In this document: positions 1 to 45,548 of the stretch, piece after piece | How positions within the stretch are numbered: the first letter of the stretch is position 1 | How the letters are laid out: each line of letters starts with the position of its first letter | Source: a virus | IMG/VR virus record: IMGVR_UViG_3300028027_000090 | Coordinates: 1 to 45,548 of that record | Length of the DNA stretch: 45,548 nt | Reading direction: 5' to 3' (one strand) | Made by a program: the position numbers and the translations under genes | Notes under the pieces: model-generated | Database searches by the model: none | What the model was told of the DNA's origin: nothing | Seen by the model: the letters and a program-made list of their open reading frames with translations, nothing else

Positions 1-1322
1 CTTCCAATACGCTTACAATAAATGAAAGAAGGCAAATAGATTACTATCTATATCTAACTAATCAAAAATTTGAAGACGTTTTCAATGACTATTATAACAA
101 TGGTGGTATGATACAAGAAGAATACTTTGGAAGTGGTTTAGTAAGTGGTGTTACAAACTTATTTTCAAAAGGTGTGGATTGGATAGAAAAGGGTGCACTG
201 AAAAGTGCTAAGTCAATAAGTGATGCGGCAAAAAAAGGATTTGAAAAATTATTAAAAGGTGTCGAAACGGTATTGCAGTTTGGTGAAAAAATATACAATC
301 AATTTTTAGAAGGATTTACTAAAGTGATAAGTAAATTAGAAGAATATTCTAGTAACGCATTTGCTAGTATTACACCAAATGATAGTAAAATGACTCAATT
401 TAATGATGCTATGATAGAGTATATTGCAGAAGAATCTGATAAATTACCGGATTATTTTGAACGTTTAATAAACGGTGGGAAATCACTAGCTATACTTTTC
501 ACAAACCTATCTAAAAAGATAGCTTTAAAGCTAAAAGAATTCTTCACCAATCTATTTTCAAAAGAAAAGATAACTGACTCATACTCGTATGAATCTTTTA
601 TCAGTTATCAAATGAATGAAGAGATAAAGCTAACAGGAAATTTCTTCGACAACATAACTGAATTTATTAAAACTACAAGACCATTTAGTTGGCTGATAGA
701 GCTTGCACAATATTTAGAAAATCTAACTGGTAAAATAATGTTAAAGATAAAGGGTAAAATTGTTGATTTCATTAAAGATATTAGTGATGCAGATATGGCG
801 AAAGGTGCAGGATTTGTTAAGAAGACGAATGAAAGTTCATATGATGGTGATTTTTTGTTTGAGGGATTTTCTTCATCATTTGCAGTATCTGCCTCGCGAC
901 CGCTTTCATTGGCAATAGACATGATGCAAATCTATTCAATGATATACATTAAAGGCATCAATAACGATACAGAAAAATGGGCAGATTTAGCCAAGAACAT
1001 TCTTACTGGTGATTTGTTAGGAACAGCAGAAGAAGGATTTAAAATGCTAACAAAAGGTGCTCTAGTGGCTGGCAAGGAGGCATTCACTGCGGCCTCGGCT
1101 GCCTTTCCATGGGTAATGCCTGTGATAAAAGGAATATCTTTGTTTTTTACCTTATATGGACTTTGGAAGAAAATAAAGCCAATGATAATAGCAGCAAAAG
1201 AAAAAATAAAGGCAAAGCTATCAAAGACTGGAACGACGGTACCTTCATCGGGTGCGACCGCATCTACACCGGGAGCAACAGCATCTACACCGGGAGCAAC
1301 CGCATCCGCAGCGAGTCAATAG
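1..1322 (+). CDS. Partial amphipathic, possibly membrane-active protein (5' end outside window)
   Basis: The reading frame is open from the first full codon at base 3, so the gene starts before the window and the ATG at 108 is only an internal methionine. The visible protein is rich in amphipathic helices (Lys/Phe/Leu), with hydrophobic stretches in its last third (around the residues encoded at 1060-1180) followed by a Lys-rich segment and a low-complexity tail of three GATAS(TP)-type repeats. No family is recognised. The helices and hydrophobic C-terminal third would fit a virion protein that meets a membrane, such as a pilot or internal protein, but this is inference. It stops 14 bases before the tagged ADP-ribosyltransferase-like gene, so the two are probably co-transcribed. 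Confidence 0.7.
   Translation, partial: SNTLTINERRQIDYYLYLTNQKFEDVFNDYYNNGGMIQEEYFGSGLVSGVTNLFSKGVDWIEKGALKSAKSISDAAKKGFEKLLKGVETVLQFGEKIYNQFLEGFTKVISKLEEYSSNAFASITPNDSKMTQFNDAMIEYIAEESDKLPDYFERLINGGKSLAILFTNLSKKIALKLKEFFTNLFSKEKITDSYSYESFISYQMNEEIKLTGNFFDNITEFIKTTRPFSWLIELAQYLENLTGKIMLKIKGKIVDFIKDISDADMAKGAGFVKKTNESSYDGDFLFEGFSSSFAVSASRPLSLAIDMMQIYSMIYIKGINNDTEKWADLAKNILTGDLLGTAEEGFKMLTKGALVAGKEAFTAASAAFPWVMPVIKGISLFFTLYGLWKKIKPMIIAAKEKIKAKLSKTGTTVPSSGATASTPGATASTPGATASAASQ
1250..1312 (+). repeat. Three 21-base tandem repeats in the 3' end of the first gene
   Basis: Units start at 1250, 1271 and 1292 and encode GATASTP-like heptads. The first two differ at a few bases and the third is degenerate at its end. 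They form the disordered C-terminal tail of the protein and could vary in copy number. Confidence 0.75.
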
Positions 1323-1336
1323 AAAATATAAATATT

Positions 1337-1930
1337 ATGAAACACTTAAAAACATTTAAAATATTTGAGTCTTCTATAGTTGAAGTTCTATATCATGGAA
1401 ATAGAAAAGGTAATTTTCCTCCTAAGAGGAAGAGATTTGCCGGTTCTATATTTTTGACAAATAACTTAGAATTCGCAAAAAACTTTGCAGGGTTTGATGA
1501 GAGAGAGAATTTTCCAGAAGGGGCTGTTTGGAAAATAAAATTAAAACCAGGTTTAAAGATTTGTGATCCTACGCAGGAAAAAACGATGAAAGAGATTGAT
1601 TTGAAATCTATATTACAGAAAATGATAGATTCTGAATACGAAGATGCTACAAATGGTAAGAAATTCAGATCAAATAGAGGTAAAGGTTTTAAAGGATTTG
1701 ATTATGATACCGGAAAAGAGTTTGATTTGGAAGATACCTCACAGAGTGTCTACAACTATCTTTGGTTAGTAAAGAATGGTTCTTGGCAGATAATTGAATG
1801 TGAACCAATCATCAAAGAAATCAGAGATAGGAAATACGATGGTTTCGAAGTTACGGAGCTAGGTATAAAAAATGTGGCAATATTTGATGAATCATCAATC
1901 GAAAAATTCGAAAAAATAACTGACTTATGA
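1337..1930 (+). CDS. Tagged ADP-ribosyltransferase-like protein
   Basis: A 197-residue protein beginning MKHLKTFKIFE, one of the recurrent tags of this window. After the tag, a YHG motif (residues 19-21), a SIFLTNNLEFAKNFA segment (37-51) and a C-terminal YDG (167-169) followed by VAIFDESSIEKF match the usual layout of phage and polyvalent-protein ADP-ribosyltransferase folds: an NAD-binding [YF]HG strand, then a [FI]xT-N-x-x-x-A-x-x-[FY] helix, then YDG...hhhFD...I. The frame is open upstream to 1109, but that extension reads out of frame through the preceding gene, so the tagged ATG at 1337 was chosen. By analogy with T4 Alt (a head-packaged, injected ART with a cleavable N-terminal tag) it may modify host proteins at infection. 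The fold is inferred from motifs only and the catalytic Glu was not assigned. Confidence 0.6.
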   Translation: MKHLKTFKIFESSIVEVLYHGNRKGNFPPKRKRFAGSIFLTNNLEFAKNFAGFDERENFPEGAVWKIKLKPGLKICDPTQEKTMKEIDLKSILQKMIDSEYEDATNGKKFRSNRGKGFKGFDYDTGKEFDLEDTSQSVYNYLWLVKNGSWQIIECEPIIKEIRDRKYDGFEVTELGIKNVAIFDESSIEKFEKITDL

Positions 1931-2190
1931 CACTCCCATTTCAGGAAACTAAAATAAGCGATAGCACATTTATCAGAGAGTTTAGTCAAGACACAGATTC
2001 TGGTGAAATGTGCTGGCATCGCGACAGAGAAGATCGAATAGTCGAATCTATAGGCGAAACCGATTGGATGGTCCAGCTAGACAACGAGCTACCAAAGAAG
2101 ATAGAAGGCGAAGTTTTTATACCGATAGGCGTCTATCATCGCTTGATAAAAGGAACAGGAGACTTGAAAATAAAACTAAAAAAGCTATGA
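1927..2190 (+). CDS. Small cupin-like protein
   Basis: An 87-residue protein. Its ATG overlaps the TGA of the tagged ART-like gene (ATGA), so the two are translationally coupled. The sequence WHRDREDR, then GETDW, QLDNELP, FIPIGVYHRLIKGTGDL has the spacing of a small one-barrel cupin-like fold common in phage genomes, with His residues in both halves that could bind a metal. No reaction can be assigned. Its own TGA overlaps another ATG (2187) that begins an orphan tag, so it was once followed by a further coupled gene. Confidence 0.5.
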   Translation: MTLPFQETKISDSTFIREFSQDTDSGEMCWHRDREDRIVESIGETDWMVQLDNELPKKIEGEVFIPIGVYHRLIKGTGDLKIKLKKL

Positions 2191-2520
2191 AATACCTAAA
2201 GCTATACGAAATTTCTCCTCGATCGTTCTCCAGCTTGCCCAGCAGGTGTTGAAGTCGTCTGATTCATATAAATCTCCTTGCCATTCGGTATAGCGATCCA
2301 AGTCTTTGGCATCCGTCTCATTGCTTTCCATGATGGCTCTAAACTGCTCTTCTGTGCACCAGTCAAAAGGAAAAGACAAATCTCTATTGTGATAAGCAAT
2401 GATTTCGTCACTTATCTTCTCTGCGGCCTCTAGCGTGGCATAAACAACCTTTTCGTTGAAGACGTTATAGTCTTCGTATGATCCTGAGCTTGACTTTACC
2501 AGATACAGTTCTATATTCAT
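2185..2520 (-). CDS. Hypothetical acidic protein (111 aa)
   Basis: Not recognised. It is soluble, acidic and rich in aromatic residues (CTEEQFRAIM, YTEWQGDLYE, CWASWRTIEEKF), resembling small phage early proteins. Its last eight or so codons are the antisense of a tag-encoding sequence, so its present stop codon lies inside an older plus-strand start. A Bacteroidota-type promoter lies directly upstream (2536-2568), suggesting early expression by host RNA polymerase. Confidence 0.6.
   Translation of the reverse strand: MNIELYLVKSSSGSYEDYNVFNEKVVYATLEAAEKISDEIIAYHNRDLSFPFDWCTEEQFRAIMESNETDAKDLDRYTEWQGDLYESDDFNTCWASWRTIEEKFRIALGIS
2187..2252 (+). pseudogene. Orphan N-terminal tag: remnant of a lost tagged gene
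   Basis: ATG overlaps the stop of the cupin-like gene (ATGA). The ORF starts MKYLKLYE, a close match to the other tags, but after about eight codons it runs antisense through the 3' end of the minus-strand gene 2185-2520 and stops at 2252 (21 residues). The body of a tagged gene appears to have been replaced by the minus-strand gene, leaving only start and tag. It is unlikely to be functional, though it could still be translated. Confidence 0.5.
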
Positions 2521-2535
2521 TTTTATAAATTTTTA

Positions 2536-2568
2536 CAAAGATATGAAAAGAATCGATAAAAAAAACAA
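2536..2568 (-). promoter_or_regulatory. Bacteroidota-type promoter for the 2185-2520 gene
   Basis: On the minus strand TATCTTTG (2536-2543, -7 element) is preceded after 22 bases by TTG (2566-2568). It matches TTG-N19-22-TAnnTTTG and lies 15 bases before the start codon. It is back to back with the plus-strand promoter at 2578. Confidence 0.55.
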
Positions 2569-2577
2569 TAAACGCGC

Positions 2578-2607
2578 TTGTCTATTTATTTTTTATCTGT
2601 ATATTTG
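2578..2607 (+). promoter_or_regulatory. Bacteroidota-type promoter for the 2644 gene
   Basis: TTG at 2578-2580, 19 bases, then TATATTTG at 2600-2607: a full match to the Bacteroidota vegetative promoter. It lies 36 bases before the ATG at 2644, which decides that start over the upstream in-frame ATG at 2578 that would place the promoter inside the coding region. Confidence 0.65.
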
Positions 2608-2643
2608 CTCTATGAGATTAGAGAAAAATTAAAAAAAAATAAA

Positions 2644-3264
2644 ATGACGCTAAAGCACTTTATCAGACAATTCGACTTTCTAAGAACATACCGCTCTCCA
2701 TTCAAGCCATTAAAGCTGAGATGGTATTTTGGAAAGACCGCCATTGGCCTTCCATACTTCTTGCCTAGAACCTGGGTCAAGTATACAAGGCAAGAAGCCA
2801 TAGTAGCAGCCACAAAAAAGCTAAACAAGCTAAACGAAAACGAGCATACAAAAAAGATAGGCTTTGAAAAGCTATACGCAGACTATTGCAACACAATGAA
2901 GCCTGTGCCTAAAAAGATAGGATTCGACTTTGTGCCATTAGGGTGGAAAACAAAATGGACCGACACAGACTATAGGTTCGAGTGGAGCCCGGTTTGGTCT
3001 TTTGTTTTCTTTGGATACCAAATCGCCGTTACCTTTGAAGCGCCTGAAATGGACCACTATTGGGAATGCTGGCTATTCTATACGAGATGCACCGACAAAA
3101 CAAAGAGCGCGGAAGAGCGCTTGGCGCAAGCAAGAAAAGAATTTCCTTGCGTGTGGACTACAAACAGATATGGCGTCGGCGAAGAAGTCTGCTATTGGGA
3201 CCTAATACTAAAAGACACCAAGTCAGACCAAAGAAACAAAAAGCTAAAAAAATTAGGAATATGA
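2644..3264 (+). CDS. Hypothetical Trp-rich protein (206 aa)
   Basis: Start chosen after the host-type promoter at 2578-2607. It is a basic, Trp/Tyr-rich soluble protein (WYFGKTAIGLPYFLPRTWVKY near the N-terminus, then WKTKWTDTDYRFEWSP). It resembles small Bacteroidota-phage proteins of unknown function, and no catalytic motif is visible. It ends in an ATGA overlap with the next gene and was probably transcribed early from the host-type promoter. Confidence 0.6.
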   Translation: MTLKHFIRQFDFLRTYRSPFKPLKLRWYFGKTAIGLPYFLPRTWVKYTRQEAIVAATKKLNKLNENEHTKKIGFEKLYADYCNTMKPVPKKIGFDFVPLGWKTKWTDTDYRFEWSPVWSFVFFGYQIAVTFEAPEMDHYWECWLFYTRCTDKTKSAEERLAQARKEFPCVWTTNRYGVGEEVCYWDLILKDTKSDQRNKKLKKLGI

Positions 3265-3518
3265 AAAAAACTTTGTTGCTTATTTCCGTTGGCATTCTTA
3301 ACACCATTCATGGTGTCTTCCATATCATTCAGTTCATTCAATCAATGTTTTTTGTTGCTTATGCAACAGAGCAACATGAACATCATGAACATCATACTGG
3401 ATTAGATCAAGTAATGCATCATCCAATATTCGCGCTGGCTATGGGACTTGTTGGCTTGCTTACGCTTTTTATTGGCATAAAAGATTACATACACCACAAA
3501 AAATGCCATAAACACTAA
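3261..3518 (+). CDS. Small membrane protein with His-rich loop
   Basis: An 85-residue protein beginning MKKTLLLISVGI in an ATGA overlap with the upstream gene. It has a hydrophobic N-terminal segment (about residues 4-35), a central loop with clustered histidines (EQHEHHEHH, residues about 40-48, then MHHP), a second membrane segment (FALAMGLVGLLTLFIGI) and a HHKKCHKH tail. Two-helix topology and His clusters suggest an inner-membrane protein that binds a metal. It resembles small host Bacteroidota membrane proteins, so it may have been acquired from a host. The upstream frame is open to 3060 but is a shadow of the preceding gene. Confidence 0.6.
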   Translation: MKKTLLLISVGILNTIHGVFHIIQFIQSMFFVAYATEQHEHHEHHTGLDQVMHHPIFALAMGLVGLLTLFIGIKDYIHHKKCHKH

Positions 3519-3543
3519 AAACAAAGAAAAAATGGTAAGATAA

Positions 3544-3629
3544 AAAAGCCACTCTGATGAGTGGCTTTCTTTTTTAGTCTACTTTCGACTTGTAGTTTTC
3601 GTTGTAGATCCTTATTACTTCGTCATACT
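3544..3629. repeat. Direct repeat, left copy (terminator plus gp47 tail)
   Basis: The terminator hairpin and the gp47 3' end are repeated in the same order and orientation at 4172-4256. The two copies bracket the tagged gene 3750-4157 and its promoter, as expected if that gene came in by homologous exchange. Confidence 0.7.
3545..3575. terminator. Terminator after the 2644-3518 operon
   Basis: A 10-base stem (AAAGCCACTC / GAGTGGCTTT) with loop TGAT, then a T-run. The GCCACTC/GAGTGGC core recurs at 39575, and the terminator at 4172 is a near copy. Confidence 0.85.
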
Positions 3630-3632
3630 GGA
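3574..3632 (-). pseudogene. Relic of the 3' end of a gp47-like gene
   Basis: The minus strand encodes YDEVIRIYNENYKSKVD and a stop, almost identical to the C-terminus of the intact gp47-like protein (4201). 31 bases (3599-3629 and 4226-4256) are identical and the rest differ largely at synonymous sites. Homology stops just upstream of YDEV. This is a truncated second copy from a diverged relative, left by recombination next to a shared terminator. Confidence 0.75.
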
Positions 3633-3716
3633 CTTGAATTCCGCTACAGAAGAATATAGAAAGATGTTTATACGATAAAAATTATTAGCAAAATCGTTTT
3701 TTTGGCTTTTTAAATA

Positions 3717-3732
3717 TAATATATACATTATA
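3717..3732 (+). promoter_or_regulatory. Late-type promoter motif before 3750
   Basis: TAATATATACATTATA, ending 17 bases before the ATG. The same 16 bases occur twice before the tail tube gene (5480, 5531). Confidence 0.6.
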
Positions 3733-3749
3733 AAAAAAAATAAAATATT

Positions 3750-4157
3750 ATGAAATACATTAAAACTTTTGAAGATTCTCAATGGGAGAACGAAGGAAGC
3801 TCTGATTTCGAGAGAGTAGTTCCTAAAAGAAAAATCGATGAAGATTTTGAAATAAAAGCAGAATCTATTGCAAATCTAATTTTAAATTGTCCTGAATATT
3901 CAAGATTGAAAGAGTTGGCATTGCGTGTTGAGATGAATGTAGAATTTGGACCTGGAGAGGAACCATCTTTTTTTCATGAATTAGAAAAATGCTTTCCAGG
4001 TTTAAACTTAAACCAAAGACAGTTAGTAAACACAGGAGCAAAAGTTCCTTTTTACGGTAGAATGAAAAAAATTGGAGTCAATTCAGATGACACGGCGGAT
4101 TTTTATCTTCCAATGTATATAGCTCAAAAAGTTCAAGAACCGGGATATAAATACTAA
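3750..4157 (+). CDS. Tagged protein of unknown function (135 aa)
   Basis: Begins MKYIKTFEDS, a strong example of the recurrent tag with Glu at position 8. The rest is not recognised: an acidic linker, a helical part (NLILNCPEYSRLKELALRVEMNVEFGP) and a C-terminal part ending DFYLPMYIAQKVQEPGYKY. It has its own late-type promoter and terminator and sits between the direct repeats at 3544 and 4172. By context it is probably an internal head protein. Function after delivery is unknown. Confidence 0.65.
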   Translation: MKYIKTFEDSQWENEGSSDFERVVPKRKIDEDFEIKAESIANLILNCPEYSRLKELALRVEMNVEFGPGEEPSFFHELEKCFPGLNLNQRQLVNTGAKVPFYGRMKKIGVNSDDTADFYLPMYIAQKVQEPGYKY

Positions 4158-4171
4158 GAAATAATAGAAAT

Positions 4172-4200
4172 AAAAAACCACTCTAATGAGTGGTTTTCTT
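4172..4200. terminator. Bidirectional terminator between 3750 gene and gp47
   Basis: Stem AACCACTC/GAGTGGTT (4176-4183, 4188-4195) with A-run before and T-run after, so it can end the tagged gene (plus) and gp47 (minus). Confidence 0.8.
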
Positions 4201-4256
4201 TTAGTCAATCTTTGACTTATAGTTCTCGTTGTAGATCCTTATTACTTCGTCATACT
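4172..4256. repeat. Direct repeat, right copy (terminator plus gp47 tail)
   Basis: Right-hand partner of 3544-3629. Here the gp47 coding sequence continues intact. Confidence 0.7.
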
Positions 4257-5334
4257 CACCTAGCATTCCGTCTTTGAAGTCTGAGTTTTCGTATTTCTGC
4301 CTTTCGATATACTCTCTGATGTAGGTTTCGTATTCAAGCTTTATTGAGATGTCCATAGATTCCTCGTCTATTTCGACTGCCTCTGAGACAACATCTTCTC
4401 CGTCTTCGTTCTTCTGAACTATGTCGTCTATATACTCAACAGAAGCAAAATTACCTTTCTCCAGCATCATTTCTAGCTTCCTGCGAAGCTTTCTGTTGTT
4501 GATGAGCAGATTGTTCGATATGGCTAAATCTATGTAGTCCTTAGTGTCTTTAATCTCGTCTAGCTTGTCTATGTCTTCTTCTGTAATGACTCTGAACTTT
4601 CTGAATACAGGTGATACCTTGTTAGGAAAGAACTCTTCACTATCGTCTTCTGTGTCTATTACGAATATTCCTTTTTGGTCGCCTGTGTCGTTTCTGTCCA
4701 TTTGGAAAATCGATCCAACGAAAGTAAACGCGTTATTGGATTGCACTAAGTGAATATGTCCAGACCTAACCTTTTTGAAAGATTTGAAATTTTCAATGTC
4801 TATCTTGTCGTTGTTTCTGTGACCTGCAGAGCTTAAGTGCATTTTGCATCCATTTAGGTCAGAGTGGCAAAACAGATAGTCGCAATTTTTGTTTTCTTCT
4901 ATTACTTTTATCTGGTCTAGCCTTTTTTCTATATATGGCATCATCAAAATATCCAAATTGTTGAATTTTAATACTTTTGGAGAATCGTATATTTTGACGT
5001 TTGGTATGTATTTGAACGGCCTTATAGAATTTATTTCAGACGCACTTTTTGAGTATAAATCATGATTTCCTATTATTATATGCAGGGGTGCGATTTTCGA
5101 TATTTCCTCGACAATGTCCATTCCATAATTCAATAGATTGATTGGTATTATGTTTCTGTTGTCAAAAAGATCACCTAAGTGAACGACTATGTCACCTTCT
5201 CTTACTTCTCGTCTTAAAAGAGGTATTAGGAAGTCTCTAAAGTATTCTATGTGTATCTTGTGCCATTTATCGGTTGTGTTTGGATAACCTAAACCAATGT
5301 GGGTGTCACCAATTAAAAATATTTTTTTACTCAT
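4201..5334 (-). CDS. 47: Recombination endonuclease, Mre11/SbcD family (T4 gp47-like)
   Basis: 377 residues (T4 gp47: 339). Metallophosphoesterase motifs in order: GDTHIG (residues 9-14), GDLFDNR (about 55), GNHD (about 91), then a CHSD and SGHIH His motif. These ligate the two metals of the Mre11 nuclease. With a gp46-like Rad50 ATPase (not in this window) it would resect DNA ends for recombination-dependent replication. The start at 5334 (MSKKIFLIGD) was chosen because the frame upstream to 5436 encodes a hydrophobic stretch that the family lacks. The C-terminus is duplicated as a relic at 3574. Confidence 0.9.
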   Translation of the reverse strand: MSKKIFLIGDTHIGLGYPNTTDKWHKIHIEYFRDFLIPLLRREVREGDIVVHLGDLFDNRNIIPINLLNYGMDIVEEISKIAPLHIIIGNHDLYSKSASEINSIRPFKYIPNVKIYDSPKVLKFNNLDILMMPYIEKRLDQIKVIEENKNCDYLFCHSDLNGCKMHLSSAGHRNNDKIDIENFKSFKKVRSGHIHLVQSNNAFTFVGSIFQMDRNDTGDQKGIFVIDTEDDSEEFFPNKVSPVFRKFRVITEEDIDKLDEIKDTKDYIDLAISNNLLINNRKLRRKLEMMLEKGNFASVEYIDDIVQKNEDGEDVVSEAVEIDEESMDISIKLEYETYIREYIERQKYENSDFKDGMLGEYDEVIRIYNENYKSKID

Positions 5335-5479
5335 GTGCAAGCTTATTTTTTGATATAGTATTATATAAAAAAACAACGGCATAGTTATGAATATCCGCAA
5401 AAAATAAGCAAATATCGAGGTGGTGTCTTTTGTCAATACTCTGCGTTTTGGAAAAAGGAAAAAATTCGCTTTTTTATTA

Positions 5480-5495
5480 TAATATATACATTATA
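5480..5495 (+). promoter_or_regulatory. Distal late-type promoter motif of tail tube gene
   Basis: TAATATATACATTATA, 88 bases before the ATG at 5584. First of two identical copies. Confidence 0.6.
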
Positions 5496-5530
5496 GTTAG
5501 GTCCTTAAAAAACAGAAGGCAAAAAAATAT

Positions 5531-5546
5531 TAATATATACATTATA
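5531..5546 (+). promoter_or_regulatory. Proximal late-type promoter motif of tail tube gene
   Basis: A second identical 16-base copy, ending 37 bases before the ATG. Tandem copies fit a very highly expressed gene. Confidence 0.65.
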
Positions 5547-5583
5547 ATTGCTCAGCGATTACACAAAAAATAAATAAAAAAAT

Positions 5584-6207
5584 ATGCCATTACCACATTA
5601 TACGCAGATTTCCAATGTTGGATCGCCAGGTGGACCTGGAACGCTTCCAGACGAAGTAGTATACACTAACCTCTTCGAGGTGACTTTCGTGTTGCCTGTA
5701 ATCTTGCAGGCTCAAAAAAGAGATGCTCTTTTATTGTTAGAAAACGCTACTAAAATAAGTTTACAACAATTAACAGAGTTTGATACTACTGCCAAAGAGC
5801 AAAGATTCAAATATTCTACAAGAGTTTTTCAAACAACTCCTAATAAGACTAGCGGTACTTTGCAGATACCTTTCCAGGTAAATGTTAATAACAATGGTTC
5901 TATGGAAGTTTGGAATACTTTGAAAGCTTGGTATGACTTGCTTTACAACTCTCAAAACGGATCGCTTCACTATAAAAGTGACATGATTGGTACTATTATC
6001 GTAAATCAACACGATAAAAAGGGTGTTGTATTGAGAAGGGTAACCTTCCAAAACTGCCAAATGTCGAAGCTTGCTGGTTACGAACTTGACTGGGCTCAAA
6101 ACAACATCATCGATAGCGTCATTGCAGATTTCGTATACGACTACTTCATCGACGAGTATATCGATTCTGGATTCTCTATCAATCCGCCGCTTATCTCAGG
6201 ATACTAA
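5584..6207 (+). CDS. 19: Tail tube protein (T4 gp19-like)
   Basis: 207 residues (T4 gp19: 163). A typical tube protein layout: an N-terminal loop, a NLFEVTFVLP strand (about 29-38), a central beta region with VWNTLKAWYDLLYN helix (about 110-123), then GVVLRRVTFQNCQMSKLAGYEL, as in gp19 and related T6SS Hcp-like tubes. It forms hexamer rings inside the sheath. It is preceded by two late-type promoters and followed by a strong terminator, so it is expressed as a single abundant transcript. Unlike T4, the sheath gene is about 5 kb away on the other strand. Confidence 0.85.
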   Translation: MPLPHYTQISNVGSPGGPGTLPDEVVYTNLFEVTFVLPVILQAQKRDALLLLENATKISLQQLTEFDTTAKEQRFKYSTRVFQTTPNKTSGTLQIPFQVNVNNNGSMEVWNTLKAWYDLLYNSQNGSLHYKSDMIGTIIVNQHDKKGVVLRRVTFQNCQMSKLAGYELDWAQNNIIDSVIADFVYDYFIDEYIDSGFSINPPLISGY

Positions 6208-6213
6208 TATATC

Positions 6214-6245
6214 AAAAAAAATCTACAACTTTGTAGATTTTTTTG
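6214..6245 (+). terminator. Terminator of tail tube gene
   Basis: Stem AAATCTACAA/TTGTAGATTT flanked by A- and T-runs, loop CT, starting 7 bases after the stop. Confidence 0.85.
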
Positions 6246-6282
6246 TCTAAAGAAAGTAGAAAAAAGTAGAAAAAAGTATAAA

Positions 6283-6429
6283 ATGAAGACACTAAAAATA
6301 AGCAAAGAATTACATTCGGATATAAAAAAATATTGCAGTGAAAATGGAATTAAATTAAGCCATTGGGTCGAGAAACAGCTAAGTGCCAAAATAAAGGAAT
6401 TTATAAATGAGTGTGGAAAAAAGAGCTAA
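6283..6429 (+). CDS. Small RHH-like or helical protein (48 aa)
   Basis: ATG at 6283, stop at 6427-6429. The protein MKTLKISKELHSDIKKYCSE... followed by NGIKLSHWVEKQL has the pattern of a short beta strand and two helices seen in ribbon-helix-helix DNA-binding proteins (the h-x-h-S/x-x-hhxxhKxxhxxxgxxhsxWhxxxL pattern). It overlaps the start of the homing endonuclease gene at 6407 by 23 bases, which suggests translational coupling. It may regulate or accompany that gene. It lies just after the tail tube terminator. Confidence 0.5.
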   Translation: MKTLKISKELHSDIKKYCSENGIKLSHWVEKQLSAKIKEFINECGKKS

Positions 6430-8071
6430 AATTATAGATGATGCTATTGCTGGCTCGCCTAATAGATTGAGAGAAAAATATTTTATCAAATATAATCCCG
6501 ATTTGTATAGCGAGATTTTATCCTATGCCATTGATATCGATTTACCATTCAAGCAAAAAGTCTGGCATTGGGTTAACGGCGAGAAGGATTATATCTATTG
6601 TAAAGAGTGCAATTTGAATAGAGTTTCTCCTAAAATGAATTGGCGAGAAGGCTATAAAGATTTTTGTTCCAATAAATGTTCATCGAACAATGTGCGGCTG
6701 AGAGACAAAACTAAAAAGACTCTGTTAGAAAAATATGGAGTAGAACACTATTCAAAAACTGATGAATATACTATTAAGGTGAAGAAGACCTCGCTCGAAA
6801 AGTGGGGAGTCGATAATTACGCAAAAACGCCCGATTATGTAGAGAAGTCAAAAAGGACATATATGGATAGGTATGGTGTCGATAGCTATACAAAAACAAT
6901 CGAATTTTTAAAAAAATCAAAAAGCACTTGCCTAGAAAAGTATGGAGTCGATAGCTATATAAAAACCGATGAATTTAAGGATAGGTTTAAAAAGACTTGT
7001 TTGGAGAGATATGGATTTGATCATATATATAAATCGCCTTTGTATAGGAGCTCTTTTAATCTATGTAATGATTTAAACTATTTGGGATATAATGACGGTT
7101 TGAATTTGTTTAGATGTGAAAATGGTCACAATTTTGAAATAACAACAGATAATTATTATGGCAGATACAAAAACAATATATCATTGTGCACTATTTGCAA
7201 TCCGATTGGTGATACGAGATCGATTAAAGAGGAAGAATTGTATAGATTTATCAGATCTGTTTATAATGGAGAGATAATTAAATCACATCGAGATACTTTT
7301 GAGATTGATGTTTACTTACCCGAAATCAATGTGGGTTTTGAGTTTAATGGTCTATACTACCATTCCAATAAATTCAAAGATAAAAACTATCATATAGATA
7401 AGACAAATTATTTCAAAGAAAAGAATATTAGGATAATACATATATGGGAAGACGATTGGGATAAGAAAAGGTCTATTGTCGAGAGCCAGATTAAGAATAT
7501 CATGAATTTGAATTGTAATAGGATATATGCCAGAGATTGTATCGTTCGCGAGATAGGCGATTCTGGATTGGTTCGAGACTTTCTGTCTATTAACCATATA
7601 CAGGGTAATGATAGAAGTATCAAGAATATTGGCTTGTATTACAATGAAGAATTGGTTTCGCTGATGACATTCAATAAGTCAGAAGGTCGTAAAAAAATGA
7701 GCAATCTTGAGTGGAATTTGAGTAGATTTTGTAATATATTGAATGGGAATGTCATAGGAGGTGCCTCGAAATTATTATCACACTTTATAAAAATTTATAA
7801 CCCAGATCGTATTATAAGCTATGCCGATAAAGATTGGAGCGTTGGTAATCTTTATAAGAGATTAAAATTCGAGTGTATTGGTGAAACTAATCCTGATTAT
7901 AAATATGTTATAGATGGCGTTAGGAAACATAAGCAGAATTTTACAAAGTCTAGGCTTAAAATAGATAGTAATCTAACAGAAAGTAGATATATGAGCATGA
8001 ATAAAATCAATAAAATTTATGATTGTGGTAAGATGAAATTTGAGTTATTACCAATAAAAAACCCACTTTAA
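6407..8071 (+). CDS. Homing-endonuclease-like protein, copy 1 (five helical repeats, Vsr-like nuclease)
   Basis: 554 residues. N-terminal zinc finger (YCKEC about 65, FCSNKCSS about 87), then five repeats of about 25 residues of the form KKTxLEKYGVDxYxKT (about 102-225), a second CxxC element (LCTIC), then a nuclease domain with FEIDVYLP, VGFEFNGLYYHS and IRIIHIWEDDW (about 303-350), the signature of Vsr/EDxHD-type or PD-(D/E)XK homing endonucleases. A conserved C-terminal domain follows (GLYYNEELVSLMTF, WNLSRFCN, VIGGASKLL, YADKDWS). It is inserted between the tail tube and the gp26-like genes. It shares the full architecture with copies at 9323 and 33106 and the N-terminus with 41901. It is probably mobile and not needed for the virion. 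Confidence 0.8.
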   Translation: MSVEKRAKIIDDAIAGSPNRLREKYFIKYNPDLYSEILSYAIDIDLPFKQKVWHWVNGEKDYIYCKECNLNRVSPKMNWREGYKDFCSNKCSSNNVRLRDKTKKTLLEKYGVEHYSKTDEYTIKVKKTSLEKWGVDNYAKTPDYVEKSKRTYMDRYGVDSYTKTIEFLKKSKSTCLEKYGVDSYIKTDEFKDRFKKTCLERYGFDHIYKSPLYRSSFNLCNDLNYLGYNDGLNLFRCENGHNFEITTDNYYGRYKNNISLCTICNPIGDTRSIKEEELYRFIRSVYNGEIIKSHRDTFEIDVYLPEINVGFEFNGLYYHSNKFKDKNYHIDKTNYFKEKNIRIIHIWEDDWDKKRSIVESQIKNIMNLNCNRIYARDCIVREIGDSGLVRDFLSINHIQGNDRSIKNIGLYYNEELVSLMTFNKSEGRKKMSNLEWNLSRFCNILNGNVIGGASKLLSHFIKIYNPDRIISYADKDWSVGNLYKRLKFECIGETNPDYKYVIDGVRKHKQNFTKSRLKIDSNLTESRYMSMNKINKIYDCGKMKFELLPIKNPL

Positions 8072-8086
8072 AAGTGGGTTTTTTTT
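8056..8086. terminator. Bidirectional terminator between convergent genes
   Basis: CCCACTT / AAGTGGG stem with A-run and T-run, overlapping the last codons of the homing gene and ending at the stop of the minus-strand gene. Confidence 0.85.
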
Positions 8087-8300
8087 AGAATTTTGGCATG
8101 CTTATGTTTGACATATTCGACGCGTTCTTCATCATAGAGCTCGTGTCTGGCATTCCCTTTTGCTGTCCTTCTTCGTCTTTCTTTCTCTGATTATTTTCCT
8201 CTTCTACGATATCGTTGACAATTTTTATATTTTCTTCGAAAAGCCAGAATGCCCATTCGTCCATCGCTGCTTCCTGTGTGTGGAAGTGCTTTTGAAGCAT
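8085..8300 (-). CDS. Small protein downstream of the gp26-like gene (possible gp51-like role)
   Basis: 71 residues from ATG at 8300, which lies 4 bases after the stop of the gp26-like gene (TAA-GCTA-ATG), so reinitiation is likely. Helical, with WAFWLFEENIKIVNDIVEEENN followed by a charged and then Met/Ser/Asn-rich tail. The frame stays open upstream into the gp26-like gene with an alternative ATG-ATG at 8329-8334. T4 places gp26 and gp51 together in hub assembly, so a gp51-like role is possible but rests on position only. Confidence 0.5.
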   Translation of the reverse strand: MLQKHFHTQEAAMDEWAFWLFEENIKIVNDIVEEENNQRKKDEEGQQKGMPDTSSMMKNASNMSNISMPKF

Positions 8301-8304
8301 TAGC

Positions 8305-9246
8305 TTATTCTTTAATATATGCCTCAAAGGCATCATGAATAACGAAAATACTTGAGGCTCCGTTGGGAAACTGCATGTCCGTGCGGACCTCCTCGCCACA
8401 CGCACAAACTTTTTTTAGTTCTTTTATTCCGAATGTCATCTTACCGACTGCTGCGTTCAAAAATTGAAAAGAAATGTCGTCCATCTCCTCGAATTCTTTC
8501 AGCTTCGCCTTTACTCCATCGTATGTTATCGAATTCCTTCCGCCCATCATAAACGGAATTATTTTCAAGAACGCCAAATTTGGGCTTTTCTTCTCGCTGT
8601 TCTCTTTCAGAATATAGTCTGTAAACGCTTTTTGAAGGCCGATGTTTGGCGGAGTCAGCTCAAACGACTTTCCGTTAACCGTCTTGAAATTATACGATCC
8701 AGTGCTTCTGTTGTAGAACTTTTCTAATTTAGAGTCTATTTCGTGAAACACGAAGTTTTCTTTCTTTAGCTCAATCGCAACTTCTTCTCCGCATGAGCAT
8801 TTAGCGTTTACCGACAATGAATTTCCTGACTGGAATGTAAGCTCTCTGATCAAGAAAACTAAGAATAGTCTATCTTGGTCCTTGATGTCCATATACGATC
8901 CTATCCTTCCGTCAGAGTATTTCACTCTCACGCAAGACTGAAGCATGTCGTTCATCTTCTCCACTATGTCGTGGAAGTTAGCGTCGTCTACCATAGAGTA
9001 GGCTTGAATTTCTTTTACCTGTGCTGGTCTTACCATGAAAAGCGTTCCTGCTGGATAGAATTGTCCGCAAGGAAGCTCTCTGATATCGAAGTTGAAGTAT
9101 TGCAGGTCACTTACTCGGCTTCCCTCTACTACAGGTTTTTGCGTAATGGTATTGTCATTGAAGTTGTTCTGATTCTTACCTGTTTCTTGATCTTGTAGAT
9201 GTCTTTTTAGGTAGTCCTCTTCACTCATTTCTTGTTCTTTAGACAT
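8305..9246 (-). CDS. Putative baseplate hub assembly protein (T4 gp26-like) with two zinc knuckles
   Basis: 313 residues. An acidic disordered start is followed by FDIRELPCGQFYPAGTLFMVRPAQ, a central helical region, and two CxCGEE knuckles (AKCSCGEE about 150, VCACGEE about 282) that probably bind one zinc. This layout is common in the hub assembly protein family of T4-like phages. The assignment is moderate because direct similarity to T4 gp26 is weak by eye. The late-type promoter at 9269 precedes it. The downstream small gene is coupled. Confidence 0.55.
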   Translation of the reverse strand: MSKEQEMSEEDYLKRHLQDQETGKNQNNFNDNTITQKPVVEGSRVSDLQYFNFDIRELPCGQFYPAGTLFMVRPAQVKEIQAYSMVDDANFHDIVEKMNDMLQSCVRVKYSDGRIGSYMDIKDQDRLFLVFLIRELTFQSGNSLSVNAKCSCGEEVAIELKKENFVFHEIDSKLEKFYNRSTGSYNFKTVNGKSFELTPPNIGLQKAFTDYILKENSEKKSPNLAFLKIIPFMMGGRNSITYDGVKAKLKEFEEMDDISFQFLNAAVGKMTFGIKELKKVCACGEEVRTDMQFPNGASSIFVIHDAFEAYIKE

Positions 9247-9268
9247 AATTTTTGTTGTTATTTTTTAG

Positions 9269-9280
9269 GATATATATTAG
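9269..9280 (-). promoter_or_regulatory. Late-type promoter motif before the gp26-like gene
   Basis: CTAATATATA on the minus strand, about 25 bases before the ATG at 9246. Confidence 0.55.
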
Positions 9281-9322
9281 ATATACTATCCTTCCTTATA
9301 TTGAGTAGAATGAAGAAAGTTC

Positions 9323-11017
9323 TTAATTTATTCGCCATATCCATTTTTTGTTTCCTGCGTTGTATATTCTCCAATATCCTAGCTCTGCCATTATCTCCTC
9401 TTCAGTCTTTTCCTTGTCATGTCCCATTTTTATTAGTCGCTGCTTTCTCCAGTTGAATCGGTGCTCTCTTATTCCATTTACCACATACCAATACCCAGGC
9501 TTTGAATCGCTTTCATTATTGAATCCTAATTTTTCGTATAGCTCTCCATCTGAAATTAAATTGTCCGAATATGTTTGTATCTCGACTGGCTTATATTTTT
9601 CTATGAAATACTTCTTGAGCTTGGATGCACCTCCTGTTACGCTGGTGTTTATGCTGTTGCAAAATCTTGTCAGCTCATATGTATTTTCGGCGTTCTTTCC
9701 ACCAAGCGGCATCCTGAGCTTTGAGAATGTCATCAGGCTTACAAGCTCTCCCTCATGATATAGTCCCAATCTTATAGATGACTTGCAATCTCCTTGCAGG
9801 TGGTTTTTGTATAGAAAGTCTTTTGACGATAGATAGTCGACTTCTCTTAAAATGGTCTTTCTCGCCATAACTCTATTGACCTTTCTTATTTTGTTCAGAA
9901 TGAACGATTGGCAAATTTCTCTTTTTGTCGTCCAGTCATCTTCCCATATAGTTATTATTCTGACATCGTTTTTAACGCCTTCATTATATTTTTTCAAATG
10001 GTAGTCATTCTTTTTAAACTTTGCAGAGTGCCAGAATACTCCATTGAATTCAAAGCCTATTTTTAGCACAGGTAGATATATGTCGATTTCGTATGGGGCT
10101 ATTATCGATTTTGTATTTTGTATTATTTCCCCGTCATAGTTGAATTTTATGAAGTTGTATAGCTCTGCTTGGTCTATCGACGAATTTTCGGATATCGGAA
10201 AGCATTCCGTGCATATTGAGTTTTTTTGGTTTATCCTGTAGTAAAATTGATATGGCAATATAGAAAATTCGCTTTTGCATTCTTTACAGTTGAATATAAG
10301 ATTGGTATCTAGTCCGATTTTTTCGAATTTTACAAATTCGAAATCTGAATTTTCGGTTTTTTCGAGGATTCTATCTCTATAGCTTCTATAGAAAATTTCT
10401 ATGGTCTTTTTGTGTATATCTTTGTCTTTCCAAGGGTGGTTGACTCCGTATCTCTGCAAAGAAGTTTTTTTATAGCTTTCTTTATATTCGCTGTTCTTGA
10501 ATGATTCGATTCTTTTTGACAGAATATCTTTGGAGTGTGATGGATTAGCGACGCCCCAGTTTCTGAATAGCGTCTTTCTTGCCTTTTCTTTCGTCTTTTC
10601 TGATGACATAGGAGAATTTCCGCCCCATTTCCTGTTGTTGGTTTCGATTATTCTGTCTTTGACCTCTTTGGATTGCGCAGGAGTCTTTGTTCCGTATCTT
10701 TCTAAGGATTTCGATTCCTTCATTCTTTTTATCTTTGGGTCGCTGGAGATGCATTTATTTGAGCAGTAGCTTAGATATCCCAATGTGGAATTTTTAAATT
10801 TGACCGCGTTGTCACAGCTTTCGTTTTGGCATTTTGGCATTTGCAAATATTCGTTTATGGTCAAAAAAACCTTTTCTTTGAATGTGTACGTGCACATACC
10901 ATTGCGCTTGCAGTATTCTAATATAAAGTCATATTCTTCTTTGTGACATCTCATCACATATGATTCTTTTGACATCTTTCCTGAGGGATCCGCCATTCTG
11001 AATATATCCAAATTCAT
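9323..11017 (-). CDS. Homing-endonuclease-like protein, copy 2 (four helical repeats)
   Basis: 564 residues with the same order as the 6407 gene: CxxxxC...CSNKC zinc finger (about 62-90), four repeats (ESKSLERYGT, NNRKWGGNSP, RKTLFRNWGVANP, KKTSLQRYGVNHP), CKEC and CTEC elements, then the nuclease motifs YEIDIYLP, IGFEFNGVFWHS and VRIITIWEDDW, and the C-terminal LVSLMTF / TGGASKL domain. It lies between the sheath terminator and the gp26-like gene, with its own late-type promoter. Sequence identity to copy 1 is low outside motifs, so these are old paralogues or independent arrivals. Confidence 0.8.
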   Translation of the reverse strand: MNLDIFRMADPSGKMSKESYVMRCHKEEYDFILEYCKRNGMCTYTFKEKVFLTINEYLQMPKCQNESCDNAVKFKNSTLGYLSYCSNKCISSDPKIKRMKESKSLERYGTKTPAQSKEVKDRIIETNNRKWGGNSPMSSEKTKEKARKTLFRNWGVANPSHSKDILSKRIESFKNSEYKESYKKTSLQRYGVNHPWKDKDIHKKTIEIFYRSYRDRILEKTENSDFEFVKFEKIGLDTNLIFNCKECKSEFSILPYQFYYRINQKNSICTECFPISENSSIDQAELYNFIKFNYDGEIIQNTKSIIAPYEIDIYLPVLKIGFEFNGVFWHSAKFKKNDYHLKKYNEGVKNDVRIITIWEDDWTTKREICQSFILNKIRKVNRVMARKTILREVDYLSSKDFLYKNHLQGDCKSSIRLGLYHEGELVSLMTFSKLRMPLGGKNAENTYELTRFCNSINTSVTGGASKLKKYFIEKYKPVEIQTYSDNLISDGELYEKLGFNNESDSKPGYWYVVNGIREHRFNWRKQRLIKMGHDKEKTEEEIMAELGYWRIYNAGNKKWIWRIN

Positions 11018-11033
11018 ATAACATATCGTTTAA

Positions 11034-11047
11034 CATATATATTAAAC
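11034..11047 (-). promoter_or_regulatory. Late-type promoter motif before homing gene copy 2
   Basis: GTTTAATATATATG on the minus strand, ending 16 bases before the ATG at 11017. Confidence 0.5.
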
Positions 11048-11066
11048 ATTCCTATTTTGTTTTAAA

Positions 11067-11101
11067 CAAAAAGGCCTCAAATAAAATTTGAGGCCTTTTT
11101 T
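11067..11101. terminator. Terminator after the sheath gene
   Basis: Stem AAAAAGGCCTCAAA / TTTGAGGCCTTTTT (11068-11081, 11087-11100). It works for minus-strand sheath transcripts and is symmetric. Confidence 0.9.
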
Positions 11102-11118
11102 GGTTATTGATATATTCT

Positions 11119-14100
11119 TTATGCGAATCCGCCTGCCGAGATGGCACCGGTTCTCAATATGGTAACGTTGTTAACGATTATACCCATACCCTTAATAGGT
11201 TCTACATAAGTATCGAGAACACCGATTTGGTTGTCGATGATTTCTGCGGTATTGTTTTCTTCATCCATCTTGTTGAAGTAGTTATACAATCCGTTTTTGC
11301 TTACGTATGTCTCGCAGATTACGTCTGCTCTAAGCTTGATTTCAGACCTGATATCTGGAGTGTTGTAATTCCATTGGAAGTCTAAAAGCATTCTTGAAAG
11401 CTCTCTCTCTAGCTCGATAAGCACCTCTCTTACGTGGATGTAAGAAAGTGCTGATCTATAAAGAGTCTGTGCTGTGTTTTCGGTCTCGATTACGTTTCCT
11501 CTATTTCTTTTGAAGACGATAGGGTTGATTTGAGCACCATTTAAAAACTCGATATCAGATGGAGTAAAGTCCATTTCCAATCCTGCGATGTTTGTTATTC
11601 TACCGTTGGTTACACCAGCAGCGATTGTCCAAGGAGTGATTGATCCGACATTAGATATGTGCTTTCTCATATAGGTAGTCGCTACGTGAGCAGCAGGTGG
11701 CATTTCTAATGGCCTTCCGTTATCGTTTACTGTCAAATAAGGCATGAAATATCCTGTGCAGGTTGTTCCAGCTCCTTCTCCGAACGAGTATAGGAACGCA
11801 GGACTACTTTCTGGATCTCCACCAGTCGCGATAAACTCTGTCTGAAGAACTCCTTCTGAGTTTACGAAAGAAGGTGAGCTTGAGTTTTTGAATGACTTCA
11901 TAGAAGGCATGTTCAAGAATCCGAAAGCGTCTAGCCTGTCTCCGCAGATGTCGACCAATTGTTGTTTAGATCTTTCTGTCAATCCTAAACCAAACGAGTC
12001 AATCAAATATCTGAAGTCAAGTGCTTCTTTGTTTGTCAATGCTTTGAACAATGGAGTTCCTTTAGCGACAAGGTTCAATACTGAATTTTGTCTAGCTTCG
12101 GTTCCATCGGGAAGAGATGCTTCTCTTACTCTGAATCCTTTTAGAGAGATTGCTTTGTAAGTCGATGTGTAGTTGTCTACGGTTTTGTATCTCATTGTTT
12201 GGTAGTCACTTCCAAATGGAGTTTTCTTGATTGCCGCGTCGCAAGTGATTTCTACCAAGTCGGCGTTTCCAGAATATTGTCTTTTCGACACGACTCTTGT
12301 CAGCTTTCTAGGATATTGTCCAACTGCTAATGTTGCGTTATAATCTGCTTCTAAGAAGTCTCCTACTTTTACTTCGGTGTATCTAGATCCGTTTACAAGA
12401 ACTTTGTTAGCAACCTCGGAATATCCTGCAGGTTTTTCAATCTCTAGAGATTGTTTGTAGTTTGTCATTGCAGATTGTATCTCGATAGTTCCTGCGGTAT
12501 TCGTGGTAACTTCTTCGTATGATTGAAGAGTCTCGTCCATGAAATGCACATTAAGCACGTCTGATTCCACATACATTTTAAGGTAGTGTTTTTTATTAAA
12601 GTCTTTTATTATAGAAACGTTTTGAACTCTTTCGTAAGAAGTCTCTTCGCTTACTTTGTAGACATAGTTCCAGATTCCGCTTGCGGTTCCTATAGTATTC
12701 ACTATGTTGTCTGATATGATTGTAAAAGTTCCTTTGTTCGCAACTGCACCATGTATAGATATGATGTTGTTTACTTCCAATAAAGGATTCTCGCTAGAGT
12801 TGAACGCGATATAGTCGTATCCTGCAAAAGAAGAAGTAGGTCCTACATTTAGTCCGGCAGTCAGTCCAAATACGCTTAAAGAAGATTCTCCGTCGAAGAA
12901 GTATACGTCTGATATGTATTCTGATCCTGCAACATAAGGAAGCGGTGCGTTTGTGTTATTTAGTATTTCAACAGGAGTTTTGTTTGCGTAGAAGAAGTCT
13001 CCTGTGTTCACGACACCATCATAGTATCTTGTATATAGCTTAGAATATTTTGCAGCTACTCCAAATCCAGATGCACTTGCACTAATTGCTTGTGTTTTTA
13101 CACCTTTCGCTCCAATGATAAACTCGTTGTCTACGGTATAGAATACCAAGAAACCATTTAATATGTCGCTTAAGTCAGACGTTAAGAAAGGAAGCTTAAG
13201 TTCGAAAGATTTGTCTTGTAGAGAAGAAGTTACGATATTAGATATCGAAACGTCTGCTAGGCTTATTTTGTCTCCTTTTCTTCCAGAGTAGCTTTTCAAC
13301 ATCACCATCTGGTTTTTGTTAGGGCTGTCTATCAATTCAACAAGTCTGTTGAACATCTTGAAGTTTCTATATTTTGCATATTCTTTTGTGCTTGGTGCCA
13401 CATCTGTGTCTGGGAAAGAAACTTTTATAGATCCTGTCGCCCCAGAAACTGCCTCTACATAGTAGTCCGCAGTCGAACCAAATTCGAATCCTTTGAATCC
13501 ACCGTTTTTCAAGCTGATATCTGTCCAAGACGGAGTTCCTGATATCTGTTGATTTACTACGTTGAAAGTAACGAATGCCAATACGGTATCTGTAGATGCC
13601 ACGGTTGGATTGGTAGATGTTGTGCTGTTCACTACTTTGAATTTACCTGTAGAGTCTAGAACGAACGCAGATACGTAAGATGCTGTTGCAGAGCTAAATA
13701 TATAGTTGCTTGCCAAGATGCTTAGCGATGCTGTTGCCAAAACAGGAACTTGTTTGTCTCCAACAACAACGAATGCTGCCTTAACAGGATCTATTAGAGA
13801 ATAAGTCACTGCAATAGATTGAGTGCTTGAACTGAATGTCGCTGAACGCTCTACGTTGTAGATATATCCTTCTGCGAAGTATGCTGTTCTGTTGTTTCCG
13901 TTTGCAACCCATCCTGATTCTTTAGGAGTTCCGTATGCGTGGTCTGTACCTACTGATTCATATGCCCAAGAAGCAGATCCGCCTAATAAAGCAGTAACGT
14001 TTCCTGGTAAGTCCAAAGGAGTCGCGGTGATTTCTACTTCTTCCGAGATAACGTCTTGGTAAGAAAGGAAATCGATGTTTGTCTCGTTTTTGCCTGCAAT

Positions 14101-15036
14101 CGTGTGTCCAATCAAGTCTAGCTTCCCGTTGAAGAAGTCAGCCTCTATCAAGTCGCTGTTGAATGCACAGAATACTCCAGTCTTGTCTGTATCTCTGTTG
14201 ATCACAGTCTCGATGAAGACGTTTCTACCATTCTCGTCTCTGAAATATGGTATTAAAGACAATCCTTCGTAGTAAGAAAGAAGCGTTATGTTTCTGTCGT
14301 TAGCGAATTCTCTAACTTTGTCTTTTCTAAGACCAGTTGCGTTGAAATAAGCGCTCCATCTAGCATCAACTGCCAAGTCGCTGTAGTTAGACCAATCTCC
14401 GCCTACTACTACTACGTCGACCATGTAGTCAGATGCGTAGTCGCTTGTGCTTACGTAAGACGGCATTTTCTCTGCAGATCCGTACCATTCGATAAGAGTT
14501 CTGTCAAAGCCGGCAACTGCCGATTTGAATACGAATACGGTTACAAATTTGTCAGACAAGTTTGTAAGGCTGAACGCTCTTTCAGAGTATCCGATGTTGT
14601 TTTTTGTAAGGTTGATGAAAGACTCGGTGTCTCTTTTCCAGAATCCGGTCGTGTCGAAGAATCTTCTGTACGGTCCAGTTCTTTCTATGTCGTTCGCGTA
14701 GTCTGCAGAAGTAGACAAAGACTTGTATTCGATAGTATCCAAGTTATCGTCTGTAATCAATAAGTTTACTGCGTAAACCGGAGCAGTTTCTAACATCTTA
14801 GAAATTGTCCTGTGAAAGAACGAACCTTTTCTTTCCAATCCTCTGTCCAATTGACCGAATATTGCTTCTAAATCGCTTGTGCTAGTGACTCTTATCGGTG
14901 TGTTAACCGGTCCTTTTTTGGACACGCCTATTACCAAGTTCGTAAGTCCTTCAACAACTGGAGTCGAGATAACTGAGTTATCATATTCCTCTAGGAATAT
15001 TCCCGGTCTTTTGTATTTTCCAATTTGAATTGCCAT
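11119..15036 (-). CDS. 18: Giant tail sheath protein (T4 gp18-like) with large central insertion
   Basis: 1305 residues, about twice T4 gp18 (659). The N-terminal part (about 1-340: RPGIFLEEYDNS, VVGLTNLVIG-type start, VVVVGGDWSNYSD) and the C-terminal part (about 970-1305: KGFRVREASLPDGTEARQ, GYFMPYLTVND, WTIAAGVTNGRITN, ending in the YNYFNK...GVLDTYVEPIKGM region) are typical contractile sheath. Between them lie about 600 residues of Ser/Thr/Val-rich beta sequence, probably surface domains on the sheath exterior. Contracts around the tube during DNA delivery. It has a late-type promoter upstream and a strong terminator downstream, and is transcribed alone. Confidence 0.88.
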   Translation of the reverse strand: MAIQIGKYKRPGIFLEEYDNSVISTPVVEGLTNLVIGVSKKGPVNTPIRVTSTSDLEAIFGQLDRGLERKGSFFHRTISKMLETAPVYAVNLLITDDNLDTIEYKSLSTSADYANDIERTGPYRRFFDTTGFWKRDTESFINLTKNNIGYSERAFSLTNLSDKFVTVFVFKSAVAGFDRTLIEWYGSAEKMPSYVSTSDYASDYMVDVVVVGGDWSNYSDLAVDARWSAYFNATGLRKDKVREFANDRNITLLSYYEGLSLIPYFRDENGRNVFIETVINRDTDKTGVFCAFNSDLIEADFFNGKLDLIGHTIAGKNETNIDFLSYQDVISEEVEITATPLDLPGNVTALLGGSASWAYESVGTDHAYGTPKESGWVANGNNRTAYFAEGYIYNVERSATFSSSTQSIAVTYSLIDPVKAAFVVVGDKQVPVLATASLSILASNYIFSSATASYVSAFVLDSTGKFKVVNSTTSTNPTVASTDTVLAFVTFNVVNQQISGTPSWTDISLKNGGFKGFEFGSTADYYVEAVSGATGSIKVSFPDTDVAPSTKEYAKYRNFKMFNRLVELIDSPNKNQMVMLKSYSGRKGDKISLADVSISNIVTSSLQDKSFELKLPFLTSDLSDILNGFLVFYTVDNEFIIGAKGVKTQAISASASGFGVAAKYSKLYTRYYDGVVNTGDFFYANKTPVEILNNTNAPLPYVAGSEYISDVYFFDGESSLSVFGLTAGLNVGPTSSFAGYDYIAFNSSENPLLEVNNIISIHGAVANKGTFTIISDNIVNTIGTASGIWNYVYKVSEETSYERVQNVSIIKDFNKKHYLKMYVESDVLNVHFMDETLQSYEEVTTNTAGTIEIQSAMTNYKQSLEIEKPAGYSEVANKVLVNGSRYTEVKVGDFLEADYNATLAVGQYPRKLTRVVSKRQYSGNADLVEITCDAAIKKTPFGSDYQTMRYKTVDNYTSTYKAISLKGFRVREASLPDGTEARQNSVLNLVAKGTPLFKALTNKEALDFRYLIDSFGLGLTERSKQQLVDICGDRLDAFGFLNMPSMKSFKNSSSPSFVNSEGVLQTEFIATGGDPESSPAFLYSFGEGAGTTCTGYFMPYLTVNDNGRPLEMPPAAHVATTYMRKHISNVGSITPWTIAAGVTNGRITNIAGLEMDFTPSDIEFLNGAQINPIVFKRNRGNVIETENTAQTLYRSALSYIHVREVLIELERELSRMLLDFQWNYNTPDIRSEIKLRADVICETYVSKNGLYNYFNKMDEENNTAEIIDNQIGVLDTYVEPIKGMGIIVNNVTILRTGAISAGGFA

Positions 15037-15065
15037 ATTTTTTAGTTTAATTTTTTATAGTTAAA

Positions 15066-15077
15066 GTATATATAAAA
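15066..15077 (-). promoter_or_regulatory. Late-type promoter motif of the sheath gene
   Basis: ATTTTATATATAC on the minus strand, 29 bases before the ATG at 15036. Confidence 0.6.
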
Positions 15078-15115
15078 TGTAAAAAGCGATATTTTTCTAT
15101 TTTTCTGAAATTTTT

Positions 15116-15658
15116 TTAAATAGAAGTCGCTTTTTTAGAAGAGTCTTGCATTTCCTTTTTTATTTCTTCCATTTTCTTTTTTTGCTCTGCCTCTGCCACC
15201 AATAAATCTTTCTTCAGCTTCGCTATTTCTTGCGTCTTTATCGATTGATTCGACTTTATGTCGTTTATGGTCTTTGTTTTTGCGGACACGTCCCCCTTTT
15301 CGCTTGCTATCATCTTGAGGTCTTCCTCGTTTTTGTAAAGGTCGTCGTTGTATTTCAACAATTCGTCCTGAACATACTTTATCTTGATTTGAAGGTTCAT
15401 CATTCGTGTGTACTCTTCTATGAAGGGATTGTTCGGAAACTTTTTCTTTATCTCGTCTATCTTCTTGTTTAGCAACTCGTTGTCCTTGTTGCTTTTTAGA
15501 TTCATGAACGCCTTGTCGAGCTCGGACTTGACCGCTGGAAAGTCCTTTATGCTCTTTTCCAGCTGGTTTGTCTCTTCCTTGGCTAGCTTTACGTCTGGTT
15601 CGTCGGTGACAGCCACTTCTATATTTTCGAAATACTTGAATTTCTTTAGATATCTCAT
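15116..15658 (-). CDS. Tagged coiled-coil protein (180 aa)
   Basis: Begins MRYLKKFKYFENI, the recurrent tag with Glu at position 11. The rest is almost entirely charged helix with heptad character (LEKSIKDFPAVKSELDKAF..., then KTQEIAKLKKDLLVAEAEQKK), so a coiled coil or scaffold-core protein is likely. It starts one base after the stop of the 1125-residue gene (TAAGATG) and is therefore coupled to it. By analogy with T4 prohead core and internal proteins it may sit in the prohead. Specific function unknown. Confidence 0.65.
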   Translation of the reverse strand: MRYLKKFKYFENIEVAVTDEPDVKLAKEETNQLEKSIKDFPAVKSELDKAFMNLKSNKDNELLNKKIDEIKKKFPNNPFIEEYTRMMNLQIKIKYVQDELLKYNDDLYKNEEDLKMIASEKGDVSAKTKTINDIKSNQSIKTQEIAKLKKDLLVAEAEQKKKMEEIKKEMQDSSKKATSI

Positions 15659-15659
15659 C

Positions 15660-18600
15660 TTAGCTAACTCTTTTTATGACAACGTCTTTCTTTGTACCTA
15701 TACGGTTCACGATGTCTGTCTTGTTTCCTCGTTTTGTTATCGCTGCTTTCAATTGGTCTCTCTTTGTGCTGTCTGTTCCCTGTTTTGCACCCTTTTGTAT
15801 TATATCGAAAACAATCTGCTTTCCGTCTTTTTCTTTTGTTACCCAATATGCCACATCAATCGTTATTATTTCTGTATCCTCATTTCCATCGTTGTCCAGT
15901 CGGCCAATCGATATCTTTCCTGACTTCAATATCAATTCCGTAAACTTGTTTTCTTCTACTTTTGTGTAGTATGTTTTTGACTGCGTATCATTTTTTAGAT
16001 TTATTTCTCCCGATAACATTTCTACCTTGACACCGTGGGTAATACCGTCGATATATGTTTTGAATGAAAAGAACGAAGGTGAGTATTGCATGTATTGCAT
16101 ACCGGATTCTTTATGGCACAAGAAGAACGATCTTTGAATTTCGACTTGGTCCTTATTCTTTCCTCTTATCACCACAAACGAATCTGGAACAACGAACGTT
16201 GCCGTTCTTTCGTCGACAGGAGATAGCGAGCTATCTATTTTGGTCGTCTTTATCTTGATTGCGTTTTCTAAAATTTTATCCGCCATAGCCGCACCTTCTT
16301 TAGCTTCAGGAGTTTGACCTTCTTTTAGAATTTCTGCTTTGCTGGCATCGTCCGCCTCTCCAAAGTATTTGTCGAGTAATTTAGCTTGTGCACCTTGTCC
16401 CTCGCTACCATATCCGCTTTTGGACTTGTAAAGGCTTTCTCCATCAAGCATGTCAGTCATGAATTTTCTCAGGTTGGCTCCGCCGTTTGGTCTAAGCTCG
16501 TCTCCGACTCTCAGCTTCGTCTTCTTGTCGAAGATGAACTGGTACTTTCTGTCCTTCATTATGTCTTGCACGGCGCTTTCCCAAGCGTCGAATATCTTGT
16601 TGTTTCTATAAGGCCCTTTGTCGTTGCTTCCACCAAACGACGTGTACTCCGCACCAGTGCTCACTCCTATTCCCCCTTCTGGGTTGAAGTTTGTTCTCTT
16701 ACTTATGTACTGCGACGTATAAAGCTTGTATGCTCTGTTGAACAGCTTCAATATCTCGATTACAGGATCGTATCCGTCTATTATGAATCCATCTTTTTCG
16801 CTTTGCATCTTTTCGAAATTCGCCTTCACTTTACCAAATTCCGACTTTTCTATTGTGTATTCTTTTACCGTCATGCAGTTTTTGTCGAACCAGTCTTGTA
16901 TCTTTTCTGATCTAGACATGCCAGATCTCTGATCACCTGCTTCTGTCTCTGGATTTTCTGGTGTAGTCGTACTTCCTCCATCCCCATCTGCTTCTTTTAT
17001 ATAAGACATGAATCTGTCGAATTTCAACAGCCTTCTATCACTAGAAAGGGAATTTGACAAGGCCCCGTTCAGCTCCTGCATAATAGATTGTATTCCAGAT
17101 TCTATCATCAGGTATTTCGAGATATAAGCGCTTTCGCTTACCGATTCGTCGAGTTTATCCAATTGAGCTTTCTTGTCGTCTATTTGTGCCAGTATCTTCT
17201 TGGCCTTTTCCGGATCTGTCTTTTTAAGCTCCAATGCCTTTTTAGTCGCACTTTCTATGTCTTTTATAAGCTCGTCCTTTTTGTATTTGGTCTCTCTGCC
17301 TTTTTGGTCTACATAAGGTGAAAGTGTCAATCTTGAAACTCCAACTGAGTTTGAAAGCCAATCTCCGTTTTTGTCTTTGAATGCTACAGATACATCTTTT
17401 TCATTTGGAAGCCTGTCCGTTTCTATATCGTCTTTCGTGCCCCATTTCTTGTCGTCGCCTTTTTTCATCACATGCGTCTTCGAGACCAGAATCGCAACTT
17501 TCTTTTCTCCTTTTTCGTTGGTGTATATGTATTGTTGTCCAACGTTTAATTTGCCTTCCTTTTTCTTTTCTGCACTTTGCTCTGAATACTCTGGTTTGAC
17601 GTTGATGATTGGATTCTTCATCAGGACTTTCATCGTTTCTACGAACTTTTTTAGAGGATCTCCCAATTCTCCCAGTCCGCTGTAAAGGTTCTTTCCGTCA
17701 AATTGCAATGCTCTCTTCGAGAATCTAGCAATCTTTTCAGCAACGACTTCTATCTTTCCTCCTTTTGGATTTTTCTCTACTTTAGGCATAAGATATTCGT
17801 AAGATTCTTTATACAAAGGATCTTTTTCTTGAATAGTTGCCTTTTTGTTGCCTACAAGATATTTGTTTATGTTGTCGTATAGTGCGATTATCAGAGAATC
17901 GTTTTTCCCATCTTTGTGCTTCGCCAGTAATATTCTGACAAACTCTGCGCTTATCGGGAGCTTCATGTCTTTTGAGTCGACCAGCGAATTTAAATCTGCC
18001 TTGAGCTTTCCAAATGCTTCTTCCAATATTCGAAGACTTCTTGCGTCTGCCTGACTCTCCAATACCAAAGAAAGATTTTTTGGCAAAATCGCCTTTTCTT
18101 TAGCGGTGTTTTTTTTCGCCGCATCATCCAGTGTTGGTTTCAACTCCGCTGCGTTTTTTGTGATAATCTGTGCTGTAGTAAGATTCTTTTTATTTAATTG
18201 TGGATCTTTCTGAATCGATTCTATCGTTTCACCACCGTTTGTCACGAATGTCGATGACTTTGCTTGATTTTGCAAAGCCGTGCTCAGTTTTGGAACGACT
18301 TTTTGATATTTTATAAGAATATTATAAAGAGCGCTCAGGTTTTTGATCATCGTGGGAACACTCGATTTCAACCTCGACTGCGAATCATCCTCTTCTTCTT
18401 CATCATCCTCTTCATCATCCTCTTCAGAACCTTCTTCACCTTGACCCTGTCCTTGACCCTGTCCTTGAGCCTGTCCTTGAGCCTGTGCCTGTGGCTCTTC
18501 TTTTAGTATTTCCTTTAGAAATGCTAAGAATGCCTCAAGCTCTGCCACTATCTTCGCCTTCGTTGCCTCGTCAACAGAATCGTCTTTTATATCGCTGATA

Positions 18601-19037
18601 TTCTTTATCGCGGATTCTGTCAATGCTATTATAGTCTTTGTTTCATCGCCTCTTTCGACCGATTCTTTCAATTGTGATAAGAATGTGTATAGAATTACCC
18701 TTAGATAGAGCTTTTTTTCGTCCTCACTCATATTGTAAGCAAGGCCTTGTGCTTCTATTCTCACGAACTCGCCTTCGAGGCTTTTAATCACTCCTTTGAT
18801 TTTTCTAAAGTTGTTGGCCACCTTCGCCTTTCTAATTAGATGGTTCAAAAATCGACCCACCAAAGAATCATTCCATCCAATATCGTTTGCCATCGGTCCT
18901 GAATTGTCTATCTCTTCTTTTACCAAATCTTGATATAGCTGGTTTCCTGCTATTTTGGAGTCTCTCAAAAATTCAGACTTTTCATCCAATCTCTTTGCGT
19001 CTCTTAAGAAGTCGTTTCTTTTGATAAGATATTTCAT
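15660..19037 (-). CDS. Very large putative internal virion protein with Gln/Gly and acidic linkers (1125 aa)
   Basis: Begins MKYLIKRNDFLRD, a weaker form of the tag. Visible parts: N-terminal helical domain (about 1-175), a QAQGQ/GQGQ repeat (about 180-200), a strongly acidic Glu/Asp stretch (about 203-218), long Lys-rich helical regions, an internal segment LLKFDRFMSYIKEADGDGG (about 690) that itself looks like a T4-type capsid tag, and a C-terminal beta-rich domain (about 970-1125). Not recognised. Late-type promoter, coupling to a tagged coiled-coil gene and Gln/Gly repeats shared with the tagged protein at 27654 point to a head-internal or injected protein. It could be processed into parts by the prohead protease. 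Confidence 0.6.
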   Translation of the reverse strand: MKYLIKRNDFLRDAKRLDEKSEFLRDSKIAGNQLYQDLVKEEIDNSGPMANDIGWNDSLVGRFLNHLIRKAKVANNFRKIKGVIKSLEGEFVRIEAQGLAYNMSEDEKKLYLRVILYTFLSQLKESVERGDETKTIIALTESAIKNISDIKDDSVDEATKAKIVAELEAFLAFLKEILKEEPQAQAQGQAQGQGQGQGQGEEGSEEDDEEDDEEEEDDSQSRLKSSVPTMIKNLSALYNILIKYQKVVPKLSTALQNQAKSSTFVTNGGETIESIQKDPQLNKKNLTTAQIITKNAAELKPTLDDAAKKNTAKEKAILPKNLSLVLESQADARSLRILEEAFGKLKADLNSLVDSKDMKLPISAEFVRILLAKHKDGKNDSLIIALYDNINKYLVGNKKATIQEKDPLYKESYEYLMPKVEKNPKGGKIEVVAEKIARFSKRALQFDGKNLYSGLGELGDPLKKFVETMKVLMKNPIINVKPEYSEQSAEKKKEGKLNVGQQYIYTNEKGEKKVAILVSKTHVMKKGDDKKWGTKDDIETDRLPNEKDVSVAFKDKNGDWLSNSVGVSRLTLSPYVDQKGRETKYKKDELIKDIESATKKALELKKTDPEKAKKILAQIDDKKAQLDKLDESVSESAYISKYLMIESGIQSIMQELNGALSNSLSSDRRLLKFDRFMSYIKEADGDGGSTTTPENPETEAGDQRSGMSRSEKIQDWFDKNCMTVKEYTIEKSEFGKVKANFEKMQSEKDGFIIDGYDPVIEILKLFNRAYKLYTSQYISKRTNFNPEGGIGVSTGAEYTSFGGSNDKGPYRNNKIFDAWESAVQDIMKDRKYQFIFDKKTKLRVGDELRPNGGANLRKFMTDMLDGESLYKSKSGYGSEGQGAQAKLLDKYFGEADDASKAEILKEGQTPEAKEGAAMADKILENAIKIKTTKIDSSLSPVDERTATFVVPDSFVVIRGKNKDQVEIQRSFFLCHKESGMQYMQYSPSFFSFKTYIDGITHGVKVEMLSGEINLKNDTQSKTYYTKVEENKFTELILKSGKISIGRLDNDGNEDTEIITIDVAYWVTKEKDGKQIVFDIIQKGAKQGTDSTKRDQLKAAITKRGNKTDIVNRIGTKKDVVIKRVS
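18441..18495 (-). repeat. Gln/Gly/Ala-coding short tandem repeat
   Basis: A 6-to-12-base repeat (minus strand CAAGGACAGG-like units) encoding QAQGQAQGQGQGQG. It is the same unit type as the longer array at 27943-28310. Confidence 0.8.
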
Positions 19038-19060
19038 TTATTTGTGATTTATATTTCGTT

Positions 19061-19072
19061 TATATATTAAAA
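19061..19072 (-). promoter_or_regulatory. Late-type promoter motif of the 1125-aa gene
   Basis: TTTTAATATATA on the minus strand, 23 bases before the ATG at 19037. Confidence 0.6.
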
Positions 19073-19107
19073 AAACAATCTCTATTTTTTATTTTATCTT
19101 AATCATA

Positions 19108-19139
19108 TTTGTGCGTTTTGAATAAAAGAGTTATATTTG
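19108..19139 (+). promoter_or_regulatory. Bacteroidota-type promoter of the three-paralogue operon
   Basis: TTTG (19108-19111), 20 bases, TATATTTG (19132-19139), followed after 20 bases by the ATG at 19160. It is divergent to the late-type promoter at 19061. Confidence 0.7.
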
Positions 19140-19159
19140 TAAGACAAACAAAAAATGAT

Positions 19160-19714
19160 ATGAACGATATGAAAATCAACTTCGAAAAAATCATCTGCAT
19201 AAACCTAAAATCTGTTAATACTCAGCAATTGTTCGCTATATGCGAGACATATTTTGTCGCATTCAAAGTACTTTACAAATCCAAGTCTATGGGTATAGAT
19301 ATGAAGTGGATCACAGAAGATCGTCAAACTATTGCTTATGTCGTTAATGGCTATTTCTATATGAATGACGACTTTTCAATTTCCAAAGAAGACCAAGAAA
19401 GAATAAAGACAATCAAGCCATTGAAGACTCCAAAGATGCCAAAAACAAATCTGGCACTCAATAACTATAAGGATTACTTGGCAGAAGGATATGACATCAG
19501 AACTCAATCTATGGATTCAAAATTGAAATTTTTAGAATCTAAAAAAGAAGAGATTGAGAAAGAAGAGCTTTTCGAAGAAGAAGAAATTGTAGTTGATATA
19601 AAATCAGATCTTCCTGTGGTTTTGGAAGTAGACTCAATCTTGGATAAGATTGGGAAATATGGAATCGATTCTATAACCGCAGAAGAAAAGAAATTTTTGG
19701 ACAACATTAAATAG
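19160..19714 (+). CDS. Paralogue 1 with rhomboid-tail-like C-terminal motif (184 aa)
   Basis: First of three tandem related genes. The start MNDMKINFEKIICINLK aligns with paralogue 2, and the upstream in-frame ATG (19109) lies inside the promoter. Shared parts: IICINLKS..QQLF.I.ETY near the N-terminus, K..KTPKMPK in the middle, GYDIRT.SMDSKL, and the C-terminal VDSILDKIGKYGIDSITAEEKKFLD. That last motif closely resembles the cytoplasmic tail motif of Bacteroidota rhomboid-family proteins (iLDKIskxGxdSLTxEEKxFL, DUF6576-like). Function unknown. Transcription from a host-type promoter suggests early expression. Confidence 0.65.
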   Translation: MNDMKINFEKIICINLKSVNTQQLFAICETYFVAFKVLYKSKSMGIDMKWITEDRQTIAYVVNGYFYMNDDFSISKEDQERIKTIKPLKTPKMPKTNLALNNYKDYLAEGYDIRTQSMDSKLKFLESKKEEIEKEELFEEEEIVVDIKSDLPVVLEVDSILDKIGKYGIDSITAEEKKFLDNIK

Positions 19715-19723
19715 AAACATGAC

Positions 19724-20236
19724 ATGAGTAAGATAAACTTGGATAAAATCATTTGCATAAACCTAAAATCCGCCAATGCTCAGCAATTGTTCTCGATTTC
19801 CGAGACATATGGATTCTCCTTCGAGATTGTATATGAAATGAAGCTAAATGCAACCAATATGATCTGGGTTGCGGAAGATGGTCTTCTCCTTGCTTATACC
19901 GAATACAACCATTTCAGTCCTGGTCAGGTCGAAATCAGATTACAGGTGGCCTTGACCAAAAAAGAGTATGATAGATTGAAGAAGATAACACCAATAAAGA
20001 CACCTAAGATGCCAAAAGACGAAGAGACGCTTAACAGCTACAAAGCTCTTTTATCAAAGGGATATGATATCAGAACTCTGTCTATGGATTCTAAATTGGC
20101 CACAATCGAGCTTAAGGAGCAGAAAGAATACCTTCCTGTTATACTTGAGGTAGATGCCATCTTGGAAAAGATATCCAAATATGGCATAGAATCTATAACA
20201 TCTGAAGAAAAGAAATTTTTGGACAACCTTAAATAA
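19724..20236 (+). CDS. Paralogue 2 with rhomboid-tail-like C-terminal motif (170 aa)
   Basis: Follows paralogue 1 after 9 bases. MSKINLDKIICINLKSANAQQLF and the C-terminal VDAILEKISKYGIESITSEEKKFLDNLK are close to paralogue 1. The middle has diverged (acidic insertion lost). The bases around the shared motifs are still very similar, so the duplication is fairly recent. No catalytic motif is visible. Confidence 0.65.
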   Translation: MSKINLDKIICINLKSANAQQLFSISETYGFSFEIVYEMKLNATNMIWVAEDGLLLAYTEYNHFSPGQVEIRLQVALTKKEYDRLKKITPIKTPKMPKDEETLNSYKALLSKGYDIRTLSMDSKLATIELKEQKEYLPVILEVDAILEKISKYGIESITSEEKKFLDNLK

Positions 20237-20249
20237 ATACATAAAACAC

Positions 20250-20630
20250 ATGGATGATATAATTTGTGTAGACCTTACCGTTTTAGATAAAAATCAGCTA
20301 AAAGACTTTTGCTCTACCTATAAACTTTCATATGAGGGCATTTTGGACTTCAAAGAAAAGACATATGCGAAGCTTTGGATTACCAAACAAGGAATCTGTA
20401 TGGCATTCACACTTACCAAAAAAAATTATTTTAATATCAAAGACTTCGATACTATTAAAGCTTTCAACGGATTTTTAAAAGAATTGAGTACCATGGAACC
20501 TTACCAGGTCATCGTTGAACCCGTTATTTTAGATGTCGATGTCATCTTGGAAAAGATATCGAAATACGGCATAAAATCCATCACTTTGGAAGAAAGGCAT
20601 TTTTTGGATATAAACGGTGACAAGCTTTAG
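20250..20630 (+). CDS. Paralogue 3, shortened (126 aa)
   Basis: MDDIICVDLTVLDKNQLKDF matches the N-terminus of the other two, and VDVILEKISKYGIKSITLEERHFLD matches their C-terminus. The KTPKMPK and GYDIRT segments are missing. It lies 13 bases after paralogue 2 and is the most diverged member, ended by a clear terminator. Confidence 0.6.
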   Translation: MDDIICVDLTVLDKNQLKDFCSTYKLSYEGILDFKEKTYAKLWITKQGICMAFTLTKKNYFNIKDFDTIKAFNGFLKELSTMEPYQVIVEPVILDVDVILEKISKYGIKSITLEERHFLDINGDKL

Positions 20631-20647
20631 AGAATCGACAATATTGG

Positions 20648-20676
20648 CCACGAATTAATATTCGTGGTTTTTTTTG
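20648..20676 (+). terminator. Terminator of the paralogue operon
   Basis: Stem CCACGAAT/ATTCGTGG, loop TAAT, then nine T residues. Confidence 0.85.
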
Positions 20677-20711
20677 ATAAAAAAATCCTCGTTTTTTTAT
20701 CAAAATCGACA

Positions 20712-20736
20712 CATTTGAAATTTATTTTTTCAAATG
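20712..20736. other. Hairpin in the gap before 20819
   Basis: CATTTGAAA (20712-20720) pairs with TTTCAAATG (20728-20736). With the terminator at 20648, a weaker CCGC/GCGG hairpin at 20746-20759 and the promoter motif at 20785 it fills the 188-base gap. Role unknown. Confidence 0.4.
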
Positions 20737-20784
20737 CTTAAAAATCCGCTATTATGCGGCATTGTGTTTTTTTCATTGTTGGAA

Positions 20785-20798
20785 TTTAAATATATAAC
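20785..20798 (+). promoter_or_regulatory. Late-type promoter motif before 20819
   Basis: TTTAAATATATAAC, ending 20 bases before the ATG. Confidence 0.5.
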
Positions 20799-20818
20799 AT
20801 ATAAAAAAAATCCAAGCA

Positions 20819-21103
20819 ATGAGATATCTAGAGCTTAGGCATAATGGTAAGACCTTTACCAACGAAAGAGAAATAAATCAAATACTACAATCCAACAAAT
20901 TTTACTGGCTTATTGATTCTGAATTCGAGAACGCGATTCTCGAATTGAAGAAAGAAACTATAATTTGGCATAGCGGCGACTTCTATTCAGGAAATTGGCA
21001 ATATGGCATCTTCAAAGGCGGGTCGTTCTTTGGAACATGGGAAAGCGGAATTTTCGAAAACGGAAATTTCGACGGAAAATGGATAGACGGCATCAAATTA
21101 TGA
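20819..21103 (+). CDS. MORN-like GxF/GxW repeat protein (94 aa)
   Basis: After an N-terminal part (MRYLELRHNGKTF, only loosely like the tag), the second half is a run of short beta repeats: IWHSGDFYSGNW, QYGIFKGGSFFGTW, ESGIFENGNFDGKW, each with Gly-x-[FW] at regular spacing, as in MORN-like or related beta-solenoid repeats found in Bacteroidota and their phages. Such repeats usually bind partners and are not catalytic. It sits 25 bases before the next gene. Confidence 0.55.
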   Translation: MRYLELRHNGKTFTNEREINQILQSNKFYWLIDSEFENAILELKKETIIWHSGDFYSGNWQYGIFKGGSFFGTWESGIFENGNFDGKWIDGIKL

Positions 21104-21128
21104 GTTACTAAAAAATAATAAAAAAATT

Positions 21129-21584
21129 ATGAAACGGAGAAAACTGGCTTTAAAGTCTGTAGGCAAAAACGATGTTTATAACAGCGGAATTGTGAGGGTA
21201 ACAAAAGAAGAAGGCACATACTTCTTCGAGATTGGAAGCGAGCTCACAAGCGATGTCGCGGAAGCGGTCGCCCTATTGATGAGAAAAGTAGATTGGAACG
21301 ACAGCTTATGGGATATGGAAATAGAAGACGCGAAAACAGATGAAATCACACCAGAAAAGGCGCTTTTTTGGCTTACAGGAGGATATGCAGAATGGAGAAC
21401 TCTAGAAAACTATAACAAGCCATGGTGCGACTGCTACCTGGACTTTCAGGAAGAATTCGGAATGCTTATATTTAACATAGCGAAAAGAAACAAAAAGCTG
21501 AAAGACATAAGAAACAACTATTATAAATACCTAAGCTTGCCGATACTTTACGACTTCGCGATAAGCAAGAAAATGATAAGATAA
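21129..21584 (+). CDS. Hypothetical protein (151 aa)
   Basis: Not recognised. A basic N-terminus (MKRRKLALKSVG) precedes a beta-rich segment and a helical part with WNDSLWDMEIED, FWLTGGYAEWRTLENYN and a basic C-terminal tail. It follows the MORN-like gene in the same transcription unit and ends in a terminator. Confidence 0.55.
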   Translation: MKRRKLALKSVGKNDVYNSGIVRVTKEEGTYFFEIGSELTSDVAEAVALLMRKVDWNDSLWDMEIEDAKTDEITPEKALFWLTGGYAEWRTLENYNKPWCDCYLDFQEEFGMLIFNIAKRNKKLKDIRNNYYKYLSLPILYDFAISKKMIR

Positions 21585-21595
21585 AAGATAAGAAG

Positions 21596-21623
21596 AACCC
21601 ATCAAATGATGGGTTTTCTTTTT
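21596..21623 (+). terminator. Terminator after 21129-21584
   Basis: Stem AACCCATC/GATGGGTT with loop AAAT, then T-run. The same stem is used at 28363. Confidence 0.85.
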
Positions 21624-21634
21624 TAATATATAAT
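21621..21634 (+). promoter_or_regulatory. Late-type promoter motif next to the 21646 start
   Basis: TTTTAATATATAAT overlaps the terminator T-run. It ends 2 bases before the ATG at 21637 and 11 before the ATG at 21646, which favours the second ATG. Confidence 0.5.
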
Positions 21635-21645
21635 ATATGGAAAAC

Positions 21646-21876
21646 ATGACTGAAATATGCAAGAGCCCTTGGTGTAAAGCGACCTTTGTCTACTTCGAGA
21701 CCGAGATGACCGAAGTTGACGGAGTCAAATGTCCACCAAAGAGCTGTCCAAAGTGCAAGAGCTTCGATTCGGAAATGAGCGGCGGAGTCACATGGACAGA
21801 CAAAGAATACGAAGGCAGCCGATTCGATGGAATGCCACATGAAATAAAATACAAAGTAACCAATTTTAGATTATGA
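21646..21876 (+). CDS. Small zinc-ribbon protein
   Basis: MTEICKSPWCKATF, then CPPKSCPKCKSF, gives CxxxxC and CPxxCPKC pairs that would bind one zinc, followed by SGGVTWTDKEYEGSRFDGMPHEIKY, a conserved tail seen in small phage proteins. The ATG at 21637 is in frame and would add three residues, but it almost touches the promoter motif. It ends in an ATGA overlap with the HAD-like gene, so they are likely to act or be regulated together. Confidence 0.6.
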   Translation: MTEICKSPWCKATFVYFETEMTEVDGVKCPPKSCPKCKSFDSEMSGGVTWTDKEYEGSRFDGMPHEIKYKVTNFRL

Positions 21877-22718
21877 AAGCACATTTTTATGACATAGAGA
21901 CCGTTTTGAACATGGATAGCAAAGTATGGATTGTAGACAAGACAAATCCTAAAGCTCCTATCACCAAGATATCCCGATCAGACTTCAACCTAATAAGGAA
22001 CGGAATCTACAAAGGACAAGGAAATTCCATATATTTTGGGGGAAGTACATACTGGGTTCCTGAAAATCTGATGAACGACCTGAAGATAAAATGCAAGAAT
22101 TTGAAGATAGATATCACAAACCTGATATTCTCTATGCAGGAGTATATGAATCCAGACGTGATAGAGACTCTCGACTACGACATAAACATAGAAAACCTCG
22201 CTCATCTTAAAAACACGACAGACGACATCTATTTCATCTGCTCCAAGAACACCAAGAACAACTACGAGAAGATAATAAAAAAGATAGAAGGCAAGCTTGA
22301 GAATATTGGATTGGCGGTAAAAAAATACTATTTCATATCTGATACTTTCTATAGCAGAGATCTAGACGAAGTCGCACATAAAAAAATAAGGCTTCTTCTA
22401 CAGCATCTTGTTGGATTGAAAACCGAAGGAGATAAGTTTACCGAAGAAGAGCTACAGAAATATGATGAGATTGAATTCTATGAAGACGATGAAAATACCA
22501 TTAGTCTTGCCATCGACTGTAACAAGCTTTTACAGCTAATCATCGACAATAGCGAGAGCGATGTAAAATCTAAAATAAAAGATATTCTAAAATCCGAGAC
22601 GGTTCTCTACGCGAACTATGTAAGTCCTAACAAGGCAAAGAGATTCACCAAGACAAAGGTCGCGGTGGAATATCACAATCTTATAAAGACTTTCGAAAGA
22701 TTCAACTGGAAGAAATAG
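21873..22718 (+). CDS. Conserved T4-like phage protein, possibly HAD-like
   Basis: 281 residues, starting MKAHFYDIETVLNMDSKVWIVDKTNPKAP. The middle part (DIYFICSKNTKNNYEKIIKK, YYFISDTFYSRDLDEVAHKKIRLLLQHL, EFYEDDENTISLA) resembles the core of phage HAD-superfamily-like proteins: a strand plus Ser/Thr motif, a helix with Lys, and an acidic pair. However, no clean DxDxT nucleophile motif is visible, so activity may be lost or different. It abuts the convergent terminase small subunit gene with only one base between, without a terminator. Confidence 0.5.
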   Translation: MKAHFYDIETVLNMDSKVWIVDKTNPKAPITKISRSDFNLIRNGIYKGQGNSIYFGGSTYWVPENLMNDLKIKCKNLKIDITNLIFSMQEYMNPDVIETLDYDINIENLAHLKNTTDDIYFICSKNTKNNYEKIIKKIEGKLENIGLAVKKYYFISDTFYSRDLDEVAHKKIRLLLQHLVGLKTEGDKFTEEELQKYDEIEFYEDDENTISLAIDCNKLLQLIIDNSESDVKSKIKDILKSETVLYANYVSPNKAKRFTKTKVAVEYHNLIKTFERFNWKK

Positions 22719-22719
22719 C

Positions 22720-23343
22720 CTATTTTGTCTTGTCCTGTGCTCTGTTCAGCATTGCTAGCTTAATCATCTCGTTTAAGTCTCGACTCGTTGTTATTTCTCC
22801 TTCTGTACTCTTTGCATCCAAATCGTTCGTTGCTTGCGATTCTTGCTCTATCTCATCGTATCCTAAGTCTTTTCTAAGAGTCTTGTAGAATTTCTCGAGC
22901 TCGGTCTTCTGTCCCGAAAGGAACTTGGCGTTTTCTCTTATCTGTCCTACCGTCTGGTTTACGACCTCGTGCATCCTGGCGGAATTGTCACCATTGTCTA
23001 CCTGTCTCATCTGCGAAAGAAGGTTCTTTCTCGTCATCTTCGTCAAGAATATGGCTTCGGCGTAGACCATCGCGTCTTCCTTCATCTTGCTTTTTATATA
23101 AGGGTGGTCTTTAAGCTTTGGCACGTCTCCTAGGTATAGATCCACTAGCGGTTCCAATACGTCCATCGCCTGCTGGCTAGCGACTGTTAGATCTGAGTCG
23201 TAGTCGTATATCTCTATCACTCCAAGATCTGGCAAGTCTTCTGGTCTTGCTAGATGCTTGGAAAAATCGAAGTCTCCGTTTTCTGACTGTATCTCGTCGA
23301 ATTCGTGCTTTATCCTATTCTTTTCGTTTTCTTCTTTAGACAT
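22720..23343 (-). CDS. 16: Putative terminase small subunit (T4 gp16-like)
   Basis: 207 residues, acidic and helical, divergent from the gp17 gene. The stretch from residues about 55 to 160 (AMDVLEPLVDLYLG, ...ARMHEVVNQTVGQIRENAKFLSGQKTELEKFYKTL) has the long helical hairpin expected of gp16, which forms a ring that recognises DNA and stimulates the gp17 ATPase. The C-terminus is charged. Assignment rests on position and helical pattern. The RHH gene lies 2 bases upstream in the same transcript. Confidence 0.55.
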   Translation of the reverse strand: MSKEENEKNRIKHEFDEIQSENGDFDFSKHLARPEDLPDLGVIEIYDYDSDLTVASQQAMDVLEPLVDLYLGDVPKLKDHPYIKSKMKEDAMVYAEAIFLTKMTRKNLLSQMRQVDNGDNSARMHEVVNQTVGQIRENAKFLSGQKTELEKFYKTLRKDLGYDEIEQESQATNDLDAKSTEGEITTSRDLNEMIKLAMLNRAQDKTK

Positions 23344-23345
23344 GT

Positions 23346-23528
23346 TTAAACATAATTATTTTTGGACATCTTAGCGTCTTCTTTATCCAAGAAGCTTTTC
23401 AATATCTTGTCTATTAGCTTAGACTTGTTTATAGAGTTCTCTTCGCAATATTGCTCGAACTCTTTATAGGTCTCTATATCGATAGAGAAACCTACTTTTA
23501 GCTTGTTGACACCTGATTTCCTTCCCAT
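23346..23528 (-). CDS. Ribbon-helix-helix DNA-binding protein (60 aa)
   Basis: MGRKSGVNKLKVGFSIDIETYKEFEQYCEENSINKSKLIDKILKSF (positions 1-46) gives a basic start, the strand KVGFSID and two helices, the MetJ/Arc/CopG fold. RHH proteins bind as dimers to palindromic operators. It sits between divergent terminase genes with promoter motifs on both sides (23531 and 23575), so autoregulation or control of terminase is possible. Confidence 0.7.
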   Translation of the reverse strand: MGRKSGVNKLKVGFSIDIETYKEFEQYCEENSINKSKLIDKILKSFLDKEDAKMSKNNYV

Positions 23529-23530
23529 TT

Positions 23531-23543
23531 AGTATATATAAAT
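23531..23543 (-). promoter_or_regulatory. Late-type promoter motif abutting the RHH start
   Basis: ATTTATATATACT on the minus strand, ending 2 bases before the ATG at 23528. A transcript starting the usual distance downstream would be leaderless or begin inside the gene. Confidence 0.5.
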
Positions 23544-23574
23544 AGAAAAAAATGTATTTTTTCCACTTTTTAGC

Positions 23575-23586
23575 TTTTATATATAC
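23575..23586 (+). promoter_or_regulatory. Late-type promoter motif of terminase large subunit
   Basis: TTTTATATATAC, ending 20 bases before the ATG at 23607. Confidence 0.6.
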
Positions 23587-23606
23587 AAAAACAAAAAAAA
23601 TACATT

Positions 23607-30536: not shown

Positions 30537-31631
30537 ATGATTGGAGACAAGTTTAATTTTGAAGACGTCTTTTTTAGAGATCTTACCGTTTGCGTTTTGG
30601 ATACTCTAGAAGGACAAATAAAGTGGACCAACCGATTCACTTCGGGCGACATGTTCGTTCAGGTTCCTATATACTATTCTCTTACAGGAGACGAAAGGTT
30701 TCTATTGGACTCTTTTTCTGACGACATCGTTTCGGAAAACAGGTTCATAGAGCTCAATACGGATCTGATACCGAGAGGGCATCTTACTATGACTGGATTC
30801 AACATAAAGTCTGACGAGTTCGCCAACCCAAATGTTTGGCTTAGGATGGTCGTAGAAAATGAGGTCGAGATAAGAAAGGTTCTTTCGAAGGTCAGGGCGG
30901 TGCCGATAACGGTAAACTACGATCTGGAAATAACCCTATCTAGCGAAATCGATACCTTCAAATGTAGCCAGGCGATATTGGACACTCTATGGATCTACAA
31001 GTTCATGTATTTCGAGCACAACTTCATGAACATAGACGCGGTTCTCGTCATGCCAGACTCCAATAGCATAGAGATGAGCAGAGAGAAGAACTTGACGAGC
31101 GACAACAACATCAAATTGAAATGCTCATTCACGGTAGAGACTTACTACCCTGCGTTTAGAAGAGACCGAGTAGTCGCCGAAGGTTATCCAAGAGAATATG
31201 GATCAGGCATGAAAGATTCTAACGGATTTTCGATGACAGGAGGAGTTTCCGACTATTTTGGACAGCCTAATCCAAATGGTATTATCAATCCAGGTTCTAT
31301 CAACGGAGGTACAATTGGTTCGGTCGGAGTGTCGAATATATCAACCAGAGGTGGTGTAGGTGCGAATGGTGGTCCGCCTTGGATAAACGGACCGTTCAAT
31401 CCGAACAATCCATTGCCAGCATATGGCCAGACCGGTAGCTTCAATAGTACCGGATCGGGTACAAACCCTTCGGATCCTTACGGGTCTTTTGGACAAGACG
31501 GATACGCGATCACTCCTAAGAGGACAAGATGGTTCAACAACATACTCAAGTCTAGAGAAAGATCTGGCGGATCCAACACTGATCCGGTGACCGGACAGCA
31601 GAATGTGACGCCGAGAAACCCAAATCAATAA
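30537..31631 (+). CDS. 15: Tail sheath stabiliser / tail terminator (T4 gp15-like) with Gly/Asn/Pro-rich extension
   Basis: 364 residues (T4 gp15: 272). The part to about residue 220 follows T4 gp15: FTSGDMFVQVPIYYS, LIPRGHLTMTGFNI, VPITVNYDLEITL, YFEHNFMNIDAVLVMPDS, and a final strand before YPAF. This protein caps the tube and sheath and joins tail to head. A Gly/Asn/Pro/Ser-rich tail of about 140 residues is added. An upstream ATG at 30498 is in frame but would place the promoter motif inside the gene, and gp15 homologues begin near MIGDKF, so 30537 was chosen. Confidence 0.8.
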   Translation: MIGDKFNFEDVFFRDLTVCVLDTLEGQIKWTNRFTSGDMFVQVPIYYSLTGDERFLLDSFSDDIVSENRFIELNTDLIPRGHLTMTGFNIKSDEFANPNVWLRMVVENEVEIRKVLSKVRAVPITVNYDLEITLSSEIDTFKCSQAILDTLWIYKFMYFEHNFMNIDAVLVMPDSNSIEMSREKNLTSDNNIKLKCSFTVETYYPAFRRDRVVAEGYPREYGSGMKDSNGFSMTGGVSDYFGQPNPNGIINPGSINGGTIGSVGVSNISTRGGVGANGGPPWINGPFNPNNPLPAYGQTGSFNSTGSGTNPSDPYGSFGQDGYAITPKRTRWFNNILKSRERSGGSNTDPVTGQQNVTPRNPNQ

Positions 31632-31657
31632 AAATAGAAAAAAACGGCTTTTTGTAG

Positions 31658-31668
31658 TTAATATATAC
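31658..31668 (+). promoter_or_regulatory. Late-type promoter motif before 31699
   Basis: TTAATATATAC, ending 30 bases before the ATG. Confidence 0.6.
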
Positions 31669-31698
31669 TCTATAAACATAAAAAAAATATTAAAAAAT

Positions 31699-32982
31699 AT
31701 GAAGAATCTTAAACTCGAATTGTTTAACTTTAAGAAAAATCTAGACCTTGGTCAAGAGGAGATTTCTGTAATAGTTGAAGGACATATGAACGCTTGCAAC
31801 GAAGCTTCAGAGAAAGCCATCGTTCAATCATTGAATGAAAGACTAAAGCCTTATACATACGACAAAGACGTAAAGTCTCTATTGGAGTCGCTAAACAATG
31901 ATATGGTGAGCCACGAATTGTTGTATGAGTTGAAAAACCTATACAACGTTCTTAACACAAAGAACAGTGGTGAGCTTTACAGACAACCAATCAATGTGCT
32001 TTTGCAGACTATCAACCTTGAGACAGATCAAGACAGAATGTCTAAAGTTTTGAACGAGCTTGCAGTCTATGACTGGGTTCCAGAAATCAAATTGTTCGTG
32101 CATAATTTGACAAAATCGCCAGAGCAAAGAACTAACTTGCTAAGTGGTGGAAAAGGAGAATCTATCTTCACGATTGTTGAGTCTGTAGAAGACGGACATA
32201 TCGCTTTAGTTAGAGATTCTTGGTTTCTTTTAAGTGAAAACGTAATCGAAAAAACATTGGTTGAAAACCACGTAAAAGACGAAGAGTCTTTGAAATCTTT
32301 GAGAATGTTGGAGACTGCTATGAAATACGCGTCTGTTACAGAAGATAGAGTAAACTTCAGAATTTCTGAGTATTTGACAATCGGATTGTCTGTAGCTAAG
32401 AAAGGAAAAGTATTCATCAACGACGACGAGATGAACGACGAGACTACATTAGAAAGCTTGTTCAATTCTCCAATCGTTCCAATCGTTAACAAAAACTTCT
32501 ACCCAATCTTGCTTGAGGTTTCTAAAAACCTTGACAAATTCGTTGAGCTAGACGTAGTTAAAAGAGTAAACAACTTGATCAACCCATATTTAGAGTGTTT
32601 CGCATTCAACTATAAAAAAGCTACTTTCTTATACAGATGTGATGAAAGATATGGCAACTCATTCTTCAAATACGAATCTGCTTTAGAATTGGTAAACGAA
32701 GTAAGAAACGAGCTTAACTATGACTTGACTTATTTCTTCGAAAACAAATTAGGAAAAGAGTTGGTTGTTAAAAGAAAGCTAGAAGACAAAGAAAGAGAAA
32801 TCACACTTAAATTAGAGGATGTTAACTTTAACATCGAAAAGCTCAAAGGATCTATGAAGATGATTGGAGAGTCTGAAGTGTTGACTACTGCTCTTAAAAA
32901 CCTAGAAAAGAGAAAGACCGTTTTGGATGCAGAATTATATGGTGTAAAAGAGACTCAATACAATGAAAGAGTTAGATCTTAA
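31699..32982 (+). CDS. Large helical, probably structural or core protein (427 aa)
   Basis: Not recognised. Begins MKNLKLELFNFKKNLD (not the tag). Almost all helical, with a C-terminal coiled coil (KLEDKEREITLKLEDVNF... up to TVLDAELYG). It has its own late-type promoter and terminator and its codons are as in the abundant structural genes, so high late expression is likely. Position after gp15 gives no firm role. It could be a head-core, neck or assembly protein. Confidence 0.5.
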   Translation: MKNLKLELFNFKKNLDLGQEEISVIVEGHMNACNEASEKAIVQSLNERLKPYTYDKDVKSLLESLNNDMVSHELLYELKNLYNVLNTKNSGELYRQPINVLLQTINLETDQDRMSKVLNELAVYDWVPEIKLFVHNLTKSPEQRTNLLSGGKGESIFTIVESVEDGHIALVRDSWFLLSENVIEKTLVENHVKDEESLKSLRMLETAMKYASVTEDRVNFRISEYLTIGLSVAKKGKVFINDDEMNDETTLESLFNSPIVPIVNKNFYPILLEVSKNLDKFVELDVVKRVNNLINPYLECFAFNYKKATFLYRCDERYGNSFFKYESALELVNEVRNELNYDLTYFFENKLGKELVVKRKLEDKEREITLKLEDVNFNIEKLKGSMKMIGESEVLTTALKNLEKRKTVLDAELYGVKETQYNERVRS

Positions 32983-33003
32983 TTATATACTTTAATAATA
33001 ATT

Positions 33004-33036
33004 TAAAAAAGACTTCCAATTTGGAGGTCTTTTTTA
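33004..33036 (+). terminator. Terminator after the 427-aa gene
   Basis: AAAAAGACTTCC / GGAGGTCTTTTT stem (one G-T pair) with loop AATTT and T-run. Confidence 0.8.
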
Positions 33037-33090
33037 TTTAATAAACTTTATTGAATTAAACTTTCTAATATTAGAACGAATAGCCATATT

Positions 33091-33103
33091 TTTAATATAT
33101 AGT
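33091..33103 (+). promoter_or_regulatory. Late-type promoter motif before homing gene copy 3
   Basis: TTTAATATATAGT, ending 2 bases before the ATG at 33106. Confidence 0.5.
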
Positions 33104-33105
33104 AT

Positions 33106-34581
33106 ATGATATTAATAGATAAGATAAAATTAGAAACGTTTGGAAACAGAAGATTGAAATATTATTCAGATTTGGGATATGATATATCTGGTGAATATTT
33201 TGAAATAAGAATAGAAGATTTGAATATAGGTTCGAGAAAAATTGTACCAGTTAATTGTGATTATTGTAATAAAGATGTTAATATAACTTATAGAGAATAT
33301 AAAAGAAATATATTACTTGGTAATAAGTATGCCTGTTGTAAATTTTGTGGTTCTAAAAAAGCAAAAGAGACCAATATTAAAAATATTGGTGTTGAAAATC
33401 ACATGATGTTGGATGAGACACAAGAAAAAACTAAAAAGACTAATTTAGAAAGATATGGTGTTGAGTTTTTGCAGCAATCAGATAAAATTAAACAGAGAAG
33501 TAAAATAACCTTGCTTAATAAATGGGGAGTCGACCATATATCAAAATCTGAAAAAATTAGATTAATAACATCAAATATATCAAATGATGTTGATTATTTA
33601 AAATATATTGGTAATAATGAATCTGAATTATTTTGCAATAAATGTAATGAAAAATATAAAATAAAAAATGATAATTACTACCACAGAAATAAATCCAATC
33701 TACCATTATGTACAATATGTTTCCCAATTAGTGAAAACTCATCACTTAAAGAAATTGAATTAAGAAATTATATAAATTCAATCTATGATGGTGAATTAAT
33801 AAGTTCATATAGAGATGGTTTAGAAATTGATATTTTTTTACCAGATTTGAATATAGGATTTGAATTTAATGGACTTTATTGGCATTCTGATAAATTTAAA
33901 GAAAGTGTGTATCATTTGAATAAAACTAATTATTTTAAGGATAAAGGAATTCGAATTATACACATCTGGGAAGATGATTGGGTTTATAAAAATCCAATTA
34001 TAAAATCACAGATATTAAATTTATTAAAAATAAATAGTGAAAAGATATTTGCTAGAAAATGTGTTGTTATGGAGGTTGATGTAAAAACTACAAGAAAATT
34101 TCTAGATGATAATCACATACAAGGAAAATCAAACTCCGTTAAAAAGGTTGGATTATATTATAATGATGAATTAGTTAGTTTAATGACCTTTGATAATTTC
34201 GAGGGTCGTAAGAAAATGGAAGAAGATGGTTGGAATTTATCTAGATTTTGTAATAAATTAAATACTAATGTAATAGGTGGTGCGAGTAAGTTACTAAATT
34301 ATTTCATAAAAAAGTATAATCCATCAAGAATTGTTAGTTATGCAGATAAAGATTGGTCAATTGGTGCTCTATACCAAACATTGGGATTTGAAAATGTGGG
34401 AGGTAATGGACCAGATTATAAATATATAGTTGATGGTAAAAGAGTACATAAATCTAGATATAAGAAATCTAAACTTAATACAGAACTAACAGAATCTAAA
34501 CAAATGGAGTTAAATGGAATTAATAAAATATTTGACTGTGGCAAGACTAAATTTGAACTTTTAAATAATAAATCTCTATAA
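33106..34581 (+). CDS. Homing-endonuclease-like protein, copy 3 (three helical repeats)
   Basis: 491 residues. N-terminal part with C-x-x-C (CDYCNK) and CKFCGS zinc pairs, three repeats (KETNIKNIGVENH, KKTNLERYGVEF, ITLLNKWGVDH), CNKC and CTICF elements, nuclease motifs LEIDIFLP, IGFEFNGLYWHS, IRIIHIWEDDW, and the C-terminal LVSLMTFDNF / VIGGASKLL / YADKDWS domain. The gene is clearly more AT-rich than its neighbours (about 22% GC in one sampled line near 33721), indicating recent transfer. It lies between the 427-aa gene and gp55. Its N-terminus resembles the fragment at 41901. Confidence 0.82.
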   Translation: MILIDKIKLETFGNRRLKYYSDLGYDISGEYFEIRIEDLNIGSRKIVPVNCDYCNKDVNITYREYKRNILLGNKYACCKFCGSKKAKETNIKNIGVENHMMLDETQEKTKKTNLERYGVEFLQQSDKIKQRSKITLLNKWGVDHISKSEKIRLITSNISNDVDYLKYIGNNESELFCNKCNEKYKIKNDNYYHRNKSNLPLCTICFPISENSSLKEIELRNYINSIYDGELISSYRDGLEIDIFLPDLNIGFEFNGLYWHSDKFKESVYHLNKTNYFKDKGIRIIHIWEDDWVYKNPIIKSQILNLLKINSEKIFARKCVVMEVDVKTTRKFLDDNHIQGKSNSVKKVGLYYNDELVSLMTFDNFEGRKKMEEDGWNLSRFCNKLNTNVIGGASKLLNYFIKKYNPSRIVSYADKDWSIGALYQTLGFENVGGNGPDYKYIVDGKRVHKSRYKKSKLNTELTESKQMELNGINKIFDCGKTKFELLNNKSL

Positions 34582-34634
34582 CATGAAAGCATCAAAAAAA
34601 ATCCTTTTGGATTCAAAAAATAAAATGCTTATTA

Positions 34635-35000
34635 ATGTACTTAAACAATAGAGAACTTTACATAGAACTGGTAGTCAGCAAGGCACAGGGAAGACTTACA
34701 AGGCCCGCTCAGCAAATGCTGGAGCTTTTGGCAAAGAAAACAATAAAAAAGATGAGATACTGGTCGAACGACGACAAGATGGACTGCTACCAAAGCGGAC
34801 TTCTATATGTATTCCAAAACTGGTACAACTTCAACGAAGAGAAGTCGGTAAACGCCTTCGCTTACTTCACGGAAATATTCAAGAGAGGCATTGCAAAAGG
34901 CTATAACGACCTCTATAAAAAGAAAGGCGACAACGAGCACCAGATAAGGCTTATCTCTATAGAAGGTAGCAATGACGGGATGGGACTGCATTCTTTATAA
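34635..35000 (+). CDS. 55: Late sigma factor (T4 gp55-like)
   Basis: 121 residues (T4 gp55: 185). YLNNRELYIELVVSK corresponds to the T4 YVNNKELLQAIIDWK start. Then MLELLAKKTIKKMRYWSNDDKMDCYQSGLLYVFQNWYNFNEE with NAFAYFTEIFKRGIAKGYND is the sigma region 2-like core that binds RNA polymerase and the -10 element. The region after residue 105 is short, so the C-terminal clamp-binding tail of T4 gp55 is reduced or absent. It is the likely reader of the TTWATATATAM motif in this window. Confidence 0.8.
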   Translation: MYLNNRELYIELVVSKAQGRLTRPAQQMLELLAKKTIKKMRYWSNDDKMDCYQSGLLYVFQNWYNFNEEKSVNAFAYFTEIFKRGIAKGYNDLYKKKGDNEHQIRLISIEGSNDGMGLHSL

Positions 35001-35002
35001 CT

Positions 35003-35029
35003 AAAAAAGGAGACGCGAGTCTCCTTTTT
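35003..35029. terminator. Bidirectional terminator between gp55 and the candidate RNA
   Basis: Stem GGAGAC/GTCTCC with loop GCGA, A-run on one side and T-run on the other. Confidence 0.9.
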
Positions 35030-35199
35030 CACCTAACCGTATGTTTCTCGACTGTTAGTAGCCGCCCGTTAAGCTTTATACAGGAGAGCTAGCAGCCACC
35101 ATCCTAAGACGTATTTGGACATCATCCTCTTTTTAAGTTGCCACAAAACTAAGTTTTGCCCGATTCTTTTGAGGGAAACCGTAAACCCTTTTCTATTTG
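35003..35199 (-). ncRNA. Candidate small RNA (about 200 nt) with host-type promoter
   Basis: In the 317-base gap 35001-35317 a full Bacteroidota promoter points to the minus strand (35206-35236) and the next minus-strand signal is the terminator at 35003. The transcript would be about 195 nt, is less AT-rich than the surrounding intergenic DNA, contains a CAAAAC-UUA-GUUUUG hairpin (around 35143-35157) and two imperfect copies of a GGYGGCTRCTARC sequence (35088-35100 and 35058-35070). It also holds a tiny ORF after AGAGG, MMSKYVLGWWLLALLYKA, so a mini membrane protein is an alternative. No known RNA family was recognised. Confidence 0.45.
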
Positions 35200-35205
35200 A
35201 CTTCA

Positions 35206-35236
35206 CAAAGATATAGAATATTTATATATTTACAAA
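35206..35236 (-). promoter_or_regulatory. Bacteroidota-type promoter of the candidate RNA
   Basis: Minus strand TTTG (35233-35236), 19 bases, TATCTTTG (35206-35213). Both elements match the consensus exactly. Predicted start near 35199. Confidence 0.7.
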
Positions 35237-35317
35237 TAATACTTCTGCCAAATAAAATATAGAATTCGATAAACTTTTATTATATTCGCGTATAATATCT
35301 ATAACTATTTTAATATT

Positions 35318-35620
35318 ATGAACAAGGTTATTTTGCAGATTTGGGAAGAATCGGAAAGAGGCTGGGGAACAAGGCCTGACGGATGCTCTATGCATATAGA
35401 TCAAAAAGAAAGAGATCGATACATACAGGCTATCTATGACAGCAGAAAGTCTGACACTGCAATACCTCACGAGTATGAAAGGATTGTTGGCACCGGAGTC
35501 GATGCGTTTATAGAAGATTCGCTTTTTTTGCTTGTTCAAAAAGACAGGTCAATTAGGCTTACTCAGTATCAGATGAACAATCTTATGGGAATGGAAGAAA
35601 TTACAATAAACGAAATATGA
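35318..35620 (+). CDS. Hypothetical protein (100 aa)
   Basis: Not recognised. A soluble protein with WEESERGWGTRPDGCSMHID near the N-terminus and GTGVDAFIEDSLFLLVQKDRSIRLTQYQ in the second half. It overlaps the membrane-protein gene by ATGA, so it is coupled to it. Confidence 0.55.
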   Translation: MNKVILQIWEESERGWGTRPDGCSMHIDQKERDRYIQAIYDSRKSDTAIPHEYERIVGTGVDAFIEDSLFLLVQKDRSIRLTQYQMNNLMGMEEITINEI

Positions 35621-35964
35621 TAGAAATATTCTACTCAATGCTTTTCGCGTTTATATTCGCGGAGATATACCACTTCTACAACAGAAAGAGGCTGGACTTG
35701 ATTTTTAAAAACAAGAGCTTAAAAACCATAAGAAAGACAGACATAGCTTTCTACATATCGAAGACGCTTTCTATATTCTGGCCATCGATAGGGCTTATGT
35801 CTAGCTTCTATGAGCTCTTCATGCTGCTGATAGTCATCAATCTTATGAAGTTTGTGCTATACCATATAAACATCAATGCATATAAAGCTTATATCTTGCT
35901 TCTTCCTTTCGCAAACGTGGCTATCTATATATTGATACTTTTTCTAAAATTGTTTACACGCTAA
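35617..35964 (+). CDS. Small integral membrane protein (115 aa)
   Basis: Three to four predicted membrane segments (IEIFYSMLFAFIFAEIYHFY, FYISKTLSIFWPSIGLMS, FYELFMLLIVINLMKFVL, YILLLPFANVAIYILILFL) with a Lys-rich loop after the first. Size and topology would allow a holin, but no lysis gene is adjacent, so this is only one possibility. It overlaps gp4 at the 3' end by 11 bases in convergent orientation. Confidence 0.55.
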   Translation: MIEIFYSMLFAFIFAEIYHFYNRKRLDLIFKNKSLKTIRKTDIAFYISKTLSIFWPSIGLMSSFYELFMLLIVINLMKFVLYHININAYKAYILLLPFANVAIYILILFLKLFTR

Positions 35965-36481
35965 AGTTTTTTAGGTTTTCCTCGGTTATTATGATGAACG
36001 AGAATCCCTTTTTGTTGCACCAGTTTATCATCGTCTCCCATTTTTGCTTGTTCTTGTAAGCCATCTTCAGGTCGTACTCAAAGCTTTTTAGCTTCTTCAT
36101 TCCTTTATCAGGAACCGTAAGCTTGCCTTCTGTAAGTGCTATGACCATCTTGTATTCTTTCATAGGCTTGACCTCGACCACGACTTCTTTCAAGACGCCG
36201 TCTGCTCCTCTCATTCTGTAGAAGAAGTCTGGATAGTATCTATGTGCCTTTATTCTCGAGTCTCCGTTTTCGAAGTGAGTCATCTGATAAGGTATTTCTA
36301 GGCATTCCGCACCCCATTGGAATATTTCTTCTTTAAGATCCAACCAGACCATTATCTTTTGCTCCCACGAGCTTCTGTAATAGACGCCGCCTTGTGCATT
36401 CAGCTTCAGCACTTTGTCTTTGTTGGTCGGTATGAAGTTTCCACCATGGTATTTGCTGTTGTTGGGCTTGGAATTTATCAT
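35954..36481 (-). CDS. 4: Head completion nuclease-like protein (T4 gp4-like)
   Basis: 175 residues (T4 gp4: 150). YRSSWEQKIMVWLDL, ECLEIPYQ, HRYYPDFFYRMR and EVVVEVKP (about 35-107) follow gp4: a TnsA/MvaI-type PD-(D/E)XK core with the PDF and EVKP motifs. T4 gp4 completes the DNA-filled head before tail joining. A promoter motif shared with the opposite gene lies just upstream at 36498. Confidence 0.88.
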   Translation of the reverse strand: MINSKPNNSKYHGGNFIPTNKDKVLKLNAQGGVYYRSSWEQKIMVWLDLKEEIFQWGAECLEIPYQMTHFENGDSRIKAHRYYPDFFYRMRGADGVLKEVVVEVKPMKEYKMVIALTEGKLTVPDKGMKKLKSFEYDLKMAYKNKQKWETMINWCNKKGFSFIIITEENLKNFSV

Positions 36482-36497
36482 GCAGTCGATTCTTTTT

Positions 36498-36511
36498 ATT
36501 TATATATAAAA
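36498..36511. promoter_or_regulatory. Palindromic late-type promoter motif between gp4 and 36527
   Basis: ATTTATATATAAAA reads as a motif on both strands, 16 bases from each ATG (36481 minus, 36527 plus). Confidence 0.5.
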
Positions 36512-36526
36512 GAAAAAACTTTACAT

Positions 36527-37222
36527 ATGGGTGCATTGGAAGAAAGAGTTCGATTGAACCTGCTGGTTTATGGAAACGGGATAGAGGAAAACTTCAAGAA
36601 CAATTCGTTTTTCTTCGCGGAAAAATACTCGAAAAGCGACAAAATGGTCACCTCTAAAGGCACTGCTGATATACAGGCAGGAGGATTCTACTTCCTTCAC
36701 TATCTAGACGACTCGAATTGGATGAAGTATTCCCCGGTATTCGTCGTGGAACAGAGGAATTTTGGAAACCAGATTATAGTGATGGCAGTGAATCTAAACT
36801 TCATACCTTTGGAGATAAGAGCACTGATATTCGACAAATACATAATCGAAGAGTATTTCGAAAAAGATTCTTTTCTGAAAGTAGACTATGTCGGCATGTA
36901 CAAAGAGCTTGTCAGGTTTGGTTTCGAATACGCGCTTATGGAATACAACGCGATACAGATAAAGATGGTTCACAAGATACACATGGAAATGCTGCCTAGA
37001 TTCTTTTTCTCGCAGCATCCCAAGGCGACATACGATCCAAAGAAGCTTATGGCGATATGGCAGAAAAAGCTAGAAACCAAGTCTCAGAGAAACCAAGAGA
37101 TGATGAAGTCTATGATAGACGAATTCTATGACATAAACAACGACATATCAGAGAAATACAAAGTCATGAAAGGCCATATAGATAGGATACAAAAAAGCCT
37201 TAAAAAGTATGGTGGGAAGTAA
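36527..37222 (+). CDS. Conserved phage structural or assembly protein (231 aa)
   Basis: Start MGALEERVRLNL at 36527 after the promoter motif. The frame upstream is a shadow of gp4. The segment ADIQAGGFYFLHYLDDSNWMKYSPVFVV...NLNFIPLEIRALIFDKYI (about 40-105) has the pattern of a family common in T4-like phages (GxxYxFxYxP...LPYYDxFPxV...GLNxHYLP) that is usually virion-associated, although the exact T4 counterpart is unclear. The second half is basic and helical. It is placed between gp4 and the portal, fitting a head or neck role. Confidence 0.5.
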   Translation: MGALEERVRLNLLVYGNGIEENFKNNSFFFAEKYSKSDKMVTSKGTADIQAGGFYFLHYLDDSNWMKYSPVFVVEQRNFGNQIIVMAVNLNFIPLEIRALIFDKYIIEEYFEKDSFLKVDYVGMYKELVRFGFEYALMEYNAIQIKMVHKIHMEMLPRFFFSQHPKATYDPKKLMAIWQKKLETKSQRNQEMMKSMIDEFYDINNDISEKYKVMKGHIDRIQKSLKKYGGK

Positions 37223-37231
37223 AAAAGACAT

Positions 37232-37239
37232 ATCTTTGT
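37232..37239 (+). promoter_or_regulatory. Bacteroidota-type -7 element before 37271
   Basis: TATCTTTG, 31 bases before the ATG. No good TTG element at the right distance upstream, so a weak call. Confidence 0.4.
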
Positions 37240-37270
37240 AGAGTAAAAAAACGAAAAAAACATCTCTTTT

Positions 37271-37717
37271 ATGAAATACTCTACTTACATCTCAGCAGCG
37301 GAAAAACTATCATCTTTCGGACAAAAGCAAAAGGCGATTGATCTTATCGACCATGCAAACGATTTGGAGAGAAAAAAAATAAACAATCTCAAATTCAATA
37401 TACTGGTCGGAGAAGTTAGGCCTTTCAAGAACGCGAAGTTCCATTCTGCCCTTATAGTAAAGGAAAAAGAAGCGAACACGATTATGTGCATCTTTCAATC
37501 AGACACGAACACTCATCGTGTCAATGCTAAGATAAAGCAAGGTGGAGAGATTAGATGGTCGGACGGAAACCTGTTCTTAGATCGCCAATCGGTGAAGTCT
37601 TATGAAAAGCTATTAGGACACCTTACAAACTACAGAAACGACGTTCAGAAGCTTCTTGGCGACATCGATGTAAATCGAGACGACTTGAAAGTCGTAAACA
37701 GAAGCTTCTATATCTAA
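37271..37717 (+). CDS. Hypothetical protein (148 aa)
   Basis: MKYSTYISAAEKLSSFGQKQKA starts like the tag only in MKY and lacks its Phe-Glu. A small alpha/beta protein with LKFNILVGEVRPFKNAKF, SALIVKEKEANTIMCIFQSD and a helical C-terminus. Not recognised. A host-type -7 element is upstream and a terminator follows, so it may be expressed outside the late class. Confidence 0.5.
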   Translation: MKYSTYISAAEKLSSFGQKQKAIDLIDHANDLERKKINNLKFNILVGEVRPFKNAKFHSALIVKEKEANTIMCIFQSDTNTHRVNAKIKQGGEIRWSDGNLFLDRQSVKSYEKLLGHLTNYRNDVQKLLGDIDVNRDDLKVVNRSFYI

Positions 37718-37730
37718 AAAAATATCTAAA

Positions 37731-37759
37731 AAAAGAGTAGCAAACGCTACCCTTTTTTT
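37731..37759. terminator. Terminator after 37271-37717
   Basis: Stem GTAGC/GCTAC extended by AAAAG/CTTTT pairs around a mismatch, loop AAAC, and T-run. Confidence 0.8.
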
Positions 37760-37797
37760 ATGTTCCTAAGATTCTGGCCTCGGAGAGGGGCTCTATA

Positions 37798-37810
37798 TTT
37801 TATATATACC
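37798..37810 (+). promoter_or_regulatory. Late-type promoter motif of the portal gene
   Basis: TTTTATATATACC, ending 20 bases before the ATG at 37831. Confidence 0.6.
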
Positions 37811-37830
37811 TTAAAATTTTAATAATTTTA

Positions 37831-39543
37831 ATGGCATCATATAATTACAATAGCAACAAAGAAGGACAGGGCATGGGCTTCGTAAACTCAGCGGTAGAGA
37901 ACAAAGGACTCTTCAGCCGGATATTGAGAACCCTTTCGAACTATGGCATGAACTATGATGATATGATTGTCAGGAACCAGGTCGGTATCGGAATCAATGA
38001 AGATCCATACGCAGCCAAAGGAAATTCGATGTATGATTTTTTTAGTCAAAGAGCTGTCGCTTCTGTATTGAACCGAAAGTCTATTCCTTATCTAGACAAG
38101 GCATATGGGGACAAGAGAAGGATTCTTAGAGAATATTCTATAAAGGACGAGATAAGAGACATGATTAGTGCAGTCGCTGATGAATGCATCGTATACAACG
38201 ACGATAGAGATTTTTGCTCTCCAAGGCCGATATCCAACGACTACTCTCAAGAGATAAACGACAAATACCAAGAATATTTTGAAAAGATATACAGCAAGTA
38301 TGGATTCTCTGATAGCATAACCGCATGGAACATGATGAAAGACTTTCTCATAGACGGCTATGTAGCAATCGAGATTGTATATGATGACAAGAAGAAGAAC
38401 ATCATCGCTTTCAACAGGCTTAGGCCAGAAACGCTTGTTCCTGCATACGAGCCAAACGTAGGACACCTTTGGATACAGTTTCCTGAAGATCCTCAATTGA
38501 GAAGAATATTCTTAGATTCGCAGATTGTCTTTGTTTCTTATTCTACACAAAATGATTATTCTGAAACTTCTTATGTAGAAGGACTTATCAAGCCATATAA
38601 TCAATTAAAGATACTTGAACAAACTAAAATTATGTTCAACGTGATAAACGCGACAATCTACCAAAAGTTTACTATTCCAATCAAAGGTCTTTCTAGACAA
38701 AGAGCGGAAGAACAGATTGGTCAACTTATACACGATTATTCCGAAGAAGTAGAATGGGATGATACATTGGGAACGCTTACTCTTAACGGTGCGAAGCATC
38801 TTCCATACAACAAGCAGATATGGTTTCCAGAAGGAGACGGAGGAACTCCAAACATGGAGCTTGTCTCTCCGCAAGGACATGACTTGAATGAAGATGGTAT
38901 GCTTAAATGGTTTCACCAGGCGCTTAAAAGAGCTTCTAAGATTCCATTGACTCGATTCGAAGGAGAAAGTGGAGGAGGAAATCTCGTAGACGGCGCTGCC
39001 GAGATGACGAGAGACGAGATTAAGTTTCACAATTTTATATCTAGAATCAGAGCAAACTTCAAAGAGCTTATAGTAAAGCCACTCAAGCTACAGATGCTTA
39101 TCGAGTTTCCTGAGCTGAAAGAAGATGAGATTATTCTTAACCAGATGGATATTGTTTTCTACACGAACCAGATATTCGAGGAGTGGAAGAAGATAAACAA
39201 CTTGGCAAAGAGGGCAGAAGCGATAACCACGCTTACTGGTATCATGAATGGTGATAAGCCTTATTTCCACATCGAATGGATCATGGACAACGTATTCAAG
39301 CTTACTCCAGAAGAAAAAGCAGAAAACCAAAAATACTGGGCAAAAGATGGTGTTGGCGGTGCTGGTGCTGGACCGGAAGGCGCAGCAGGCGAAGGCGGTG
39401 CTGAAGGCGGAATGCCTGCACAAGGCGGTGGCGAAATGCCTGCTCAAGGCGGTGCCCAAGCTGCTCCTGAAGCTCCTGCCCAAGGAGGTGGTCAAGCTAC
39501 ACCTGAAGCTCCTGCACAAGGCGGTGGAGAATTCGAATTCTAA
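37831..39543 (+). CDS. 20: Portal protein (T4 gp20-like)
   Basis: 570 residues (T4 gp20: 524). Landmarks: the RNRVSLPYLDKAY-like KSIPYLDKAYGDKRRILREYS (about 83-103), VADECIVYN, AFNRLRPETLVPAYE, IWFPEGDGGTPNMELV (about 328-343), and ALKRASKIPLTRFE, all typical of gp20. Twelve copies form the vertex ring through which DNA is packaged and to which gp17 docks. The last about 60 residues are Gly/Ala/Pro/Gln repeats (GGGEMPAQGG type) not found in T4. Confidence 0.93.
   Translation: MASYNYNSNKEGQGMGFVNSAVENKGLFSRILRTLSNYGMNYDDMIVRNQVGIGINEDPYAAKGNSMYDFFSQRAVASVLNRKSIPYLDKAYGDKRRILREYSIKDEIRDMISAVADECIVYNDDRDFCSPRPISNDYSQEINDKYQEYFEKIYSKYGFSDSITAWNMMKDFLIDGYVAIEIVYDDKKKNIIAFNRLRPETLVPAYEPNVGHLWIQFPEDPQLRRIFLDSQIVFVSYSTQNDYSETSYVEGLIKPYNQLKILEQTKIMFNVINATIYQKFTIPIKGLSRQRAEEQIGQLIHDYSEEVEWDDTLGTLTLNGAKHLPYNKQIWFPEGDGGTPNMELVSPQGHDLNEDGMLKWFHQALKRASKIPLTRFEGESGGGNLVDGAAEMTRDEIKFHNFISRIRANFKELIVKPLKLQMLIEFPELKEDEIILNQMDIVFYTNQIFEEWKKINNLAKRAEAITTLTGIMNGDKPYFHIEWIMDNVFKLTPEEKAENQKYWAKDGVGGAGAGPEGAAGEGGAEGGMPAQGGGEMPAQGGAQAAPEAPAQGGGQATPEAPAQGGGEFEF
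39360..39540 (+). repeat. Gly/Ala/Gln-coding repeat at the portal C-terminus
   Basis: Units of about 30-45 bases (GCACAAGGCGGTGGC-like) encode PAQGGGE and PEAPAQGG. Disordered tail. It resembles in kind the QGQ repeats of other virion proteins. Confidence 0.7.
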
Positions 39544-39574
39544 AAGAATTCTTTCTTTAACAACAGATAAAAAG

Positions 39575-39602
39575 AAAGCCACTCAATCGAGTGGCTTTTT
39601 TA
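39575..39602. terminator. Bidirectional terminator after the portal gene
   Basis: Stem AAGCCACTC/GAGTGGCTT with loop AATC, A-run and T-run. The minus-strand gene stops at its edge (39600). Confidence 0.88.
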
Positions 39603-40022
39603 TGCTGCGTTATTTTCAGGAGATTCTACATAGAAGTAGACTATCTTTCCATCCGATACATGCTGTCTAATCTCTATAGGAACCAATGCTGCCATCAAAT
39701 CCCTTACAATCTTTCCCATCGGAGTCTCCAATGCTATGCATTTTATAGTTAGCTTCAACACTTTTTCTTCTTTCAGTATGAAGCGAATGCTTTTTATCTC
39801 AAGCGCGGTAAGCTGAATAGATGCTATCTTCTCCTCACATCCAAGAGGTACTAGCATAGATATCGACTCTATGTCGAATTGTATCTTTTTTCCAGACTCT
39901 AGAAGGTTCGCTAGCCTTATCTCTCTCTTGAAGCCTTTCCATTCTCTATGTCTAGACATCATATTTTCGTATTGGTCGAGAGTGTTGTCTACTAGCGAAA
40001 CCTCTATGTCGAATGGCTTCAT
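39600..40022 (-). CDS. Hypothetical protein downstream of RNase R (140 aa)
   Basis: Not recognised. Soluble alpha/beta protein (MKPFDIEVSLVDNTLDQYENMMS, IRLANLLESGKKIQFDIES, VLKLTIKCIALETPMGKIVRD). Starts 2 bases after the RNase R stop, so it is translated from the same mRNA. No evidence for a shared function beyond this. Confidence 0.55.
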   Translation of the reverse strand: MKPFDIEVSLVDNTLDQYENMMSRHREWKGFKREIRLANLLESGKKIQFDIESISMLVPLGCEEKIASIQLTALEIKSIRFILKEEKVLKLTIKCIALETPMGKIVRDLMAALVPIEIRQHVSDGKIVYFYVESPENNAA

Positions 40023-40024
40023 GT

Positions 40025-41908
40025 TTAGAATCTTGTGAAATTTATCTGCCTTTTTTCTAGGTCGACCGATGCCACCACCACTTTAATAGGGTCTCCAAGC
40101 CTGATCTGGTCTCCAAGCTCGTTGCTCGCGAAGTATTTGTCTACGTTTGCAGTCCATTTTCCGTTCAGCGTCTCTAGCCTTATCATGCCCTCGCATTTGT
40201 TTTCCTCTATTTCCGCATAGATTCCTCTTTCCATTACTCCGGTTACGATTCCGTCGAATACTTGTCCAACTTTGTCTTGTAGATATTCAATCTGCTTATA
40301 CTTTATAGATTCTCGTTGCGCCTTGGATGCAATCAGCTCTCTGCTCGAGCACCATTTTGCCTGATCCTCTATGACCGTAGGATTTCCCTGCTTATTGGTG
40401 GTGAGCCTATCGAATAGTATCCTGTGGGTTATGAGGTCAGGATATCTCCTTATCGGCGATGTGAAGTGTGAATAGTGAGTGAAACCCAATCCATAGTGTC
40501 CTATGTTCTTTATGGTATATACTGCTTTTGACATGGATCTCGTAACCAGTGTCTCAATCATGTTTTCTTCAGGCTTTCCTTTGATTTCCTTTAGAAGCTG
40601 GTTCAGGTTCTTCTTCAGCGAGTCTCCTTCATCGTCTAGCTCTAGCGTGTATCCAAAGTTGGTACATATGCTCTGAAGCGCGGCCAGCTTTTCTCCGTTC
40701 GGTCGGTCGTGAACTCTGTATACGTTGTGCCATTGGTCTGTGGCAAGCCGCTTGGCGACAGACTTGTTTGCCAGAAGCATGTATTCTTCGATAAGCTTGT
40801 TTGCTTCTTTCTGCTCTTTGAAGTAGACTCCTATCGGCTTTTTGTTGTCTTCTGCCAGAACGAACTTCACTTCCAATCCACCCATCTCGATAGATCCTTC
40901 TTTTATCCTAGACTTTCTTATTTTTCTCGCCATAGAGTCCAGCTGCCTTATCTCTCTGAAATAGTCTCCATCCAGCCCTCCAATTATATCTTGCGCCTCT
41001 TCGTATGCAAACCTTCTATCAGAGTGTATGACAGTCTTTCCCTGCCAAGTGTCTTTTATGTTTCCGTCTTTGTCTAGAGTTAGAACTACCGAGAACGCAA
41101 GCCTGTCCACGTTTGGCTTCAGAGAGCATATTCCGTTTGATAACCTCTCTGGGAGCATAGGCACACATCTGTCTACTAGATATACCGAAGTGGCTCTCTT
41201 GAACGCTTCTTTGTCCAGCTCTGTTCCTGGCTTTACGTAGTGCGAGACGTCTGCTATGTGAATTCCGACTTCTATGTTGTTTGGGTCTCTCATGTCGATA
41301 GATATGGCGTCGTCGAAATCCTTCGCGTCTATCGGGTCTATCGTTATAGTGACGGTGGATCGCATGTCTCTTCTCGACTTTATCTCATCCTCACCAATCT
41401 CTTCGGGAACGAGCTCTGATTCGTCTATGACTTCTTGTGGAAATTCGACTGGTAGGCCGTATTCGTACATTATCGCGTTCATCTCTGCGTTGTTTTCTCC
41501 TGAACGCCCAAGAATTTTCTTGATTTTTCCTCTTGGAGACTTCTTTCCGAGATCCCAGTCTAGAAACTCTACAAGGACTTTTTGTCCGTTTTCTATATTC
41601 TCGCTTCCTTTTATATAGAAGTCTACTATCATCCTGTTGCTGTCTGGAACCACGAATACAGTCTCGCCGTTTACCTGTGCTGTTCCGACGAATTCCGTCT
41701 TGTATCTGGATACCGTTTCAATCACTTTTCCCTCAAGCTTTTTCTGTCCTTGGAATATCTCGACTCTTGCCGTGTCCAGGTGCAACGCGTTGGCAGTCTT
41801 CTTCTTGTGTATGAAGATTTCCCTGCCGTCTATCTTTATGCTGGCGTTTCCCGACATTGAGAATTCCAATTGCGACTCGAATATGTCGCCTTCTTTGATT
41901 TTATTCAT
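40025..41908 (-). CDS. rnr: RNase R / RNase II family 3'-5' exoribonuclease
   Basis: 627 residues (E. coli RNase R: 813). Cold-shock-like domains (about 20-130), catalytic RNB domain with DPIDAKDFDD (191-200) carrying the metal-binding Asp residues, HIADVSHYV, CSLKPNVDRLAFSV, HDRPNGEKL, and YSHFTSPIRRYPDLITHR (about 470-490). A C-terminal S1 domain follows (about 545-627: GIVTGVMERGIYAEI). It lacks the N-terminal helix-turn-helix and the Lys-rich tail of bacterial RNase R. The enzyme degrades structured RNA processively. Possible roles are turnover of host mRNA, nucleotide recycling, or action on tmRNA-bound RNA. Preceded and overlapped by a homing gene fragment. Confidence 0.9.
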   Translation of the reverse strand: MNKIKEGDIFESQLEFSMSGNASIKIDGREIFIHKKKTANALHLDTARVEIFQGQKKLEGKVIETVSRYKTEFVGTAQVNGETVFVVPDSNRMIVDFYIKGSENIENGQKVLVEFLDWDLGKKSPRGKIKKILGRSGENNAEMNAIMYEYGLPVEFPQEVIDESELVPEEIGEDEIKSRRDMRSTVTITIDPIDAKDFDDAISIDMRDPNNIEVGIHIADVSHYVKPGTELDKEAFKRATSVYLVDRCVPMLPERLSNGICSLKPNVDRLAFSVVLTLDKDGNIKDTWQGKTVIHSDRRFAYEEAQDIIGGLDGDYFREIRQLDSMARKIRKSRIKEGSIEMGGLEVKFVLAEDNKKPIGVYFKEQKEANKLIEEYMLLANKSVAKRLATDQWHNVYRVHDRPNGEKLAALQSICTNFGYTLELDDEGDSLKKNLNQLLKEIKGKPEENMIETLVTRSMSKAVYTIKNIGHYGLGFTHYSHFTSPIRRYPDLITHRILFDRLTTNKQGNPTVIEDQAKWCSSRELIASKAQRESIKYKQIEYLQDKVGQVFDGIVTGVMERGIYAEIEENKCEGMIRLETLNGKWTANVDKYFASNELGDQIRLGDPIKVVVASVDLEKRQINFTRF

Positions 41909-42293
41909 CTTTTTTGTTCTTTTTTGAGATATTGTCGACCCCGTATTTCTTTATAAGGGTGTTTTTCATCTTCGACAATACTTTTTTGTTCTGTATGGGG
42001 TAGTCTACTCCGAAGTTCTTTCTCAGCGTTTCCTTTCGTTTGGTCTCCGAACATTTTCTGCAGGAATAGTCTCCCCACTTTTCGTTGTCGTATTTTAGGT
42101 AGTTTTTGTATATGACTTCTTTCTCTATTCCGCAGCCGTCGCATTTGCACTTTACTTTATAATGCGATCCGTTCGGCAGCAGCTCTACAGGTATGGTTAT
42201 GGTCTCGCCGATTGAGATGTCATATCCCAATTCTTCGTAGTACTGATAGTTAGACTCGTTTATTTTTATTTCAATTTCTCTTGTAAGTATCAT
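41901..42293 (-). pseudogene. Truncated homing-endonuclease-like gene (N-terminal part only)
   Basis: 130 residues with the N-terminus of homing copy 3 (MILTREIEIKIN, EELGYDIS), a CDGC/CRKC zinc pair, and two repeats (KETLRKNFGVDY, KNTLIKKYGVDNISK), but no nuclease or C-terminal domain. It ends at 41901, overlapping the RNase R start by 8 bases. A decayed homing gene is the simplest view. A retained DNA-binding protein translated with RNase R is the alternative. Confidence 0.65.
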
Positions 42294-42466
42294 GTCTCTA
42301 TGTATATGGATATAAAAAATCCACCTATTCCTTTTATTTACAAAACAAGGTTTAGTTTAGAATACCCGTTAAATATTTTCCTATAAAAAACACGATCGAA
42401 TGATTTGAACTACAGTGTATAGTTTAATAGTTAGAATATTGTCGAGACAAAAAAATAGATTATTTT

Positions 42467-42480
42467 TTTTAATATATAAA
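42467..42480 (+). promoter_or_regulatory. Late-type promoter motif before 42483
   Basis: TTTTAATATATAAA, ending 2 bases before the ATG. The rest of the 189-base gap from 42294 is AT-rich and I see no gene in it. Confidence 0.5.
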
Positions 42481-42482
42481 TC

Positions 42483-43166
42483 ATGGGAAAGTCATTAGAA
42501 GAAGTTTGGGAAAATATGCAAAAAGATTTAAAGTATAGAAGAGAATCTGAAATTGCTAAAGAAAAAGAATTGCTTGAAATAAGTGAAAGACAAAGAAAAG
42601 AATACTTAAAGAGAAATCGAATTTATGAGTCTTTGTCTAATATCAATACCAATTCTACATCATCTGCAGGTGGTAGTGGAACACCGACACTTGAATTTAT
42701 ATCAATAGTAGATACAATTTGGCTTTATCCACAAGTTGATTTAGATTATGCAACCGGAATAGCCCCTGGTTTAACTATATCTTTTACTAAATCCGAAAAT
42801 ACATATACTTTTGAAACATTTTCTGATTTAACAAACTTTTATGATCAACTTTTTATTAGCACAGAGGTTAATCAACCTATTGGTAACGTAGGTTATTCAT
42901 TAGGAGTTGGAACAATTACAAGAGCTAAAGCAAATCAAAAATTATATTTCAAATTAGAATCTGGAATAACTGTAGTTGAGTTTCATTTAATGACTCAGAT
43001 GACAAATCAATCCGAATTGCCGGTTGGTGGTGATTCGCCAGATGGTACTATTGGATGGGGTTTAACATATTGTGATTGGAATTTAGATGGCATTCCAGAT
43101 ACAACTAGTGCAAGTCCTCCTCCTTCTACCTACTGCGATCCTTTAAGATTTAGATTAAATAGTTGA
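42483..43166 (+). CDS. AT-rich gene: helical N-terminus plus beta domain (227 aa)
   Basis: MGKSLEEVWENMQKDLKYRRESEIAKEKELLEISERQRKEY (positions 1-41) is a charged coiled coil, followed by a Ser/Gly linker (STSSAGGSGTP) and a beta-rich domain with DWNLDGIPD near the end, a D-x-N-x-D-G calcium-binding-like loop. Not recognised. The composition is more AT-rich than its neighbours, as in homing copy 3, so it may have come from elsewhere. Late-type promoter immediately upstream. It could be a virion-associated or accessory tail protein. Confidence 0.5.
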   Translation: MGKSLEEVWENMQKDLKYRRESEIAKEKELLEISERQRKEYLKRNRIYESLSNINTNSTSSAGGSGTPTLEFISIVDTIWLYPQVDLDYATGIAPGLTISFTKSENTYTFETFSDLTNFYDQLFISTEVNQPIGNVGYSLGVGTITRAKANQKLYFKLESGITVVEFHLMTQMTNQSELPVGGDSPDGTIGWGLTYCDWNLDGIPDTTSASPPPSTYCDPLRFRLNS

Positions 43167-43331
43167 CATCACAGATATTCATTGAAGTAATTTCGATAAA
43201 GTAAAATATGGTTCTGTCGAACAAACCAAACACTCAATACCATTGGGAAGTTTATTCAATTTTGATTTATTCTATCGATATAATATTTTACCATAAAAAA
43301 TCCATCTTTGAAATTTCTACAGATTTATAGG

Positions 43332-43344
43332 TTTATATATACTC
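43332..43344 (+). promoter_or_regulatory. Late-type promoter motif of the protease-scaffold gene
   Basis: TTTATATATACTC, ending 31 bases before the ATG at 43376. The gap 43167-43375 holds nothing else that I can support. Confidence 0.6.
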
Positions 43345-43375
43345 TAATAATTATACAAAAAAAAACACTTATTTC

Positions 43376-45493
43376 ATGAAACCAGTTCTAATTGTAGAAA
43401 ATTCAACGAACTCTCTTGTAAGAGAAAGTTCAAGCACTGGTAAGAAGGACTATATTTTAGGTGGTACGTTTACTGAGTTTGGAGTCAAAAACCGAAACGA
43501 AAGAATATATACTGCTGCAAAATTCCTTCCTGCTTTAGAGGAGATGAACGAAAGAATGAACAATCTCGGAATTGTCTACGGTGAATTCGATCACCCGGAT
43601 GTTTTCGATACTTCGCTTTCAAGAGCTTCTCACGTAATAACGAAAGCTAATTACGTAAAAGAATCAAACTTGGTTGAAGGTGAAATCAGATTATTGAGCA
43701 CTTATTGGGGAAAAGAGGCAAAATCGTTGGTTGACGATGGTTGTCCTATTTTCGTTTCATCAAGAGCCGCCGGTATTACCGAATCTGACGGAACCGTATC
43801 ATTGAAGAAGCTATTCACTTATGACATCGTTGCAGACCCAGGTTTCGCATCGGCGAAGATGAGCGTAAAGGTTCTTAATGAATCACTAGGTTACAAAAAC
43901 CCACAATCTAACTTTAGGATATACGATTTATCCAATGAGTCAAAAACGGAAGAGTTATTTAATATGAACAACAACGAATTTGTTACTAAACAACAACTGA
44001 CCGATTACTCTCAGTATTTGGTTAAAGAGTTGGCGTCAACTAAAAAAGAAGTTAAGACCGCCATTACTAAAGGGAATATGAACCCTAAAAAACTTGAGCA
44101 ATTGCTTGAGTATTATGATGAATTGAACAGCACTAACTCGCAAGTAGTTAAATATTTAGATTACTTAGCTGAGAAAGTTCAAATTATGGTAAACGAAAAC
44201 AAATCTTTAAAAGAAACTACAGACAAATTAATCAAACACAACGATTATTTAGCTGAGAATCTTGAAAAAGCTGTAAACTATTCTGAATATCTAGCAGAAA
44301 ACTTAGACAAGTCTATCGCTTACGGAGAATATGTTGCTGAAAACTTGGACAAAAACATCGCTTACTCTGAGTATGTTGCTGAAAACTTGGACAAAAACAT
44401 CGCTTACTCTGAATATGTTGCTGAAAACTTGGACAAAAACATTTCTTACACAGAATATGTTGCTGAGAACGTAGACAAAAACATCGCTTACTCTGAATAC
44501 ATCGCTGAGAACTTAGACAAAAACATCGCTTACTCTGAATACATCGCAGAAAGCCTAGACAAATCTATCGCTTACGGTGAGTATATCGCGGAGCACGTTG
44601 ACAACTCTATCGCTTACTCTGAGTACTTGGCTGAGCACGTTGAAGGTAACATCGCTTACTCTGAATACATCGCTGAGCATTTAGATGACAACATCGCTTA
44701 CTCTGAATACATCGCTGAAAATTTAGACAAGTCTATCAACTACCAAGGATTGATCGTTGAGAAATTGAATGGTGGTAGATTAAACGAATCAGAAGGAGCT
44801 TTCCCATCATTGAACGCTGCTGGATTTGAAAATGTAGAAGAAGAAGAAGAAAACGCATACGAGTATGAAGAAGACGAAAACGGAATCTCTGAATTAGCAC
44901 CTGAAAACGCATACGCATACGAAGAAGAAGAAGAAGTATGCGGACCAAACGAATACGAGGTAAACGGTAATTCTGATTCAGAATTGTCAGAATCTATTGA
45001 TAAATTAATCGAAGAAGCTAAAAAACGTAAAGTTTCTGAGACATCAGATTTGAATTTCTTGAAGTTCATGTCTAAATCACAAGTTGATAGCTACTATGCT
45101 TTGACTAACGAAGAACAAGATACAGTAAAGTTGCACATAAACGAAAGCAGCTACTTCACTCAAAAAGAAGTATTGTCATTGATCTCTGAAGCGCTATCTA
45201 CTAAAAACGAATCTCTTGAAGAAAGAGTAATCAGAATGATGCCTGACAACACAAAGGCTATCTGGAATCAGTTAAACGAATCTGCAAAAAAATCTATCAT
45301 TTCACAAGCTAGATTATATCCTGCAGAAGTTCTAACGACTGAAGGTCAAGTTGAGCATTTCTGGGCGACTAGAAACCTCAAAAAAAACGAATCAGTATCT
45401 AAAAAGCTAGTTTCTCACGAAGCTCTTATCCAAGAAGATAAGTTGTCTGACAATGACGTTACTGCTATTATGGAAAGATTCAAAAACGTATAA
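43376..45493 (+). CDS. 21: Prohead protease fused to a repetitive scaffold-like region (T4 gp21-like plus core domain)
   Basis: 705 residues (T4 gp21: 212). The N-terminal 170 residues follow T4 gp21: VKNRNERIY (38-45), YGEFDHPD with probable catalytic His73, IFVSSRAAG with Ser128/129, and YDIVADPGFASA with Asp150, the Ser-His-Asp protease of T4-type proheads, which matures the capsid and cuts internal proteins after Glu. Then come a helical linker, about twelve 14-residue repeats of the type YSEYVAENLDKNIA (about 288-456), an acidic tract (about 483-525) and a C-terminal helical domain to 705. The repeats fit a coiled-coil scaffold, so protease and core functions are probably in one protein. 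Confidence 0.82.
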   Translation: MKPVLIVENSTNSLVRESSSTGKKDYILGGTFTEFGVKNRNERIYTAAKFLPALEEMNERMNNLGIVYGEFDHPDVFDTSLSRASHVITKANYVKESNLVEGEIRLLSTYWGKEAKSLVDDGCPIFVSSRAAGITESDGTVSLKKLFTYDIVADPGFASAKMSVKVLNESLGYKNPQSNFRIYDLSNESKTEELFNMNNNEFVTKQQLTDYSQYLVKELASTKKEVKTAITKGNMNPKKLEQLLEYYDELNSTNSQVVKYLDYLAEKVQIMVNENKSLKETTDKLIKHNDYLAENLEKAVNYSEYLAENLDKSIAYGEYVAENLDKNIAYSEYVAENLDKNIAYSEYVAENLDKNISYTEYVAENVDKNIAYSEYIAENLDKNIAYSEYIAESLDKSIAYGEYIAEHVDNSIAYSEYLAEHVEGNIAYSEYIAEHLDDNIAYSEYIAENLDKSINYQGLIVEKLNGGRLNESEGAFPSLNAAGFENVEEEEENAYEYEEDENGISELAPENAYAYEEEEEVCGPNEYEVNGNSDSELSESIDKLIEEAKKRKVSETSDLNFLKFMSKSQVDSYYALTNEEQDTVKLHINESSYFTQKEVLSLISEALSTKNESLEERVIRMMPDNTKAIWNQLNESAKKSIISQARLYPAEVLTTEGQVEHFWATRNLKKNESVSKKLVSHEALIQEDKLSDNDVTAIMERFKNV
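44237..44744 (+). repeat. Twelve 42-base tandem repeats in the protease-scaffold gene
   Basis: Units encode 14-residue double heptads ([YH]xEY[VIL]AE[NHS][LV][DE]xx[IV]x). The central units are nearly identical in DNA, the outer ones diverge, as in a tract that expands by unequal exchange. Confidence 0.85.

Positions 45494-45548: not shown

What the first reader, a model, noticed from the sequence alone, without database searches (positions are those of the whole stretch)
1337..1930. Tagged ADP-ribosyltransferase-like protein: a possible Alt-type injected effector
The 197-residue protein combines the tag with YHG at 19-21, a F-L-T-N helix segment and a terminal YDG...IFD...I pattern typical of ADP-ribosyltransferase folds. 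T4 Alt is a head-packaged ART that modifies host RNA polymerase at once on entry, with an N-terminal targeting sequence processed by gp21. This gene would be a shorter independent analogue in a Bacteroidota phage. The motifs are read from sequence; the activity is inferred.
Basis: partly seen in the sequence, partly recalled or inferred. Interest (0 to 1): 0.72.

Follow-up and report, generated by a model that had tools for sequence, protein, structure and literature searches.

The report
Tagged ADP-ribosyltransferase-fold phage effector candidate
A huge-phage gene encodes a small protein with the fold of enzymes that stick ADP-ribose onto other molecules, behind a short removable-looking address tag shared with many unrelated proteins of the same phages; it is probably carried inside the virus particle and injected at infection, as related proteins in known phages appear to be, although its active site is unusual.

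Summary
The gene is real: 1337-1930, 197 aa, 23 unique homologues (52-81% identical) in uncultured large-phage contigs, dN/dS about 0.1. An AlphaFold model from a 19-sequence alignment (pLDDT 87.6) matches the ADP-ribosyltransferase (ART) superfamily: viral hits are ART-PolyVal proteins (best E 2e-7) and nearly all top solved structures are ARTs. No sequence profile passes its cut-off. The N-terminal "MKHLKTFKIFES" tag is a genuine modular leader: 52 ORFs in four related genomes carry it (0.4 expected by shuffling), on 38 unrelated bodies, with synonymous codon variation. In the ART family [IL]-F-E-[S/N] ends the leader in 21 of 23; the phages carry gp23-like capsid and gp21-like protease genes. 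The best precedent is not T4 Alt but Dickeya phage LIMEstone1 ORF173: a one-domain ART-PolyVal protein with leader MKTFLQYLQES, found in virions by mass spectrometry (one peptide). So "tagged, head-packaged ART-fold effector" is supported; "Alt-type" is not, because the Alt clade is R-S-E whereas this is H-F-N, and ART-PolyVal is H-Y-D/E. The invariant F39 and N179 leave open whether it transfers ADP-ribose, hydrolyses NAD or only binds. Target unknown. New variant of a known kind.

The parts
1337..1930 (+). ART-fold protein gene, 197 aa (P0001)
1337..1372 (+). N-terminal leader MKHLKTFKIFES; predicted prohead-protease cleavage after IFE (residue 11); disordered in the model
   Evidence: residues 1-14 under pLDDT 50; [IL]FE in 21 of 23; cleavage itself inferred
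1391..1399 (+). YHG (residues 19-21), strand 1; H20 at the NAD-binding His position of H-Y-E/D ARTs
   Evidence: invariant in 23 of 23; strand E18-22
1445..1486 (+). Strand 2 and following helix SIFLTNNLEFAKNF (37-50); F39 and F50 where ART-PolyVal relatives often have Tyr
1547..1777 (+). About 75-residue insert (about residues 71-147) between strand 3 and the helix before the YDGF strand; absent from one natural variant (L011/L043, 109 aa)
1835..1885 (+). C-terminal strands YDGFEVTELGIKNVAIF (167-183); N179 at the position of the catalytic Glu of H-Y-E ARTs
   Evidence: strands E169-174 and E177-182; N179 invariant; alignment to Mutine and LIMEstone1 by motif
1927..2190 (+). Conserved downstream partner, 87 aa (WHRDREDR...GETDW...YHRLIKG), start overlapping the ART stop by 4 bases
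   Evidence: near the ART in most loci, also without it in Flavobacterium phage immuto and Methylophilales phage Melnitz
43376..45493 (+). Head maturation (prohead) protease, 705 aa: the enzyme expected to remove the leader
   Evidence: phrog_207 E 2e-30; Peptidase_S77 weak, E 0.01
37831..39543 (+). Portal protein
   Evidence: phrog_213 E 3e-58
28426..29076 (+). Another tagged protein, MRYLKTFESHSSKDILIIVDVQKSFKKFF (216 aa, unrelated body)
27654..28346 (+). Another tagged protein, MKHIRQFESFRIRKN (230 aa, unrelated body)
15116..15658 (-). Another tagged protein, MRYLKKFKYFENIEV (180 aa)
3750..4157 (+). Another tagged protein, MKYIKTFEDSQWE (135 aa)

Best explanation
The gene makes a small single-domain ART-fold protein of the ART-PolyVal type, preceded by a 12-residue modular leader. 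The leader directs it into the prohead core; the prohead protease probably clips it after I-F-E; the body is packaged with the DNA and injected at infection, where it acts on a host NAD- or ADP-ribose-dependent target. Shown here: fold (predicted model), modular leader, presence of T4-like head and protease genes, purifying selection. Inferred: packaging, cleavage and injection (by analogy to T4 internal proteins and to LIMEstone1 ORF173). Unknown: chemistry and target. The H-F-N active site means transfer of ADP-ribose should not be assumed.
For: Model with pLDDT 87.6, pTM 0.80. BFVD: 28 hits at E<=1e-3; the hits with informative names are mostly ART-PolyVal or polyvalent proteins. PDB: top five Foldseek rows are ARTs (RES/MbcT and an anti-CRISPR), though E 0.02-0.06; VIA-align Z 5.6-7.2 with RES, diphtheria catalytic domain, ParT, Tpt1, NatT, PARP chains. 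ART-PolyVal at E 0.0016 (2 members) and phrog_26711 'virion structural protein' at E 0.0013 (4 members), below or near threshold. Leader: 52 tagged ORFs vs 0.4 expected, 38 body families; synonymous codons vary, so the constraint is on the peptide; [IL]FE[SN] in 21 of 23 homologues. Precedent: LIMEstone1 ORF173 passes the Pfam ART-PolyVal cut-off (47.2 bits), starts MKTFLQYLQES, and is a mass-spectrometry-confirmed virion protein (PMC3296691 Table 2). ARTs are enriched in myoviruses and often lie near head genes (PMC9503650).
Against: No sequence profile reaches its cut-off. VIA Z stays below 8 and Foldseek PDB E is above 0.01. Strand-2 Tyr and strand-5 Glu/Asp are Phe and Asn in all 23 homologues. 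LIMEstone1 ORF173 rests on one peptide. About 5-10% of genes in these phages carry the tag, many of unknown role, and no virion proteome exists for these uncultured phages. In the wider tagged set the residue three before the Glu is often not I or L.
Confidence: 0.62

Rival explanations
1. ART-fold pseudoenzyme or NAD/ADP-ribose binder: packaged and injected, but it works by binding NAD, ADP-ribose signals or a host protein, not by transfer.
For: F39, F50 and N179 are invariant at positions where relatives carry Tyr and Glu; strong purifying selection shows that the altered site is kept, not decaying.
Against: H20, E154 and E174 are invariant and one Glu could serve; mono-ART and NADase members of the superfamily lack the canonical Glu (own knowledge).
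Confidence: 0.25
2. Not injected: made late in the infected cell, where the leader serves another purpose (compartment targeting, complex assembly), and the protein acts in superinfection exclusion or host control.
For: The tag is on 5-10% of genes, including putative HAD and P-loop proteins with no known head role; packaging has not been seen directly.
Against: Leader length and its Glu fit T4-type capsid-targeting peptides; a tagged ART-PolyVal protein is in LIMEstone1 virions.
Confidence: 0.22
3. Toxin-antitoxin pair with the downstream 87-aa gene as antidote.
For: 4-base overlap and near-constant adjacency in about 20 loci; RES and ParT toxins are among the best structural matches.
Against: The partner occurs without the ART in Flavobacterium phage immuto and Methylophilales phage Melnitz, and the ART without the partner in L037, L039, L041, L042 and L044.
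Confidence: 0.08
4. A genuine homologue of T4 Alt (R-S-E clade).
For: ART fold and presumed packaging only.
Against: His in strand 1, no R-S-E residues, viral structure hits are ART-PolyVal, no Alt-family profile match.
Confidence: 0.03

Closest known systems
ART-PolyVal proteins of Ackermannviridae (LIMEstone1 ORF173, Salmonella phage Mutine)
   Same: Single ART domain behind a 10-12 residue MK...F...E[S/A] leader, YHG strand 1, FYLT/IFLT strand 2, T4-related phage with a head maturation protease
   Different: Those pass the Pfam cut-off and keep Y in strand 2 and E in strand 5; ours has F and N and a ~75-residue insert, and only weak profile similarity
ART domains of phage polyvalent proteins (Roseovarius Plymouth podovirus 1)
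   Same: YHG in strand 1, and its GLFFTNSLELARDYA resembles SIFLTNNLEFAKNFA
   Different: Those are domains of very large multidomain proteins; ours stands alone with a leader
T4 Alt
   Same: Phage ART; packaged and injected (Alt known, ours inferred)
   Different: Alt is R-S-E clade; ours is about 197 aa with His in strand 1
T4 internal proteins IPII/IPIII with capsid-targeting sequence
   Same: About 10-residue N-terminal leader ending at a Glu-based prohead-protease site
   Different: Leader here is M[KR][HY][LI]K.F, found on dozens of proteins; bodies unrelated to the IPs as far as tested
RES toxins (MbcT, P. putida RES), ParT, NatT and an ART-fold anti-CRISPR (6kyf)
   Same: Nearest solved folds
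   Different: 8-15% identity; these are toxin-antitoxin or anti-CRISPR proteins without such a leader

Membership tests
ART superfamily | ART fold (split beta-sheet core) | tested here: met
   AlphaFold model; matches dominated by ARTs; predicted, not solved, and PDB scores are modest
ART-PolyVal (PF18760) | Profile score over the curated cut-off (31.2 bits) | tested here: not met
   best E 0.0016 in 2 of 19 members, no hit for the window protein; no match in whole related records
ART-PolyVal / H-Y-[EDQ] clade | His in strand 1 | tested here: met
   H20 invariant in 23 unique homologues, in strand E18-22
ART-PolyVal / H-Y-[EDQ] clade | Tyr in strand 2 | tested here: not met
   F39 in 23 of 23, although Roseovarius Plymouth podovirus 1 also has F there
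ART-PolyVal / H-Y-[EDQ] clade | Asp, Glu or Gln in strand 5 | tested here: inconclusive
   N179 by motif alignment; no residue-level structural alignment was available, and the profile alignment did not reach this part
T4 Alt/VIP2 (R-S-E clade) | R-S-E active site | tested here: not met
   strand 1 has YHG; clade definitions from PMC5512222
T4-type capsid-targeted internal protein | Short N-terminal leader shared by otherwise unrelated proteins | tested here: met
   52 tagged ORFs, 38 body families, 0.4 expected
T4-type capsid-targeted internal protein | Cleavage after Glu by the prohead protease, and presence in virions | not testable with these tools
   motif [IL]FE fits, protease gene present; no virion proteome

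The most novel reading that the evidence does not exclude
Huge phages of this group load a large, modular set of dozens of leader-tagged proteins into the head, and this one is an ART-fold member with a rewired H-F-N active site that uses NAD or ADP-ribose in a way not seen in characterised ARTs, for instance against host NAD-based immune signalling.
Probability: 0.2. Interest if true: 0.8.

Novelty: new variant of a known kind. Interest (0 to 1): 0.58.

Why it matters
If right, the leader becomes a sequence-only handle for listing the injected proteins of uncultured huge phages: 52 were found in four genome records here. The ART member, with a conserved but non-canonical active site, would be a testable new form of early host attack or NAD-signal counter-defence. 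The LIMEstone1 comparison also gives a cultured system (ORF173, ORF174) for testing leader-driven packaging of an ART.

Tried and rejected
Sequence searches of Pfam, PHROGs, NCBIfam, PADLOC and PDB gave nothing over threshold. No homologue in GenBank phages, plasmids or prokaryote genomes at the sensitivities used. Alt homology rejected on active-site clade. Toxin-antitoxin with the 87-aa neighbour considered and downgraded because each occurs without the other. A shared translation-start DNA element as the cause of the tag was rejected: synonymous codons vary. A regex test of leaders among MS-confirmed versus other LIMEstone1 proteins was not decisive: 2 of 16 confirmed unknowns, 0 of 19 confirmed with known role, 11 of 154 others, the last mostly loose matches; I do not use it as support. 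Profile alignment to the Ackermannviridae ARTs covered only the N-terminal half (73 columns, E 3e-4 for one comparison, probability 38%).

Full report
Observation. The window is a 45,548-base virus record. The gene at 1337-1930 encodes 197 residues. Homologues in 32 full-length sequences (23 unique, window included) from large-phage contigs, some over 430 kb, are 52-81% identical. They start at the same tagged Met, fixing the start at 1337 rather than the longer ORF from 1109. dN/dS between pairs is about 0.1, so this is a constrained protein. No homologue was found in GenBank phages, plasmids or the prokaryote genome collection.

Fold. No profile library names it; two members touch ART-PolyVal at E 0.0016, and four touch a PHROG of virion structural proteins at E 0.0013. 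With 7 sequences the model was mediocre (pLDDT 70); with 19 it reached pLDDT 87.6, pTM 0.80, only the leader being disordered. Against viral predicted structures the informative hits are ART-PolyVal and polyvalent proteins (best E 2e-7, 28 at E<=1e-3). Against solved structures, VIA-align gives Z 5.6-7.2 with RES toxins, diphtheria catalytic domain, ParT, MbcT, Tpt1, NatT, PARPs and an anti-CRISPR; Foldseek's five best PDB rows are also ARTs, at weak E-values of 0.02-0.06. Each score is modest, but the list is almost uniformly one superfamily, and the poorer first model gave the same list. I put the ART fold at about 0.93.

Active site. H20 of YHG in strand 1 is invariant. The strand-2 position that is Tyr in LIMEstone1 and Mutine (FYLT) is F39 here (also Phe in the Roseovarius prototype). 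The strand-5 position that is Glu in those relatives (REVVVY, EEMVVF) is N179 by motif alignment, invariant. E154 and E174 are invariant and could replace it. This H-F-N pattern is neither the H-Y-D of polyvalent ARTs nor the R-S-E of Alt (definitions in PMC5512222). Without model coordinates the strand-5 assignment stays a sequence reading.

Leader. MKHLKTFKIFES belongs to a leader of the form M[KR][HY][LI]K.FE or M[KR][HY][LI]K..K[IL]FES. In the window and three related records (G002, G005, G007) 52 ORFs carry it against 0.4 expected after shuffling N-termini; behind it lie 38 unrelated body families. Codons for Leu, His, Tyr and Phe vary synonymously, so selection is on the peptide. In the ART family the leader ends [IL]FE[SN] in 21 of 23; the other two sequences carry a different leader, MNLQEQTYKMKKLMGLKELTLEN, so the leader appears to be swapped as a unit. 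T4 internal proteins have 10-20 residue capsid-targeting peptides, and prohead proteases of T4 and giant phages cleave after Glu (PMC9958956; PMC5694885). The window has a portal and a head maturation protease, and a close relative has a gp23-type capsid protein.

Precedent. Searching for better-annotated ART-PolyVal proteins led to Salmonella phage Mutine (41.9 bits) and Dickeya phage LIMEstone1 ORF173 (47.2 bits). Both have the same layout: MKTFLEFYRES or MKTFLQYLQES, then the YHG strand. ORF173 is listed among LIMEstone1 virion proteins by mass spectrometry, with one unique peptide and 11.84% coverage; its neighbour ORF174, starting MPTSKLFES, is listed too (PMC3296691; record note; translation). 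Thus a leader-tagged single-domain ART-PolyVal protein is probably a virion protein in a T4-related phage. PMC9503650 argues generally that myovirus ARTs are packaged and injected.

Context. The ART gene overlaps by 4 bases an 87-aa gene (WHRDREDR...) that follows it in most loci, within a few kilobases of the tail tube gene. That neighbour occurs without the ART in two cultured phages, so an obligate toxin-antitoxin pair is unlikely. By capsid protein, relative G005 groups with 634-735 kb uncultured phages, then with Prevotella Lak and Tenacibaculum phages; a Bacteroidota host is plausible, not shown.

Verdict. It is a new variant of a known kind; the activity and target are open.

Noticed in passing
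L011 328-657 and L043 328-657 (same contig): A 109-aa homologue lacks just the ~75-residue insert and joins GAVWEV directly to IECEPII, leaving a minimal ART core; could be natural deletion or assembly error.
   Followed up: partly
window 28426-29076: Tagged 216-aa protein whose body (LIIVDVQKSFKKFF) looks like an isochorismatase/nicotinamidase-type hydrolase by eye; no Pfam match; conserved with its tag in G002, G005 and G007.
   Followed up: partly
window 35318-35620: A 100-aa ORF ends in QYQMNNLMGMEEITINEI, similar to the alternative N-terminal leader (QTYKMKKLMGLKELTLEN) of the ART in L037-L040, but at its C-terminus.
   Followed up: partly
window 108-1322: The upstream gene is cut by the record start (open to base 3) and ends in a repeated ATASTPG tail; weak phiKZ internal head protein match (E 0.004).
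   Followed up: no
window 6407-8071, 9323-11017, 33106-34581: Several large homing/HNH endonuclease-like genes (two matched by PHROG, one similar by sequence) scattered among the tail and head genes.
   Followed up: no
L101 3495-3953 (LIMEstone1 ORF174): Virion-confirmed neighbour of the ART-PolyVal gene starts MPTSKLFES, sharing the LFES end of the tag found here.
   Followed up: partly
PDB 9k3a_B: Top structural match of the model is a cyanophage A4 pre-ejectosome chain (Z 7.2), which may contain an ART-like domain in an ejected protein; not examined.
   Followed up: no
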